Shown here piece by piece: positions 1 to 64,000 of a stretch of DNA of 64,000 nt. The position numbers were made by a program, and so were the translations under genes. The stretch is from Acidobacteriota bacterium. Its GTDB lineage: Bacteria; Acidobacteriota; Vicinamibacteria; Vicinamibacterales; UBA2999. The notes beneath the pieces are model-generated. The model saw only the letters and a list, made by a program, of their open reading frames with translations, had not been told where the DNA came from and searched no databases. The DNA lies in NCBI GenBank assembly GCA_030697165.1, contig JAUYQQ010000022.1, forward strand, positions 248,001 to 312,000, read 5' to 3'. How positions within the stretch are numbered: position 1 is the first letter of the stretch; every line of letters begins with the position of its first letter.

Positions 1-353
1 TCTTCGAACGGACTCTGCTTGAGCACGTAGCCTGAGGCGCCCGCGGCGAAGGCCTCGCGGGCGTACGCGGGCTCCTGGTGGCGCGTCAGGACGATGACCT
101 TTGTCTGCCGCCTGGCCTCCTGGATCCGCCGGATGACCGTCAAGTGGTCCGTGGGCCGCATCGCCAGGTCGATCACCACGATGTCGGGTGCCAGCGCGCG
201 GACTGCTTCGAGGGCGGCGTCACCGCCGGCGACGTCATGCACGACGTCAACGCCGGGCACCGACTGGAACAGTGCTCGTATCCCTTGTCGAACGCTCGCG
301 TGGTCGTCCGCGAGCAGGACCCTCAGTCGGCGTGGGGGTGGCATTGGGTGCAT
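1..353 (-). CDS. Response regulator receiver domain, NarL/FixJ-like (3' end beyond window)
   Basis: This is the N-terminal part of a two-component response regulator running off the left edge. From the start at 353 the protein shows the acidic pair at residues 16-17 (LLADDH), the phospho-acceptor Asp at about residue 62 (VVIDLAM), the conserved Thr at about 90 (VIVLTRH) and the Lys of the GYVLK motif at about 112. That is a complete CheY-like receiver fold. The GYVLK pattern is typical of the NarL/FixJ class, whose LuxR-type DNA-binding domain would follow beyond base 1. An alternative ATG lies at 344. The gene is divergent from the ferritin-like gene at 642. The target is unknown. Confidence 0.85.
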   Translation of the reverse strand, partial: MHPMPPPRRLRVLLADDHASVRQGIRALFQSVPGVDVVHDVAGGDAALEAVRALAPDIVVIDLAMRPTDHLTVIRRIQEARRQTKVIVLTRHQEPAYAREAFAAGASGYVLKQSPFE

Positions 354-552
354 GTCAGGACGCTTGGCTCGACTTGCAGGGTTCGTGCCCGGCACAAGTG
401 GAAAGCCACTGGTCAAGATGAGCAGCGAAAATCCAGGCGCGATTGTCCCGAGCGACAGCGCTACCGCAGCTTCGCCCACGAACCGCAGGGAGCAAACGGC
501 GCCGGTACGGGAAAACCCTGCGTGGAATGCGCACTGCATCCTCGCCATGGAG

Positions 553-575
553 CATTCCGACCGGGAAGCGGAATG
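553..575. promoter_or_regulatory. Inverted repeat CATTCCG/CGGAATG in divergent promoter region
   Basis: Arms CATTCCG (553-559) and CGGAATG (569-575) are separated by 9 bases. They lie in the 288-base gap between the divergent response regulator and ferritin-like genes, 67 bases before the latter's ATG. Position and symmetry suit a dimeric regulator site. No clear -35/-10 pair was recognised nearby, and the rest of the gap shows nothing else I can name. Confidence 0.3.
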
Positions 576-641
576 TTCGGCAAACCGATGAGCCACATGC
601 GATCCGGCGCTACCAGAGCGCGGCATCGAGGGAGACAGACG

Positions 642-1469
642 ATGAGCTACGACAAGAAAGAGGCGATTGGTGAACTGATCGCCAATCCGGTAAACCGCCG
701 CGACTTCGCCAAGCGGACGATGGCAGCGGGCCTGTGGGCCGCGGCCGGTGCCAGTGTGATCGGTTCCGGCGCCACGGTGCAGGCGCAGGGGATTACCGAC
801 GTTGACATCCTGAACTTCGCGTTGAATCTCGAGTACCTGGAGGCGGAGTTCTACACGGTCGCCACCACCGGGCGTCGGATCCAGGACCTCGACATCGGTG
901 TGACCGGCACGGGCACGCTCGGCGGCACCGTCGGTGGCAGTGTCGTGTCCATGGACAACCGCGTGATGCAGGTGGCCCGCGACATCGCCAACGAAGAGCA
1001 GATGCATGTGAAACTGCTGCGCACCGCCCTTGGATCAGCCGCGGTCGCCAAGCCGGCCATTAACCTGGCCGCGCTCGGCATTGGCTTCGCCAACGCCACC
1101 GAGTTCCTGACGCTGGCGCGGGCGTTTGAAGACGTCGGCGTGACCGCGTACCTCGGCGCGGCGCCGCTCATCTCGAGCCGGGCGATTCTGGCGGCGGCGG
1201 CCGGCATTGCGTTGACCGAAGGGCAGCACGCCGGCGTGCTCCGCTACCTCGTCTACGACCGGGGCATTGCCCAGCCTCAGCTCGATAGCGCCGACGTCCC
1301 GCCACTCGGTTCGCCCAATGGCCGGCTCTTCAACGTGACGAATGAGGGACTGAGCCCAGCTCGTACGCCCAGCCAGGTGCTGGCCGTTGTGTACGCCAAT
1401 AAGACCGCGGGCGCCACGAGCGGTGGCTTTTTCCCGGGCGGCTTCAACGGCACCATTCGGACGGTTTAG
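642..1469 (+). CDS. Tat-exported ferritin-like domain protein
   Basis: A 275-residue protein of the ferritin_2 type (diiron four-helix bundle). The start at 642 is chosen because a GAGGGAGA ribosome-binding site lies just upstream; the frame stays open far upstream without coding character. The N-terminus has a twin-arginine motif (NRRDFAKRT, residues 18-26) and a hydrophobic stretch ending VQAQG, so export is likely. The bundle carries acidic residues in NLEYLEAEF (about 62-70), an EEQMH motif (118-122) and EGQH (193-196), matching the spaced E..ExxH metal ligands of ferritin-like proteins. Iron or oxidative-stress handling in the periplasm is inferred from the family. It is followed 48 bases later by a convergent amine oxidase. 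Confidence 0.85.
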   Translation: MSYDKKEAIGELIANPVNRRDFAKRTMAAGLWAAAGASVIGSGATVQAQGITDVDILNFALNLEYLEAEFYTVATTGRRIQDLDIGVTGTGTLGGTVGGSVVSMDNRVMQVARDIANEEQMHVKLLRTALGSAAVAKPAINLAALGIGFANATEFLTLARAFEDVGVTAYLGAAPLISSRAILAAAAGIALTEGQHAGVLRYLVYDRGIAQPQLDSADVPPLGSPNGRLFNVTNEGLSPARTPSQVLAVVYANKTAGATSGGFFPGGFNGTIRTV

Positions 1470-1517
1470 CGGCGCGGTGGGGCAGCGGCCACGTGCGCCG
1501 CTGCCCCCGCTTGGAGC

Positions 1518-3080
1518 CTACCCGCGCATAGCGCGCTCGTGGACCAGCTTGAGCGCCTGCCAGCCGGCCGACACGGCGCCCTCCTGCCAGTCGGGTTCTG
1601 AGTGCGGGGTGACCGCTGCTGAGCCGAGCAGGATTCGGTTATCAACTTTCGACAGAATCTGCCGGCGCGCTTCGTTGCGGCCGCTGGCGTAGCCACCCAT
1701 GTTGTAGGGAACCTTCTTCCACCACACGGCGTAAGCGCTTTCGAACTCGGTGCGGACCTGCGGGTGCACCTTGCTGACGTTGCTCAACACGTGCTCGATG
1801 CGCGCGGCGACCGGCTGGTCGAGCAGGGTGCCGATGGGGCCGTTGGTGTACAACCCGAGCAGCACGCCCTTCTTCGCCATGAGGTCGGCCGACGGGTACG
1901 ACAACTGGCCGAGCGGCAGGTTCGAGTAGAGGTGGCCGCCGAAGATGCCGTCATCCTCTTCCCAGAAGCGGCGCTTCATGGCCAGGCCGACCTTGGCGCT
2001 GTTGCTGTAGTTCACCGCCTTGATCGCCTCCATGATGTCGCTGGCGAGGTTGATGTCGAGGCCGGCGACGAGGTTGAGCGGCATCGACACCACCACGTAG
2101 TCGGCCGAGGTCTCGACCTTCTTGCCGCTCCTCTTGTCGAGGTATGTGACCTTCACGCCGGTATCGCTCTGGTGCACCGACTGGATCTCGGCGTTGAACG
2201 TGATTCGCTTCGGCCCAATCGCGCGCTCGAAGGCCTTGGCGATCTGGTCCATGCCGCCGATCGGCTGGAACATGGGCGATGCCGTCGTGCCTTCAATCGC
2301 CGGCACCGAGCGCAGGCGGTTGCCGAACCCGGCCTGCAGCAGCGCCGCCAACTGGTACGGGTCGCCTTCGCCGCGGTTCGCAAAGGCCTTGTAGGTGCGG
2401 GTGTTGGCATCGAGGTAGCCCTGGCCGATCAGGTAGCTGGTGAGTCGCTTCTGATCCTCCGGGGTCAGCGGCACGTCCAGCTGCTTCTGATCGATCGCCT
2501 TGACCAGCAACTCGTTGACCTGCCCGGCCAGGTCGGCCTTGACCTCGCGCATGCGAATCTTCTTGTTGGCGAGCGTCCCGGCGGCGGCGCCTTCGTAATA
2601 GAAGTACGACGCGTCCGATTCGTTGATGAACACCTGGAGCGGCACGCCGAGTTGCTTGCAGTAGTTCAGCACGCCGTGGTGCGAGTGCGGGATCCGCCAC
2701 GGTCCGACGTTGATGTACTGCCCTTCGTCGAACGCGCAGACCTGAGCCTCGCCGCCCGGCTCGGTGTGCGTCGAGCCCTTGCGGACGGTCCACTGCAGCC
2801 CGCCGACGCGTTCGCGCGCCTCGAGCACCTGGTAGTCGTAACCGAGCTTCCCAAGTTCATACGCGGTGACGAGGCCCGAGAGGCCGCCGCCGAGTATCAG
2901 CACCTTGGCTTTCGCCGGACGGCCGGTGAGCTCGGGCCGCTGGCCCGCCGATCCCGCCATGAGATCCCACGAGCTCATGGCGCTCATCACCAGCGACGAG
3001 CCGCCGACGGCGCCCAGTTGTTCGAGAAACCGGCGCCTGGTCAGTGCCGGAAATGACGCCCGTGGACTGTGCTTGCTCAT
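1518..3080 (-). CDS. Tat-exported flavin amine oxidase (FAD-dependent oxidoreductase)
   Basis: A 520-residue flavin monoamine oxidase/L-amino-acid oxidase family protein. A twin-arginine signal (TRRRFLEQLG, residues 14-23) indicates export of the folded flavoprotein. The Rossmann FAD site follows: KVLILGGGLSGL (about 59-70), then the acidic residue in VLEARERVGG. The C-terminal ILLGSAAVTPHSEPDWQEGA segment matches the FAD-closing motif of the family. The substrate (a primary amine or amino acid) cannot be read from sequence. It is monocistronic in appearance, with a good candidate promoter at 3120-3148. The methyltransferase gene upstream on the same strand ends at 3185. Confidence 0.85.
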   Translation of the reverse strand: MSKHSPRASFPALTRRRFLEQLGAVGGSSLVMSAMSSWDLMAGSAGQRPELTGRPAKAKVLILGGGLSGLVTAYELGKLGYDYQVLEARERVGGLQWTVRKGSTHTEPGGEAQVCAFDEGQYINVGPWRIPHSHHGVLNYCKQLGVPLQVFINESDASYFYYEGAAAGTLANKKIRMREVKADLAGQVNELLVKAIDQKQLDVPLTPEDQKRLTSYLIGQGYLDANTRTYKAFANRGEGDPYQLAALLQAGFGNRLRSVPAIEGTTASPMFQPIGGMDQIAKAFERAIGPKRITFNAEIQSVHQSDTGVKVTYLDKRSGKKVETSADYVVVSMPLNLVAGLDINLASDIMEAIKAVNYSNSAKVGLAMKRRFWEEDDGIFGGHLYSNLPLGQLSYPSADLMAKKGVLLGLYTNGPIGTLLDQPVAARIEHVLSNVSKVHPQVRTEFESAYAVWWKKVPYNMGGYASGRNEARRQILSKVDNRILLGSAAVTPHSEPDWQEGAVSAGWQALKLVHERAMRG

Positions 3081-3119
3081 GCTTGTAAGCCTTTGTAACT
3101 GAAGCTTATGAAACCCATC

Positions 3120-3148
3120 CGATTAGGGCATAAGAGTACATCAGTCAA
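3120..3148 (-). promoter_or_regulatory. Candidate sigma-70 promoter of the amine oxidase gene
   Basis: On the minus strand, TTGACT (3148-3143) is followed after exactly 17 bases by TAATCG (3125-3120). The -35 is near consensus and the -10 is weak. It lies about 40 bases before the start codon at 3080. Confidence 0.4.
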
Positions 3149-3184
3149 GGCATCACGGTGAAACCGCCGCGAGTTCGCCGGACG

Positions 3185-3802
3185 CTACGGCGCGCAGACC
3201 ACCAGCTTCCAGATCGGCGGCACGTTGACGGCTTCGATCGAGAGCGCGCGCAGACCGCCTTCTTCGAGCAGCGGCGTCAGCGCCAGGCCGGTCTTGAACC
3301 CGACGTAGCGGGTCATCGGCTCGACGAACCGCTCGAGCCATGCCGCGGCCGGGTGCTCACTCTGGAAGTGATTGAGCAGGATGATTCGTCCACCCGGTGC
3401 GCAGACACGGCGCAGCTCTTTCGCAGTGTTGACCGGATCGCTCACCACCGACATCACGTACGGCGCGTAGACCACGTCGAATGAACCCGCCGCGACGGGC
3501 AGCTGTTCCGCGTTGCCACGCAGCAGTCTCACGCGCGGCCCGCGCTCGCGTTGCGACAGCCGCTCTTGCGCCTGCGCCAGCATCGGGACCGAGAGATCGA
3601 GCCCGACGACGCGGCAGGTGGGTGGATAGAGGGGCAGGGTCAGCCCGGTGCCTATGCCGATCTCCAGGACGCGCTGGCCCGGCCGTAGCTGCATTTCCGC
3701 GACGGCTTTCCTGCGTCCCTCGTCGAGTATGCCGCCGAACGCGAAATCGTAGACCGGCGACAGCCGGTGGTACGCGCGTTCGATGGCAACAGTGGCGGTC
3801 AT
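3185..3802 (-). CDS. SAM-dependent methyltransferase, PmtA-like (phospholipid N-methyltransferase family)
   Basis: A 205-residue class I methyltransferase. The start at 3802 is preferred because homology-like sequence begins with the YHRLSPVYDFAFG segment. SAM-binding motif I is VLEIGIGTG (45-53), the acidic motif II is VVGLDLS, and post-I NAEQLPVAAGSFD follows. The N-terminal YDFAFGGILDEGRR and overall layout resemble bacterial phosphatidylethanolamine N-methyltransferases of the Rhodobacter PmtA type. Phospholipid methylation is therefore a reasonable guess, but a quinone or other small-molecule methyltransferase is possible. It is divergent from the propeller/barrel gene at 3876, with a 73-base shared promoter gap. 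Confidence 0.8.
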   Translation of the reverse strand: MTATVAIERAYHRLSPVYDFAFGGILDEGRRKAVAEMQLRPGQRVLEIGIGTGLTLPLYPPTCRVVGLDLSVPMLAQAQERLSQRERGPRVRLLRGNAEQLPVAAGSFDVVYAPYVMSVVSDPVNTAKELRRVCAPGGRIILLNHFQSEHPAAAWLERFVEPMTRYVGFKTGLALTPLLEEGGLRALSIEAVNVPPIWKLVVCAP

Positions 3803-3875
3803 GCCCCGGAAAGAGCAAACGTGATGCCGATCGGCAGGAAGGCGCACATCTTGCAATTCCCGTGGTGAGGTTGCA

Positions 3876-6800
3876 ATGAGATCCCTTCTGGTTTGCATGG
3901 TCACGGCCCTGATACTCGGACTCGCGATTCCCGCTGACGCCCAATACTTCGGGCGCAATAAGGTACAGCACCAACGCTTCGACTTCAAGGTGCTGACCAG
4001 CGAGCACTTCGATGTCTATTACTACCCAGAAGAAGAAGCCGCCGTTCGTCTCGCCACGCGGATGGCCGAGCGCTGGTATTCCCGATTGTCGCACCTGTTG
4101 AAGCACGAGTTAAGCAGCAGACAGAAGCTCATCCTCTACGCAGCTCATCCGCACTTCCAGCAGACCAACGTCCTCAACGGCGAAATCGGCGAGGGCACCG
4201 GCGGCGTCACCGAAAGCGCCAAGCGGCGCGTCATCCTGCCCTTCGCGGGAGGACTGGCGGAGACCGACCATGTGCTGGGCCACGAGCTGGTTCACGCGTT
4301 CCAGTACGACATGGCGGGCCAGACCGACCTGCAGGGCCGCCCGGTGGGTCCCGGCCTGCAGGCGCTGCCGCTGTGGTTCATCGAAGGCATGGCCGAGTAC
4401 CTCTCGCTGGGGGCGGTTGATGCCAACACCGCCATGTGGGTCCGCGAAGCTTCGTCCCGTGACGCGATGCCCACCATCGACAAGCTCGACGATCCCGACG
4501 TCTTCCCCTATCGATACGGCCACGCGTTCTGGGCCTATGTCGCCGGCCGCTGGGGCGACCACGTCGTCGGCGAGATGTTACGCGCCACCGGGCCGCGAGG
4601 AGATATCGAGGGTGCAGTGCAGGTGGTGCTTGGCACCGACGCCAAGACCCTGAGCGCCGACTGGCACGCGGCCACGCGCCAAAGTTACGCGGGGGTCTTC
4701 GAGTCGGCGCGTGCGCAGATGTCTGGAGCGCCGCTCATCAGCAAAGCCAGCGGCGGTGGCGACATGAACCTGGCGCCCGCGCTCAGTCCCGACGGACGGC
4801 GACTGATCTATTTGTCGGAGCGATCCCTCTTCTCGATCGACATGTACGTCGCCGACGCGATCACCGGCCGCACCACGCGCAAGATTGTCTCGACCGCGAC
4901 CGATCCGCACTTCGACAGCCTGCAGTTCCTCTCCTCGGCCGGCGACTGGGCCGCCGACAATCGCCGGTTTGTGTTCGCCGCGCTCAGCTCGGGAAGGCCG
5001 GTGCTGGCGATTGTCGATGCCGACACCGGGCGCCGGGAGCGGGAGCGAAAGTTCGAGAACCTCGACGAAATTCATAACCCGGCCTGGTCGCCCGACGGCC
5101 GCCAGGTCGCGTTCTCGGCCATGCGGGGCGGTGTCCTCGACTTGTTCGTGTGGACGCTGGCGAATGACGAATTGCAGCAGCTGACCAACGACGCTTATGC
5201 TGACCTGGATCCTGAGTGGTCGCCCGATGGCCGCGAGCTGGCGTGGGTTACCGATCGGTTCTCCTCCGATCTCACCACGCTCGCCTTTGGCAACTACCGC
5301 ATTGGCAGCATGGTGGTGGCCACTCGGCAAATGCGCGAGCTGGCTGGGTTTGCCACCGGTGGCAACAGCAATCCGGAGTTTGCCGCCGACGGCACGTTGT
5401 TCTTCATCGCCGCGCCAGACGGCATTCCAAATGTCTACCGCCTGACCCGTGGCGCTGGGGCGCAGGCGGCGCGGGTGACCAACGTCCTCTCGGGTGTCAG
5501 CGGCATTACTCCGCTCACGCCCGCCTTGTCGGTGGCGGCTGCGGGACCTGGGGTGGTGTTCACCGTATTCGAGAACGACGGCTACAACATCTATTCGAGC
5601 GAGGGCACCCGCTCGGCCGCTGACAGCGGATTGAGGGAAGGCACGAATGCCGCCGTGCTGCCGCCGGCTGAACGCAAGGCCGGCGAGGTCACCGAGCGGC
5701 TCGAGAACCCGGTTCGCGGCCTGCCCGAAGCCCGGGTCTACCCGGCCGAGGACTACAAACCCAGACTCTCGCTGGATGCCATCAGCCAGCCCACGGTGGG
5801 CGTCGGGGTCGATCAGTTCGGTGCCTACGGCGGTGGCGGCGTTTCGTTCCTGTTCAGCGATGTGCTTGGTGAGCACATGCTGGGCGCCAACGTGATGGTG
5901 AGCAATCGCCTCGAGGAAACCGGCGGCTCGATCGGCTACCTCAATCGCCAGTCGCGATGGAATTGGGGCGCCATCGTCGAGCAGGCGCCGTATGTCACGG
6001 GCGCCTTCGCCCAGGGCATCACGACCATCAACGGCCAGGACGTCATCGTCCAGCAATCGCTGCGCCAGCGTCAAACCAACCAATCGGCCAGCCTGATTGC
6101 GCAGTACCCGTTCAGCAGGGTTCATCGTCTCGAGTTTGCCGGCGGCGGCCGCCGCATCAGCTTCGACTCGCAGCTTGAAACGTTCTACTACTCCCCGGTC
6201 ACCGGCGATCTGCTGGGCGATGAGGTTACCGAGTTGCCTCGGCCGGAGGCGCTCAATCTGGGCGAGGCGAGCGCCGCGCTGGTCTACGACTCGTCGGTGT
6301 TTGGCGCGACCAGTCCGCTGGTCGGCCAGCGGTACCGGCTCGAGTTCTCGCAGATGGCCGGCTCGCTGAGCTTCAGCAGCGTGACCGCCGACTACCGCAG
6401 GTACTTCATGCCGGTGCGGCCGTTCACGCTCGCCGTTCGCGCGTTGCACTTCGGCCGCTACGGCGCTGGCGGCGAGGATCCGCGGTTGCCGGAACTCTAT
6501 CTGGGCTATCCGGGTCTGGTGCGCGGCTACGACGTCGGCTCGTTCGACGCCAACGAGTGCGTCGAAGTGGACCTGGCATCATGCGACGCCTTCGATCAGA
6601 CCAAGGGCAGCCGCATTGCGGTCGCCGGCGCCGAGTTCCGCTTTCCGCTGCTCGGGCTGTTCAACCGCAGTTCGTTCTACGGCGGGTTCCCCCTGGAGAT
6701 GGCGTTCTTCGGGGATGCGGGACTGGCCTGGACCGAGGACAACCAGCCCTCGTTCAGCGGTGGTGAACGCGACTGGGTCCGCAGTGCCGGCGTCGCCCTC

Positions 6801-6908
6801 CGGGCCAACGTGCTCGGCTACGCGATTGCCGAAATCGCCTACGTGCGGCCGTTCGATCGTTCGCGGCGCGGCTGGGTGTGGCAGTTCGGCCTGATGCCGG
6901 GGTTCTGA
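3876..6908 (+). CDS. Outer-membrane protein: gluzincin-like peptidase, TolB-type propeller and surface-antigen barrel
   Basis: A 1010-residue exported protein with a Sec signal peptide (residues 1-22, ending ADAQ). Residues about 30-240 form a peptidase-MA/gluzincin-like domain: HELVH at 136-140 and FIEGMAEY at about 168-175 supply a plausible zinc site (HExxH plus downstream Glu). Residues about 285-560 contain WD40-like PD40 repeats ([35 protein letters not shown]), as in TolB. From about 625 to the end there is a beta-barrel region like the bacterial surface antigen (Omp85/BamA) domain, ending in an aromatic-terminated strand. A surface- or periplasm-facing protease tethered in the outer membrane is inferred. 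The next gene starts 4 bases downstream, so they are likely co-transcribed. Confidence 0.8.
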
Positions 6909-6912
6909 GGCC

Positions 6913-8247
6913 ATGAGAAGCACACTCTTGCTGTCAGGGATCGCGTTGGGCGTGGCCATGGCCGTCGGTTGCAGCAGCACCTCGGGTGTCGCCGTGATTC
7001 AGGGCGTCGGCGCCACCCCCGCGTTGCCACCGCCCGACACCTCGGTGATTCCTACCATCAGCGTCGCGAAGGCAATCGGGTGGCCCGGCGAATCGCTGCC
7101 GGCCACTGCCGCGGGCACCACCGTGACGGCCTTCGCGCGTGGACTCGACCACCCGCGCTGGTTGTATGTGCTCCCCAACGGCGATGTGCTGGTCGCCGAA
7201 ACCAACGCTCCGCCAGGGCGTGGCGCGGTCACCGGCATCAGGGGGTGGTTCTTCAGGCGCTACCAGAAGCAGGCCGGCGCCGCCGTGCCCAGCGCCAATC
7301 GCATCACCTTGCTCCGGGACGCCGACGGGGATGGCGTGGCCGAAGTGCGGTCGGCGTTGTTGACGGATCTGAACTCGCCTTTTGGCATGGCGCTGATCGG
7401 CAACACGCTCTACATCGCCAACGCCGATGCCATCGTCAAGGTGCCGTACGCCGCCGGCGACACGACCATCACGGCGCCGGTCACGACCGTGACCAGCCTG
7501 CCGGGCGCCGGAACCTTCAATCACCACTGGACCAAGAACATCATCGCGAGCCCGGATGGTTCGAAGCTTTATGCCACGGTCGGCTCCAACAGCAACATCG
7601 CCGAGCACGGCATGCACGAAGAAGACGGCCGGGCGGCGATTTGGCAGATCGATCTGGCGACCGGCGCCAAGCGCCTGTTCGCGACGGGTCTGCGTAACCC
7701 GGTCGGCCTGGCGTGGAACAAGGAAACCGGCGCGCTGTGGACGGCCGTGAACGAGCGTGACGAGCTTGGCAACGACCTGGTGCCCGACTACATGACCGCG
7801 GTCCAGGACGGCGGCTTCTATGGGTGGCCGTACAGCTATTTCGGGTCCCACGTGGACGAGAGGGTCAAACCACCGCGGCCTGACCTGGTCGCCACGGCCA
7901 TTGTTCCTGACTACGCACTGGGCTCGCACACCGCCTCGCTCGGTCTCGCCTATACCCACGTCAATAGCCTGCCGGCGCTGTTTCAGCGCGGCATGTTTGT
8001 TGGGCAGCACGGGTCGTGGAACCGGAAACCGCGCAGCGGCTACAAGGTGATCTTTGTGCCATTCGCGGGAGGCAAGCCTTCAGGTCTGCCGGTTGATGTG
8101 CTGACCGGCTTCCTTACGCAAGACGGCGAGGCCATGGGCCGTCCGGTCGGTGTCGCCCTCGACTCGCGCGGCGGGCTGCTGGTGGCCGATGACGTGGGAA
8201 ATGCGGTGTGGCGGGTCGCCGGCACGGCGGGAATGGCGCGTCGGTAG
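6913..8247 (+). CDS. Sorbosone dehydrogenase-like lipoprotein (six-bladed propeller, PQQ sugar dehydrogenase family)
   Basis: A 444-residue lipoprotein: the signal ends in the lipobox AMAVGC with Cys20 as the acylation site. The mature part is a soluble glucose/sorbosone dehydrogenase-type beta-propeller. Segments include [25 protein letters not shown] (given here only by its ends, about 74-98), [47 protein letters not shown] and [16 protein letters not shown]. These resemble the calcium and PQQ pocket segments of the family. Oxidation of an aldose or sorbosone at the cell envelope is inferred from the family only. It is translated just after the propeller/barrel protease gene (4-base gap). 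Confidence 0.85.
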
Positions 8248-8284
8248 CTCAGGCGGCGCCGAGAAGCAGCTCCTCGCGCCGTGG

Positions 8285-10447
8285 TTACGTCCTGAGCGGC
8301 GTGTTCTTGATCGGCAACTCACGGACGCGGATGCCGGTGGCCGCGTGGATCGCGTTGCACAGCGCCGGCGCCAGCGGGGGCACCGGCGGCTCGCCCAGGC
8401 CGCCGAGCGGCGCGTCCGAACGAATGAACGCTGTGGTGATCTTCGGGGCGTCGGCGATGTGGATCATAGGGTAGTCGCGAAAGTTGGTCTGGACAATGCG
8501 GCCCTGGTCGATGGTAATTTCGCTCAGCAGAGCTGCCGAGAGGGCGAAGATGATGCCGCCTTCCACCTGGGCGGTGGCACCGTCGAGGTTGACGACATCG
8601 CCGCAGTCAACGGCGGCGTAGACGTTCAATACTTTCAGCTGACCGTCGGGAGACACCGCGACATGCACCACTTCGGCGCAGATGGTGCCGAAGCTGTCAC
8701 ACACGGCAATGCCGCGGCCTTCGCCGGTCGGCAGGGGAGTGCCCCAGCCGGACATGGCCGCCGCCTTCTCGAGCGCGGCCTTGAAGCGCGGTTGCTCGCC
8801 GAGCAGCCCGCGCCGGAACTCGAACGGATCCTTGCCGGCGGCGTGCGCCATCTCGTCGATGAAGGATTCCTTGAAGAAGCCGTGCTGCGAGTTGAGCACC
8901 GATCGCCACTGGCCGTCGCGGATCGGATGGGCGGCCTTCTTCTCTTCGGCCTCCTTTTCGTCGATGGCGTACGGCATGAACACGGCCTCGCCATTGCCGC
9001 CGCCGGTGTAGTTGGAGTGCGCGGCCAGGAGCACCCCGTTCGCGTCGAGCGCGCCGGCATGCCGCGACATCGCCGCGCCGCGATAGTAATCGTGCTGGAT
9101 GTCGTTCTCGCGCGTCCAGATGGTCTTGACCGGCACCGGCGACATCGCCCTGGCCACGCGCACGCCGAGATCCACGTAGTCGAACGTGAACGGCAGGCGC
9201 CGGCCGAAGCCGCCACCGAGCAGGAAATTCGTGAGCTTCACATTCCCGGTATCGAGGCCGAGCGCCTTGGCCGCGACGCTGCGCGCGTTCAGCGGATCCT
9301 GCACGCCGGCCCACACCTCCGCGCGATCGTTCTCAACCCTGGCCGTGCACACCATGGGCTCCATCGTCGCGTGCGCGAGAAACGGTGCGCGGTAATCGGC
9401 GGTGACGGTTGTCGCGGCGTTCTTCGGCAGCGCCGGCGCCGGGCCGAGCGCCTGGTCGAAGGCCGCGAAAATCGACGCCGTCGAGACCGCGCCGTGTCCG
9501 GCATCGCTGAACTCCGGCGTGAGAGCGGCCAGCGCGCGGCGGGCGCGCCAGAAGCTGTCGGCAACCACCGCCACCGCCTCGTCTAACCGCACGACTTTCT
9601 TGACGCCGGGCATCGCCTCGGCGGGCGCGGTGTCAACCGACACCAGCTTGCCGCCCTGCACCGGCGCGATTGCGAGCGCGGCGTAGAGCATGCCCGGCAG
9701 GGTGAAGTCGATGGCATAGACGGCGCTGCCGTCCACCTTGGAGGGGATGTCGAGCCGCTTCGCCGAGGTACGGCGAATGGTAAAGGTGTCGGGGTTCTTG
9801 AGCGCCGGGCTGGTCGGCACCGATTCGGCCGCTGCCGCGCGCGCGAGTTCACCGTAGGTGGCGCTCTTACCCGAGGCCGCGTGGGCGACGCGCGACGCCT
9901 TGGCCGCGCACTCGGCGGCCGGCACGTTCCACTGCTTCGCGGCGGCCGCCACGAGCATCTCCTTCGCGGCGGCGCCGGCCACCCGCATGCCCCACTCGCC
10001 GGTGCCCCGCACCGCGGTCGAACCGCCCGTCACCATGAGGCCGAACCACTCCATGGCCTTGAAGGCGCCGTAATCGACGCCGCGCCCCAGCATGGCCGGC
10101 ACGTAGCCGCCACCCATGGCGCGGATGATGTAGCCGTTGGCGTACTCGTCGAGCGCCGGTGCTTCTTCGGCGCGGACCAGCGACCAGTCGGCTTCCAGTT
10201 CCTCGGCCGCCATCATGGCCAGCGCCGTCGGCGTGCCCTGGCCCATCTCGCAGTGCGGGATCAGGATCTCGATCAGGTTGTCGGGCGTGATCGTGATCCA
10301 GGTCGTGAGCTGACCCTTGGCCGCGGCATCGTCCGACACGAGTGAGTGCCGGCTGGGTGCGAAGGTGAAGCCGGCGACGCCGATGAGGAAACCGCCGCCG
10401 GCCACCGTGCCGGCGCCGATGAACGCGCGCCTGGTCCACTTGTTCAT
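8285..10447 (-). CDS. Molybdopterin-binding subunit of a xanthine dehydrogenase-family hydroxylase (IorB-like)
   Basis: A 720-residue large subunit. The N-terminus has a Tat motif ([10 protein letters not shown]) and hydrophobic stretch, which together with the absence of an FAD subunit resembles isoquinoline 1-oxidoreductase-type periplasmic enzymes. Family landmarks include the [16 protein letters not shown]-type segment (about residues 69-84), the GGGFGRR loop in the middle, and the closing [18 protein letters not shown] segment with the glutamate region used for catalysis. The start at 10447 overlaps the stop of the upstream 2Fe-2S gene by 4 bases (ATGA), so translation is coupled. Substrate hydroxylation of an aldehyde or N-heterocycle is inferred; the electron acceptor is not encoded next to it. 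Confidence 0.9.
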
Positions 10448-10926
10448 GACACGCTCCCTTCGGTGGTGGTGCTGGCGACGGAGGCGATGGCATGAATGGC
10501 GGTCCGCACGCGCGTGAACGTGCCGCAACGGCAGACGTTGGTCAGGCGGGCGTCGATGTCGGCATCGGTCGGCTTCGGCGTCTCGGCGAGCAGCGCCGCA
10601 ACGGCCATGATCATGCCCGACTGGCAATAGCCGCACTGCGGCACTTGATGCGCCACCCAGGCGGCCTGCACCTGGTGCAGCGTGCCGTCTTGCGCCAGCC
10701 CTTCAATCGTCGTCACACTCTTGCCCTCGGCAGCCGAGGTCGGCAGGACGCACGAGCGCACCGGCCGGCCATCGAGATGCACGGTGCACGCGCCACAGGC
10801 GGCGATGCCACAGCCGAACTTGGTGCCGGTGAGCCCGACGGTTTCGCGCAGCGCCCACAACAGGGGCATCTCCGGTTCGACATCGAGGGTGTGGGTCGTG
10901 CCGTTGACGGTGAGGGTGATGGCCAT
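10444..10926 (-). CDS. 2Fe-2S iron-sulfur subunit of the molybdenum hydroxylase (IorA-like)
   Basis: A 160-residue small subunit. The plant-type 2Fe-2S cluster is bound by C39, C44, C47 and C59 ([17 protein letters not shown] region). The second helical-domain cluster is bound by C98, C101, C132 and C134 (QCGYCQSG and VCRCGT). This two-cluster layout is diagnostic of the small subunit of xanthine dehydrogenase/aldehyde oxidase/isoquinoline oxidoreductase. It passes electrons from the molybdenum subunit encoded immediately downstream with a 4-base overlap. The start at 10926 gives the usual MxITLTVNG N-terminus. No separate FAD subunit or XdhC-type maturation gene is visible in the window. Confidence 0.92.
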
Positions 10927-10971
10927 GAATCCTCTTTGGCCGCGCGGCGTACGCGGTGCCACGAGGATACG

Positions 10972-13452
10972 TCAATCGACCGAGTCGAGGACCGACCGCA
11001 GCTTGCGCCCCAGGGCGTCGGCGGTGAAGGGCTTGGGGAGAAAGGCAATGCCCGCCAGCAGGACGCCTTGCCGGTCGATGGTGCCTGGCGGGTAGCCCGA
11101 CATGTAGATCACCTTCAAGGACGGCCGCTCGACGAGCAGTTCTCGGGTCAGCTCGGGGCCGCTGGCGCCGGGCATCACGACATCGGCGAGGATCACGGCG
11201 ATGTCCGGGTGCTCGTCGAACAACCGCCGCGCCTCGCCCGCGTTGGCGGCGCTCAGCACCGTATAGCCTTGCCGCGCCAGCAGCAGGCCGATCAGGTTGC
11301 GCAGTCCGTCGGCGTCCTCGACGACCAGCACGGTCTCGGTGCCACCCAGCTGGTTGACGACCGCCGGCGGAGCCGGCGCGGTCGCCGTCGCCGCGGCGGC
11401 GCGCGGGAAGTAGACCTTGAAGGCCGACCCCTTGCCGATCTCGCTGTATACCGTCACGCTGCCGCCGCTTCGGGCAATGGTGCCCTGGACACTGGCCAGG
11501 CCCAGCCCCGTGCCGCTGCCGCGAGTCTTGGTGGTGAAGAACGGCTCGAAGATCCGGGCCATCACTTCTGGCGACATGCCGATGCCGGTATCGGTGACGG
11601 TGAGGCACACGTGCGGGCCCGGCGCAACGCCCGGGTGCCCCTGCGCATAGTGCTGGTCGAGCTCGACGTCGGCGGTCTCGATCGTCAGCGTGCCGCCATC
11701 CGGCATGGCATCGCGGCCGTTGACCGCCAGGTTGATCACGATCTGCTCGAGTTGACTGCGGTCGATCGTCACCAGCGACAAGTCGGGCGCGAGGCCGAGC
11801 ACGATCGTCACGTTCTCGCGGATCAACCGATCAAGCATCGCCCGCATGTCGGCGAGCACCACGTTGAGGTCGAAGGTCGAGGGCGCGATGATCTCCTTGC
11901 GGCTGAACGCCAGCAGTTGTCGCGTGAGTTCCGCCGCCCGCTGGCCGGCCTTCTGAATCTCGGTCACGTCGGCGCCATGGCGGTCGCCTGGCTGGAGGTC
12001 ATCGAGCAGCAGTCCGCAATAGCCAAGAATGGCCGTCAGCAGGTTGTTGAAGTCGTGAGCGATGCCGCCGGCCAGTTGGCCGATCGCCTCCATCTTCTGG
12101 GCCTGTTGAAACTGCTCCTCCTGCGCCCGCCGGCTGGTGATGTCTTCGGACACCACCAGCACCCCGGTGACCTCCCCCTGCTCGTCGCGGTACGGCACCT
12201 TGACCGTGCGCACCCAGCGCCGCTCGCCGTTGGCGTGGTAGGGCTCCTCGATGTTGTGCAAGACGCCGCTGTCCATCACCTCGCGGTCGCTGGCGTTGGA
12301 CGCCTCGGCCATGTCGGCCGGATGAAAGGCGGTCGCGTCCTTGCCGACGACATCCTCGACGCGCCGGCCGAGATCGCGGGCGTAGTTGGTGTTGCAGAAC
12401 CGCACGACCGACTGTCGATCCCTGACGACGATGCGGTGGGGAAGATGTTCGAGCAGGTTGCGGTTGAGCCGTTCGCTCTGCCGCAGCGCGCTCTCGACCT
12501 CGAGGCGTTCCGCGGTCTCGTGCTCGAGCTCGTAGAGGCGGCCAATGTACCCTGCCATGGCCAGCACCTGCTGCTCTTCGGCGGCCGTGAACGCGCGCTC
12601 GTCGTTGCCGACCAGGCAGATCCAGCCATAGACGCTGGTCGGCGAGGTGATCGGCGCGATCAGGAAGTGCTGCACCTCGGGATGGCGGGCCGGGAACAGC
12701 CGGGACCCTGGCTCGGCGTTGGTCACTCGGCCGCGGGTCGAGCGCCGCTCGGTGATGACGGTCCCGAAAATGCCCGGCGGGCGGTCGCCGGCCGCGATCC
12801 ACGGCTCGACATCGGGATCGGAGCACACCAGGCTGCGGAGCAGGCAGTCACGGCCGAGGATGCCAATGGTGACGTAGGACGCGCCGAACAGGTCGTGTAC
12901 CGCCCAGCACGCGCGGCGCAAGCGGTGCGCTGAGTCGCGCATCGACGCGAAATCGAGGCCGATGTTGATCAGCGCGCGCAGGCGCGCGTTCGCCCGGCGC
13001 AGGTCGTCGGCCGTCTCCGACAACTGATCGCCCAGGAGCTGCAGCTGTTCGGCGTCGGCGCCGGCAACGCCGGCAGCGGCGGCACCGCCGGCCAGCACCA
13101 GATCGACAATCTTCAGCACTTCCTCCTGGAGTGGCGGCTTGGTGAGCACGTAGGGCACACCGCTGGCCCGCGCCATGGCCCGCGCCTCGCGTTCGCCGTA
13201 GGGCGCGGTGTAGAACAGCACCGGGAGGGCCGCGGTGGCGGGGTCGAGGCGGAGTCGGCGGACGAATTCGTAGCCGTCGAGCACCGGCATCAGCACGTCG
13301 CTGATCACCAGGTCGGGGCGATCGGACTGCACCACGGCCAGGCCAGCGTGGCCATTTTCGGCTTCGAGCAGGCGATGGCCGCGAGCGCTCAGCGGCGCAG
13401 CGAGCGCTCGGCGGTTACTGGCGAGGTCGTCGACGATCAGTATGACTGCCAA
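10972..13452 (-). CDS. Hybrid sensor histidine kinase (REC-GAF-PAS-HisKA-HATPase-REC)
   Basis: An 826-residue soluble-looking signalling protein with no membrane segments. An N-terminal receiver (VILIVDD, phospho-Asp 52 in VISDVLMP) is followed by a GAF-like domain (about 150-310), a PAS domain (about 325-440), and a dimerisation/phosphoacceptor helix with His466 (GGIAHDFNNLL). The HATPase domain has an N box near QIVINLAVNGRDAM and a G box GSGTGLGL. A second C-terminal receiver lies at about 700-820 (VILADVVMPG). Input at both ends suggests it integrates a phosphorelay. It stands alone, convergent with nothing, and is divergent from the SDR gene at 13533. The output partner is not evident. 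Confidence 0.9.
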   Translation of the reverse strand: MAVILIVDDLASNRRALAAPLSARGHRLLEAENGHAGLAVVQSDRPDLVISDVLMPVLDGYEFVRRLRLDPATAALPVLFYTAPYGEREARAMARASGVPYVLTKPPLQEEVLKIVDLVLAGGAAAAGVAGADAEQLQLLGDQLSETADDLRRANARLRALINIGLDFASMRDSAHRLRRACWAVHDLFGASYVTIGILGRDCLLRSLVCSDPDVEPWIAAGDRPPGIFGTVITERRSTRGRVTNAEPGSRLFPARHPEVQHFLIAPITSPTSVYGWICLVGNDERAFTAAEEQQVLAMAGYIGRLYELEHETAERLEVESALRQSERLNRNLLEHLPHRIVVRDRQSVVRFCNTNYARDLGRRVEDVVGKDATAFHPADMAEASNASDREVMDSGVLHNIEEPYHANGERRWVRTVKVPYRDEQGEVTGVLVVSEDITSRRAQEEQFQQAQKMEAIGQLAGGIAHDFNNLLTAILGYCGLLLDDLQPGDRHGADVTEIQKAGQRAAELTRQLLAFSRKEIIAPSTFDLNVVLADMRAMLDRLIRENVTIVLGLAPDLSLVTIDRSQLEQIVINLAVNGRDAMPDGGTLTIETADVELDQHYAQGHPGVAPGPHVCLTVTDTGIGMSPEVMARIFEPFFTTKTRGSGTGLGLASVQGTIARSGGSVTVYSEIGKGSAFKVYFPRAAAATATAPAPPAVVNQLGGTETVLVVEDADGLRNLIGLLLARQGYTVLSAANAGEARRLFDEHPDIAVILADVVMPGASGPELTRELLVERPSLKVIYMSGYPPGTIDRQGVLLAGIAFLPKPFTADALGRKLRSVLDSVD

Positions 13453-13532
13453 GCTCGCGGCCAGTATATGGGCCGCTCAGGGGGTGCGAGTGTTCAGAAC
13501 AGGACAGCGCGCGGCCCGGCGCATAATGGCAC

Positions 13533-14228
13533 ATGCAGACACAACGCTTCCTCGTCACCGGCGGCAGCCAGGGCATTGGCGCCGCCATCGTCACTCAGGC
13601 GCGGGAGGCCGGCCACCAGGTCGTGTTTACCGGCCGCAATGAGGCGGAGATTGCCGCGGTGGCCAAGGCCACCGGCGCGCATGGCCTCAAGGCCGATGTG
13701 GCGGTTGACGCCGACAATGCGCGCACGATCGAGACCGCGCTTGGCGTGATGGGCGGCATCGACGTGCTGATCAACAACGCCGGCACCGGCTACAACGCCG
13801 AGATCGGCGCGCTCGACGTCGACAAGATGCGGCAACTGTTCGGCATCAACGTCTTCGGCATGGTGGATCTCACCAATCGCGTGGTGCCACTCATGAAGGC
13901 GCAGAAGAGCGGCGACATCGTGAACCTCGCCTCGACCTCGGGCACGAAGGGCGCCGTGGGCGGCACGGCGTACTCGGGCAGCAAGTGGGCCGTGCGCGGG
14001 ATCAGCCAGTGCTGGCAGGCGGAACTGCGGCCGCACGGCATTCGGGTCGTGTGCATCTGCCCGTCGGAAGTGCAGACCAACTGGATGGGCAAGACCGGCC
14101 GCAACAACCCGAACAAGCTCTACGCTGGGGATATTGCCGCCACGATCATGGCAGGCCTGAACATGCCGCGTCGCGTGCTGTGGACGGAACTGGCGGTCTT
14201 TGCCAACAACCCCTGGAAGGAAGACTAG
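13533..14228 (+). CDS. SDR-family oxidoreductase (short-chain dehydrogenase)
   Basis: A 231-residue classical short-chain dehydrogenase. The nucleotide motif is TGGSQGIG (about 9-16), NNAG lies near residue 85, the catalytic Ser is in VNLASTSG, and the Tyr-Lys pair is in YSGSK. After the cofactor site the CPSEVQTNW segment matches the usual substrate loop. The preference for NADP is suggested by the Arg in TGRNEAE. The substrate is unknown; sepiapterin reductase-like or 3-ketoacyl reductase-like roles are equally possible. A DUF302 gene follows after 12 bases with its own ribosome-binding site, so the two form a likely operon. Confidence 0.9.
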   Translation: MQTQRFLVTGGSQGIGAAIVTQAREAGHQVVFTGRNEAEIAAVAKATGAHGLKADVAVDADNARTIETALGVMGGIDVLINNAGTGYNAEIGALDVDKMRQLFGINVFGMVDLTNRVVPLMKAQKSGDIVNLASTSGTKGAVGGTAYSGSKWAVRGISQCWQAELRPHGIRVVCICPSEVQTNWMGKTGRNNPNKLYAGDIAATIMAGLNMPRRVLWTELAVFANNPWKED

Positions 14229-14240
14229 AAGGAGATTCAA

Positions 14241-14660
14241 GTGGGGAACAAACTGGGTTTTGAGGTGGAACTACCGATGGCCTTCGACGACGCGATTCCG
14301 CTGGTGAAGGACGCGTTGAAACAGGAAGGATTCGGCGTGTTGACGGAGATCGACCTGCGAGCGGCCTTCAAGGAAAAGCTCGGCAAGGACTTTCGTCCGT
14401 ACGTCATTCTCGGCGCCTGCAACCCGCCGCTGGCGTACGCCGCGGTCACGGCCGATCCCTCGATCGGGCTGTTGCTGCCGTGCAACGTGACGGTGGAATC
14501 AACCGGCGAGGGTCGCAGCATGGTGCGACTGACCGATCCCGAACAGCTGCTCGGTGGCGTTGCTGCGGGCATGGCGCCGCACATGGTGGAAGTGGCGAAG
14601 GATGCGCGAGTCCGGATGGTGCGGGCGACGGACGCCCTGAAGCGCATCAGCGCGGCATAA
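14241..14660 (+). CDS. DUF302 domain protein
   Basis: A 139-residue protein of the DUF302 family, recognised by the VKDALKQEGFGVLTEIDLRA-type opening and the YVILGACNPPLAYAAV segment. These are hallmarks of this small, usually dimeric domain, which often occurs beside redox genes. The start is GTG at 14241, preceded by AAGGAG at 14229-14234. No signal peptide or membrane span is present. It directly follows the SDR gene. The biochemical function of the family is not established. Confidence 0.88.
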   Translation: MGNKLGFEVELPMAFDDAIPLVKDALKQEGFGVLTEIDLRAAFKEKLGKDFRPYVILGACNPPLAYAAVTADPSIGLLLPCNVTVESTGEGRSMVRLTDPEQLLGGVAAGMAPHMVEVAKDARVRMVRATDALKRISAA

Positions 14661-14777
14661 CGGCGACGTCGAGTCGCGACTCGCCGATCGCACCTCACCA
14701 GTGGGTTCCAATACGCTCATCCAGCACTTCGCTAGTTGGGAGCGGCGATCGTTTGGGCCGCCTCGAGTTCATCGAAA

Positions 14778-14807
14778 CCGATCAGTGCACAGTGTTGCAC
14801 TGATCGG
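14778..14807. promoter_or_regulatory. Perfect 12-bp inverted repeat with 6-base loop, between DUF302 and hybrid kinase genes
   Basis: Arms CCGATCAGTGCA (14778-14789) and TGCACTGATCGG (14796-14807) are exact complements around CAGTGT. The hairpin is not itself followed by a T run, but a T8 run occurs at 14842-14849, so it could be an operator or part of a terminator for the upstream operon. The gene-free gap (14661-14918) holds nothing else recognisable apart from a possible short leader reading frame described with the next gene. Confidence 0.5.
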
Positions 14808-14918
14808 CGGCGACCCCGTGCGATACTCGCCGCACACAGTGTTTTTTTTGGGCCGCGCGAGAAGTCACGGGAGAGAGGTCGATGAAGGCGAAGCAGGTGC
14901 GTCCCACCCGGAGCCATC

Positions 14919-17285
14919 ATGATTGACCGAGCGTCGAGCTTCACCGATCGCCAGGCCCGCATCCTGATCGTGGACGACGAGCGCCCCAACCGGCAGTTGC
15001 TGGAGGGCATGCTGGCATCGGCCGGCTACGAGATCCGGATGGCGGCCGGCGGCCGCGAGGCGCTGGCGATGATCGATGACGAGCGTCCCGATCTCATCCT
15101 GCTCGACGTGATGATGCCCGACATGGACGGCGTCGACGTCGCGGCCGAACTCAAGAACGGGCTGACCACGCGGAATATTCCGATCGTCCTGGTGACGGGG
15201 CTCGACGACCGCGACGTGAGACTCCGCGGCCTGACGGCGGGGGCCGAAGACTTCCTGACCAAGCCGGTCGATCGCGCCGAGCTGTCGATGCGCGTGCGCA
15301 ACCTGCTGCGCCTCAAGGCCTATGGCGACCACTTCGACCAGAATGCCCAGGTGCTGGAGGCCGAGGTCCTCGCCCGCACCTTTGAACTGCGCCAGGAGCG
15401 CGACCGCGCGGCGCGGTACCTGAGCACCGCCGACGTGTTCCTGCTCGCGCTCGACATCGACGGCCGCGTGACGCTGGCGAACCGGTATGCCTGCGAGGTG
15501 CTCGGCTGGGACGAGCAGGAGCTGATCGGCCGGGAGTGGGCCGAGAGCTGCCTGCCCGAACGCGCCCGGGCGGGGTTTCGTGGACGCTTCCTGCGCATGC
15601 TGACCGGCGAGTTCGCGCTCGCCGAGAACCCGGTGCTCGCGCGGTCGGGCGTCGAGCGGCTGATCGAATGGCGTAACACCGTGCTGCGCGACCCGAACGG
15701 CCACGTCACCGGGACCTTCAGCTCCGGCAGCGACATCACCGACCGCACCGCCGCGGTCGAAGCGCTGCAGATGGCAAACGAGCGCACCAGCTATGCCCTC
15801 GAGATTGCCAACGTGGGCATCTGGGATGTGGACTATCCGACCGGGGCCACGCGGTGGTCGCCGATCCTCGAGTCGCAGTACGGCCTGGCCCCGGGGGAGT
15901 TCGGTGGCACTCTCGAGTCGTTCATCGCGCGGATTCATCCCGAGGATCAAGCCGCCGCACGGACCGCACTCGCGGAGGGGGCGAAGTCGGGGGCCGACTT
16001 CTCGATCCACAACCGGGCGCTGTTGCCCGACGGCTCGCTGCGCTGGCTCCACAACACCGGTCGCTTTCAGTTGGGAAGCGATGGCGCGCCTCGGCGCGGC
16101 GTCGGCATCTCGCAGGATGTCACCGAACGGCGGCTGCTCGAAGCGCAACACCTGCAGGCCAACAAGATGGAGGCGGTCGGCCAATTGGCCGCCGGCGTGG
16201 CGCATGACTTCAACAACCTGCTGACGGTCATCAGCGGCTTCACCGAGCTGGTGGGCGAGACCTTCGACGCGGGCAGTCAGAATGCCACCGACCTGCAAGA
16301 AGTCCTCAAGGCGTCCAAGCGGGCCACCGAGTTGACGCGACAGTTGCTGGCGTTCAGCCGGCAACAGGTGCTCGACCCGATGCCCCTCGACGTCAACGCG
16401 CTGATTACCGACATGACCCGCATGCTCAACCGCTTGATTGGGGCCGACATCGCCGTGTCGCTGGTCCTGGCGCCAGGGCTGGCGGCGGCCCTGGCCGATC
16501 GTAGCCAGATCGAGCAGGTGGTCATGAACCTGGCGGTCAACGCCCGCGACGCCATGCCGAGCGGCGGCACGCTGACGATCGAAACCGCGGACGCCGACAT
16601 CGAGAATTCGTCGTTCCACTCCGAAACCGTGATTGCCGGATCGTACGTCATGGTGTCGGTCACCGACACTGGCGCCGGCATGACCAAGGAAACCGAACGG
16701 CGCCTGTTCGAGCCCTTTTTCACGACCAAGCCCACCGGTAAGGGCACCGGCCTCGGCCTGTCCACCACCTACGGCATTGTCAAGCAAAGCAAGGGGTACA
16801 TCTGGGTCTACAGCGAGCTCGGCCACGGCACGACCTTCAGGGTCTACCTGCCGCGCGCGGTTGGCGCGGCGGTCGCGGTCGCGCCTACCGCCGTGGCGAC
16901 TGCGCCGGCGGCCCGTCCGTCAGAGACCGTGCTGCTCGTCGAAGACGAGCCGGGTGTGCGCGACCTGGCCAGGCGTATTCTCGACCGGGCAGGTTATCGA
17001 GTGATCGAAGCGGACAATGGCAATGACGCCGAACGGATGTACCATAGCCACGCTGGCGCGATCGCCATCGTGGTGACCGATGTGGTGATGCCCGGGTGTG
17101 GCGGGCCCGAGCTGGTGCAGCGGTTGCTGCTGGCGAACCCGGCACTCCGTTACCTCTACATGTCAGGCTACTCCGAGCACACCCTGATCAGGCTGGCTGA
17201 CCTCGATCGCAGCCGGCCAGTCGTGCATAAACCGTTCACCGCCGCGAAGCTCCTGAGCCAGTTGCGCGAGACCCTGGATCGCTAG
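14919..17285 (+). CDS. Hybrid sensor histidine kinase (REC-PAS-PAS-HisKA-HATPase-REC)
   Basis: A 788-residue cytosolic hybrid kinase. The N-terminal receiver has phospho-Asp 63 (LILLDVMMP). Two PAS domains follow (about 165-285 and 290-405, the second with a WSPILESQYG PAS_3-like signature). His429 lies in AAGVAHDFNNLLT, then the HATPase N box (VVMNLAVNARDAM) and G box (GKGTGLGLS), and a C-terminal receiver (VVTDVVMPG). Layout is close to the kinase at 10972-13452, suggesting paralogy. The chosen start has GGAG at 14910-14913. An overlapping 14-codon frame begins at 14882 after GAGAGAGG and ends at 14926, possibly a coupling leader. A single-domain receiver gene follows after 35 bases. Confidence 0.9.
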   Translation: MIDRASSFTDRQARILIVDDERPNRQLLEGMLASAGYEIRMAAGGREALAMIDDERPDLILLDVMMPDMDGVDVAAELKNGLTTRNIPIVLVTGLDDRDVRLRGLTAGAEDFLTKPVDRAELSMRVRNLLRLKAYGDHFDQNAQVLEAEVLARTFELRQERDRAARYLSTADVFLLALDIDGRVTLANRYACEVLGWDEQELIGREWAESCLPERARAGFRGRFLRMLTGEFALAENPVLARSGVERLIEWRNTVLRDPNGHVTGTFSSGSDITDRTAAVEALQMANERTSYALEIANVGIWDVDYPTGATRWSPILESQYGLAPGEFGGTLESFIARIHPEDQAAARTALAEGAKSGADFSIHNRALLPDGSLRWLHNTGRFQLGSDGAPRRGVGISQDVTERRLLEAQHLQANKMEAVGQLAAGVAHDFNNLLTVISGFTELVGETFDAGSQNATDLQEVLKASKRATELTRQLLAFSRQQVLDPMPLDVNALITDMTRMLNRLIGADIAVSLVLAPGLAAALADRSQIEQVVMNLAVNARDAMPSGGTLTIETADADIENSSFHSETVIAGSYVMVSVTDTGAGMTKETERRLFEPFFTTKPTGKGTGLGLSTTYGIVKQSKGYIWVYSELGHGTTFRVYLPRAVGAAVAVAPTAVATAPAARPSETVLLVEDEPGVRDLARRILDRAGYRVIEADNGNDAERMYHSHAGAIAIVVTDVVMPGCGGPELVQRLLLANPALRYLYMSGYSEHTLIRLADLDRSRPVVHKPFTAAKLLSQLRETLDR

Positions 17286-17320
17286 GCGCCGCCCGACCTG
17301 AAACCGAAGACGAGGACCAA

Positions 17321-17764
17321 GTGCATTCCATCCTGATCGTGGACGACGAAGTTGGCATCCGGCAGATCCTTTCGCGCTTTCTGACGCTGCCGGTCTACAG
17401 CCTGCGGGAGGCACCCGATGCCGAGACCGCGCTCGCCGTCATGACCGAGAGCCCAGCCGATGTGGTGTTGTGCGACATCGAGATGCCCGGCCAGGGCGGC
17501 TTGTGGCTGGCGGCGCAACTGCGCCAGCGGTTTCCGCACTCCGCCATCGTCCTGGCCACGGCGGTCGACACCATTCCTCCCACCACCAGCTTTCAGCCCG
17601 GCATCGTCGAGTACCTGGTCAAGCCATTCGAGAAAAGCCTGGTGCTGAGGGCCGTGACGAACGCGATCGCGTGGCGGGAGGCCGAGCTTGCCAAGCCCCC
17701 GGCGCGAACCGACGGCGCGGCCCGCCTTGACGCGTGGATGGACGCTGACCTCAAGGATCTTTAG
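17321..17764 (+). CDS. Single-domain response regulator (CheY-like receiver)
   Basis: A 147-residue stand-alone receiver. It starts at GTG 17321 (MHSILIVDDE), with phospho-Asp 52 in VVLCDIEMPG, Ala/Thr switch region VLATAVDT and the Lys in YLVKPFE. After the fold there is a short charged tail without a recognisable DNA-binding or enzymatic output. It sits 35 bases after the hybrid kinase gene on the same strand, so it probably receives or relays phosphate from it. Output must come from another protein. Confidence 0.88.
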   Translation: MHSILIVDDEVGIRQILSRFLTLPVYSLREAPDAETALAVMTESPADVVLCDIEMPGQGGLWLAAQLRQRFPHSAIVLATAVDTIPPTTSFQPGIVEYLVKPFEKSLVLRAVTNAIAWREAELAKPPARTDGAARLDAWMDADLKDL

Positions 17765-17777
17765 CGCCGGCGTCGGT

Positions 17778-19010
17778 CTAACTCCAAAGTGTTGAGATCG
17801 GTGCCGCCACAATGCGGTCGGAGAGCGCGAACGCGCGGGGACCGGTATGCAGGACGATGCCGGCCACGAACTGCTCATCGAAGCGATCGCGCAGCGTCAC
17901 CAGATGGCGGGCCGCCGCCGCGGTGGGCGCCGCGTCGGCCTTCACTTCAATCGCAATGAGCCGGCCGCCGCCGAGTTCCACCAGGAGGTCGACCTCGAGC
18001 CGGCCTTCCTGCTGCCGCACATGGAACAGCCGCGGCCGCGTCTCGCTAACCGGCACCTCGGCGCGGATCTGTGCGACCACGAACGTCTCGAGCAGCCGGC
18101 CGAACAGATCGCCCTGCCGGAGGGCGCCGCTGGTGTCGAGCCTCAGCGCGGCGCCGGCGATGGCCGGGTCGACCACGTGGCGCTTGGGACCCTGGACCAG
18201 TCGCTTGAGGCGGTGCGAGGTCCAGGCGGGCAGGTTTTCGGTCACGAACAGGTTGCTCAAGAGCCGGTCGTACGCGGCCGCGGTTTTTCGGTTGATCCCG
18301 GCGGCATCAAACAGCGTCCGTTCATCCGCCACACCGGCCGTGTTGAGCGCGTACGCTTCCACGTACCGGCGCAGTCGCACCGGATCGCGGCCGGCGTCCA
18401 CGAGTTCAACGTCGCGAGTGAGCAGGTGCTCGAGGTAGCTGTCCAGCCAGCGCTGTCGAGCGGCGCCGGTGAGGCGCAGTGCCGGCTCCGGGAATCCACT
18501 CTGAAAAATCAGGTCCACGTAGCCGCGAAGATCGGGCGTGTGCCGGGCTGGCTCGAGCGGCGCCCCCGCGGCGACGCGGTCGACGAACGACGGCCCTCGG
18601 ATGGCGCCCACCTGCTCGCGAATGGTCATGCCGAACATCGGCAGCCGCGTCACGCGACCAGTGCCAGGCCACCACTCGCCGTCCAGTTCAGCGCGAACCG
18701 AACCCGTGATGATGAAACGGCCTGGCTCAGGCCTGGTGTCTACGGCGCGCTTGACGGCGCCGAGCACGCCGGGCACCAATTGCCACTCGTCGATCAGCAC
18801 GGGCTCCCGAAGTCCGCGCAGGGCAGCGTCCGGATCGGCCTTGAATGACTGCGCCTCGGCGGCGATGTCCAGCCGGACGATTGAGGCAGCGTGCCGGGCC
18901 GCCGTCGTCGTTTTTCCCGATGCTCTCGGGCCGACCAGCAGCAGTGCAGGCAACTGCCTGAACAGCAACTCGATCGCACCATCGAGCGCGCGCGGGGCAT
19001 AAATCGCCAC
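17778..19010 (-). CDS. AAA_14/DUF4143 ATP-binding protein
   Basis: A 410-residue member of the AAA_14-DUF4143 family. Walker A is GPRASGKTT (27-35) and Walker B is VLIDEWQ (71-77). A sensor-like FIITGS follows near 99, then a winged-helix linker and the C-terminal DUF4143 part with LLVELGGGRLIAIEVK, a PD-(D/E)xK-nuclease-like core. These proteins are common, patchily distributed and of unknown function; a link to mobile or defence DNA has been suggested but is not established. The start is GTG at 19010. Three 23-bp repeats occupy the promoter at 19013-19079, and no good ribosome-binding site is left, so a leaderless transcript is possible. Confidence 0.88.
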   Translation of the reverse strand: MAIYAPRALDGAIELLFRQLPALLLVGPRASGKTTTAARHAASIVRLDIAAEAQSFKADPDAALRGLREPVLIDEWQLVPGVLGAVKRAVDTRPEPGRFIITGSVRAELDGEWWPGTGRVTRLPMFGMTIREQVGAIRGPSFVDRVAAGAPLEPARHTPDLRGYVDLIFQSGFPEPALRLTGAARQRWLDSYLEHLLTRDVELVDAGRDPVRLRRYVEAYALNTAGVADERTLFDAAGINRKTAAAYDRLLSNLFVTENLPAWTSHRLKRLVQGPKRHVVDPAIAGAALRLDTSGALRQGDLFGRLLETFVVAQIRAEVPVSETRPRLFHVRQQEGRLEVDLLVELGGGRLIAIEVKADAAPTAAAARHLVTLRDRFDEQFVAGIVLHTGPRAFALSDRIVAAPISTLWS

Positions 19011-19012
19011 GC

Positions 19013-19079
19013 CCTAAAATACCACTATTACACACAAAGTGATGCCACTGTAACACATAGATCGATGCCAACATTACAC
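19013..19079 (-). repeat. Three tandem 23-bp imperfect repeats at the AAA_14 gene promoter
   Basis: Read on the minus strand, units begin GTGTAATGTTGGCATC (19079-19057), GTGTTACAGTGGCATC (19056-19034) and GTGTAATAGTGGTATT (19033-19013, last two bases missing). Each unit is 23 bp and opens with GTGT(A/T)A(T/C). The third unit ends 2 bases before the GTG start. Regular phasing of about two helical turns suits cooperative binding by one regulator, perhaps the encoded protein itself. Confidence 0.7.
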
Positions 19080-19085
19080 GGAAGG

Positions 19086-20159
19086 CTAGCCGCTGAGGAA
19101 CTGCCGCATCCGGGCCAGTTCCAACTCCAACTCGCGCTTGAACGCGGCTTCCCTTGGCGGCCGGCCCGCGACATAGCCGAGCGCAGCGAGCAATTGTCCG
19201 TCCTTCAGCGAGACGTTGGCCCAGCCGACGCAGCGGTCGCGCCAGAGCAGCGGCAGCGCGTAGTAGCCGAGCTTTCGCTTGGGCTCCGGTGTGTAGGCTT
19301 CGAATCGGTATGCCCAGTCCCACAACAGCTCGAAGCGCCGGCGATCCCACACCACGGGATCGAATGGCGCGAGCAGCCGTACGGCCTCTGGCGCCTGATC
19401 GTCCGGAATCGCTTCGCCCGCCGGCCAGTACCACGTCTGCCCATTGACCACGGCGTGTGACAGGCGCTGACGGGCGCGAACCTGGGCGGCCCGCACTTCG
19501 GCTCGCCAATGCGGCACCGCATATCTGAGCCGCGCGATCACGTACGACAGACTGGCCGCCGGCAGTGGCGCGTACTTGTGAACGACGATGTCGACCAGGG
19601 CGTCGAGGCGGGCGCGGCGGGCGAGTGCACCGCTGACGCCCTCGCCGGTCTGCTGCGCCGCATACAGGCGGATGCCGGTGTCGCGGCCGGCCACGCGCAG
19701 CAGCCCTTTGTAGTGCATGGCCTCGAGCATGTGCGTGGTGGCGCTGGAGGAGCCGCCCCAGTAATTGGTGACGCGGCCATGCGCGAAGTGCGCATCGACA
19801 TCGCGTGGGTGAACCGTGCCGCGTTCGCGCACGAACGCCAGCAGCGCCGCCGCCCGCTTGTTGGACGCGTTGGGCGACAGGCCGGCGCGCGGGTGCATCA
19901 GCGCGTGCAGCCGCCGCGTGACGAAGCCGTAGTTGATGAAGACGTCTTCTTCGATCGGCAGGCGCGGGTACTGCCGCTCGAGATCGCCGGCGCGGTACCC
20001 CTCGACCCGTGGCCGCAGCGTCAAGTCCTGCGCGCGAGCCGGCGCGCGAATCGGGTCGGCCTGCACGAACCCCAGCGTGTCGATCGCGCGCGCCAGGGTG
20101 GTCGGCGGAAACAGGCTGCGCGTGACGGCGAACCGCCGCATGTCTTCGATTGTCGTCAT
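19086..20159 (-). CDS. AlkZ/YcaQ-family winged-helix DNA glycosylase-like protein (HTH_42)
   Basis: A 357-residue member of the HTH_42 family that includes AlkZ/YcaQ interstrand-crosslink glycosylases. The N-terminus has the diagnostic helix LGFVQADPIRAPARAQDL, whose QAD triad (33-35) corresponds to the catalytic QxQ/QxD motif. Other family segments are LEEDVFINYGFV-type text near residue 70, the HPRDVDAHFAHG winged-helix segment, and the late APFDPVVWDRRRFELLWDW segment. Repair of alkylated or crosslinked bases is inferred. It is transcribed divergently from the small gene at 20218, and its stop lies 6 bases past the AAA_14 promoter repeats. Confidence 0.85.
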   Translation of the reverse strand: MTTIEDMRRFAVTRSLFPPTTLARAIDTLGFVQADPIRAPARAQDLTLRPRVEGYRAGDLERQYPRLPIEEDVFINYGFVTRRLHALMHPRAGLSPNASNKRAAALLAFVRERGTVHPRDVDAHFAHGRVTNYWGGSSSATTHMLEAMHYKGLLRVAGRDTGIRLYAAQQTGEGVSGALARRARLDALVDIVVHKYAPLPAASLSYVIARLRYAVPHWRAEVRAAQVRARQRLSHAVVNGQTWYWPAGEAIPDDQAPEAVRLLAPFDPVVWDRRRFELLWDWAYRFEAYTPEPKRKLGYYALPLLWRDRCVGWANVSLKDGQLLAALGYVAGRPPREAAFKRELELELARMRQFLSG

Positions 20160-20181
20160 CCGGGTCTTATGATCGACGGGA

Positions 20182-20190
20182 TGCTACACT
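20182..20190 (+). promoter_or_regulatory. Extended -10 promoter element TGCTACACT
   Basis: TGCTACACT has the TGn extension followed by TACACT (20185-20190). It lies 27 bases before the TTG start at 20218. No strong -35 is present at 17 bases. Confidence 0.35.
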
Positions 20191-20217
20191 GGAGTCACCC
20201 CCCTGAAAGGACGAAGT

Positions 20218-20469
20218 TTGTCTGCGCTCACGAAGGTCGTGCTCCACGTGTGGAGCGACGGCACCTGCAGTTTGTTAACGGTTCCGCTTGATTGGCGCGC
20301 GGGCCACACCTTGCCCGAAAACGTGCCCGACGAGCGCTACGACACGCCGGAGCATGCGATGAGCGCGCTGGCCGATGCCGGCCGCTCGCAGAATCCCACC
20401 ATGAGCTGGTATCGCGATCCCTCGAAGCGGCTCCCGGCCGATTCGGACGGCTCCCAACCGTCGGCGTGA
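20218..20469 (+). CDS. Small hypothetical protein (83 residues)
   Basis: I do not recognise a family. The frame starts at TTG 20218, with GAAAGGA about 6-8 bases upstream. It encodes a compact protein beginning MSALTKVVLHVWSDG, with many Trp, Asp, Pro and charged residues and a low-complexity polar tail. Third codon positions are GC-rich like the neighbours, which supports coding. A hairpin of the TTTA-loop family follows 7 bases after the stop, and an extended -10 element lies upstream. It is convergent with the anchor protein gene at 20499. It could be a cytosolic accessory protein; there is no signal peptide. Confidence 0.6.
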   Translation: MSALTKVVLHVWSDGTCSLLTVPLDWRAGHTLPENVPDERYDTPEHAMSALADAGRSQNPTMSWYRDPSKRLPADSDGSQPSA

Positions 20470-20475
20470 TGTAGC

Positions 20476-20493
20476 GTCCGGCTTTAGCCGGAC
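20476..20493. terminator. TTTA-loop hairpin GTCCGGC/GCCGGAC after the small gene
   Basis: A 7-bp perfect stem around a TTTA loop, 7 bases after the stop at 20469 and 6 bases before the convergent stop at 20499. It is one of five related hairpins in the window. There is no long T run, so it may act as a bidirectional pause/stability element rather than a classical terminator. Confidence 0.5.
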
Positions 20494-20498
20494 CATCC

Positions 20499-21059
20499 CT
20501 AAAGCTTCTCGATCTTGCTGTAGAAGCCGCTGGTCTTCAGCGTGATCGTGACCGGTTCCCAGGTCAGGTTCTGCCAGAACCAGCCGTGGCGGCCATCGAA
20601 CGGTGCGTGAAACGTACCGTGATCGCTCGCGGCTTCTTCGCCCTTCGCGTAGCTGGCCTCGCCGCCGGTGCCATCTCCGTACTCACCGTGCATGTCGAAC
20701 TCGACGGTGCCGCCCGCGACCGTCCAACTGAACACGTAGCTGCTTCCCTTGACCATGGTCGCCTTGATCTCGACGCCCTCGCCGGGCTTTAGCGTCAGCG
20801 TCATCTCGTCGCTGCGAAAGGGCGCCTCGGGCCGGGTGACGGTGGCGGCGGCTTCGGGCGTCACCGGAATCGTCATGTCAATCGCCGACGCCGGCGGACG
20901 CAGCAGGCCGATCGCGTTGCCGATGCCCGTTGGGTCCATGCCGTACTCGGCCGGCAGGACGGCGGTAACCAGGACGGTCGCGGCGACCAGCAGGGCAATG
21001 CCAATCGCGCGCGCGAGCTGTGGCACGGTCGGCAGCGGTGGGGTGTTAGCAGAGGTCAT
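20499..21059 (-). CDS. Transmembrane anchor protein of a HupE-linked cluster
   Basis: A 186-residue protein with one N-terminal membrane segment (about residues 15-37, ARAIGIALLVAATVLVTAVL) and a beta-rich exported domain. That domain contains a LTLKPGEGVEIKATMVKGS segment and a WFWQNLTWEPVTITLKTSGFY C-terminus. Similar proteins are annotated as transmembrane anchor proteins and occur next to HupE/UreJ genes in metal-related clusters. The open frame continues upstream through the HupE gene's other frame; ATG 21059 is chosen because the membrane segment starts there and the HupE stop is 42 bases upstream. Role: probably tethers or stabilises an exported metal-handling partner. Confidence 0.75.
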   Translation of the reverse strand: MTSANTPPLPTVPQLARAIGIALLVAATVLVTAVLPAEYGMDPTGIGNAIGLLRPPASAIDMTIPVTPEAAATVTRPEAPFRSDEMTLTLKPGEGVEIKATMVKGSSYVFSWTVAGGTVEFDMHGEYGDGTGGEASYAKGEEAASDHGTFHAPFDGRHGWFWQNLTWEPVTITLKTSGFYSKIEKL

Positions 21060-21067
21060 GCGTTCCC

Positions 21068-21100
21068 AATCTGTGACTAATCGGTGTCTAATCTGTGGCC
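21068..21100. repeat. Intergenic AATCTGTG-type repeat (copy 1)
   Basis: Opens AATCTGTGACTAATCGGTG and closes TAATCTGTGGCC, filling the gap between the HupE and anchor genes. Related copies are at 31029-31057 (opposite orientation) and 31812-31840. Such AATCTGTG/GGCC-ended repeats recur in intergenic DNA of several phyla. Confidence 0.6.
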
Positions 21101-21781
21101 CTATTGCGTGGCGAAACCGACCAGTTGATAGCCGGCGAGGATGAAGCCGCAGGTCATCACGACGACGTTGGCGGCGAAGGCGTGGCGGTCGAAGCCGGGC
21201 GAGCGGCGCCAGAAGCCCATGGCGATCAGGATCGCACTTAGTCCCAGCACCTGTCCTAACTCCACGCCGACGTTGAAGGCGATGATGTTCGGCACCAGCC
21301 CCTCGGCCGACAGCGAGAAGTCTTGCAGCTTGGTGCCGAGACCGAGACCGTGAAACAGGCCGAAGATCCACACGGCCAGCTTGGTGTTGGGCTGAAAGCC
21401 GAACAGGCGCGTGAAGAAGCCCATGTTGTCGAGCGCCTTGTAGACCACCGACAGGCCGATGATGGCGTCGATCAGGAACGGGTTGACGTGCGTGCCGCTC
21501 ATCACCGCGTAGAGCAGCGTGATGCTGTGGCCGACGGCGAACAGCGTGACGTAGAGCGCGACTTCCTTGAGGCGGTAGAGAAAGAAGATCACGCCGAACA
21601 GGAACAGCAGGTGGTCGTAGCCGGTGACCATGTGCTTGGCGCCGAGGTAGATGAAGACGGCCAGTTGCCGGCCCTGCGTGATCAGGTCCTTGTCGCTGGC
21701 GGCAACGCCGTGCGCGGACACGCCGTCGGCGAAGACCGTCGCCAGGACGAGGAGCAGGACGAGGTAGCGTCGGGTGGTCAA
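21101..21781 (-). CDS. HupE/UreJ-2 family membrane protein
   Basis: A 226-residue polytopic membrane protein. A signal-like N-terminus ending GVSAHG is followed by about five to six hydrophobic segments. Family motifs are the histidine-rich GAKHMVTGYDHLLFLFGV (about 47-64) and FAVGHSITLL, and a third conserved FGLFHGLGLGTKL. These His/Asp residues line the presumed metal path of HupE/UreJ nickel/cobalt permease-like proteins. The start codon is TTG at 21781. The downstream anchor protein and nearby copper genes suggest a copper- or other metal-related function here rather than hydrogenase nickel supply; no hydrogenase or urease genes are present. Confidence 0.85.
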   Translation of the reverse strand: MTTRRYLVLLLVLATVFADGVSAHGVAASDKDLITQGRQLAVFIYLGAKHMVTGYDHLLFLFGVIFFLYRLKEVALYVTLFAVGHSITLLYAVMSGTHVNPFLIDAIIGLSVVYKALDNMGFFTRLFGFQPNTKLAVWIFGLFHGLGLGTKLQDFSLSAEGLVPNIIAFNVGVELGQVLGLSAILIAMGFWRRSPGFDRHAFAANVVVMTCGFILAGYQLVGFATQ

Positions 21782-21791
21782 TCGCCTGAAA

Positions 21792-21820
21792 TTCTACCCT
21801 CAACGCTCGTCTGGTATAGT
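21792..21820 (+). promoter_or_regulatory. Candidate promoter of the secreted Cys/His protein gene
   Basis: TTCTAC (21792-21797) is spaced 17 bases from TATAGT (21815-21820). The -10 has a preceding TGG and the leader to ATG 21833 is only 12 bases. The -35 is weak. Confidence 0.4.
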
Positions 21821-21832
21821 CGAAGAGTCTCG

Positions 21833-22195
21833 ATGGTCCGGTCCACCGCACATCTCCTCGTCATCATGATGCTCCTGGCGTCGGGCCGGTTGCTCGCGTG
21901 CGGGTGGGAGTGTATGGACGAGCTCGCGGCGCCTGAGGCGGCTTCGTGCCACACGGAATCCGCGCCGGCCACGGCGATCAACGGGGACCCTGCGCACGCG
22001 TGCCTTCCTGACGTCGCTGAACCGCTGGTAAGGGTCGTCAAGACGCTCGAGGCGCAGGACCTGGCGGCGGCTCCGTTAGCGATACCGCTGGCCAGGCCCG
22101 ACCGCGACCTCGCCCCTTCCAGTGCTCACCTGCATTCGTACCACCTCCGCCACGAGTCGCCGCATTTGGCGACACTCTCCGTCCTTCGCATCTGA
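21833..22195 (+). CDS. Secreted Cys/His-rich small protein upstream of copA
   Basis: A 120-residue protein not assigned to a family. The start at 21833 gives a signal-like hydrophobic stretch (HLLVIMMLLASGRLLA) and a 12-base leader after a promoter-like -10. The mature part has Cys at 23, 27, 39 and 57 (CGWEC, SCH, HAC) and a histidine-rich C-terminus (H99, H101, H104, H107, H111). This composition, and its place between HupE and copA, suggests metal binding in the periplasm, perhaps copper delivery or sensing. It is divergent from the HupE operon by 51 bases. Alternative: a lipoprotein with Cys23 as the acylation site (LLAC resembles a lipobox). Confidence 0.6.
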   Translation: MVRSTAHLLVIMMLLASGRLLACGWECMDELAAPEAASCHTESAPATAINGDPAHACLPDVAEPLVRVVKTLEAQDLAAAPLAIPLARPDRDLAPSSAHLHSYHLRHESPHLATLSVLRI

Positions 22196-22224
22196 TCGTC
22201 CGCTCCTGTCGCCATTGCCAGGAG

Positions 22225-22244
22225 GGCGGCGCTTTAGCGCCGCC
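22225..22244. terminator. TTTA-loop hairpin GGCGGCGC/GCGCCGCC upstream of copA
   Basis: An 8-bp perfect stem around TTTA, 29 bases after the stop of the secreted protein gene and 23 bases before the copA start. It belongs to the same family as the hairpins at 20476, 46595, 52814 and 53209. Confidence 0.5.
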
Positions 22245-22267
22245 GTAATCGAACGAGGATGCATCAG

Positions 22268-24121
22268 ATGATCAATCGACGTACGTTTGTTAAGGGACTT
22301 GCTGTGGGCGGCGCGGCCGCCGGCCTGGGCATGTGGCCGTCGCGCGGGTTTGCGCAGGTCGACTCGCGCACCAGCCAGGCGACGCTCACCGGCACCGAGT
22401 TCGACCTGCGCATTGCCGAATCGCCGGTGAACTTCACCGGCGCCCCTCGCATGGGCATTACCGTGAACGGCACCATCCCGGCGCCGCTCGTGCGCTGGCG
22501 CGAGGGCGACACCGTGACCATGCGCGTCGCCAACGCGCTTGATGAGGACACCTCGATCCACTGGCACGGCATGATCCTGCCGGCCAACATGGACGGCGTG
22601 CCGGGGTTGAGCTTTCACGGCATCCATCCAGGCGAGACCTTCACCTACAAGTTCGCCGTGCGCCAGGGCGGCACCTACTGGTATCACAGCCACTCGGGCT
22701 TCCAGGAGCAGCGCGGCCTGTATGGTCCGCTGGTGATCGATCCGCTCGAGCCCGAGCCGTTCCGCTACGACCGCGAACACGTCGTGCTGCTCACCGACTG
22801 GACCGACGAAGACCCTAAGCGCGTGTTCCGCAAGCTGAAGAAGCAGGCCGACTACTACAACCGCGATCGCCGCAACTTCGGTGACTTCCTGAAGGACGTC
22901 CGGGAGAACGGGTTCAAGGCCACGGTCGCCGAGCGGCGCGCGTGGGGCGACATGCGGATGTCGGCGACCGACCTGGCCGACGTCTCGGGCCACACCTACA
23001 CGCACCTCGTGAACGGTGTTCCCCCCGCGGGCAACTGGACCGGCCTGTTCAAACCGGGCGAGCGGGTGCGCCTGCGGGTGATCAACGGCTCGGCGATGAC
23101 CTACTTCGACGTCCGCATCCCGGGCTTGAAGATGACGGTGGTCGCCGCCGACGGCCAGTACGTGCATCCAGTGACGGTGGATGAGTTCCGCATCGCCACC
23201 GCCGAGACGTTCGATGTGATCGTCGAGCCGTCGGGGCAGGACGCCTTCACCATTTTCGCGCAAGCCATGGACCGCACCGCCTACGCGGCCGGCACGCTGG
23301 CCGTGCGCGACGGGCTGCAGGCACCGGTGCCGGCGCTCGATCCGCGGCCGCTGCTGAGCATGGCCGACATGGGCCACGGCGGACCAGGCCACGACATGGC
23401 GGCCATGGCGCCGCCAGCCGCCGCCGATCCCCACGCCGGACACAACATGCCGGCGGCACCAGCCGCGGTCGACCCCCACGCCGGACACAACATGCCGGCG
23501 GCGCCGGCCGCGGTCGATCCCCATGCCGGCCACAACATGCCAGCGGCACCGGCGGCGGCCGATCCCCACGCCGGGCACAACATGTCGGCCGGTGGTGGCG
23601 CCCAGATGCACCCGGACACCGAGAACAATCCGCTGGTGGACATGCAGACCATGGCACCGACCGCGAAACTCCACGATCCCGGCATCGGCCTGCGCGACAA
23701 CGGCCGCAGGGTGCTGACCTACGCCGATTTGAAGAGCACGTTCGCCGATCCCGACGGCCGCGATCCGGGACGCACGGTGGAACTGCATCTCACCGGACAC
23801 ATGGAGCGTTTCGCCTGGTCGTTCAACGGCATCAAGTTCGCGGACGCCGAGCCGCTGCGGCTCACTTACGGCGAGCGCCTGCGCATTGTGCTGGTGAACG
23901 ACACCATGATGACGCACCCGATCCACCTGCACGGGATGTGGAGCGATCTCGAAGACGAGGCGGGCAACTTCCTGGTGCGCAAGCACACCATCGACATGCC
24001 GCCGGGCACCAAGCGCGCCTACCGGGTACGCGCCGACGCACTGGGCCGATGGGCGTTCCATTGTCACCTGCTGTTTCACATGGAAGCCGGCATGTTCCGC
24101 GAAGTGCGGGTGGAGGAATAA
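22268..24121 (+). CDS. copA: Multicopper oxidase, copper-resistance CopA family
   Basis: A 617-residue periplasmic multicopper oxidase. ATG 22268 is preferred over 22259 because GAGG (22255-22258) is then 9 bases away. A Tat signal (NRRTFVKGLAVGG) opens the protein. Type 2/3 copper motifs HWHGM (about 98-102) and HSHSGFQEQRG (about 140-150) are N-terminal, and HPIHLHGMW and HCHLLFHMEAGM near the C-terminus complete the type 1/2/3 sites. Between domains lies a Met/His-rich insert of four DPHAGHNM repeats, the classical CopA copper-loading region. The family oxidises Cu(I) and sequesters copper. It overlaps the copB start by one base (TAATG). Confidence 0.95.
   Translation: MINRRTFVKGLAVGGAAAGLGMWPSRGFAQVDSRTSQATLTGTEFDLRIAESPVNFTGAPRMGITVNGTIPAPLVRWREGDTVTMRVANALDEDTSIHWHGMILPANMDGVPGLSFHGIHPGETFTYKFAVRQGGTYWYHSHSGFQEQRGLYGPLVIDPLEPEPFRYDREHVVLLTDWTDEDPKRVFRKLKKQADYYNRDRRNFGDFLKDVRENGFKATVAERRAWGDMRMSATDLADVSGHTYTHLVNGVPPAGNWTGLFKPGERVRLRVINGSAMTYFDVRIPGLKMTVVAADGQYVHPVTVDEFRIATAETFDVIVEPSGQDAFTIFAQAMDRTAYAAGTLAVRDGLQAPVPALDPRPLLSMADMGHGGPGHDMAAMAPPAAADPHAGHNMPAAPAAVDPHAGHNMPAAPAAVDPHAGHNMPAAPAAADPHAGHNMSAGGGAQMHPDTENNPLVDMQTMAPTAKLHDPGIGLRDNGRRVLTYADLKSTFADPDGRDPGRTVELHLTGHMERFAWSFNGIKFADAEPLRLTYGERLRIVLVNDTMMTHPIHLHGMWSDLEDEAGNFLVRKHTIDMPPGTKRAYRVRADALGRWAFHCHLLFHMEAGMFREVRVEE
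23426..23605 (+). repeat. 45-bp tandem repeats encoding DPHAGHNM units inside copA
   Basis: Units start at 23426, 23471, 23516 and 23561; each encodes DPHAGHNMPAAPAAV or a close variant (15 residues), the last diverging after HNM. The near-identical DNA implies recent expansion. The Met/His content suits Cu(I)/Cu(II) binding. Confidence 0.9.
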
Positions 24122-24903
24122 TGGCGGCCCTCACTCGGTTCGCTCTCACACTGTTGTTCGCGTGCGCGCTGGCCACCACCGCGGCTGCGCAGGTGACGCC
24201 CGTGCCGCCACCGACCGACGAGGATCGCCGGGCGGCGTTCCCGCCGGATCTGCAGGGGCATGCCGTACACGACACCGGCATCCACTACATGTTGCTGTTC
24301 GATCAGCTGGAATCCGAGTTCTCCGGCGCCGGCGTCGGCGCGCTCTGGGACACCAACTTATGGGTCGGCGGTGACGTGAACCGCATTTGGGCACGCACCG
24401 AAGCGGCCTACCAGGAGGGTGCGTTCGAGCATGCCGAGGGGCACCTGCTGCTCGGCCGCAACTTCTCGCGCTGGTGGACCGTGGTCGGCGGCGTGCGACA
24501 GGACTTCGCCCCCGGCGTCGGCCGCACCTGGATGGCGGTGGGCCTCCAGGGCCTGGCGCCACAATGGTTCGAAGTCGAGAGCACGTTCTACCTCGGCGAG
24601 TCGGCGCGAACGGCGGCGCGGCTTGAGGTTGAGTACGACCTGCTGTTCACCGACAAGCTGGTCATGCAGCCGCTGCTCGAGATGAACCTGTACGGCAAGG
24701 ACGATCCCGAGCGCGGCATTGGCGCCGGCCTGAGCACCATCGAATTCGGTGCCCGGTTCCGTTATGAAATCCGCCGTGAGCTGGCGCCCTACGCCGGCCT
24801 GGTGTGGCACCGCAAGGTGTTCGGCACCGGCGACCTGGCCCGCGAACAAGGCCACGACGTTGGCGGCTGGCGCCTGGTCACCGGTTTAAGGGTATGGTTC
24901 TGA
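24121..24903 (+). CDS. copB: Copper resistance protein B (outer-membrane CopB)
   Basis: A 260-residue CopB. A Sec signal (residues 1-22, ending AAAQ) is followed by a short linker and a beta-barrel domain. Family signatures are HYMLLFDQLESEF, DTNLWVGGDVNRIWARTEA, GRNFSRWWTVVGGVRQDF and the terminal aromatic strand LVTGLRVWF. CopB is thought to bind or export copper at the outer membrane as partner of CopA. It overlaps the copA stop by one base, so translation is coupled. A large inverted repeat follows at 24929. Confidence 0.95.
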   Translation: MAALTRFALTLLFACALATTAAAQVTPVPPPTDEDRRAAFPPDLQGHAVHDTGIHYMLLFDQLESEFSGAGVGALWDTNLWVGGDVNRIWARTEAAYQEGAFEHAEGHLLLGRNFSRWWTVVGGVRQDFAPGVGRTWMAVGLQGLAPQWFEVESTFYLGESARTAARLEVEYDLLFTDKLVMQPLLEMNLYGKDDPERGIGAGLSTIEFGARFRYEIRRELAPYAGLVWHRKVFGTGDLAREQGHDVGGWRLVTGLRVWF

Positions 24904-24928
24904 CATGACCAGAAAAAAGGACTGAATT

Positions 24929-25004
24929 ACAGGAGATCAGGAGATCAGGAGACCACTCGTCTTTGGTCTTCCCGGAATGAACGCCTGATCTCTTGATCTC
25001 CTGT
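24929..25004. terminator. 21-bp inverted repeat between convergent copB and NHL genes
   Basis: Arms 24929-24949 (opens ACAGGAGATCAGG) and 24984-25004 (closes GATCTCCTGT) are complementary at 20 of 21 positions, with 34 bases between. It fills most of the 108-base convergent gap and probably terminates both sides. A related ACAGGAGG hairpin lies at 60416-60469. Confidence 0.65.
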
Positions 25005-25011
25005 GAATGGG

Positions 25012-26127
25012 CTACTTGGCCATCAGCGTGAACTTCTGCACGCGGCGCCCTGTCGAGGCTTCGCCGACGTACAGGTTGCCCCGGCTGTCGATGCTCATGC
25101 CGTGCGGGCGCAGGAACTGGCCGACCTGCCGGCCGCCGCGGCCGAATTCGCCAATGACCGCCAGGTCGCTGCGGCGGAGGATCCAGACCTTGTGGTTGGT
25201 GCCGTCCGCCATGTAGAGAAACTGCTGCGCCGCGTCCTGCGACGGCACCAGCACAAACGCCGACCCCGACGACCGCGTCAGCGGCGCGATGATCTTCTCG
25301 CTGAGGAACGTGCCCTTTTGGTCGAACACCTGGATGCGGTTGCCGCGGCGATCGGCCACGTAGATCTTGCCGTCGCTCGTGCCGGTCAGGCCGTGCACGG
25401 TCGAGAACTGCGTGTTCGGCACGTTCGGATCGTTCGCCATCTTCTGCGTATCGTCGGGCGGCTTCCCGTAGGCGCCCCAGTGGCGCAAGTACTTGCCGGT
25501 GGCGCCGTCGACCACGACGACGCGGCGGTTGCGGTAGCCGTCGGCGATGAAGGCCTCGTTGGTCTTGGGATCGACCCAGATGCCGGCCGGCCCGCCCAGA
25601 AGCGTGGTGTCGTTGCTGCCGGCGACCTTGTCGAACTCACCAATTGTGAAGACCAGCTTGCCGGCGCGCGTGAACTTCATCACCCGGTGATGCGCGTGGC
25701 TGCCGACCCACACGAAGTCGTTGTGGTCCACGAAAATGCCGTGGGGGTTCTTCGGAAACTGCGACGGGTCCTCGGTCGCCGCATCACCCCAGCCCTGCAC
25801 CAGCTTGCCTTGCGGATCGAACTCGAGCACGACCGGCGCCGGCCGGCAACAGGTGCCCATCGGCGGCGTCTGCATTTCGTAGAGCTCTTCTTCGGTCAGC
25901 GTCTCGGGCAGGTGCGAGACCCACACGTGCTGTTTGGCATCGACAAACACGCCGGTAACGGAGCCCAGGATCCAGTTATTCGGCAACTCGAGCGGCCAGG
26001 AGGGATCGACCTGGAATCGGGGCGGGGGTGGCTGGGCCTGGGCATTTGCGGTCTCGCGCGGGGACCCGATGCCGCCAACCAGAATCGTCAGAAGAACAAT
26101 GAGTGAGAGGTGCCATTTCGTTCGCAT
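25012..26127 (-). CDS. Exported NHL-repeat beta-propeller protein
   Basis: A 371-residue secreted propeller. A Sec signal (residues about 1-30, ending ANAQA) precedes six NHL-like blades such as NPHGIFVDHNDFVWVGS, GGPAGIWVDPKTNEAFIADGY, VHGLTGTSDGKIYVADRRGNRIQVF and RPHGMSIDSRGNLYVGE. Sequence resembles peptidyl-alpha-hydroxyglycine amidating-lyase-like propellers, but I cannot see evidence for catalysis, so a binding or scaffold role is equally likely. It is convergent with copB and divergent from the PBP1A gene (57-base gap). Confidence 0.8.
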   Translation of the reverse strand: MRTKWHLSLIVLLTILVGGIGSPRETANAQAQPPPPRFQVDPSWPLELPNNWILGSVTGVFVDAKQHVWVSHLPETLTEEELYEMQTPPMGTCCRPAPVVLEFDPQGKLVQGWGDAATEDPSQFPKNPHGIFVDHNDFVWVGSHAHHRVMKFTRAGKLVFTIGEFDKVAGSNDTTLLGGPAGIWVDPKTNEAFIADGYRNRRVVVVDGATGKYLRHWGAYGKPPDDTQKMANDPNVPNTQFSTVHGLTGTSDGKIYVADRRGNRIQVFDQKGTFLSEKIIAPLTRSSGSAFVLVPSQDAAQQFLYMADGTNHKVWILRRSDLAVIGEFGRGGRQVGQFLRPHGMSIDSRGNLYVGEASTGRRVQKFTLMAK

Positions 26128-26184
26128 GGCCAGACGATAACACGGCCGCCGAAGCTTGGCACGTCGGTTGCAGCCACTGGGGTT

Positions 26185-28200
26185 ATGTCCCCGATCACCC
26201 TTCGCAGCTGGCCGCTCATGCTCCGCGTGGTTGTGGCCGTGTTCGCGGCGGCTACCGCGGTGTTTGCCTGGGGTTTCTATACGCTCGTCTCCGGGATGCC
26301 CGGACGCGAGGAGTTACGCGCCTTCAGCGTGATGCCGAGCGCGACTGTTCTTTATGACGCGGCCGACCGTGCAACTTTTACCATCGCGAAGGAACATCGT
26401 ATTGAAGTGCCACTGGCACAGGTATCGCCCTACCTGATCAAGGCAGTGATTGCCATCGAGGACCGCCGCTTCTTCGACCACGACGGCCTCGATCCCATCC
26501 GTATTGCCGGCGCTGCTTTCGCGGTCATCCGCGCCGGCGAAGCCGTGCAGGGCGGCAGCACCATTACGCAGCAGCTGGCCCGCCAGTCGGTGGGGCGCCA
26601 GAAGACGCTGCGCCGCAAGCTCCGCGAAGTGGTCTTCGCGGCACAACTCGAGCGCCACTTCACCAAGAACGAGATTCTCGAGCTCTATCTCAACAAGGTG
26701 TACTTCGGCGACGGCCTCTACGGCGTCGAAGCGGCGTCACGCGGGTACTTCAACAAGCCCGCGGCGGCGCTCACCCTGCCCGAGGCGGCGCTGCTGGCCG
26801 GCCTGCTGAAGGCGCCGTCGAACTACGCGCCGACGGTGGATCTGGCGAAGGCCGAAAACCGCCAGGAGGTCGTGCTGGGGGCCATGCTGGCCTCGAAGAC
26901 GATCACCGCCACCGAGCACGCGCAGGCCATGCGCGCCCAGGTGACGATTGAGGACGGCCTGCGCGGACCGGAGCCGTTCGGCCACTACTTCAAGGAGGAA
27001 GTGCGGCGGCAACTGGTCGAGCGCTTCGGGTGGCCGCTCGTGTCGGAGGGCGGCCTGCATGTCTACACCACCATCGATCCGGCCATGCAGCGCGCCGCTG
27101 ACGCAGAGGTCACGCGCAGTCTCGCCGACATCGATCGCACCCGCAAGGGCGCCGCGGGCGGTCCCGTGCTGCAGGCGGCGCTGATCGCGATCGAGCCACA
27201 GTCGGGCGCAGTGCGCGCGCTCGTCGGCGGCCGCGACTTCGTGGCCAGCTCGTACGATCGCGCCCTGGTCGCGCGGCGCCAGCCGGGCTCGGCCTTCAAG
27301 CCGTTCATCTATGCGGCCGCCGTCGAAGCGGGCTACGGCCCCAACGACACCATCGAAGACCTGAGTGGGCCGGTGATCGCCAATGCCTCTTGGGATCCCG
27401 CGGATGAACACCAGGAGGACGACTGGGTGACACTGCGCGACGGCCTGCGCCTGTCGAGCAATCGCGCGGCCGTCCGTTTGCTCAGCGACGTCGGGCTGAC
27501 ACGCACGCTGAAGTTGGCTCGCGGGTTCGGCTTCACCGACCTGCCGAATGTGCCGTCAGTGGCGCTCGGCGCCGGCGAGGTCACGCTCCTGGGGCTCACC
27601 TCGGCGTACTCGGCCTTCGCCAACGGCGGCGCCATCACGCCACCGTCATTGATCCGGAAGGTCGTTGATGCCGATGGCGTCGTGCTGTTCGAGTCGGCCG
27701 AGACGCCGCGGCAGGCGATCAAGCCCATGACCGCCTACCTGATGGCCGACATGCTGCGCGGCGTGATCGACGCCGGCACCGGATCCGGCGCCAGGCGGCA
27801 TGGGTTCGCGTTGCCCGCGGGCGGCAAGACCGGCACCACCAATGACTACAAGGACGCGTGGTTTGTCGGCTTTACGCCGTCGATCGTAACTGGAGTGTGG
27901 GTGGGCTTCGATCAGCCGCGCACGATCCGCAGCAATGGCTACGCGTCGGAACTCGCGGTGCCCATGTGGTCGCGCTTCATGAAGACTGCCACAAACGGCC
28001 ACAAGGCCACCTGGGTGAAGCGCCCCGCGGGCGCCAGTCGCGATGTGCGCCTCGCGCGCGCGGAACCCAAGCAGGACGCCGAGCCGGTGCTGCAGACCGA
28101 CGCCGAAGCCGACGAGCGTGGCGAGCTTCAGGAGAACCCCAAGAAGAAACGGGGCTTTTGGGGCCGACTCTTCGGTCGCGGAGACAAAGACAAAAAATAG
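26185..28200 (+). CDS. Penicillin-binding protein 1A-type transglycosylase/transpeptidase
   Basis: A 671-residue bifunctional class A PBP. The start at 26185 places the membrane anchor (LMLRVVVAVFAAATAVFAWGFY) right after the first residues; ATG 26218 is also possible. The GT51 domain shows IAIEDRRFFDHDG and GGSTITQQLAR. The transpeptidase has the SxxK serine at about residue 369 (PGSAFKPF), the SxN motif (SSN) and KTGTT. A short basic C-terminal tail (KKKRGFWGRLFGRGDKDKK) may contact the membrane or DNA. It polymerises and crosslinks peptidoglycan. A 9-bp tandem repeat array follows the gene. Confidence 0.92.
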   Translation: MSPITLRSWPLMLRVVVAVFAAATAVFAWGFYTLVSGMPGREELRAFSVMPSATVLYDAADRATFTIAKEHRIEVPLAQVSPYLIKAVIAIEDRRFFDHDGLDPIRIAGAAFAVIRAGEAVQGGSTITQQLARQSVGRQKTLRRKLREVVFAAQLERHFTKNEILELYLNKVYFGDGLYGVEAASRGYFNKPAAALTLPEAALLAGLLKAPSNYAPTVDLAKAENRQEVVLGAMLASKTITATEHAQAMRAQVTIEDGLRGPEPFGHYFKEEVRRQLVERFGWPLVSEGGLHVYTTIDPAMQRAADAEVTRSLADIDRTRKGAAGGPVLQAALIAIEPQSGAVRALVGGRDFVASSYDRALVARRQPGSAFKPFIYAAAVEAGYGPNDTIEDLSGPVIANASWDPADEHQEDDWVTLRDGLRLSSNRAAVRLLSDVGLTRTLKLARGFGFTDLPNVPSVALGAGEVTLLGLTSAYSAFANGGAITPPSLIRKVVDADGVVLFESAETPRQAIKPMTAYLMADMLRGVIDAGTGSGARRHGFALPAGGKTGTTNDYKDAWFVGFTPSIVTGVWVGFDQPRTIRSNGYASELAVPMWSRFMKTATNGHKATWVKRPAGASRDVRLARAEPKQDAEPVLQTDAEADERGELQENPKKKRGFWGRLFGRGDKDKK

Positions 28201-28208
28201 CGCACTCC

Positions 28209-28244
28209 AGGCACCTTAGGCACCCGAGGCACCCTAGGCACTCT
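28209..28244. repeat. Four tandem 9-bp repeats AGGCACC(T/C)(T/G)
   Basis: Units AGGCACCTT, AGGCACCCG, AGGCACCCT and AGGCACTCT run from 28209 to 28244 between the PBP1A stop and the cytochrome start. The last base is shared with a TATACT -10-like element (28244-28249). The same unit family occurs at 43370-43405 and, as reverse complement, at 45352. Confidence 0.85.
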
Positions 28245-28258
28245 ATACTTGCCGCCGT

Positions 28259-29716
28259 ATGGGTGCACACATGACTCGGCGGTGGAAGACACTATTGACC
28301 GTCGGCCTGCTGGCCCCGGCACTGACCGCCGTAATCACGCCGCTCGCACTACGGGCCGAGCGGCAGCCGGCGGCGCCGGCCGCTGAGGTCACCTTCACGC
28401 GCGACATCGCGCCGATACTCCAACGCAGCTGCGAGAACTGCCACCGCGCCGAAGGCGTGGCGCCCATGGCGCTGCAGACCTACGAGGAGGTGCGGCCGTG
28501 GGCGCGCTCCATCAAGCAGCGCACCGGCATTGGCCCGAAGGCCGGCGTCATGCCACCGTGGTACGTCGAGAAGAACATCGGCATCCAGAAGTTCAAGAAC
28601 GATCCGTCGCTCAGCGCGGAGGAGATCCAGAAGATCGCGCGCTGGGCCGACAGCGGTGCGCCGCGCGGCAACCCGGCCGACCTGCCGCCCGCGCGCGTGT
28701 GGAACGACAGCTCGAGGTGGTCGATCGGCACACCCGATCTCGTCGTCAAGACCACGCCCATCCTGGTCAAGGGCACGTCGCCCGACTGGTGGGGCGAGAT
28801 CCCGCGCGTGCCGACCGGCCTGACGGAAGATCGCTACGTCTCGGCCCTGGAGGTCAGGGAGGTCAACGACGTCGGGTCGAGTGGCACGGGCCGCGAAACC
28901 GTTGGCGGCCGTTTCGTGTTCCATCACATGATCTGGAGCACGCGCGTGATCGGCGACGAGGGCGCGCCGGCCGACCCGCTGGCGGCGGGTGACGACAGCA
29001 CCTCGTGGCCAGTGCACGAGGTCGGCCGCGAAGCCGACTTCTTCGACCCCAAGTCGGCGCGGCTGCTGAAGGCCGGTTCGAGCATCGTCTCCGACTCGGT
29101 GCACCTGCACTCGAACGGCCGCGACACCACGGCGCATCTCGAGATTGCCTTCAAGTTCATGCCGCGGGGCTACCAGCCGGAGTACCGCCGTGCCACCTAT
29201 GCGCTGGGCAACGGCGTCGACATCGACATCAAGGCGATGGAGGGCGGTCAGCAGCTGCACGCCTACGCGCTGCTGAAGGAGAACACCAAGATCCTGTCGT
29301 TCGAGCCGCACCTGCATGCGCCCGGCGCGCGCATGTGCCTCGAGGCGATCTGGGGCTACAACATCCAGACCATCAACTGCGTGGGCTACGACCACAACTG
29401 GGTCCGCGGTTACGACTACGACGATGACGCGGCGCCGCTATTGCCCAAGGACACCATCCTGCACATCGTCGGTTACATGGACAACTCGCCGTCGAACAAG
29501 AACGTGCCGGATCCGCGCAACTGGCAAGGCTCGGGTAATCGATCGGTCGCCAACATGTTCATCGACCTGGGCAACCGCGTGTTCCTGACCGACGAGCAGT
29601 TCCAGGCCGAGATGGCGGCACGGCGCGAGAAGCTGAAGCTGACGAGGAACAGCATCGTGATTGGCTGCCCGCTCTGCAATATTCCGCCGCCGCCCGCAGC
29701 GAGGCCACCGCAGTGA
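28259..29716 (+). CDS. Exported cytochrome c-domain protein with copper-monooxygenase-like C-terminus
   Basis: A 485-residue exported protein with a signal/anchor at residues about 8-32. A c-type haem site CENCH (58-62) sits in a cytochrome c module typical of acidobacterial redox proteins. The rest resembles PHM-like ascorbate-dependent copper monooxygenase folds, with VFHHMIW, SVHLHSNGRDTTAH and FEPHLHAPGARM providing histidine clusters for copper. Haem-to-copper electron transfer in one chain is inferred. The start at 28259 follows a TATACT element; ATG 28271 is an alternative. It overlaps the next gene by four bases (GTGA), so the two are co-translated. Confidence 0.7.
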   Translation: MGAHMTRRWKTLLTVGLLAPALTAVITPLALRAERQPAAPAAEVTFTRDIAPILQRSCENCHRAEGVAPMALQTYEEVRPWARSIKQRTGIGPKAGVMPPWYVEKNIGIQKFKNDPSLSAEEIQKIARWADSGAPRGNPADLPPARVWNDSSRWSIGTPDLVVKTTPILVKGTSPDWWGEIPRVPTGLTEDRYVSALEVREVNDVGSSGTGRETVGGRFVFHHMIWSTRVIGDEGAPADPLAAGDDSTSWPVHEVGREADFFDPKSARLLKAGSSIVSDSVHLHSNGRDTTAHLEIAFKFMPRGYQPEYRRATYALGNGVDIDIKAMEGGQQLHAYALLKENTKILSFEPHLHAPGARMCLEAIWGYNIQTINCVGYDHNWVRGYDYDDDAAPLLPKDTILHIVGYMDNSPSNKNVPDPRNWQGSGNRSVANMFIDLGNRVFLTDEQFQAEMAARREKLKLTRNSIVIGCPLCNIPPPPAARPPQ

Positions 29717-30690
29717 CGGCGGCCGGAATGGTCCGGCTAGCCGCCTGCGTTCTGTCTGCATCTCTCGCGAGTGCGCAATCGCTGTCGTATTCGAGCGGGC
29801 AGAATGTGTCGCCGGCGTACGAAGGTTGGGAACAGGCGGCCGACGGCACGAAGTACTTCGTGTTCGGGTACATGAACCGCAACTGGGAAGAAGAGCTCGA
29901 CGTGCCGGTGGGTCCCGACAACGGCTTCAACATCGGCGACGCCGACCAGGGCCAGCCCACGCGCTTTCTGCCGCGGCGCAACCGGTTCGTGTTTCGCGTG
30001 CCGGTGCCGGCGGGCTTTTCCGAGAAGGACGAGCTGATCTGGACCCTGACCACACAAGGGAAGTCGGAGAAGGCGTATGCGAGCCTGCGCCTCGACTACC
30101 AGATTGATGACGTGGTTCGGGCGTCGGAGACCGGCGCGCTCGGGGCTGGCTCGAGCAGCCCGGAAATTCGCGCCAACAAGCCGCCGACGCTCGAGGTGCA
30201 GGGACGCAAGGTCCTGAACGCGAAGGTCGGAGAGGCGGTCACGCTCGTCGTGCAGGTGGCCGACGACGGCGTGCCGAGGCGGCGGGGCTCGGGGCTGGCC
30301 GGCGCGGCCGTCGCCAATACCGGATCGCGGCGCGACACTGCGGCCGACCCACCAGCCGAATCGCAAGCGCCGGCGCGCGTGAACCGCGCGTGGTTGCCGC
30401 CGGCCCGGGTCACGGTCGGCAAGAACGTCGGCCTGCACGTGTCCTGGTTCGTCTACCGCGGCAAGGGCACGGTCACGTTCACACCCGACCAGGTGATGTC
30501 GTGGGAAGACACGCGCGCCGGCGCCAACTCGCCGTGGGCGCCGGTGTGGGTGCCACCGCCGATGCCGGCCGATGGGCACGTGTCGGTGCAGGCGACGTTC
30601 TCGGAACCCGGCGTCTACGTGCTGCGCGCGCGGGCCGACGACGGTGCGTTGACCGCCGACGGCCACGTCACCGTCACCGTTACGCGCTAG
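29713..30690 (+). CDS. Exported protein with Ig-like C-terminal domain, partner of the cytochrome c protein
   Basis: A 325-residue secreted protein of no family I can name. The start is GTG 29713 overlapping the upstream stop (ATG 29728 is also possible). A signal peptide ends LASAQ. Residues about 30-135 form a beta-rich domain (EGWEQAADGTKYFVFGYMNRNWEEELDV, cited by its ends), followed by a proline- and arginine-rich linker and a C-terminal Ig/PKD-like domain (VSVQATFSEPGVYVLRARADDG). Co-translation with the haem/copper protein suggests it is its accessory or substrate-presenting subunit. Similar pairs are common in Acidobacteria. Confidence 0.7.
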   Translation: MTAAGMVRLAACVLSASLASAQSLSYSSGQNVSPAYEGWEQAADGTKYFVFGYMNRNWEEELDVPVGPDNGFNIGDADQGQPTRFLPRRNRFVFRVPVPAGFSEKDELIWTLTTQGKSEKAYASLRLDYQIDDVVRASETGALGAGSSSPEIRANKPPTLEVQGRKVLNAKVGEAVTLVVQVADDGVPRRRGSGLAGAAVANTGSRRDTAADPPAESQAPARVNRAWLPPARVTVGKNVGLHVSWFVYRGKGTVTFTPDQVMSWEDTRAGANSPWAPVWVPPPMPADGHVSVQATFSEPGVYVLRARADDGALTADGHVTVTVTR

Positions 30691-30722
30691 GGCCCGGCGC
30701 GGATGTGGCAACATCCACGGGT

Positions 30723-31019
30723 ATGAAACCGGACGCGAAGGTCACGATCACTCGGGAAGAGGTGGATGTTCCGGAGTTTGTCCTGCGCGTCGATGGCGAC
30801 CGGCTGGGCGGGCTCGACTACACGCTGCCCGAGACCGGCGTGATGCGGATCGAATATGTCGAGGTGTCGCCCGAGTTGCGCGGCACCGGCCTGGGGCGCC
30901 AGCTGGTCGCGGCCGCGGTGGACTGGGCGCGCGAGGGCGGGCTGAAGATTGTGCCCATCTGCGGCTACGCGCGCGCGGTCATCACGCGCGATCCCGAGAT
31001 GAGCAAGCTGCTGCGCTGA
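30723..31019 (+). CDS. Small GNAT-family N-acetyltransferase (YjdJ/Gcn5-CG type)
   Basis: A 98-residue minimal GNAT domain. The acetyl-CoA motif A appears as VSPELRGTGLGRQLVAAAV (R/Q-x-x-G-x-G/A pattern), followed by the beta5-alpha4 segment GGLKIVPICGYARAVI that is characteristic of the short YjdJ-like Gcn5-related subgroup. The acceptor substrate is unknown. It stands alone, 32 bases after the Ig-like gene; an intergenic AATCTGTG repeat begins 10 bases after its stop. Confidence 0.85.
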   Translation: MKPDAKVTITREEVDVPEFVLRVDGDRLGGLDYTLPETGVMRIEYVEVSPELRGTGLGRQLVAAAVDWAREGGLKIVPICGYARAVITRDPEMSKLLR

Positions 31020-31129
31020 CCAAAAGACGGCCACAGATTACGCAGATTACACAGATTCAGTCACAGGTGCCGGCGCGCGCTGGCTCGTGAGAGCGGCCTG
31101 CGGCCGCTCCGCGGGCCTCACTGCGCAGC

Positions 31130-31595
31130 TCAGTCGACCAGGGAATTCAGCCAATGCTCAAGACTATCGAGCCGTCCGCTTTCGACCAGGCCAGCGAGCT
31201 GTCGGGCGGCACCTCGAACTGTCGTTCCATATGCGGAAATCGGGCCCAGGGGGTTCACATGGACTACAGAATTGAACAGTGCCCCATGGGGTCGACGTCG
31301 GCTGCATGCTGCCAGCAATCGAGCAGCATCGAATTCGTTTGTGATGAGTACGAACTCGAAATCTTTGCCGGCGTGTACCGCTATCTCACTGGCCTGTGGA
31401 ATTCGTTGCATCAGGCCCGCGAGGACGTCTTCAAATCCCTCGCCGGCCAGATTCTTGCGCTTGTTTTCTGATCGAAGTAGAGCTGAATCTCACGTGTGAG
31501 ACTGGGAGAATATCGGCGGGCGGCTCTGTGAGCCACGGGGCAAGCGACTCACGGATCAGGGACTCCAATGCGGCGCCAGACTCTAAGCAATCCAC
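31130..31595 (-). pseudogene. Frameshifted unknown gene, about 154 codons if repaired
   Basis: On the minus strand a GTG start at 31595 opens a frame giving MDCLESGAALESLIRES and reading to SSTSIRKQA. At the A4 run opposite 31464-31467 the coherent sequence moves to the next frame, continuing NKRKNLAGEGFEDVLAG and ending LEHWLNSLVD at 31130. Removing one A restores a single 154-residue protein. The RKNLAGEGFE segment faintly recalls nuclease cores, but I cannot assign a family. Composition is more AT-rich than neighbours. Either a pseudogene in a foreign block or a homopolymer sequencing error. Confidence 0.55.
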
Positions 31596-31701
31596 CTGTT
31601 ACTGCGGGGCGCAATTCTTGCTCCACATTGCGCGGCGGACTTGGCGCGCGCTGGCATTGGAGCTGCGGCCCGCGGACGCCTGCGAAGCCGGCGTCTGGCC
31701 A

Positions 31702-31775
31702 CGAACCAGCTGGCCCGAATTCAAGAGAGCCGTTTACGCCACCAGCGCTCTCTTGAATTCGCGCCAGCTGGCTCG
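31702..31775. repeat. 29-bp inverted repeat with 16-base spacer
   Basis: Left arm 31702-31730 (ends GAATTCAAGAGAGC) and right arm 31747-31775 (begins GCTCTCTTGAATTC) are complementary at 27 of 29 positions. The right arm overlaps the second copy of the 39-bp direct repeat by 9 bases. Transcripts would form a very stable hairpin. Confidence 0.8.
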
Positions 31776-31878
31776 TGAGAGCGGCCTGCGGCCGCTCCGC
31801 GGGCCCAATCGAATCTGTGTCATCTGTGTAATCGGTGGCCCGTCAAACCAGGCGCGCGACTTGAGGTAGGTTATCGGG

Positions 31879-32199
31879 ATGCCGTTCATCGCTGTCAACG
31901 CCCTCCCGGTGCGCGAGATCTTTCCCGGCCTGCGCGCCCGTCTCATCCATACCGAACGCCAGACGCACTCGTGGGTCGAAGTTGACGCCGGCGCGTCGTT
32001 TCCCGAGCACCAGCATCCTCACGAGCAGATCGTCAGCGTCATCGAGGGAGAGTTGGAGGTGATCCTCGATGGGGTTGTGCATCGCTTGACCCCGGGATCG
32101 GTGTTGGTGATTCCGCCCGAGGCGCGTCACTCGGGCCACGGCGTCACTGACTGCCGCGTGCTCGACGTGTTCTCGCCGGCACGGGACGATTACCGGTAG
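31879..32199 (+). CDS. Small cupin-domain protein
   Basis: A 106-residue single cupin. Motif 1 is HQHPHEQ (44-50, G-x5-HxH-x3-4-E pattern) and motif 2 is the PGSVLVIPPEARHSG segment, giving the usual 2-His/Glu plus His metal site. It may be a dioxygenase, an isomerase or a metal-binding regulator; single cupins cannot be assigned further. No signal peptide. It lies directly after the repeat block and just before the GGGATCA array. Confidence 0.88.
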   Translation: MPFIAVNALPVREIFPGLRARLIHTERQTHSWVEVDAGASFPEHQHPHEQIVSVIEGELEVILDGVVHRLTPGSVLVIPPEARHSGHGVTDCRVLDVFSPARDDYR

Positions 32200-32202
32200 T
32201 CG

Positions 32203-32275
32203 GGGATCAGGGATCAGGGATCAGGGATCAGGGATCAGGGATCAGGGATCAGGGATCAGGGATCAGGGATCAGGG
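32203..32275. repeat. GGGATCA heptamer, ten perfect copies
   Basis: Ten exact GGGATCA units (32203-32272) plus GGG. The array begins 3 bases after the cupin stop and extends 13 bases into the 3' end of the convergent glucan synthase gene, so that gene's stop codon (32263-32265) lies inside the repeat. Confidence 0.97.
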
Positions 32276-35200
32276 CGGCCGAGCGTGATCTGCACGAAGT
32301 GAGTCGCGCCGTCGTCAACCAGCGGTATCGACCGGTGGTTCACGGCGGCGCCGTCCAGTTCGGCGCGGATGACGCCGTTCCCGGCGCGCTGGGGGTTGGC
32401 GACCTCGATTTGGTAGCGCGATGAGCCATGCCGCCACTCGATCGTGTAGGCGGACCACGACGAGGGCACGCAGGGATCGATCATGAACGTGTTGCCCCGC
32501 CGGCGCAGGCCCAGGATGCTTTCGAGGCCGGCCCGGTACAGCCACCCGGCCGAACCCGTGTACCAACTCCACCCGCCGCGCCCCGCGTGCGGCGGCCGGG
32601 CGTAGACGTCACCCGCCAGCACATACGGTTCCAGCCGGTAGCGCGCTGCTTCGGCGGCCGACCGCGAGTGGTTGATCGGGTTGATCATGTGGAACAGTTC
32701 GCTCGCCTCGTCGCCACTGCCGAGCCTGGCAATGGCCATCACCACCCAGACCGCGGCGTGCGTGTACTGGCCGCCGTTCTCGCGGATGCTGGGCGGATAG
32801 CCCTTGATGTAGCCGGGGTCCTGGTCCGACTTGTCGAACGGGGGCGTCAGCAGCAGGATCACCTTTGACTGCCGCGCGATCAGCGCGGCCCGGACCGCGT
32901 CCATGGCGCGCTCGGCGAAGCGGGTCGGCACCGCGCCCGAGAGCACGGCCCACGACTGCGCGATCGAGTCGATCACGCACTCGTCATTCTGGGCCGACCC
33001 GAGCGGCCGGCCATCGTCGTAGTAGCCGCGGCGATACCATTCGCCGTCCCACGCTTCCTCGAGGCGCGACGACAGGTCTCGGGCCTGTCGGCGATAGCGG
33101 GCGGCCAGGGTTCGTTCCTTGCGGCTCTCGCAGATCGGCACGAAGTCGGACAACACGTGGTGGATGAAGAAGCCCAGCCACACGCTTTCGCCGCGGCCCT
33201 CGGCGCCGACCCGGTTCATGCCGTCGTTCCAGTCGCCGGCGCCCATGAGCGGCAGGCCGTGCGCGCCGCTGGTCAAGCCGCGCTCGATGGCGCGGCGGCA
33301 ATGCTCGAACAGGGTGCCGGTCTCTCCCGACAGCGTGGGCTGCTCGTAGGCCTCGGGTTCACCGGGTGGCAGCGGCGGCGCCGTGATGAAGGGGACCACC
33401 TCGTCCAGCACCCCGGTGTCGCCGGTCGTGCGCACGTACTCGGCGACCACGAACGGCAGCCAGAGCAGATCGTCCGAGCAGCGGCTGCGCAAGCCCCGTC
33501 CGGCCGGTTCGTGCCACCAGTGTTGGACGTCACCTTCGACGAACTGGCGCCCGGCGGCGCGCAGGATGTGCTCGCGCGCCAGCTGCGGTGCGGCGAGCAG
33601 CAGCGCCATCACGTCCTGCAGCTGGTCGCGGAAACCATAGGCCCCGCCCGGCTGGTAGTAGCCGGCGCGCGCCCAGATGCGGCACGACAGGTCCTGGTAC
33701 ACCAGCCAGCGGTTCATCAGCAGGTCGAATGAATCGTCCGGGGTCTTGACCTTGATCACGTCGAGGGTGCGATCCCAGAACTCCTGCACCTGCTCGAGGG
33801 CGGCGGTGGCCTGCGTGGGCGAGAGGTGGGCGTCGAGCAACTGCAGGGCATGGGCGCGGTTGCGGCCTTCACCGAGCACGAACACCACCTGGCGGGTCTC
33901 GCCCGGGTTGAGATGGACCCGCAGCTGCAGGGCCGCGCAGGGGTCGAGGCCGGCGCCGAACTCGCCGGTCAGGCTCTCGTCCTTGAGCGCAGCGGGATGC
34001 GTCGCGGAACCGTTGCGGCCGATGAACGAGCGGCGGTTGCCGGTGGCCGACACCGGCCGCTCGCTGGCTGCGGCAAAGCAGACGCGCCCGGCGAACTCCG
34101 TGTTGTAGGCGTTGGTCGCCAGCACGACGCCGCGAATCGGGTCGTAGTCGGTGATCACGTGCCGCTGTTCGGTTTCGCGCGGCGGCCCGATCACCCACTC
34201 GTTGTAGGCGAACACGCTCAGGTGCCGCGGCGACGGGGTGGTGTTGACCAGCGTCAGCTGCGAGTACTTCACCGGGTCGACCGCATCGACGAACACCTCG
34301 AGCGAGTGATGCACGCCCTCGAAGGATCGCGAGAACCGCGTGACGCCGGCGCCGTGCCGGATCAGGAAGCGCCCGCTCGCCCGGTGGCGCGCCATCGGGC
34401 CTGGCGTCGGCGACCACGCCGCGCCGGTGTCGTCGTCGCGAATGTAAATCGCCTCGCCACTCGGGTCGGTGACCGGATCGTTGGCAAACGGCGTCAGCCG
34501 GTTCTCGCGGCTGTTCTCGGACCAGGTGGTGGCGCCGCCGCTCGAGCTGAGCACGGTGCCGAAGCGGGGATTGCTGATGACGTTGGACCACGGCGCCGGC
34601 GTGTCCTGGTCGCCCTCGAGCACGATCGCGTAGGTCTTGCCGCCATCGGCGAAGCCGCCAAGGCCATTGGCCAGGGTGAGCGGCGGCACGCTGACGCTCA
34701 TGCTGGGCCACGAGGGCGGCGCCAGCTCCGGCGTGGCCGGGTCGGTGAGGGTATCGGCGAGCGCCGGCAGCGTCAGCGAAATCAAGGGCGTCTGCGCCGG
34801 CCGGGCGAGGTGCGCGCGCAGGTCGCCGCGGCCCGATTCGAGCACCGCCCGCGCGACCGCATGAAACAGCATGCGCTCGGCGTGGCCCATCATGTCGGTG
34901 CGCAGCAGGAAGACGCCGCCCGGCTGGTGCTTCCACATGCGCCACGGCCCATCGTCCAAAAGCGAGGTCAGGCTCGACTGGACCTCGTCCATGTAGCTGA
35001 TCGGGTGCTCGTTGAGGATCACGAGGTCGACCTTCAGGCCCTTGAGCCGCCAGTACTCCTGCGCCTCGAGGGCTTCGCGCACCAGGCCGAGGTCGTGCTC
35101 GAGGACGCGCACCAGCAGGATCGGCAGGTCGCCGGAGATGCCGTGCGACCACAGGCTGTTCTGGCCCATTTCGCTGGCGGCGAGCACGTCGGCGGCGGCG

Positions 35201-38200
35201 CGCAGCGAGCCATCGGCGCCGGCGACGCGCGAGGCCAGCCGTTCGAACAGCACCGCCTCGTCGCTCGCCACGTCCATGTGGCGGCGCGTGCTCTGCGAGT
35301 GGGCCAGCGCCAGGGCCAGCGTTCGGGCCGCGGTGCTCGGGTCGCGATAGGTCTGCGCGAGCGCCCGCGCGGTTTCGCGGTCGGGGGCGATGCCGGTGGC
35401 GAAGCACAGGCGCGCCGATTCGCCGGGCGCAATGCGCACGCGCTGGCGCAGGCTCAGGATCGGGTCCAGGACGAAGCCGGTGGTGCCCGACAACGGCCGG
35501 CCATCGAGGGCGATCGGGTTCTCGAGCGTGCGGCCGCGGCCGATGAAGCGGGCGCGATCGGTTTCCCATTCGAGGGGCCCTTGCGGGCGGCCCTCGAGGC
35601 TGATCACGTGCATGGCCCAGGTGCCGGCATCGCGGGAATCGCGCGGGCGGCGATGGCAGAGCAGCGCCGAGCGTTCCGGCATGTATTCGGTTTCGACGAA
35701 CAACTTGCCGAAGGCAGGATGCGCGAAGTCATCGCGCATGGTGGCCAGCGCCACTTCGGCGTAGCTGGTCACGTCAATCTCGCGAATGCGGTCGCTGTGG
35801 TTCACCAGCTGCAGGTAGCGCACCTCGACGTCGTGTTCCGGGGCGACCGCGATCTCGAGGCGGGCGGCGATGTCCTGGCTCTTCGATTCGAAGAGCACCT
35901 TGTCGGGCAGGAACGTCGCCAGGTAACTGTCGGCGTCGTGGCGGGTCGGGTGATAGGTGGGCGACCACACGGCCTGGCTGCGGATGTCGCGCAGGTAGAT
36001 GAAGTGGCTGCCGGGGTCGGTGGTCGCGTCCTGCCGCCGGCGCGTGACCGCCATGCGATCGGAGAAGCTGGCGCCGCCGCCGGCGTTGGTCACGACGGTC
36101 ACGAACCTGCCGTTCGACAGGAACTGCGAGTGCGGGAACACCGTGTGCGGGGTCTTGTAGCGGCGCACCGGCACACCGAGGGCCGGCGTCGTCACCCGCA
36201 TCTCGCCGAGCGGACGCGGTTCGGTGATGGGCTGCTGCCGCGGGATGCGTTCCTGCAACAGCAGCTCGGTCGCGCGCACCCGCGGGTCGGCATGGAACCG
36301 TTCGATCATCCGATCGCGGGTGATCGCGTTGGCGATCGCCACGAGCGACATGCCGGCATGGTGGGCGAAGAACGCCGGCACGACGACGCCCTCGCCGGCC
36401 TTGTGGCTGGCCCCGCCGCTGCCGCTGCGGTCGGTGTAGTCGATGGCTTCGAAGAAGCCGTAGTCGCCAAACATCCCCGCGTCGGCCAGCCGCCGCAGGT
36501 TGCGGGCGCTCCGGGCCGGATCGACGAGCACGGCGAGGGCGGCCGCGTACGGGGCAATGACCAGCTCGTCGCCGAGGCCGCGCTTCAGTCCCAGGCCGGG
36601 CACGCCGAACGCCTTGTACTGGTAGTTGCCGTAGCGATCGACCGCGGTGTACGCCGACTCGGAAATGCCCCACGGCGTGCCCCGGGCCGCGCCGTAGTCG
36701 ATCTGCCGCCGCACCGCCATTCGGCACGACGTGTCGAGCAGCGTTTCCGGATAGCTGCGCATCAGCAGCAGCGGCATCAGGTACTCGAACAGGGTGGCCG
36801 ACCACGACAGCAGGACCGGCGCGCCGTGCACGCTGGTGATCAGCCGGCCGAGCCGGAACCAGTGCACTTCGGGCACGTCACCCTTCGCGATCGCAATGAA
36901 GCTGGCGACGCGGGCCTCTGACGCGAGCAAGTCGTAGAAGGAGGCGTCGAGGCGCGCGCTGCCGAGCGGGTCGGCCAGGCGGTAGCCAATGGCAAACAAC
37001 CGCCGCTTGCGGTCGTAGAGGAACGAGAAGTCCATTTCGTCGAAATAGATCGAGGCCCGCGCGGCGAGCGATTCGAGGCGGGCGGCCTGCGCCGGCGGGG
37101 TCGCCGCGTCGCGGGCGAGTTCCCGCAGGCCGACGGCGAGCGCCAGCAGCGCGCCGGCGAGGTTGCCGCTGTCGACCGTGGACACGTACTTCGGCAACAG
37201 CGGCTCGAGCGTCTTGGTGTCGTACCAGTTGAGCAGGTGGCCCTGGTGGTGCTCGAGCCGGTCGAGCGTGGTCAGGGTGCCTTCCAGGCGACCGAGCAGC
37301 GACCCGGTGTCGATGAAGCCGAGGTCGTGCGCCGACAGCGTCGCCAGCAGGCTCATCGCGATGTTGGTCGGCGAGGTCCGATGGGCCAAACGCGGTTCGG
37401 GATCGAACTGCACGTTGTCGGGCGGCAGGAACCGGTGCTCCTCGGTGACGAACGTGTCGAAGTAGCGCCAGGTCCGCTCCGCGACCGTCCGAAGGTAATC
37501 GCGGTCTTCGTCCGTGAGTGGCGGCCGCAGCGACGGCACCGGCCGGCTCAGCACGAACGCGATCAGCGGGGCGGCCACCCACAGCGCCAGGATCGGCAGC
37601 GCGACCGGCAGCGCCGCCGGCCGGACGGCGGCGACCGCCACGAGCGCGACGCCGGCGATGATCGGGCTGGCTCGCATCGCGTGATAGAACTCGGCCACGG
37701 CGAGCGTCCCGTGACGTTGGGCCACCGCCGCGGCCGTCTCCCATTGCAGCAGGCGGCCCTGCCCGCGCAGCAGCCGCGCCAGCGTGACCCCGACCGCGTG
37801 CAGCATGTCCCAGGCCTGGTGGGCGAGGAAGGTCAGCTGCAGCGCGACCCGCGCCAGGTCGGCCTCGAGGTCTTCGCCGGCGCCGCGCAGGTAGACGCGC
37901 GCGCCCTGGCCACGCTGGGGCCCGCCGAGCAGCTGCCCCAGCCGCGCGAGGACCGGAAAACCGATGGCGGCCAGCGCCAGCAGCGTCCAGGCCAGCGGCG
38001 CGCCGGGCAGCCAGGCCCAGCCGGCGATGAACCACGCCACCAGCGCCGGCGCCACCAGGCTGCGCCGCAAGTTGTCGAGGATCTTCCACCGCGAGATCAC
38101 CGGCAGGCGGTTGCGCTCGAAGCCGGTGCGCGTCGGGACCCACGGGAACAGCCACCACAGGATCTGCCAGTCGCCGCGCACCCAGCGGTGCTGGCGTTTC

Positions 38201-40257
38201 GCATGCACCAGCACGTTCGACGGGTAGTCGTCGACCAGCTCGACGTCGGTGACGAGCGCCGCGCGCGCGTAAATGCCCTCGAACAGGTCGTGCGACAGCA
38301 GCGCGTTTTCGGGCACGCGGCCGTCCAGTGCCGCCGTGAACGCGTCGACGTCGTAGAGACCCTTGCCGGTGTAGATGCCTTCGCCGAACAGGTCCTGATA
38401 CACGTCCGAGACCGCAGTGGTGTACGGATCGACGCCGGTGTGGCCGGCGTAGGTGCGCGCAAACAGCGAACCGGCCGCGCTGGCCATGGTCACGCTGACG
38501 CGCGGCTGCAACACGCCGTAGCCGTCCACCACCCGCTTGAGCGTGGGGTCCACGACCGCCTGGTTGAGGGGATGCTGGATGATGCCGATCAACTCCCGCG
38601 CCGCATCCCGCGGTAGCTGCGTGTCGGAGTCGAGCGTCAGGCAGTAGCGGACCCCCGGCAGCAGCTCGAGCGGCCCGACCGTGGTCGTGAAGCTGGTCTC
38701 GGTCGCGCCGCGCAGCAGGCGGTTGAACTCTTCGAGCTTGCCGCGCTTGCGCTCCCATCCCATCCACACCTGCTCGCGCGGGTTCCACAACCGCTCGCGA
38801 TGGAACAGGAAGAAGCGCGGGTCGCCGGGGCTGTTGAACCGCGCGTTCAGCGCGGCGATGCCCTCGCGCGCGGCGGCCAGCACCGCCTCCTCGCCGGCCA
38901 CCTGTGGCTGGTCGGCGTCGGCAAAATCGGTCAGCAGCGCGAAGTGGATCTGCGGATCGAGGTTGCCGATGGCGACCACCTCGAGGTGCTCCAGCCGGAG
39001 CTGGACGTTCTCGACCGACGTGATGATGGTGGGGATCACCACCATGGTGCGCGCCTCCTCGGGCACGCCGTCGGTGAGATCGAGGCGCGGCAGGCGGCGC
39101 GGCGGCACCAGCCTGGTGACGACCCGTTGCGCCAGCGCCAGCGCCAGGTCGCTGGCGGGAATCGCCAGCAGCAACGCCGCCCACACCAGGGCCAGTGGCC
39201 CGGCGCCGGCGGTGCGCGCGTACCAGAGGCCGCCGGCCGCCAGCAGCAGCGTCAGCGCCGCGATCGAACTGAGGTAGACGCCCGTGGCATGCCGCAACCC
39301 GAACCGCCGCAGCCGCTGGCCGAGCTTCGGCCGGTACGCCAGGTCGATCTCGAGACCCTCGCGGCCGTGGCCGACCAGGTGATAGCCCACGTGCGCCGCG
39401 GCCCGCGGCCCCTTCTTCTCGGCCGCCTGGCGCGCCGACTCCACCGCCTTGAGCGCGACGCGAATCTGCGCCTCGCCGCTCGCTTCGGCCAGCGCCTCCA
39501 CCGCCTGGCGCTGGCGATCGCGGCTCAGGAAGTCCATCCGCGCGAACATCCCGCTCGGATCGCGGCGCAGGACGTTGTCAACCAGGCTGACCGATTCGAC
39601 GTAGTGGCGCCAGTCGATCGTGGCGCACAGCCGGAGGCTGGTGATGGCGTTGGCGACCGAGGCCTGGCTGGTCGCCTGCCGCTGGTGTTCGATGCGGACG
39701 ATTTCTTCGGCCACGGTGCCGCGCGCGATCAGGTGCGCCTCGAGCGCCGCCCGCAGCGGCGAGCGACGGGCGTCGTACTCGCGCGCGCGGTGCAGCATCT
39801 GCACCAGGTACGCATCGTGCGCGTCGATCGGGATCTGCACCTCGGCCTCGGCCGACCCGGCATCGATGCGGGCGACGTGCCGGTCGGCGGTCAGCCGGGC
39901 GGTGCGGGCGGCGGACACCTCGGCCACCAGCCGGCGCAGGTTTTCAACGAGCGCCAGCTTCAGCATGAGCGGCCACGCCCACAGCTCGCCGAGGGTCAGG
40001 GGCGCCACGCGCTGGTAGCTATTGAGGAACTGCGTCAGCTGGGGGACATCGAGGCGGCTGTCGCTATGCCGCAGCAGTTCGACGGCGATGGCATAGATGC
40101 GCGCCTCGCCCGCTTTCTCGCGCGTGGCCAGGGCCGGCAGCTGACGGTAGAACCGGCGCGGCAGGTGCTGCCGAATCTCGACAATCTCGGCCGAGATCAG
40201 ATGGTAGTTGTCGAGAAACCACTCGGTGGCCGGCGTGACGAACTCGCCGTCGTGCAC
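32263..40257 (-). CDS. Cyclic beta-1,2-glucan synthase (NdvB/ChvB-type), giant membrane enzyme
   Basis: About 2,660 residues from GTG 40257. Homology-like sequence continues upstream in frame ([21 protein letters not shown]) to a CTG at 40467 or 40482, just after an in-frame TAG, so the annotated start is probably too short by 70 or more residues. Order: N-terminal region, membrane segments near residues 310-385, a GT84-type glycosyltransferase with [12 protein letters not shown] and [10 protein letters not shown], more membrane segments, a glycoamylase-like domain, then repeated carbohydrate-binding/GH94 phosphorylase modules with [11 protein letters not shown] near the C-terminus. It synthesises, elongates and cyclises periplasmic beta-1,2-glucan from UDP-glucose. 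The stop lies inside a heptamer array. Confidence 0.9.
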
Positions 40258-40551
40258 GTCTTCGGCCAGGGTCTGATAGCCATCGCGCAGGACGCGGGCA
40301 TTATGGTTGAGCCGGGCGTAGATGCCGCGGGCCCGCCGCCGCTGGGGATCGACGGTAAAACTCGCCGCCAGGGCGAGCGCCCGCTCCTCGAGGCGTTCCG
40401 AGCTCAGCAGCTCGTCACGGAACGGTTTGTGGCTGTCGTCGTCGGTCGTCCAAGCGTGGAAGAACAGTTTCGTCGCCTGCAGCTATAGCGTATCCCGCCC
40501 GAGCCCGCGATGGGCAGGCGATCGCGTGGCGGCTTGCCAATCGGGCGCCGC

Positions 40552-40698
40552 TCAGCAGCCCGGGTGACCGCAGTCACACTTCAGTTCCGACACATCCTTC
40601 GCTGTTTCGCAGTGCGCGCTGCAGTACTTGCCGTGCGCACCGTTGTCGGGAACCAGGCATTTGCACGCCGGGTGGGCGCACTTGTTCAGGTCTTTCAT
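40552..40698 (-). CDS. Bacterial metallothionein (SmtA/BmtA-like, 48 residues)
   Basis: A 48-residue Cys-rich protein starting at 40698 with an ideal ribosome-binding site (AAAGGAG, 6 bases before ATG). It has eight cysteines in KCAHPACKCLV, GKYCSAHCE and KCDCGHPGC, plus several His. This matches the prokaryotic metallothionein pattern (CxCxxCxC-like cluster, YCSxxC, CGHxGC ending). It would chelate zinc, cadmium or copper in the cytosol. It is the second gene of a two-gene unit, 11 bases after the 86-residue gene upstream. Confidence 0.88.
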   Translation of the reverse strand: MKDLNKCAHPACKCLVPDNGAHGKYCSAHCETAKDVSELKCDCGHPGC

Positions 40699-40709
40699 GG
40701 GGAACTCCT

Positions 40710-40970
40710 TTAAGGCGTATACGAGGCGATTGACCAGCCGGACGAGCGCAGGCGATCGGCAATCACCGCGTGCCGCTGCAACGCCGAGGCCTGGTTCCGG
40801 AACGTTTCGACGATGCCGCCCTTGACGTCCCAGTGGGGCAACGTGATGACGCTGAAGCCGCTCGCGCCGTTCCTGGTGATGCCGCAGGTGAGCAGGCGAT
40901 TGCGCATGCGGAACTGCCAACGCAGCATTTCGCCGGCGGGTGAGGTGAGGGGATTCGTGATCGTCTCCAT
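40710..40970 (-). CDS. Unknown 86-residue protein co-transcribed with metallothionein
   Basis: I do not recognise the family. The start at 40970 encodes METITNPLTSPAGEMLRW, with central FRMRNRLLTCGITRNGASGFSVITLPHWD and a C-terminal helix (NQASALQRHAVIADRLRSSGW). It is soluble, without signal peptide, with a single Cys. It lies 11 bases upstream of the metallothionein start, so both are probably one transcript. An 8-bp palindrome at 41040-41063 lies about 70 bases upstream. Possible roles are metal-stress accessory or regulator, but there is no recognisable DNA-binding motif. Confidence 0.65.
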   Translation of the reverse strand: METITNPLTSPAGEMLRWQFRMRNRLLTCGITRNGASGFSVITLPHWDVKGGIVETFRNQASALQRHAVIADRLRSSGWSIASYTP

Positions 40971-41039
40971 AGCTCTTTACATACTCAAGATCGATGCCAG
41001 CCTGGAACCGCCCGCCCGCGGCGATATGCCGCGCTGCCT

Positions 41040-41063
41040 ACCCATTGTGGGCAACCAATGGGT
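41040..41063. promoter_or_regulatory. Palindrome ACCCATTG/CAATGGGT in the metallothionein promoter region
   Basis: Perfect 8-bp arms with an 8-base centre, 70 bases upstream of the 86-residue gene and 67 bases before the convergent-direction hydrolase start at 41130. A candidate operator for either gene; the regulator is unknown. Confidence 0.4.
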
Positions 41064-41129
41064 CAGGCATCGCCATGGCGACCGCCGGCGGCTGGACAGA
41101 TGAGCCGTGATTGTCTTTAAATCGGCGTC

Positions 41130-41942
41130 ATGCGTCCCGAGGCTTCGTGGGTAGACCGGCAGGCTTACCCGTTTCAATCCCGCTACCAATCCCTCTCGGC
41201 CGGCGAGATGCACTACGTGGACGAAGGCACCGGCGACCCCGTCCTCCTGGTCCACGGCACCCCGACCTGGTCGTTCGAATACCGGCATCTGATCGCCGCG
41301 CTGTCGAAACACCACCGCTGCATCGCGCCCGATCACCTCGGGTTCGGCCTGTCCGAGCGGCCGGCCGGCTTTGCCGGCACGCCCGAAGCGCACGCCGCCG
41401 CGCTTGGCGAGTTCGTCGATCGACTTGGCCTGGATCGGGTGACGCTGGTCGTGCACGACTTCGGCGGACCGATTGCCCTGCCGCTGGCGTCGCGATTGAA
41501 GCCGGCCGTGGCTCGCGTCGTGGTGCTCAATAGCTGGGCGTGGCCCCTTGATGATGACCCGGACATGGTGCGGGCGGCGCGCCTGGTGGGGGGCGCTGTG
41601 GGGCGATGGTTGTACAAGTACGCCAACATCGAGTTCCGGCTGATCGTGCCGTCGGCCTACGGCGATCGCCGCAAGCTCACCGGCGCGATCCTGCGCCAGT
41701 ATTCGGCGGCGTTTGACGATCGTCAGGCGCGCGGCCAGGTGCTGCACACGCTCGCGGCGGCGCTGCTGGGCTCTCGCGCGCATTACCAGTCGGTACTGGA
41801 CGGCATGGCCGGCCTGCGAGCGTTGCCTGTGCTGATCGTCTGGGGCCTGAAAGACAGTTTCTTCAAGCCGCACTACCTCGCACGATGGCAACAACTGCTG
41901 CCCGAGGCGACGGTCGTCACGCTCCCCGGTGCCGGCCACTAG
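41130..41942 (+). CDS. Haloalkane dehalogenase-like alpha/beta hydrolase, truncated by an in-frame TAG
   Basis: 270 residues to a TAG at 41940-41942. The fold has HGTPTWSFEYR (oxyanion region, about 42-52), the nucleophile elbow VVHDFGG with Asp110 as in haloalkane dehalogenases and epoxide hydrolases, an acid-loop region VLIVWGLKDSFFK, and the catalytic His in LPGAGH as the very last residue (270). After the TAG the frame remains coding and family-like: PHEEEPARVIEEIERFLNQVN to a TAA at 42006-42008. TGG to TAG would explain it (relatives have W or F there). The truncated enzyme would lack its last helix. argG starts 15 bases after the TAA. Confidence 0.85.
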   Translation: MRPEASWVDRQAYPFQSRYQSLSAGEMHYVDEGTGDPVLLVHGTPTWSFEYRHLIAALSKHHRCIAPDHLGFGLSERPAGFAGTPEAHAAALGEFVDRLGLDRVTLVVHDFGGPIALPLASRLKPAVARVVVLNSWAWPLDDDPDMVRAARLVGGAVGRWLYKYANIEFRLIVPSAYGDRRKLTGAILRQYSAAFDDRQARGQVLHTLAAALLGSRAHYQSVLDGMAGLRALPVLIVWGLKDSFFKPHYLARWQQLLPEATVVTLPGAGH

Positions 41943-42008
41943 CCGCACGAGGAGGAACCGGCGCGCGTGATCGAGGAGATCGAGCGCTTCCTGAATCAAG
42001 TGAATTAA

Positions 42009-43369
<1,361 letters not shown>

Positions 43370-43370
<1 letters not shown>

Positions 43371-43405
43371 GGCACCCTAGGCACTCTAGGCACCTTAGGC
43401 ACCCT
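43370..43405. repeat. Four tandem 9-bp repeats AGGCACC(C/T)T filling a convergent gap
   Basis: Units AGGCACCCT, AGGCACTCT, AGGCACCTT and AGGCACCCT run from the last base of the argG stop into the stop codon of the gene at 43404, so the whole gap between the two genes is repeat. Same family as 28209-28244 and 45352-45405. Confidence 0.85.
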
Positions 43406-43739
43406 ACTTCAAATACAACACCCCAAGATCCTCGCTATACCATTCGCGCAGCAGCAGGTAATTCGACAGCTGCACGAAGATGTGATCGACGGGATCGGTA
43501 AGGTTCTGCTCCCATTGCGCCCGCACGTCGGGTTCGAGACGCAGGGTGAGCGTGAGCCACTTGTTGCCCGACTGCGTGCTGCGGCTGATCAGCGCATAGG
43601 CTTCCCACCCTGAGCGCATCAACCGAAAGCGTTCCTGTTGGACGTGCGCGGGCGAGCCATCGGCCCACAGGCACATGCGGCCGGTCAGCGACCAGGTCGG
43701 CGGGTCCTTGACGAGTTCGGCTTCCTGATCCCAGATCAT
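43404..43739 (-). CDS. Hypothetical protein, 111 residues
   Basis: Unassigned small soluble protein beginning MIWDQEAELVKDPPTWSL, with a beta-rich middle (GKWLTLTLRLEPDV-like segment) and C-terminal HIFVQLSNYLLLREWYSEDLG. The ribosome-binding site AGAGG is 5 bases before ATG 43739, and TATAAA lies just upstream. Codon use matches the neighbours. It is downstream of, and on the same strand as, the zeta/Phd pair (36-base gap) but has its own promoter-like sequence, so it need not belong to the toxin system. Confidence 0.7.
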   Translation of the reverse strand: MIWDQEAELVKDPPTWSLTGRMCLWADGSPAHVQQERFRLMRSGWEAYALISRSTQSGNKWLTLTLRLEPDVRAQWEQNLTDPVDHIFVQLSNYLLLREWYSEDLGVLYLK

Positions 43740-43775
43740 TGCGGCCTCTTTATATCGCGATTGTGTATAGATTGG

Positions 43776-44411
43776 TCAGCCGGGTGATAGTGCGGCTTCG
43801 ACCAGCGATCTGGCCCATTCAGGCGTGCGACCGAGGGCGACCGGGTCGGTCGGGGAAGGGTGGACCAGACGTCCCTGCTCCAGCACCATTACGAGCACCG
43901 GGTCGGGGACCGGGTCGCCGGTTGCCGCCTCGGTGGAGTTGTCGTGGACGCTCAGGTGCGTCAGGTGCGGCATCAGGGCGATCAGATTGCGTTGTGCCTG
44001 CGGATAGCGGGCCCGGATCTTCGCTTCGGGAATGTCGTGGCCGCCTCGAGACACGCGGGCACGAACCCGCGCCAGATGCCGCTCGGGCGAATCAAGCCCG
44101 CAAAACCAGATAATGACGTCGTGCGTACCCGCTGCCGCCGCGATCTTCGTCGCGATGGTCTGCCCGCCCAGGGTCGTCTCGAACGCGTACGATTGCCCGC
44201 CAGCGATCGCTTCGTCGAGCCTGCGCACACCCTCGGACCAGGCGTGCCCATTGGCCGTTTCCTGATCGCATCCCGTGGCCGCGATCAACTCGCGCGCAAA
44301 CGTGTCGGGGTTGAACCAGGTCAGACCGGCGCGCGTGAGGAGGTGACCGCCGATGGAACTCTTGCCGGCGCCGTTTACGCCGGCCAGCACGTAAAGTACC
44401 GGCCGCGCCAT
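43776..44411 (-). CDS. Zeta-type toxin kinase
   Basis: A 211-residue P-loop kinase of the zeta toxin family. Walker A is GVNGAGKSSIGG (10-21). It is followed by FNPDTFAREL with the catalytic Asp/Arg region, SYAFETTLGG, and the LID-like RVRARVSRGGHDIPEAKIRARY segment with arginines contacting ATP. Zeta toxins phosphorylate UDP-N-acetylglucosamine and poison wall synthesis; other family members act on small nucleotides. The start overlaps the antitoxin stop by one base (TGATG), ensuring antitoxin is made first. The antitoxin is Phd-like rather than epsilon-like. Confidence 0.85.
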   Translation of the reverse strand: MARPVLYVLAGVNGAGKSSIGGHLLTRAGLTWFNPDTFARELIAATGCDQETANGHAWSEGVRRLDEAIAGGQSYAFETTLGGQTIATKIAAAAGTHDVIIWFCGLDSPERHLARVRARVSRGGHDIPEAKIRARYPQAQRNLIALMPHLTHLSVHDNSTEAATGDPVPDPVLVMVLEQGRLVHPSPTDPVALGRTPEWARSLVEAALSPG

Positions 44412-44752
44412 CAGTATCCCGAGCCGGCCTTCACCTTGCCGCGAAGTTTCGCCGGAGTCTTGCTGATCGCGCGCAGCCGATCTCCGGCATCAGGCTGTTG
44501 CAAGGCGGCGAGCCGTTCGTCAAAACGGCGGCGGAGCGACTCCAGCCCGGCTTCTGCTTTCGATGTGTTCGCATCCACCACCGCGAGCAGGCGGGTGTAT
44601 TCCTGGGCTGAGACGATCACCGCTTCGGGCTCTGAGTGATTCGTCACTACGACGGTTCCACTAGCCGCGAGGGTGCGCATGACCCCCCGCCAGCCACGCT
44701 TCTTGAGGTCTGAGGCGGGGATGTTCGGGAGGTCAGCCAAGGTGGAACGCAT
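44411..44752 (-). CDS. Phd/YefM-type antitoxin paired with the zeta toxin
   Basis: A 113-residue antitoxin. The N-terminal Phd/YefM DNA-binding domain is seen in IPASDLKKRGWRGVMRTL and GTVVVTNHSEPEAVIVSAQEYTRLL. The C-terminal basic helix (LRRRFDERLAALQQ...KLRGKVKAGSGY) would wrap the toxin. The transcript is likely leaderless: TATAAT (44764-44759) ends 6 bases before ATG 44752. TGGGTA-type palindromes over this promoter suit autoregulation by the antitoxin-toxin complex. Translation couples into the toxin by a one-base overlap. Confidence 0.85.
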   Translation of the reverse strand: MRSTLADLPNIPASDLKKRGWRGVMRTLAASGTVVVTNHSEPEAVIVSAQEYTRLLAVVDANTSKAEAGLESLRRRFDERLAALQQPDAGDRLRAISKTPAKLRGKVKAGSGY

Positions 44753-44786
44753 GGGTGAATTATACCCTAAATGGGTAAAATACCCA
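44753..44786 (-). promoter_or_regulatory. Promoter with consensus -10 and paired TGGGTA operators for the toxin-antitoxin operon
   Basis: Consensus TATAAT at 44764-44759 lies 6 bases from the antitoxin ATG. A perfect palindrome TGGGTA-AAA-TACCCA is at 44772-44786, and a second GGGT...ACCC pair at 44753-44767 covers the -10. Both would be blocked by a bound Phd-type dimer pair. Confidence 0.65.
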
Positions 44787-44812
44787 GAAAGGGCTCACGG
44801 GCACCCTTGTCG

Positions 44813-45322
44813 TTAGCTCTTTTCGATCGTCACGGACTTCACGACAATTTCCTTGGCCGGACGGTCCTGCGCGCCGGTCTTGACCTTGCCGATGGCGCGG
44901 ACGATCTCGATGCCTTCGGTGACCTCGCCAAAAATGGCGTGCTTGTTGTCGAGCCACGGCGTCGGCGCCAGGGTAATGAAAAACTGGCTGCCGTTACTGT
45001 TGGGGCCGGAGTTGGCCATCGACAGGATGCCGTCGCGATCGTGGCGCAGGCCGGGGCCGAACTCGTCGGCGAACTTGAAGCCCGGGCTGCCCATGCCGTT
45101 GCCCATCGGGCAACCGCCCTGGATCATGAAGCCGTCGATCACGCGGTGGAAGATCAGGCCGTCATAGAACGGCTTGCTGACCTTGGCCCCGGACTTCGGG
45201 TCGGTCCATTCCTGCGTGCCGGTGGCGAGGCCCACGAAGTTGGCCACGGTCTTGGGCGCCTTGTCGTCGTAGAGCTTGACCTTGAAGGTGCCCTCAGAAG
45301 TCTCAAATGTTGCTGTCGTCAT
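44813..45322 (-). CDS. Cyclophilin-type peptidyl-prolyl cis-trans isomerase
   Basis: A 169-residue cyclophilin without signal peptide, hence cytosolic. Start at 45322 gives [20 protein letters not shown]. Active-site segments are [13 protein letters not shown] (catalytic Arg and Phe), [22 protein letters not shown] (cited by its ends) and [10 protein letters not shown]. It catalyses prolyl isomerisation. The frame runs open into the tandem repeats upstream, but no coding character is seen there. Its stop lies 60 bases before the antitoxin start on the same strand. Confidence 0.95.
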
Positions 45323-45351
45323 TTGTCCATCATAACAAGCAGGGGGCCTAA

Positions 45352-45477
45352 GGTGCCTACGGTGCCTACGGTGCCTACGGTGCCTACGGTGCCTAGGGTG
45401 CCTAGGGTGCCAGGGTGCCAGAGTGCCAGGGTGCCAGGGTGCCAGGGTGCCAGGGTGCCAGGGTGCCAGGGTGCTGA
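45352..45477. repeat. Tandem array switching from 9-bp GGTGCCTA(C/G) to 8-bp GGTGCCAG units
   Basis: Six 9-bp units (45352-45405: four GGTGCCTAC then two GGTGCCTAG) are followed by about nine 8-bp units (GGTGCCAG, one AGTGCCAG, the last degenerate) to 45477. The array separates the divergent isomerase and esterase genes and ends 4 bases before the esterase ATG at 45482. Copy-number change could alter either promoter. Confidence 0.9.
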
Positions 45478-45481
45478 GATA

Positions 45482-46606
45482 ATGCGGCAAATGCGAATCC
45501 TGCTCACGGTCGGCTTGGTATTCTCGGCTTGTCTGGCGGTAGCTCAGACGCCCTTTAGTGGGGTCGTCGAGACAGCTGTGGAGAACGGCCGGCAGCTCAA
45601 GGGGCAGGTCGCCTTGACGATCGACGGCAAGCCCGTCAGCAAGCGCTTCGTCACGCGCGTACCGGTCAAGGACTGGAACGGGTCGCTGGTGATCGGCGCA
45701 CATGGCGGATCTGGCGGCAACGCGGTCGATCGGGCCGGGCGGGTGTATGCCACCAGCGAAACCGCGTTGGACGATGTGATCGGGCAGTACGCGCTGGCCA
45801 ACGGGTTTGCGTATGCGAGCGTCGATCGTGATGGCGCCATCTCGTCACGCGGCGGTCTGCAGCTGACCTATGAGTTCGCTGACCTTGCCAAAGCAGAAAT
45901 CGCGCGTCTGGCCGGTCGGGCGCCGGCACACACCTACCTGGTCGGGTTATCGATGGGCGGCGGCATCGCTCGCCTCGCGGCCGAAGATTCCGAGAAGCGT
46001 TTCGCCGGTACGCTGATCATCGCCGGCGCCGGCGGCGACCTGGTGACGCGGCTCGATCGCCTCACGAAGATGAACGGGCTGTGGCGCCTGATCGATCCGC
46101 TCGCCCACATCGGCATGTCGTCGGACGATACCAGGATGATCGCGTACGCGGCGGCGGTCGGCACGCCGGTGGAGGCCCGCCGGCTGTGGCCGTACACCGG
46201 GTCAGGCGCGGCGGCGGCCATCAAGCAGGCCCAGACCGCCACCGAAGAAATCACCGGCGAGCTGCAGGTCCCGACGATTGAGGTCGTCGGCACCTGGGAC
46301 GACCTGGTGATCAGGGAGATCCGCGCGTATCGCCTGCGCGCGCAGCCGGCCGATCGCCACCGCCTCTATCAAGTGACCGGCGTCTGGCACATGTCGGGTG
46401 ATGACGATGGGGTGCAGGGGTTTCAGTACGCCGCCGACACGCGGATGCGGCTCAATAAGGATGTCGCCGACGCGATGGGCGAGGGGCCGTCGTACATCCC
46501 GACGGTGCGCGAGGCGTTCGACCAGCTGGTTCGCTGGGTGGAGAAGGGCGCGTCACCACCCGCGAGCCAGACCATCGAGCCTGGTCAGCGGCTCAGCGAC
46601 CGCTAA
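45482..46606 (+). CDS. Exported alpha/beta hydrolase (esterase-like)
   Basis: A 374-residue secreted hydrolase. ATG 45482 (or 45491) gives a Sec signal [22 protein letters not shown]. The nucleophile elbow is GLSMGGG in the middle; the oxyanion HGG-like GAHGGSGG lies near residue 78. A late acidic residue (GTWDDLV) and His in [10 protein letters not shown] complete a plausible triad. Resembles feruloyl/tannase-like or general carboxylesterases; the substrate is unknown. The start is within 4 bases of the tandem repeat array. A TTTA/TAAA hairpin covers its stop codon. Confidence 0.8.
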
Positions 46607-46616
46607 AGCGGTCGCT
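46595..46616. terminator. TAAA-loop hairpin AGCGACCGC/GCGGTCGCT over the esterase stop
   Basis: A 9-bp perfect stem whose TAAA loop contains the stop codon TAA (46604-46606). It lies 9 bases from the convergent amidase stop (46626). Same hairpin family as 20476, 22225, 52814 and 53209 (loop read on the other strand). Confidence 0.5.
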
Positions 46617-46625
46617 CTCCGAACG

Positions 46626-48344
46626 TCAAGACAGCGTAGGGTGTTTCTTGTGCCACTCCGTGGCTTGTTCGTAGGCGAGCGCCACGCGGCATACCGTCGC
46701 TTCGTCGTACAAGCGGCCCGTGACCATGATCGACGCCGGCATGTTGTCGATGAACCCGCACTTGAGCGCCAGAGCCGGGTGACCGGTCAGGTTGGTGATG
46801 GTCAGGCTCGCGCTGCCGGGCGCCGGGCTCAGGAACACGTCGTACTGCGACATCAGCTTGTCCATCTCCTGCATCAGCAGCCGTCGCGCCCGCATGGCGC
46901 GGATGTACTCCACCGCGGGAATGAAGCGCGAACTGCGGAAGGTGTTGGGCCAGTCACCTGGTGATTGCGCCGTGAGCGTCGCCAGCTTCTCCTTGTCGCG
47001 CGTCAGATCGTCGAACGCGGCCGCCGCCTCGGCGCTCAGCACGAAGCCGATCGAGCCGGTCGGAAAGTCGGGCATGGCAATCGGCTCCAGCTTGGCGCCG
47101 GCCTTGCGGAACACATCAAGCGCCTGCGCGTACATCGCTCTCCGGGCGTCCGCGGTGGTCCGTTGCGCTTCGGTCGGATTCGGATTGTTTGGCGCTGCTT
47201 CGAGCTCCTTCTGGATGTAGCCGATCCGGAGTGAACCTAACGGCCGATCTGGCGACCACTCGAACGGCGCGTCCGTCACGGTGCCGTCACGGCCGTCGGA
47301 TCCGTAAATGGCGTTCAACACCAGCACGCAATCCTCCACCGATCGACACATCGGCCCAATCTTGTCCATCGTCCAGCTGAGCGCCATGGCGCCGTGCCGG
47401 CTGACGCGGCCATAAGTGGGGCGGAGGCCCGTGACCCCGTTGGTCACCGACGGCGAGATGATCGAGCCGAGCGTTTCGGTGCCGATCGAGAAGCCCACGA
47501 GTCCGGCGGCCGTGGCGGCGCCAGGACCAGCAGACGACCCGCTAGAGCTGCGCTCGGTGTTCCAGGGATTGCGCGTCGAGCCGCCAAACCACACGCCGCC
47601 CTGTGCCAGCGCACCCATCGACAGCTTGGCGACGAGCACGGCACCGGCGTCGCGCAGGCGCTCGACCACGGTGGCATCCACGTCGATGACTTGATCCTTG
47701 TACGGCGTGGCGCCCCAGGTGGTCTTGATGCCCTTGGTGGCGAGCAGGTCTTTGGCGCCCCACGGGATGCCGTGAAGGGGACCGCGATACTTCCCGGCCT
47801 TGATCTCGGCGTCGGCGGCGGCCGCCTGCTTGAGGGCGAGCTCCTCGGTCAACGTGACCACGCACTTGAGCGTGTCGCCGTGCTTCTTCAAGCGCTCCAG
47901 ATAGAGCTTCGTCAGCTCGGTTGATGTGATCCGCTTGCTTTCAATCAGCGTCGCCAGGGCCGTAACCGGCAGGAAGGCGATCTGATCGGGCGTGAGGTTG
48001 GCGGGCACCGTCGTCCTGGTCACCTTGAGGCGCGCGCCGGGCGTGGCTTTGCCGGTCGGCTTCTTGCCGGGCAGGTAGGGCCGGAAGGTGATGGCCGGCT
48101 CGGTGTCGAGCGGGATGTTCAGCTTGCGCAACTCCTCGTAACTCTGGAGGTTGCGATTCACGCTGCCCAGCGCCATCTGCTCCTCGGCCTCGGTGAAGTC
48201 CACACCGAAAATGCTCTCGGCGGCGTCGAGTCGCAGGCGGTCGATGCGCGGCGGAGCGGCGGCAGGGGCCTGGGCCAGGGCGGGGGCGGCGGCACCAGCG
48301 GCAAAGGCAGAAGTCAATGTCGAGAAGAACCGTCGTCTGTTCAT
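46626..48344 (-). CDS. Exported amidase (amidase signature family)
   Basis: A 572-residue amidase. The start at 48344 gives a twin-Arg-like signal MNRRRFFSTLTSAFAAGAAAPALAQA (cited by ends). An N-terminal unique region (about 30-150) precedes the signature domain: catalytic Lys in GIPWGAKDLLATKG, and the cis-Ser/nucleophile region RSSSGSSAGPGAATAAGL. SIGTETLGSIISPS and GLRPTYGRVSRHGAM are further family segments. It hydrolyses a carboxamide (possibly a fatty amide, peptide amide or side-chain amide). A strong hairpin at 48345-48397 lies at its ribosome-binding site. Confidence 0.9.
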   Translation of the reverse strand: MNRRRFFSTLTSAFAAGAAAPALAQAPAAAPPRIDRLRLDAAESIFGVDFTEAEEQMALGSVNRNLQSYEELRKLNIPLDTEPAITFRPYLPGKKPTGKATPGARLKVTRTTVPANLTPDQIAFLPVTALATLIESKRITSTELTKLYLERLKKHGDTLKCVVTLTEELALKQAAAADAEIKAGKYRGPLHGIPWGAKDLLATKGIKTTWGATPYKDQVIDVDATVVERLRDAGAVLVAKLSMGALAQGGVWFGGSTRNPWNTERSSSGSSAGPGAATAAGLVGFSIGTETLGSIISPSVTNGVTGLRPTYGRVSRHGAMALSWTMDKIGPMCRSVEDCVLVLNAIYGSDGRDGTVTDAPFEWSPDRPLGSLRIGYIQKELEAAPNNPNPTEAQRTTADARRAMYAQALDVFRKAGAKLEPIAMPDFPTGSIGFVLSAEAAAAFDDLTRDKEKLATLTAQSPGDWPNTFRSSRFIPAVEYIRAMRARRLLMQEMDKLMSQYDVFLSPAPGSASLTITNLTGHPALALKCGFIDNMPASIMVTGRLYDEATVCRVALAYEQATEWHKKHPTLS

Positions 48345-48397
48345 AAAGGGACCTGCTCCATTTTTACCGAAACCGTAAAAGGGGAGCAGGTCCCTTT
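48345..48397. promoter_or_regulatory. Long hairpin (15-bp perfect stem plus inner stem) at the amidase start
   Basis: Arms AAAGGGACCTGCTCC (48345-48359) and its complement (48383-48397), with an inner TTTTAC/GTAAAA stem. On the amidase mRNA the last arm holds the only AGG ribosome-binding candidate 7 bases before ATG 48344. It may sequester that site, or act as a terminator/REP-like element between the divergent amidase and glgB genes. Confidence 0.65.
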
Positions 48398-48419
48398 TAG
48401 GGCGGAGTAGCATACGGAG

Positions 48420-50660
<2,241 letters not shown>

Positions 50661-50780
50661 CCCCCGCGGTTCTTCAAACTCCCGTATTTCAAACGCGTCC
50701 AGTCGCGTCGTATCCCTGAAAACACGCGATAAATCCCTGCGTCCCGCTCTCGGCACGTTCTTCGCTATAGCGCAAGTGCG

Positions 50781-51983
50781 ATGCGACCGCTTGGGACGAA
50801 CGGTGTGATGAGAGGCAACGTGCTTGACCGCAGGCGGCGGCAGGCCGATAGTGCCTTCATGACCACCAATCCCGGACGAGTGCCCGTTCGCGTGATCTTC
50901 GGTGTGGCGACTGCGCTTGGTTTCTTCTCCGCGTTCGCCGCGTTCTATTTCATCTCGACGTTTACCGACAAGCCCGCGGGCTTCGGCCTGCTGCTCTCGC
51001 TCAACCTCACCTACTGGTATTCGTGGGCGGTGTTGACGCCGGGCATTCTCTGGCTGACGCGCAAGTTCCCCTTCGAGCGGGCCACGTGGAAGATCGCCAT
51101 CCCGGTGCATATTGCGGGCGTCGTGGTCGCGGTGCTGTTACACGTGGCCCTGGCGGTGGCGTCACGCATGGCTACCTACTGGGTGGTCGGCGAGTCGCTT
51201 GATTCGTGGCTGATGGAATTCCAGCAGATGTTCTTCCTGAACTTCGACTGGGAGATGATGACCTACTGGACCATCGTCGGCGTCGGCCACGCGCTGCGGT
51301 ATGACTCTCAGGCGCGGGCCAAGGCGCTGAGTGCCGCGCAGATGGAGACGCGCCTGGTCGAGGCGCAGCTGCATACCCTGCAGAGCCAGATGCAGCCGCA
51401 CTTCCTGTTCAACACGCTCAATACGATTTCGGCGCTGATGCACCGCGACGTCGAGGCCGCCGACGCGATGATCGCGCGCCTGAGCGACTTGCTGCGGATG
51501 TCGCTGCAGCGGATCCACGTGCAGGAGGTGGAGCTCAAAGAGGAGCTCGACTTCCTCTCCAAGTATCTGGAGATCGAACAAACCCGCTTCCGCGACCGTC
51601 TCTCTGTAGTGTTTGACATCCAGGCAGACACGCTGGACGCATTGGTCCCCAACCTTTTGCTCCAGCCGCTCGTCGAAAACGCCATCAAGCACGGTATTGG
51701 TCCCAGGCCCACACCTGGCCAAATCGTGGTCCGCGCCCGCCGCGCGGGCGCCATGCTCGAACTCGACGTGCAAGACAACGGTGTGGGGCTCTCACAGGCG
51801 CGATTGACTGACTTCAATCGCGGCGTGGGGCTTTCGAATACCCGGTCGCGGCTCGATCACCTGTATGGGTCGCTGCACCGGTTTGAATTTCGGCAGCCCG
51901 CCGAGGGCGGACTGCTGGTGCTCATTGCCATCCCGATGGCGGAGCTTGCACTAGAGGCTGGTGAGGGCGAGGCCGTGGCCTAG
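50781..51983 (+). CDS. LytS-like membrane sensor histidine kinase
   Basis: A sensor kinase of the HisKA_7/His_kinase family. Four or so hydrophobic segments (about residues 37-160 from 50781) form the sensor. The phosphoacceptor His is in QMQPHFLFNTLNTISAL, and the HATPase shows PLVENAIKHG and DNGVGLSQ. Start choice is uncertain: ATG 50781, GTG 50820 (with GAGAGG 5 bases upstream, attractive) or ATG 50859. The upstream gap contains GCTATAGC resembling a -10. The LytTR regulator starts 48 bases downstream, giving a typical LytS/LytR pair, often controlling envelope or exported functions. Confidence 0.88.
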   Translation: MRPLGTNGVMRGNVLDRRRRQADSAFMTTNPGRVPVRVIFGVATALGFFSAFAAFYFISTFTDKPAGFGLLLSLNLTYWYSWAVLTPGILWLTRKFPFERATWKIAIPVHIAGVVVAVLLHVALAVASRMATYWVVGESLDSWLMEFQQMFFLNFDWEMMTYWTIVGVGHALRYDSQARAKALSAAQMETRLVEAQLHTLQSQMQPHFLFNTLNTISALMHRDVEAADAMIARLSDLLRMSLQRIHVQEVELKEELDFLSKYLEIEQTRFRDRLSVVFDIQADTLDALVPNLLLQPLVENAIKHGIGPRPTPGQIVVRARRAGAMLELDVQDNGVGLSQARLTDFNRGVGLSNTRSRLDHLYGSLHRFEFRQPAEGGLLVLIAIPMAELALEAGEGEAVA

Positions 51984-51991
51984 TGTCTCTT

Positions 51992-52010
51992 GCCCGCGCT
52001 CCGCGCGGGC
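51992..52010. terminator. Perfect hairpin GCCCGCGC/GCGCGGGC between kinase and regulator genes
   Basis: An 8-bp GC stem with a TCC loop, 8 bases after the kinase stop and 21 bases before the regulator's GTG start. It could reduce readthrough or protect the kinase mRNA. Confidence 0.5.
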
Positions 52011-52030
52011 GGTTAAAGGACGGTGGTGGC

Positions 52031-52804
52031 GTGACCAAGATTCGCACGGTGGTAGTGGACGACGAGCCGATCGCGCGCGAGCGCATTATCGGTATGCTCA
52101 ATCAGGAGAAAGATATCGAGGTCGTCGGCGAGTATGCCGACGGCACGTCGGCCGTCTCGGCCATTCAGTCGCAGCATCCCGATCTCGTCTTCCTTGACGT
52201 GCAGATGCCGTCGTGCGATGGCTTCGGGGTGATTCAGCAACTGAGCGCGGAGCCGCAGCCGCCGGCCGTGGTGTTCGTCACCGCCTACGACGACTACGCG
52301 CTCAAGGCGTTTGAAGTGCACGCCATTGATTACCTGCTGAAACCGTTCGGCCGCGATCGCTTCACCCAGACGCTGCAGCACGCGCGCGAGCACCTCGAAC
52401 GCCGGCGCGCCGGCGACCTGGGCAAGCGACTGATGGCGCTGGTGCAGGACATCAAGCCCGAACCGCAGAAGCTCGACCGGCTGGTCGTGAAGTCGGGCGG
52501 CCGCGTGTTCTTCCTGCGCACCCAGGAAATCGACTGGATCGAGGCGGCCGGCAATTACGTGCGGCTTCACCTGGGCGACGACTCGCACCTGTTCCGCGAG
52601 ACCATGAATAACATGGAAGGGCGGCTCGACAGCCAGCGCTTCGTCCGTATCCACCGCTCGCGCATCGTCAACACCGACCGCATCAAGGAGATGCAGCCGT
52701 GGTTCAACGGAGAGTACGTGGTGGTGCTCCAGAACGGCACCCGCCTCACCCTGAGCCGCGGTTACCGCGAGAAATTGCAGGAACGTTTGGGCAAAGGGTT
52801 TTGA
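52031..52804 (+). CDS. LytTR-family response regulator
   Basis: A 257-residue regulator. GTG 52031 is preferred over 51983 because the latter would translate through a hairpin; AAGGA lies about 10 bases upstream. Receiver: VVVDDE start, phospho-Asp 56 (LVFLDVQMP), VTAYDDYALKAF, and Lys in YLLKPF. The C-terminal LytTR DNA-binding domain shows IDWIEAAGNYVRLH, FVRIHRSRIVN and LTLSRGYREKLQERL. It is the partner of the LytS-like kinase 48 bases upstream. The target genes are unknown. A TTTA hairpin follows 9 bases after the stop. Confidence 0.93.
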   Translation: MTKIRTVVVDDEPIARERIIGMLNQEKDIEVVGEYADGTSAVSAIQSQHPDLVFLDVQMPSCDGFGVIQQLSAEPQPPAVVFVTAYDDYALKAFEVHAIDYLLKPFGRDRFTQTLQHAREHLERRRAGDLGKRLMALVQDIKPEPQKLDRLVVKSGGRVFFLRTQEIDWIEAAGNYVRLHLGDDSHLFRETMNNMEGRLDSQRFVRIHRSRIVNTDRIKEMQPWFNGEYVVVLQNGTRLTLSRGYREKLQERLGKGF

Positions 52805-52813
52805 TGCCGGAAG

Positions 52814-52833
52814 GGCGGCACTTTAGTGCCGCC
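52814..52833. terminator. TTTA-loop hairpin GGCGGCAC/GTGCCGCC after the LytTR gene
   Basis: An 8-bp perfect stem around TTTA, 9 bases after the stop. One of five related hairpins; nearly the same stem sequence as 22225-22244. Confidence 0.5.
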
Positions 52834-52847
52834 ATGAGGTGACGCCC

Positions 52848-53207
52848 ATGACCGCAGACGAAAAGCGCGAACACCACGGCGAAAAGGAGCTGGCGGCCTT
52901 CATTCGGGCTGGCGCCGAACGCCGGCCCGACCAGGCCTACGGCGACTACTACCGCGGCAAGAATGCCTCGTGCGCCCTTGGCGCGGCCTACGAGGGAATG
53001 TACCGTCTCCCCGCCGAGGCGGGGGGGCTGCATCCCACCCGGGACCTGGAGTGGTTCTTCGATTGCCTCGAGGGCTCGGTCCGCGGGTGTCCGGGCGGCA
53101 ACGGCTGCAAGAAGACACTCAGTCTCGCCGCGATCCTCGTGCACCTGAACGACGAGCACCGCTGGTCGCGCGAGCAGATTGCCACCTGGCTGGATGGCCT
53201 GAAGTAG
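52848..53207 (+). CDS. Hypothetical protein with conserved Cys and Trp residues (119 residues)
   Basis: No family recognised. ATG 52848 is chosen over GTG 52839 because GAGG (52836-52839) is then 8 bases away. The protein begins MTADEKREHHGEKELAAF, contains YGDYYRGKNASCALGAAYEG, then FFDCLEGSVRGCPGGNGCKK with three cysteines that could bind a metal, and ends in an HNDEHRWSREQIATWL-like helix. No signal peptide. TTTA hairpins flank it on both sides (52814 and 53209), so it is likely its own transcript or the end of the LytTR operon. Confidence 0.7.
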   Translation: MTADEKREHHGEKELAAFIRAGAERRPDQAYGDYYRGKNASCALGAAYEGMYRLPAEAGGLHPTRDLEWFFDCLEGSVRGCPGGNGCKKTLSLAAILVHLNDEHRWSREQIATWLDGLK

Positions 53208-53208
53208 C

Positions 53209-53226
53209 ATCCGGCTTTAGCCGGAT
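53209..53226. terminator. TTTA-loop hairpin ATCCGGC/GCCGGAT after the 119-residue gene
   Basis: A 7-bp perfect stem around TTTA, beginning 2 bases after the stop at 53207. The surrounding GTAGCATCCGGC is nearly identical to GTAGCGTCCGGC at 20471. Confidence 0.5.
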
Positions 53227-53328
53227 AGACAAGGAGCAGGCGGCCGCTTCCACCTCCGCCTGCGGCTACGGCGGGACAAGCCGGCGCTCGTCGGGGTCGG
53301 CCTTCGGCCGTCCGACTGCGTTACTTAC

Positions 53329-53457
53329 AGTTGAAAGTTGAAGAGTTGGTAGTTGGTAGTTTTAGTTCAAAGTTTCAGTTTCAGTTTCGAGAACTTTGAA
53401 CTGAAACTGGCACTATCAACTTCAACTACCAACTTTCAACTTCTCAACTTTCAACTT
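53329..53457. repeat. AT-rich nested inverted repeat of AGTTGAAAGTTG-type units
   Basis: Outer arms are built of AGTTGAAAGTTG / CAACTTTCAACTT units; an inner perfect 11-bp pair is AGTTCAAAGTT (53364-53374) and AACTTTGAACT (53392-53402). The segment is strikingly AT-rich against the GC-rich genome and would fold as one long hairpin. It lies in the 717-base gap 53208-53924 that has no confident protein gene. Confidence 0.8.
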
Positions 53458-53460
53458 GCC

Positions 53461-53502
53461 TTTAAGAACGAAACGCCCGAGCGGCGAATGCCGCTTCGGG
53501 CG
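53461..53502 (-). terminator. Rho-independent-like terminator of the candidate transcript
   Basis: Stem CGCCCGA-GCGGC / GCCGC-TTCGGGCG with GAAT loop (53474-53502, one bulge), followed on the minus strand by the T-rich run CGTTTCGTTCTT. Confidence 0.6.
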
Positions 53503-53746
53503 CTTCAGTGCGCAAGTTGCGCGTCCCGGCAGGAGCCAGGATCATTTGTCCTTCTAGAACTTGTCGATTGGTCTTGCGCGCGTGCTTGGGTGAATTGCTG
53601 CCCACTCACGCGCAATCGTTCTTCGGTGGCGTGTTCAATAGCTACCCCCTTTGCTAGAACGTCAATCGCTTCTGTCCCGCCGGCGGCCACGCTTCCCGTC
53701 GGGCTGGTGAAGATGGTTCCTCCACTTGTTGTATCGCGCGTGGATA
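53503..53746 (-). ncRNA. Candidate non-coding transcript of about 240-280 bases
   Basis: A promoter-like TTGACA-17-TATCAC (53780-53752) and a terminator-like hairpin (53474-53502) enclose this minus-strand stretch. A 91-codon open frame exists, but its only start (TTG 53778-53780) lies inside the -35 box and would not be transcribed. Its third codon positions are not GC-biased like true genes here. A GTGGAGGA ribosome-binding-like element is followed by no usual start, and a short frame starting MILAPAGTRNLRTE lies at the 3' end. I recognise no known RNA family; a small protein gene is the alternative. Confidence 0.35.
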
Positions 53747-53751
53747 TCTTA

Positions 53752-53780
53752 GTGATACGCCTTCGCGTGGCCCGTGTCAA
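53752..53780 (-). promoter_or_regulatory. Strong candidate promoter TTGACA-17-TATCAC
   Basis: Consensus -35 TTGACA (53780-53775), exact 17-base spacer and TATCAC -10 (53757-53752). It drives the candidate transcript towards 53460. Just right of it, 53795-53855 holds several small GC palindromes (for example GAGCGC-GTT-GCGCTC). Confidence 0.45.
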
Positions 53781-53872
53781 GCGGGGCCGCGCGGCGAGCG
53801 CGTTGCGCTCGTGAGGCTCGACGCTTCGCGTCTCGTAGGGCGCGCGCCCTCGCGCAGCGGCCGTACAAAGGA

Positions 53873-53904
53873 AAAGGCCCGTGGGGCGAACCCCACGGGC
53901 CTTT
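53873..53904 (-). terminator. Terminator of the first TonB receptor gene
   Basis: A 14-bp perfect stem, AAAGGCCCGTGGGG (53873-53886) against its complement (53891-53904) around CGAA. On the minus strand it is followed by TTCCTTTG. It lies 21 bases past the receptor stop. Confidence 0.85.
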
Positions 53905-53924
53905 CAGTCGTTACGCCGCTGCTC

Positions 53925-56885
53925 TTACCAACGGGCGCTGATGCCGAAACGCAACACGCGCGGCGCGAGAATGCCGCTGACCGTGTTGGCGTTGGCCGCC
54001 AGCTGGTTGCGGTTGATGGCCTGCACCGTGTTGGCGTTGGTCATGTTGAAGACGTCGAACGCCGGCACCACCGTGAGGGCGCCGAAACGCATCGTCTTGT
54101 CCACGCGGAAGTCGAGCGTGTGGAGGTTGTCCAGGCGCAGGTCGCCGAGCGGGTCGAGCATGGTCTGCACCTGGCCCGCGCCGTTGGCGCGGTTGGGCGA
54201 CAGGATGGTCTGCAGGTAGGGGTAGCCCTGGCGCGCCTGGTAGTTGGCGGCGAGGTTGATGTCCCACTTCATGGTGTAGCGGCCGTTGACCTTGAACAGC
54301 CACTTGGCGTTGGTGAAGATGCCGCCGATGCCGCTGCCGGCCGATTCGGGCGCGTACTGGAAGCCGTTCAACTTGTCGATGTTGGTCGGGTCCTCGTAGG
54401 CGTTGGGCGAATCCCAGTAATCGATGGCGTTGTTGTAGGCGTAGCTGGCGTTCATCGACCAGTTGTTCGAGGTGCGCTTCTGGAAGGTCAGCTCGAAGCC
54501 GTTGAAGTCACGATACCGGTCGGGCACGTTGGTGAACATGCCGGGCGACGGGATCGGGATGTTCGGCTGGTAGTAGGTCACCGGCTCGCAACGCGCGCCG
54601 GCCGGGCAGCCCGTGGGCACCTGGTTCACCGGCACGTAGTTGGCGCTGGTGAAGTTGTCGCGGTCGGTCCACTGGAACTGATCGTACTTGCGCCAGATAT
54701 AGCTGCCGCCGACGGCCATCTGCGCCGCGAGCTGGCGGTCGAAGCCGACGATGAACTCGCGCGTGCGATCGTTCTTGATGTTCGGATCCACGCGGTTCGG
54801 CGAAGCGGCGTTGGTCGGGTTCGCCGGGTCGTAAGCGCCGCTGCGGCTGAGGGGCGTGCCGGTCGTGGTGACCTCGTTGGCCTGCACGAACTGGTCGCCG
54901 TTGGCGTCGTTCCACGGGTAGCGGACAAACACCGCGCCGGTGGCGGCGAGCACGTTCGACAACTGGCCCGGGCCCATCTGGCCGAAGTAGGTGGCATATG
55001 ACGACGACACCACGTTGCGGCCGTTGCCGGTCAGGTCATACGTGAAGCCGACGCGCGGCGAGAGGTCCTTCCACACCACGCCGGCATCGGCGCCCTGGAA
55101 GTCAACCGCCGGCATCAGCGTGGGGAAGAACGGGTTGGCCTTCACCGGCGCGGCAATGGCCTCGTCGTCCTGGATGTCCAGGCGGACGCCGAGGTTGATC
55201 GTCATCTTGTTCCTGGTGAACGTGTCCGACAGGTAGAACGCCTGCGTGCTGAGGTGCGATTCGGAGTACCCGTCGCGCCAGATGTCGGCCGAGTTGGCCA
55301 CGCCGTTGGTGAAGCGCGCCTCGACGAACCCGCCGCGGTGGTTGAGGCTGGTCGAGTGCGCGGTGCGCCAGCGGTAGCCGAACTTGAACGCGTGGTCGCC
55401 GCCCAGCGAGTTGGGCAGGAAGTAGCTGCTGGTCACATCCACGCTGTTGGTCGGCCGCATGAAGATGTTGGCGTTGTAGGAACGCGACCAGGCGCCGGTG
55501 GTGGTTTCCAGCCGGGGCTGCACGTCGTAGAGCGACGGATCCTGCAGGTCGAGCGCGAAGTTGTTGCCGAGGTGCGACCACATCACGTCCACCAGCATGC
55601 GGTCGCTGATCACGTGCTGATCGGCCGCCTTCCAGAAGGGCGACGGGCCGGTGATCCAGCCGAACTTGCCGAACGAGCTGTCCACGGCCTTCTGCTTCCA
55701 TGCCGTCTCGATCGGACGCGTGTCGCTCGCGTCGCGCGCGTTGCGGACCTTTTCCGCCCAGGTGTTCTGGAAGTTGAAGCGGTTGTTCTGGAACGGCACG
55801 AACGTGACCTTCCAGTTGTAGTTGTTCAGGGTCGTCAGGTCGGTTTCGAGGCAGCTGCGGATCAGCTCGTCGTCGGCCGTGCGCGGGTTGAGCCGGGCGC
55901 CGCCGGGACGGCATTCCGGGGTGTTCTTGTAGAAGCCGACCACGCCGACCTTGATGTCCTGCGTGCCGTAGCTGCCCCAGTACCAGGCCTTGCCCTTGAC
56001 GATGGGACCGCCGACGTCGAAGCCGTAGTCCTTGATGTCCTGGATCGGCGCACCGCCGCCGGCGCCCTGGGCCTTCAGTTCCGGCGTGATGTTGTAGGCG
56101 ACGGTCCCACCGGGCGTGACCAGGAAACGGCCTGAACCCTTGAAGCGGTCGGTGCCGCTCTTGGTGACGAGGTTGATGCCCACGCCGCCGGTCTGCTGGG
56201 TGACGTCGGCGCCGCCCGTCGAGACCTGCATTTCTTCGAGCATGTCGAAGTCGTAGTAGATGGGCGAGGCGCCGGTGGCGGCCATGTCGGTGATGTCGAC
56301 GCCGTCAATGGACCACTTGTTGTTGCCGGTGCTCGAACCACGCGAGATGTAGCCCGACTGCTGGCCCGACTGGTTGCCGCCGACGTTGGCGCGGTCCATC
56401 GTAATGCCGGGCGTCCGCTCGAGCATGACCCAGGGGTCGCGCGCCGAGGGGATGTCGCGCATCGTCTCGAGGTTGAAGGTCGTCGAGGTGCCCGTCTCGC
56501 GGGTGTCGACAATCGGGCTCTCGCCGGTCACGGTGACCGTTTCCTGCACCGACGACAGTTCGAGCACGCCGTTGACCTGGGCGCGGAAGCCGATGGTCAC
56601 GCGGATGTCCTGCTGGACCATGGTGCGGAAGCCGGGCAGTTCGAACGTCACCGTGTAGGTGCCGATCGGCAGTTCCGGAGCGCGGTAGGTGCCGGTTTCC
56701 GAGGTCACCGCCACGCGCGGCGCGATCAGCGCGGGACCGGCAACCGTGACGGTGGCGCCAGGCAACACGGCGCCTGACTTGTCGGCCGCTCGACCGTAGA
56801 TTTCACCGGTCTGCTGCTGTGCAAAGGCGGTGGCGGCCACCAGGAGCGTCATCACCGACGCGACTAGCGCTTTTCTAAACGTCAT
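53925..56885 (-). CDS. TonB-dependent receptor, Oar-like with carboxypeptidase-regulatory-like domain
   Basis: A 986-residue outer-membrane receptor. ATG 56885 is chosen: GGAGG is 9 bases upstream and a clean signal peptide (residues 1-22, ending AFAQQ) follows. Residues about 25-110 are a CarboxypepD_reg-like Ig domain (GEIYGRAADKSGAVLPGATV). A plug domain (about 115-240, RDIPSARDPWVMLERTPG, SIDGVDIT) and a long barrel follow, ending in the aromatic strand RVLRFGISARW. It imports a large substrate, probably an oligosaccharide or peptide, with TonB energy. No SusD partner is encoded nearby. The paralogue is at 57270. Confidence 0.92.
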   Translation of the reverse strand: MTFRKALVASVMTLLVAATAFAQQQTGEIYGRAADKSGAVLPGATVTVAGPALIAPRVAVTSETGTYRAPELPIGTYTVTFELPGFRTMVQQDIRVTIGFRAQVNGVLELSSVQETVTVTGESPIVDTRETGTSTTFNLETMRDIPSARDPWVMLERTPGITMDRANVGGNQSGQQSGYISRGSSTGNNKWSIDGVDITDMAATGASPIYYDFDMLEEMQVSTGGADVTQQTGGVGINLVTKSGTDRFKGSGRFLVTPGGTVAYNITPELKAQGAGGGAPIQDIKDYGFDVGGPIVKGKAWYWGSYGTQDIKVGVVGFYKNTPECRPGGARLNPRTADDELIRSCLETDLTTLNNYNWKVTFVPFQNNRFNFQNTWAEKVRNARDASDTRPIETAWKQKAVDSSFGKFGWITGPSPFWKAADQHVISDRMLVDVMWSHLGNNFALDLQDPSLYDVQPRLETTTGAWSRSYNANIFMRPTNSVDVTSSYFLPNSLGGDHAFKFGYRWRTAHSTSLNHRGGFVEARFTNGVANSADIWRDGYSESHLSTQAFYLSDTFTRNKMTINLGVRLDIQDDEAIAAPVKANPFFPTLMPAVDFQGADAGVVWKDLSPRVGFTYDLTGNGRNVVSSSYATYFGQMGPGQLSNVLAATGAVFVRYPWNDANGDQFVQANEVTTTGTPLSRSGAYDPANPTNAASPNRVDPNIKNDRTREFIVGFDRQLAAQMAVGGSYIWRKYDQFQWTDRDNFTSANYVPVNQVPTGCPAGARCEPVTYYQPNIPIPSPGMFTNVPDRYRDFNGFELTFQKRTSNNWSMNASYAYNNAIDYWDSPNAYEDPTNIDKLNGFQYAPESAGSGIGGIFTNAKWLFKVNGRYTMKWDINLAANYQARQGYPYLQTILSPNRANGAGQVQTMLDPLGDLRLDNLHTLDFRVDKTMRFGALTVVPAFDVFNMTNANTVQAINRNQLAANANTVSGILAPRVLRFGISARW

Positions 56886-57145
56886 ATTTCCCATCCTCCA
56901 AACGCCGGGGGAAGCCCGGCGAACTCGCTCACTCACAAAAGGGCCGTCCCGCGTTATGGGCAGTTCGGCCCCTCAGCAGAGGTGCACGTCCCCAAGAGCA
57001 GCATCTATGCCACTGGTCACAGGGGCAAGGACCTCCGTTTATCCCAGTAAAACAGCCTTTGGTCACTGGGAAGGTGTGACCACTACGGCCATTATTCAAA
57101 ATATTGGATGCGATCACTTCAAGGGACTGAATGATCGGTCAAATT
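56886..57145. other. Leader/promoter region of the first TonB receptor gene
   Basis: About 260 bases without a gene. A weak minus-strand promoter pair TTGAAG (57122-57117) - 17 bases - TTGAAT (57099-57094) would give a leader near 200 bases, and GGTCAC/GTGACC palindromes occur at about 57015-57080. No riboswitch was recognised. Confidence 0.3.
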
Positions 57146-57252
57146 GGGGCGGGTGGGGCGGGGTGGGCAGGTCGGCCGGGTGGGGCTGGTGGGCAGGTCG
57201 GGCGGATCGGAAGAGCAGGGAATCCCTACCAGCCTGACCTGCCCAACCCGCC
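57146..57252. repeat. G-run tract and GGGCAGGTC/GACCTGCCC inverted repeat after the second TonB gene
   Basis: Plus strand has five G runs (GGGG, GGG, GGGG, GGGG, GGG) with single-base loops at 57146-57167, a strong G-quadruplex motif. Two copies of GGGCAGGTC (57165-57173 and 57191-57199) can pair with GACCTGCCC (57236-57244), forming a hairpin just past the receptor stop at 57270. It could terminate that minus-strand transcript. Confidence 0.6.
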
Positions 57253-57269
57253 CGAGCCCTCTTAGCTCG

Positions 57270-60149
57270 TTACCAGTCGAACTTGACGCCGAACTTCGCG
57301 ATGCGCGGTCCGAGCACCGTCGTCGCCTTCTCGAACGAGGCGCCCGAGCGCCAGTTCTCGTTGACGGCCACGTTGGAGTTCATCACGTTGAACAGGTCGA
57401 AGAACACGCCGAGCCGCGCTTTCTGCGCGAACCGCAGCTGCTTCTCGACGCGGAAGTCGAGAATCGACACGGTGTCCTGGCGACGGGTGCCGATCGGCTC
57501 GGCCAGGATCAGCTGCGTGCCGTAGTTGAGCTCGCCGGTGCGGGTCGAGAAGTAGCGGCCGTAAGGCGCGCCGCTCTGCATCTTCAACACCGGCGTGATG
57601 CGGAGGCCCCAGCCGGCATCGAGCGTGCCCGAGAGCTTGGCGTTCCAGTCGGTGTACTCATTACGGGTCTTCTCGTTCGGGTTCGAGGGGTAGCTGCCGA
57701 ACAGCGAGAAGTTGGCGACCGCGGTGCCGAAGCGGTTGTTGAAGTACAGGTTGCCGTACTGCTCCGTCCACGTGTACGAGTACGACGCGTTCATCGACCA
57801 GCGGTTCGAGTAGCGCTTGTTGGCCGAGAACTCGAGGGTCTTGAAGGTGCCCTCGTAGCCGTCGATGTTGCGCGTGATGTTGTTCGACGGCAGCGTGGTG
57901 TTGTCCAGGTTGAACGCCGCCACCGTGGCATCGTCGCCATTGCCGTAGACCCCGTCCGGACCGGGGTCGACGACGGTGGTGGGGATGTTGAAGGCGCTTG
58001 GCGGCCGGTTGGCGTTGACCTGCTGCCAGCCGTCGTTGTCCTTCTTCCACACGAACCCGGCGCGGATGCCGAGGTCGGTGATGATGGCGCGCTCCAGGAA
58101 CAGCGACGCTTCATCGGTGTAGGAGTTCTTCAGGTTCGGGTCGATCGACGCGTTGGCCACGCCGCCGAAGCGGGTCTGCAGCACGCCTTCTTCACCGGCC
58201 TGGTAGACGCGGTCGTTGTTCAGGTCGTTCCACGTGTAGTCGGCGTACTGGCTGCCGGTGTTGGGGTTGACCGAGTCGGCCAGGTTGACGCCGGGGTTGA
58301 AGTAGAAGCGGCCCCAGTTGGCCTTCACCACGGTGCGGCCGTCACCCTGCAGGTCGTAGGTGGCGCCGACGCGCGGCACGATGTGGTTGAACGACACGAC
58401 CTGGTCCACCGCTGCGAACGTGAGCGGCGCGGGCACGAAGCGGCCCGCCGCCAGCGACTGCTCCGGCAGATAGACGTTGTAGCGGTCGAGCCGGGCGCCG
58501 ATGTTAAGGGTCAGGCGGTCAATCGTCCAGGTGTCGGTGACGAACAGGCTGGTGGTCGCCAGGGCGCTCCAGCTGTCGGAGTTGTTGGTCAGGCGCACGC
58601 CACCCGGGGTGGTCGCCGACAGCGGCCCCTGCAGGCTGCCGTTGACGAAGTGGATCACGTTGTCGGCGTAGTACGAGTTCCACAGCTGCTGGCCCTTCTC
58701 GTCCAGGTATTCGCCGCCGAACTTGAAGTTGTGCGAGCCGCCGGCGAAGTTGTCCTTGAAGTAGCTGAACGCGCCGGTGTACTGGTTGCGGCGACGGCGC
58801 AGTTCCCAATCACGGCCGCCACCGAGAATCTCGTTGGAGGTCAGCGATTCATACCGGGTCGCCTGCGTGTTGCTGTTGAGGCCGAAGTTGTAGCCGAACT
58901 GTCCGCCGCGCGCCTCGACGAAGATGTTCTGGCCAATCGTGCCGTTCCACTCGCCTTTGTAGACCCAGCTCGGCGAACCCTGGAAGACCGTCGAGTCGGC
59001 CGTGATGTGCACCGGCGCGCCCAGGCGGTTGCTGCTGTCGGTGCGGTTGGGCTGTTCTTTCGTGCCGTGCTGCAGGTAGCCGATCAGCTTGTTGGCCTGG
59101 TTCACCTGGTAGGTCGTCTTGCCGGTGTAGTTGTACAGCTTGGTGTTGAACGGCGTGCCGTCGAGGAAGCTGCCGGCCGGCGGCGCCGCCACCGAGTTCT
59201 GCTGGTTCAGGTACGAGAAGTGCCCCCACATGCGGTCCCGGATGATCGGACCGCCGACGCCCAGGTTCAGGTTCTTGTAGCTGGCCAGGCGATTGCCGCC
59301 CGGACGAATGACCGCGCCCGGCGCCGGGATGACCTGGTCGGCCGCCAGGTTCGAGCTCTGGAACGTGTCGTTCTCGTAGTCGTAGTAGAGGCTCACCGCC
59401 GGCGTGTTGCCGCCGCTTTTGCCGACAAACTGCGTCAGCACGCCCGAGTTCGGCATCTCGGCCGAGTTGCCGGCGGCGCCGATGAACACTTCCTCGAACG
59501 AACCGTAGTCGAGATAGAAGCCCGCGGCCGCAGTGCCTTCCGTGGTGTTGATGCCCTCGATCAGCGGCCGGTTCTGTCCCGAGTAGCCGTAGGCGAAGTA
59601 GGTGGTCTGCGTGCCGGCCGTCGAGCCGCCAACGTCCACGCGGTTGAGCGACACCGACGGGGTCGTCGCCAGCAGCGACCACATGTCGCGGGCGTTTGGA
59701 AGCGACGACAGCATCTGCTGGTCGTAGTTGGTCTGGACGCGCGTGGACGAGGTGTCGATGACCGGCGATTCACCGCTCACGGTCACGGTTTCCTGCAGCG
59801 TGGCCACGTTCATCGTCACGTTGACCTGGGCGTTGAACCCGAGCGTGATGCGAATGCCGTCGCGCACGTTGGCCTGGAACCCGGCCAGGTCGTAGGCCAG
59901 CCGATACTCGCCCGGCGGCACCGCCGGGAACCGGTAGAGCCCCGCCTCGTTCGTGACCGCCGTCAGCGATCCGATCTGCGCGGGGCTGGTCGCGGTGACG
60001 GTGACGCCCGGCAGCACGCCGCCCTGCGCATCTTTCACCTCGCCGCTGATGCTGCCCGTCGAGCTTGCACCACCGCCCTGCGCAAACGCCGACGATGCGA
60101 GTGCGAGAGTGGCGAGCAGAGCCCAAATGATATTGCTCCAACGCTTCAT
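57270..60149 (-). CDS. TonB-dependent receptor, Oar-like (paralogue)
   Basis: A 959-residue receptor. ATG 60149 is supported by GGAGGT 7 bases upstream and a signal peptide MKRWSNIIWALLATLALASS ending AFAQ. The CarboxypepD_reg-like domain (ISGEVKDAQGGVLPGVTVTA) spans about 30-110, the plug follows (LSSLPNARDMWSLLATTP, GYSGQNRPLIEGINT), then a large barrel ending LGPRIAKFGVKFDW. It is clearly paralogous to the receptor at 53925 but diverged, so probably takes up a different ligand. Tandem arrangement with 384 bases between suggests separate promoters. Confidence 0.92.
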   Translation of the reverse strand: MKRWSNIIWALLATLALASSAFAQGGGASSTGSISGEVKDAQGGVLPGVTVTATSPAQIGSLTAVTNEAGLYRFPAVPPGEYRLAYDLAGFQANVRDGIRITLGFNAQVNVTMNVATLQETVTVSGESPVIDTSSTRVQTNYDQQMLSSLPNARDMWSLLATTPSVSLNRVDVGGSTAGTQTTYFAYGYSGQNRPLIEGINTTEGTAAAGFYLDYGSFEEVFIGAAGNSAEMPNSGVLTQFVGKSGGNTPAVSLYYDYENDTFQSSNLAADQVIPAPGAVIRPGGNRLASYKNLNLGVGGPIIRDRMWGHFSYLNQQNSVAAPPAGSFLDGTPFNTKLYNYTGKTTYQVNQANKLIGYLQHGTKEQPNRTDSSNRLGAPVHITADSTVFQGSPSWVYKGEWNGTIGQNIFVEARGGQFGYNFGLNSNTQATRYESLTSNEILGGGRDWELRRRRNQYTGAFSYFKDNFAGGSHNFKFGGEYLDEKGQQLWNSYYADNVIHFVNGSLQGPLSATTPGGVRLTNNSDSWSALATTSLFVTDTWTIDRLTLNIGARLDRYNVYLPEQSLAAGRFVPAPLTFAAVDQVVSFNHIVPRVGATYDLQGDGRTVVKANWGRFYFNPGVNLADSVNPNTGSQYADYTWNDLNNDRVYQAGEEGVLQTRFGGVANASIDPNLKNSYTDEASLFLERAIITDLGIRAGFVWKKDNDGWQQVNANRPPSAFNIPTTVVDPGPDGVYGNGDDATVAAFNLDNTTLPSNNITRNIDGYEGTFKTLEFSANKRYSNRWSMNASYSYTWTEQYGNLYFNNRFGTAVANFSLFGSYPSNPNEKTRNEYTDWNAKLSGTLDAGWGLRITPVLKMQSGAPYGRYFSTRTGELNYGTQLILAEPIGTRRQDTVSILDFRVEKQLRFAQKARLGVFFDLFNVMNSNVAVNENWRSGASFEKATTVLGPRIAKFGVKFDW

Positions 60150-60492
60150 CTGTGAACCTCCACACTGAACCCGGCCCCGGCGTGTGGGCGCCGATCGGGG
60201 GACCCGCAAAACGCAGGTCCGCGCCAGGTAGAGCAAGGCCAGTGCCCAATCGGTGGCGACGGATTGTTGGAGATCGATTCAGGTTAATGGCAGGGAAGTG
60301 CGGCTCGTCCCACCCCACCCGCTATTCGTCACACGGCCCGGGATGATGTGCGAAATCGGACCAGTGGGAACTTCAAACGGGCGAAGCGAAATCCAACGCG
60401 CTGGACGAGAACGAAACAGGAGGTCAAGAGCTCAAGAGCAAATATTCTCCTGATCCCCTTGCCTCCTGTGAAGCTCGTGATCTCGCAGGCGT
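60150..60492. other. Intergenic region: receptor promoter side and rhomboid 3' hairpin
   Basis: 343 bases without a gene. At 60416-60469 an imperfect inverted repeat with outer arms ACAGGAGG/CCTCCTGT follows the rhomboid stop and probably terminates it; its units resemble the copB terminator at 24929. The remainder, leading to the receptor start at 60149, shows no confident promoter pair to my eye. Confidence 0.45.
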
Positions 60493-61332
60493 CTACTGGA
60501 AGTAGGGGAGCGCGGTGATCACCGACCAGATCACCGCGACGAACGTCACCAGCAAACAGACGACGGCGACGGCCAGGTGGTCAATGCGTTCGGGCTTCAG
60601 CGGATCGAGCACGAGCGAGGTGAGGTAGCCGCCAATGAAGCCGCCCAGGTGGGCGCTGTTGTCGATGCCCGGCATGATGAACCCCAGCACGCCCATGATC
60701 AGCGCGTACTGCAGGCCCGTGCGGCCGATGTGGCTGCTGCCGGTGCGCTTGCCGTAGTGGACGAGCGCGCCCAACAGGCCGAAGATCGCCGCCGACGCGC
60801 CGACGGTGACGTTGGCGCCGCCCAGAAACGGGATCTGGATCGGCGAGAAGAACAACGCCGTGCTCAGCCCGAAGCCGGTGATGCCCGACACCGTGTAGAT
60901 GATGATCATGCGCCCCGGCCCATACAGGTTCGCAATCTCGGGTGCGAGACTCCGGATCCACATCACGTTGAAGAAGATGTGCAGGATGCCGCCGTGCAGC
61001 CAGCCCGCCGTCAGCAGCGTCCACCAGCGGCCCATGGCCACCACCGGGAACGCGCCACTCGCGCCCAGCAGGATCAGCATCTGCGTGTTGGGGCCAAGCC
61101 CCATCTGCATGCCGTCGCGCGAGAGGATCAGCGACAGCACGTAGAGGATGATGGTGCCGGCCGTGACGATGGGGACAAAGCCGAGGTCGTTGCCGAGGCT
61201 GCGCAGTGCCGGGCCGTAGCCCCAGAGGCCGGGATTGCGCCGCCCGCAGTTGTAGCAGTCGCCGTCGTTGACGCCCACCAGCACGCCGCACGACGAGCAA
61301 ATGACGGACCCCTCGGTCTTCCGTTTGAACAT
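60493..61332 (-). CDS. Rhomboid-family intramembrane serine protease with N-terminal zinc ribbon
   Basis: A 279-residue membrane protease. The N-terminus is a zinc-ribbon-like CSSC...CYNC (about residues 13-29). Six or seven membrane segments follow. Rhomboid motifs are the oxyanion/HN pair in GWLHGGILHIFFNVMWI, the catalytic Ser in VGASAAIFGLLGA and the catalytic His in DNSAHLGGFIGGY. It cleaves membrane-anchored substrates. Start at 61332 follows after an inverted repeat region. It is transcribed towards the TonB receptor gene. Confidence 0.92.
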   Translation of the reverse strand: MFKRKTEGSVICSSCGVLVGVNDGDCYNCGRRNPGLWGYGPALRSLGNDLGFVPIVTAGTIILYVLSLILSRDGMQMGLGPNTQMLILLGASGAFPVVAMGRWWTLLTAGWLHGGILHIFFNVMWIRSLAPEIANLYGPGRMIIIYTVSGITGFGLSTALFFSPIQIPFLGGANVTVGASAAIFGLLGALVHYGKRTGSSHIGRTGLQYALIMGVLGFIMPGIDNSAHLGGFIGGYLTSLVLDPLKPERIDHLAVAVVCLLVTFVAVIWSVITALPYFQ

Positions 61333-61360
61333 CTGCTACGAAGTATAAAGAAAATGCAAA

Positions 61361-61455
61361 CACGAAGGACACGAAGTTCAAACCACGAAGGACACGACGC
61401 CGAACCTATTGGTTTCTTCGTGCCCTTCGTGCTTTCCTTCGTGTCCTTCGTGGTT
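61361..61455. repeat. CACGAAGGACACGAAG-type inverted repeat
   Basis: A perfect 17-bp inverted pair, 61381-61397 (AACCACGAAGGACACGA) and 61439-61455, with further partial units CACGAAGGACACGAAG (61361-61376) and TTCGTGCCCTTCGTG inside. This repeat type is widespread in intergenic DNA of several phyla. It lies in the 294-base divergent gap before the CNNM gene. Confidence 0.8.
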
Positions 61456-61626
61456 AGGCTTCTTTCAGTCCGTGCGTGCCGGCGGCGAAGCACGCCACGC
61501 CGACGCTGATCAGGCTCGCGCACGGCAGGACATCTCGCCGAGTGTAAACTGCCGCCAGATTTCGCCCTCGATCGCCAGGATCCCCAGCGGATCGGGCTGA
61601 TCATTCAGCGGCCGGACGGCGTAGAA

Positions 61627-62955
61627 TTGAGTATCGCTACCGAAATCATCGTCATCTTCTTCCTGATCCTCGCCAACGGCATCTTTGCCATGTCGGAGAT
61701 TTCCGTCGTGGCCGCCAAGAAGGTGCGCCTGCAGCAGCGCGCCGAGGATGGCGACGAACGCGCCAAGACGGCGCTGGCGCTGACCCACGACCCCAGCCAG
61801 TTCCTGGCGACCGTGCAGGTCGGCATCACCATGGTCGGCGTGCTGGCCGGCGCCTACGGCGGCGCCACCCTGGCCGAGAAGCTGGCCGTGCCGATCGCCG
61901 AGGTCGCGATCCTGGCCCCCTACGCCGAGGGCGTGGCGCTCGCGCTGGTGGTGGCCGTCATCACCTACCTGTCGCTGATCGTCGGCGAGCTGGTGCCCAA
62001 GCGCATTGGCCTGAACAACCCGGAGTTGATCGCCTCGTGGGTGGCCGGGCCGATGATCGCGTTGTCGCGCATCGGCGCACCTGCCGTGGCGTTGCTCACG
62101 GCCTCGACCAACCTGGTGCTGCGCGTGTTCGGGATCAAGGGCAACGCCGAGCCGAACCTCACCGAAGACGAGATCAAGGCGCTGATCAGCCAGGGGGCCG
62201 AGACCGGCGCGGTTGGCGCCACCGAAGAGAACATCGTGCAGCGGGTGTTCCAGCTGGGCGACCTGCGCGTGGCCGCGATCATGACCCCGCGGCCCGACAT
62301 CGAATGGATCGATGTCGATGCGACGGAAGAAGAGCTGCGCGAGTTTCTCGCCTCGCACGCGCACACCCAGTTCGTGGTCTGCCACGGCGGCCTCGACGAA
62401 GTGCTCGGCATTGTCCGCTCCGCCGACCTGCTGCCCATGGCGTTTCGCGGCGTGAACATCGACCTGCGCACGCTGACGCGGGAAGCGTTGTTTGTGCCCG
62501 ACTCGATGCCGGCAGTCCAGCTGCTCGACTCGTTCCGCGGCTCGCACAAGCACGTGGCGCTGGTCATGGACGAGTACGGCGCCGTCGAAGGCCTGGTCAC
62601 GGTCACCGACCTGCTGACCGCGATTGTCGGCGAACTGCCCGGCGATGCGGCCGAGGCGATTGGCGAGTTCGTCTCGCGCGGCGATGGCTCGTGGCTGGTC
62701 GATGGCTCGGCCTCGATGGAAACCGTGTCAACCCACTTCGGTCTCGAACCGCTGCCCGAGGAAGAAGCCGGCGCGTACCACACCATCGGCGGGTTCGTGA
62801 TGGCGCGGCTCGGCCGCGTGCCGAAGACGGCCGACCAGTTCGAGTGGGGCGGCATGAAGTTCGAGGTCATGGACATGGACGGCCGGCGCATCGACAAGGT
62901 GCTCGTCATCAGAACCAGCCGGGGCGACACCGCGGGCCGGGGAGGCACCACCTGA
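61627..62955 (+). CDS. CNNM/CorC (HlyC) family transporter
   Basis: A 442-residue protein. The DUF21/CNNM membrane domain (about 1-190; FFLILANGIFAMSEISVVAAKK) has three to four spans with the conserved SEI segment. Two CBS domains follow (IMTPRPDIEWID and HVALVMDEYGAVEGLVTVTDLL regions), and a CorC_HlyC C-terminal domain (EWGGMKFEVMDMDGRRIDKVLV). Family members handle magnesium or cobalt efflux. The start is TTG at 61627, giving the expected N-terminal membrane segment. The stop overlaps the next gene's apparent CTG start by two bases (CTGA). Confidence 0.9.
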   Translation: MSIATEIIVIFFLILANGIFAMSEISVVAAKKVRLQQRAEDGDERAKTALALTHDPSQFLATVQVGITMVGVLAGAYGGATLAEKLAVPIAEVAILAPYAEGVALALVVAVITYLSLIVGELVPKRIGLNNPELIASWVAGPMIALSRIGAPAVALLTASTNLVLRVFGIKGNAEPNLTEDEIKALISQGAETGAVGATEENIVQRVFQLGDLRVAAIMTPRPDIEWIDVDATEEELREFLASHAHTQFVVCHGGLDEVLGIVRSADLLPMAFRGVNIDLRTLTREALFVPDSMPAVQLLDSFRGSHKHVALVMDEYGAVEGLVTVTDLLTAIVGELPGDAAEAIGEFVSRGDGSWLVDGSASMETVSTHFGLEPLPEEEAGAYHTIGGFVMARLGRVPKTADQFEWGGMKFEVMDMDGRRIDKVLVIRTSRGDTAGRGGTT

Positions 62956-64000
62956 CGGGACGGCACTTCCTGACGGGACTGACCGCCGCGCTGCTCGTGG
63001 CGCCCACGGGGGCTCACGCGCTCCAGCAGCTCGGCGTGCTTCGCGTCACGGTCGCCGTGACTGCGGCCGACCAGCGGACGATGGCGGTGCCGCGGTACGC
63101 GTTGCTCATCAGCGACAACCCGGCCAGTGCGCCACCCCGCCGCATCCTGACCTCGGCCGATGGCGCCATCGAGATCCGGCTTGCCCCTGGCAGTTACACC
63201 GTAGAGTCGGATCGGGCGCTCGCGTTCGAGGGACAGGCGTACGTGTGGACGCAGATGGTGGATGTCGTCGCGGGCCGTGACACGGTGCTCGCGTTGAGCG
63301 GCGGCAACGCCGTGGTCGAGGCGGGAACGGCCGATGCGGTGCCGTTGGTCGAGCCTCCGGCGGCGTCGCCGGCGGCGGAGCGCAACCGGGCCGCGGCGGT
63401 CACCATCTGGACCCCGCTCACGCGCGCGACCGGGACGGTGATCGGCACGAACGGGTTGGTGCTCACCGATCACCAGGCCATCACCACCGGGGGTGGCGGC
63501 AAGCCCATCGTGGGGTGGCCTGTGACAGTGCAGCTCACGGCGACGTCGGCCATCAAGGTCGCGGCCACCGTGCTGGTGTCAGATGCCGCGCGCAACGTCG
63601 CCATTCTCTGGATCGATCCGGCGACGGCGGCATTGGTCGAGCCCGCGCCGCCCGGCTGTGGCGAGGTGTGCGATCTGGTCGCGATCGCGGAAACGAAGAT
63701 GCAGGGCATGGCACCGCCACCAGGCACGCGCCTGCTGGTGGAGCCGGCCGCCGGATTCACCGCCGCCGCCTTGAACGATGCCCTGCGCGGTCCCGCCGGC
63801 CGCCAGCCGCCGTACCAGATGCCGGCAACTGATTTCGACATTTCCCTGATCACGCCGCTGCAGCTGTACGCCGCGCAGAATTGGCGGGCGCCCATGGACT
63901 TCAAGAACTGGGCCGGCTATGTCTCGGCGATCCCGCCCGTGCTGCTGGTGCGGGTCACGCCGAAACTCGCGGAGGGTTTCTGGACGAAGGTCGCGCGTGG
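62952..64000 (+). CDS. Exported degenerate-protease-like protein (3' end beyond window, apparent CTG start)
   Basis: The reading frame has no ATG, GTG or TTG near its front; the only plausible start is CTG 62952, 6 bases after GGAGG and overlapping the upstream stop (CTGA). It gives a signal peptide MTGRHFLTGLTAALLVAPTGAHA (cited by its ends). Residues about 25-110 are beta-rich. A later part looks like an HtrA/trypsin fold with decayed residues: GLVLTDHQAI where the catalytic His segment should be, and ARNVAILWID in place of the catalytic Asp segment. The end is past base 64000. Function unknown, probably non-catalytic. Confidence 0.65.
   Translation, partial: MTGRHFLTGLTAALLVAPTGAHALQQLGVLRVTVAVTAADQRTMAVPRYALLISDNPASAPPRRILTSADGAIEIRLAPGSYTVESDRALAFEGQAYVWTQMVDVVAGRDTVLALSGGNAVVEAGTADAVPLVEPPAASPAAERNRAAAVTIWTPLTRATGTVIGTNGLVLTDHQAITTGGGGKPIVGWPVTVQLTATSAIKVAATVLVSDAARNVAILWIDPATAALVEPAPPGCGEVCDLVAIAETKMQGMAPPPGTRLLVEPAAGFTAAALNDALRGPAGRQPPYQMPATDFDISLITPLQLYAAQNWRAPMDFKNWAGYVSAIPPVLLVRVTPKLAEGFWTKVAR

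Follow-up and report, generated by a model that had tools for sequence, protein, structure and literature searches.

A candidate copper-sensing leader of copAB and an adjoining HupE-anchor metal module in Acidobacteria

Copper resistance genes adjoin a HupE/UreJ-type permease in the 64,000-nucleotide stretch of acidobacterial DNA analysed here (the window), and the region is best explained as two modules placed back to back: a rightward operon of a leader ORF, copA and copB, and a leftward pair of hupE and an anchor gene. The five genes that an earlier note had described, encoding an anchor, a HupE_UreJ_2 permease, a Cys/His exported protein, CopA, and CopB, are all borne out by gene calls and profile matches. 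Their positions in the window, and those of the smaller elements between them, are as follows.

20499..21059, minus strand: HupE partner, called 'transmembrane anchor protein' in many annotations; predicted helix at residues 12-39 and predicted GOLD-like beta-sandwich at 81-185
21101..21781, minus strand: HupE_UreJ_2 permease; His24 right after the presumed signal peptide (SA-HGV); H50-x5-D56-H57
21833..22195, plus strand: 120-aa ORF of an exported leader with Cys; C23GWEC27 after a hydrophobic signal, C57 (HACLP), and SVLRI-stop at the C terminus; proposed to sense copper for copAB
22193..22200, plus strand: TGATCGTC, the stop codon of the leader and the next 5 nt; predicted pairing with GATGATCA across the copA start codon
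22225..22244, plus strand: perfect 8-bp hairpin GGCGGCGC-TTTA-GCGCCGCC in the leader-copA gap, read from the sequence; fold of the gap region, z -2.6
22255..22258, plus strand: GAGG, likely copA Shine-Dalgarno (SD), 9 nt 5′ of the ATG at 22268
22267..22274, plus strand: GATGATCA, the copA initiation region (ATG 22268-22270); predicted partner of the leader stop region
22268..24121, plus strand: copA, CopA/PcoA-type multicopper oxidase with a Tat signal; alternative in-frame ATG at 22259
24121..24903, plus strand: copB, outer-membrane copper resistance protein B; overlaps the copA stop as TAATG

In profile searches, HupE matched PF13795 (HupE_UreJ_2; E 1.2e-52; 178.1 bits, cut-off 24.5), CopA carried three Cu-oxidase Pfam domains and matched TIGR01480 (988.5 bits, cut-off 478.95), and CopB matched PF05275 (E 9.8e-75; 251.1 bits, cut-off 27). 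Neither the anchor nor the Cys/His ORF had a Pfam or NCBIfam family match above cut-off, and a pattern scan of 21600-22400 for sigma-70-type promoters and intrinsic terminators found neither.

The 120-residue product had been described as a secreted protein with four Cys and a His tail. The four Cys are present, in CGWEC, SCH, and HACLP, and are retained together with an S(V/I)LRI end in the orthologues of three genomes of the genus (G003, G006, and G008); the tail is not, since the seven His downstream of CGWEC lie dispersed and the protein ends in SVLRI. Forty-one copA operons of the order were fetched, three of which were left out because their upstream region was unreadable (contig edge or no N terminus), and similar ORFs were found upstream of copA in 29 of the 38 readable operons. 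This recurrence across the order, together with the fact that hupE immediately precedes the anchor gene in 79 of 80 anchor loci, indicates that the gene set is not a product of chance. Within the sequence covered, no such leader was found in 9 of the 38, including the operon of a second copA of the window genome, and 22 of 27 exported CxxxC ORFs lie directly upstream of copA.

Common features of these leaders are a hydrophobic signal, a CxxxC, a Cys 64±2 residues before the C terminus, and an L-R-I/V/L end, with signal peptides called from hydrophobicity alone, as a stretch before CxxxC. The Cys falls at this distance in 22 of 24 leaders, whose lengths range from 119 to 206 residues and whose first Cys lies anywhere from 96 to 181 residues from the end; in the window it is C57, exactly 64 residues before the end, and in the two exceptions it stands at 57 and 73. 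After thinning of relatives the ruler holds in 16 of 18 leaders, a count that 5000 permutations never brought above 8. The sequence from ruler Cys to end is conserved near chance (12.4% identity vs 9.9% when shuffled, with 58 residues between the motifs), and the last three residues are the most conserved part of the leader. An L-R-[I/V/L] end closes 26 of the 27 exported CxxxC ORFs, which were collected without regard to their ends, against a background of L-[R/K]-[I/V/L] in 42 of 6665 frames of the same loci (leaders included). The Arg and Leu codons of this end vary synonymously, and it is therefore the peptide that is selected. A Pro pair (PP) near the end occurs in 16 of 24 leaders and is absent from the window member (end RHESPHLATLSVLRI), which at 120 aa is among the 18 of 24 shorter than 150 residues. 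Because the distance from Cys to end is fixed over unconserved sequence and the L-R-I end is conserved, the protein looks, in its sequence, like a regulatory leader rather than a folded carrier.

Elsewhere in the phylum, outside the order, 3 of 13 copA-like loci have an upstream exported ORF with a Cys motif, ending in NLRV, VIRI, and VFRI, the last of them 670 nt upstream of its copA-like gene, and one further locus was picked up by a PLRL end; the Cys of these four candidates lie at 60, 62/67, 68-69, and 70-71 from the end. Three of the 13 loci (L225-L227) show just a 37-43% match to CopA, with no copB seen. Outside the Acidobacteria, 30 copA loci in 25 genomes (49 searched) yielded two CopL-like ORFs, ending in RPPIA and RPPRFA, and no LRI end among the ORFs that passed the filter, and a comparison of the window leader with plasmids gave five matches, all at chance level (E 6-7).

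Leaders of copper operons are known from other bacteria, and the window leader resembles three of them, with a different ruler and end motif. As in the CutF-CutO pair of Rhodobacter capsulatus, going by the available text of the two reports (PMC9973294, PMC8456105), an exported CxxxC leader lies 5′ of a multicopper oxidase gene and secondary structure is predicted across the oxidase initiation region; the CxxxC, C-terminal motif, and signal peptide of CutF are described as required for copper-dependent CutO production in the presence of the stem-loop that precedes cutO (PMC9973294). CutF carries C69xxxC73 in 118 residues (46-50 from the end) and ends in PEPEGPPPRL, as given in the accessible part of PMC8456105, whereas in the window the CxxxC stands behind the signal, a further Cys lies 64 from the end, and the end is LRI with no PP. 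Under the CutF-like filter as stated in the available text of PMC9973294, the window member is within the limit of <150 residues but is excluded for lack of a PP within the last 15 residues. The order leader, copA, copB is that of Xanthomonas copLAB (L209), although CopL has its Cys cluster 42-56 from the end and ends in LIRPPIG, and the window leader (P0003) has no detectable similarity to CopL (P0006) by BLASTP (E 8.4). CruR, of the DUF2946 family, likewise holds a Cys motif at a fixed distance from a C-terminal motif at the head of copper operons, but its CXXC and RAPP are 45 residues apart and act through Rho-dependent termination, in the consulted portion of PMC9426467; the window leader had no DUF2946 (PF11162) match at E up to 1. 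According to the available text of a 2024 arrest-peptide paper (PMC10987492), neither CutF nor CruR had so far itself been shown to arrest translation. Acidobacteria are unmentioned in the main texts of PMC9973294, PMC8456105, PMC9426467, and PMC10987492, and a literature search on leader peptides of copper resistance in Acidobacteria gave no match. The Acidobacteria apparently carry a distinct class of such putative copper leaders, as judged by ruler and end.

The end of the leader may also be tied to copA through the RNA. Pairing of the 20 nt at the leader stop with the copA start region averaged -15.0 kcal/mol over 23 of the 24 loci (leader L116, without an SD, was omitted from the pairing and SD-occlusion tests), compared with -12.4 kcal/mol for segments of other loci (p 3.7e-4) and -11.6 for shuffled ones (p 3.7e-5). 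Segments moved by -40, +30, or +40 nt gave no effect and 20-nt shifts gave weak ones (p 0.01, 0.04); after thinning of relatives, p was 0.019 (17 loci). Among nine held-out operons, two of which were unresolved and excluded from the pairing count, complementarity was strong in 3 of 7 only (p 0.23). The window pairing, at -17.0 kcal/mol, ranks first of the 23, and there the copA start codon is predicted to be paired, but GAGG is less occluded than in its shuffles (fraction 0.94). Across the loci, SD occlusion (16 of 23, p 0.08) was below significance. The gap measures 72 nt in the window and >140 nt in several loci, and that of G008, one of four folded singly, was less stable than its own shuffles (z +1.1). 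Complementarity of leader stop and copA start is a trend over loci and is strong in the window.

The leader is best read as a disposable exported sensor that turns on copAB by being translated. It would be an exported, probably short-lived protein, and reading of its last codons would leave about 64 nascent residues between the Cys/His site and the end, a length roughly sufficient to traverse the ribosome tunnel plus the Sec translocon and bring the Cys/His site and CxxxC just out into the periplasm. Binding of copper at this point would delay release at the L-R-I-stop end. A ribosome paused in this way would occupy the leader stop region, otherwise paired with the copA start region, and high periplasmic copper would therefore allow translation of copA and the coupled copB. 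We infer the pausing, copper as the ligand, and the direction of control, as well as the substrate of HupE. Translational sensing by leader-copAB beside a separate HupE-anchor metal module is, as an explanation of the whole, one that we regard as probable. We lean slightly towards a wider proposal, in which Acidobacteria would own a class of nascent-chain metal sensors. Each would consist of a signal peptide and CxxxC, then a Cys/His site about 64 from the end, and finally an L-R-I-stop element for pausing. The spacing would serve as a ruler for ribosome plus translocon, and periplasmic copper would hold the ribosome at the stop codon and so free the initiation site of copA or that of an RND efflux operon.

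The same leader could have another output, with pausing or release controlling Rho-dependent termination in the gap, in the manner of CruR or TnaC, rather than unmasking the copA start. The CruR precedent (available text of PMC9426467), the gaps exceeding 140 nt, and the loci without complementarity point that way, but the short gap of the window and its first-ranked stop/start pairing do not, and we consider this output rather unlikely. That the Cys/His protein is instead a true periplasmic copper carrier or buffer, its 64-residue spacing marking a small domain intolerant of indels, would suit its presumed export and its Cys and His, and a chaperone was the first proposal for CutF itself (PMC8456105, in its accessible part). 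The near-chance identity of the 58 residues between the motifs, the peak of conservation in the last three residues, and the pairing potential between stop-codon region and copA start nevertheless make a carrier improbable.

Least of all do we credit the copper relay of the earlier note, in which HupE would import or handle the metal, with the anchor and the 120-aa protein as its carriers, CopA as its oxidase, and CopB as its binding partner. Its copper region with HupE, anchor, and Cys/His exported protein stands; the relay itself yields to the anatomy of the leader and the generality of the HupE-anchor pair. The linkage of HupE and CopAB on which it drew is real in five genomes (G000, G003, G005, G006, and G008) among the nine of the genus, where hupE is divergent from leader-copAB, but G001 and G002 have the pair with no copAB seen alongside (in G001, the contig has 0.5 kb ahead of hupE). 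The divergent arrangement is, over the loci read, confined to this genus, against a leader present in most copA operons of the order and unconserved between its motifs. Within 10 kb of HupE-anchor, Ni/Co genes occur in 36 of 80 loci and copA in 5 (8 if weaker multicopper-oxidase matches are included), and 26 have none of the Ni/Co, copA, or CzcA markers. By this gene context, HupE-anchor is a widespread transition-metal module, not copper-specific, set beside various metal-resistance operons. Whether it is a nickel/cobalt module that merely adjoins copAB in the genus we judge evenly balanced: the Ni/Co neighbours favour it, as does the H-x5-DH motif of HupE, a motif tied to nickel permeases. 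A Sphingobium HupE/UreJ gene is induced by Ni, according to the available text of PMC5557971. Against it stand the 26 unmarked loci, the pair of G007, which sits 3.4 kb upstream of a different copAB, itself preceded by a cytochrome-c-like ORF, and the retained His after the signal peptide, as in copper-binding anglerase-HupE proteins (PMC12537917, as far as its available text goes), a likeness that also counts for the relay.

If the translational-sensing reading is true, Acidobacteria too sense periplasmic copper through an exported protein while it is being translated, with an end motif of another kind and a ruler that is longer and strictly maintained, and control of a ribosome inside the cell by a metal beyond the membrane becomes directly testable by lengthening or shortening the Cys-LRI spacing. 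It would explain the unannotated, fast-evolving ORF ahead of many copA genes, and small Cys/His proteins beside metal genes may be regulators rather than carriers.

The permease shares with anglerase-HupE/UreJ-2 permeases, as described in the available text of PMC12537917, a PF13795 domain and a His directly after the signal peptide, but has no N-terminal metal-binding domain (its PF13795 match starts at residue 43, 19 residues past His24) and has a separate membrane-anchored GOLD-like partner instead. Literature searches for a transmembrane anchor protein with HupE, and for the phrase 'HupE UreJ' with copper, gave no match. The anchor as a split anglerase domain is not supported, as GOLD domains lead among the fold matches listed and none of these is described as an anglerase. 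In its predicted structure (mean pLDDT 90.6), one membrane helix precedes a beta-sandwich, and the anchor is predicted to carry the GOLD fold. The p24/TMED proteins are eukaryotic cargo-sorting proteins, and the likeness of the anchor to their GOLD domain is one of fold only: residues 80-180 superpose on 7rrm_A with Z 13.0 and an rmsd of 1.9 over 95 residues, at 16% identity.

The locus consists of two divergent units with ~50 bp between their start codons, and the earlier note's description of its genes is borne out, with the anchor, HupE, Cys/His open reading frame (ORF), copA, and copB all present:

20499-21059, leftward: anchor
21101-21781, leftward: HupE_UreJ_2 permease
21833-22195, rightward: 120-aa Cys/His ORF, presumably exported
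Downstream of the Cys/His ORF, rightward: copA and copB

Linkage between the HupE-anchor pair and copAB is real, at the genus level. The Cys/His ORF is proposed to be a copper-sensing nascent-chain regulator (leader) of copAB, and hupE is divergent from leader-copAB in five of nine genus genomes: G000, which carries the window, G003, G005 (where the contig end falls inside hupE), G006, and G008. In G007 the copAB that has the pair 3.4 kb upstream is a different one; in G001 and G002 copAB was not seen beside the pair, the G001 contig starting 0.5 kb upstream of hupE, and G004 has leader-copA with no anchor match. A second copAB in G000 (L109, C22:125976-127847), ~120 kb before the window and with 77% CopA identity, has no detected CxxxC leader. 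The window's CopA contains near-perfect tandem repeats of ~15 residues each at 23420-23590 (DPHAGHNMPAAPAA, by reading), a His/Met-rich, metal-binding-like insert, and an NHL beta-propeller protein with a ScyF-type model match below cut-off is encoded just downstream of copB on the opposite strand (25012-26127).

Orthologues of the leader in G003, G006, and G008 keep four Cys and an SVLRI or SILRI end, and similar ORFs with little else in common recur upstream of copA across the order Vicinamibacterales. By our own count, 29 of 38 readable copA operons fetched from the order have a leader-type ORF, directly before copA in 25 and separated from it by a cytochrome-c-like ORF in the four others, where it lies further upstream (the CxxCH ORF was named by reading in the three examined, and L086 was placed by position alone); the nine operons without a leader often had at most 1.5 kb of upstream DNA in scope. 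To avoid circularity, all frames of the loci were searched, blind to the C terminus, for a hydrophobic stretch followed by CxxxC. This returned 27 unique ORFs, 26 of which end L-R-[I/V/L]; among all frames, these leaders included, L-[R/K]-[I/V/L] ends occur in 42 of 6665. A rule combining Cys at 60-68 with an [L/I/F]-R-[I/V/L] end was matched by 30 unique ORFs among 5518 acidobacterial-locus frames, one of 7021 frames from related loci (L140, a Vicinamibacteria record), and none of 396 plasmid frames. The Arg and Leu codons of the leader end vary synonymously.

Leaders are 119 to 206 residues long in total and place their first Cys 96-181 residues before the C terminus, yet 22 of 24 have a Cys or Cys pair at 64±2 from that end, as do 16 of 18 after thinning (maximum of 8 in 5000 permutations). 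Cys at 62-66 is also present in five leaders that played no part in setting this distance (in G044, G039, G036, G027, and G009); exceptions in the order are G004 (57) and G075 (73), and four candidates outside it have Cys at 60, 62/67, 68-69, and 70-71. The strongest columns among 23 sequences are Cys at -64/-63 and the L-R-I end, with Val before the end and Pro enriched around -10 to -13, and the 58 residues between the Cys and the end are 12.4% identical versus 9.9% when shuffled. A nascent-chain sensor would need just such a constant spacing across a stretch of unconserved sequence. By the CutF authors' reckoning, the 45-residue spacing in that protein comprises ~30 residues within the tunnel and 17 that span the membrane, and a 64-residue spacing would place the Cys site somewhat further out. 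The 120-aa protein is quite probably a leader, and its leader anatomy is well supported; that the ribosome pauses, that copper is sensed, and which way control runs are inferred.

CutF of Rhodobacter capsulatus has a C69xxxC73 motif and a PEPEGPPPRL end (PMC8456105), and its CxxxC, C-terminal proline motif, and signal peptide are reported to be needed for copper-dependent CutO with the stem-loop before cutO present (PMC9973294). The order of leader, copA, and copB in the window is also that of Xanthomonas copLAB, and the window leader may work like CutF or CopL. Translation arrest by CutF and CruR is described as yet to be demonstrated (PMC10987492), so pausing is a putative step in these precedents too. 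Because the survey of CutF-like proteins, as described in PMC9973294, admitted only proteins with PP among their last 15 residues, which the window leader lacks, this leader is outside the list as so defined; 'Acidobacteri' is absent from the main text of that survey. The same source places CutF-like proteins with only His motifs beside HupE/UreJ genes. In two Rhizobiaceae plasmids (L035 4755-5174; L036 4836-5180) hupE is preceded by His-rich ORFs that carry RPPR close to the end and His clusters 47-54 residues from it; these are candidate Ni/Co leaders, whereas the window leader faces the opposite way, into copAB.

Pairing between 20 nt from the leader stop codon and the copA start region, with the start chosen by Shine-Dalgarno (SD) sequence alone, has a mean energy of -15.0 kcal/mol for native segments, -12.4 for segments from other loci (p 3.7e-4), and -11.6 for shuffled ones (p 3.7e-5; n=23). 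Segments shifted by 20 nt gave weak effects (p 0.01 and 0.04), and those shifted by -40, +30, or +40 nt gave no complementarity effect (n=23). The predicted window pairing joins TGATCGTC (22193-22200) to GATGATCA (22267-22274), which spans the copA start codon; the GAGG (likely SD) itself is open there. Masking of the start region is likely in many operons and not proven in all, because p rises to 0.019 in a duplex test thinned to 17 loci, seven held-out operons show strong complementarity in three (p 0.23), a simpler SD-accessibility test is not significant (p 0.08), and, folded singly, three of four gaps exceed their shuffles in stability (z -2.6, -3.6, -4.7) and one does not (z +1.1).

Outside the order, 13 copA-like loci of the phylum include three with an upstream exported Cys-motif ORF, whose ends are NLRV, VIRI, and VFRI (this last ORF being 670 nt upstream); a fourth ORF was listed by its PLRL end, and two of these four also carry YRPPP. 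In G326, from another acidobacterial group (L237 1798-11957), two divergent leaders end VLRI and NLRV, one followed by a channel, adaptor, and RND pump (ORFs by reading) and the other by copAB. Thirty copA loci from 25 other genomes yielded two CopL-like ORFs, ending RPPIA and RPPRFA, and no filter-passing ORF ending LRI. In L140 (3213-10549) a single run of genes starts with an LRI-type leader and continues through outer-membrane channel, adaptor, RND pump, hupE, and anchor, probably a single operon joining a leader to the HupE-anchor module.

Matches to the anchor, for which 'transmembrane anchor protein' is a frequent annotation, occur in 67 of 149 relatives, 390 of 72,556 plasmid records, and at least 589 pattern-matched stretches of public genomes. 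Among the best 80 of these matches, which are no random sample, hupE lies directly upstream of the anchor gene in 79; within 10 kb, 36 have Ni/Co markers (RcnA, NreA, RcnR-like or NreB-like, at least 50% identity), 29 CzcA-type RND pumps, 5 CopA, and 26 none of these. Structure prediction (mean pLDDT 90.6) gives the anchor a single helix and a beta-sandwich, for which the nearest fold matches are p24/TMED GOLD domains (7rrm_A, Z 13.0, rmsd 1.9 over 95 residues; Foldseek E 6e-6). The HupE-anchor pair is thus a common metal module whose metal may be nickel, cobalt, or copper. A His directly after the presumed HupE signal peptide is invariant in 20 aligned sequences and, by reading, in 78 of 78 N-termini, 77 of them with H-x5-DH. 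PMC12537917 (2025) describes HupE/UreJ-2 proteins in which a fused copper-binding domain carries an N-terminal His of this kind; that domain is absent from the window HupE. G001 (L041 86-484), G113, and G130 (L103, L107) encode a small exported AHE...GTV-type protein (likeness by eye; the L041 copy has no Pfam match), possibly another copper accessory protein; its gene is divergent from hupE in the first and sits immediately before copA in the other two.
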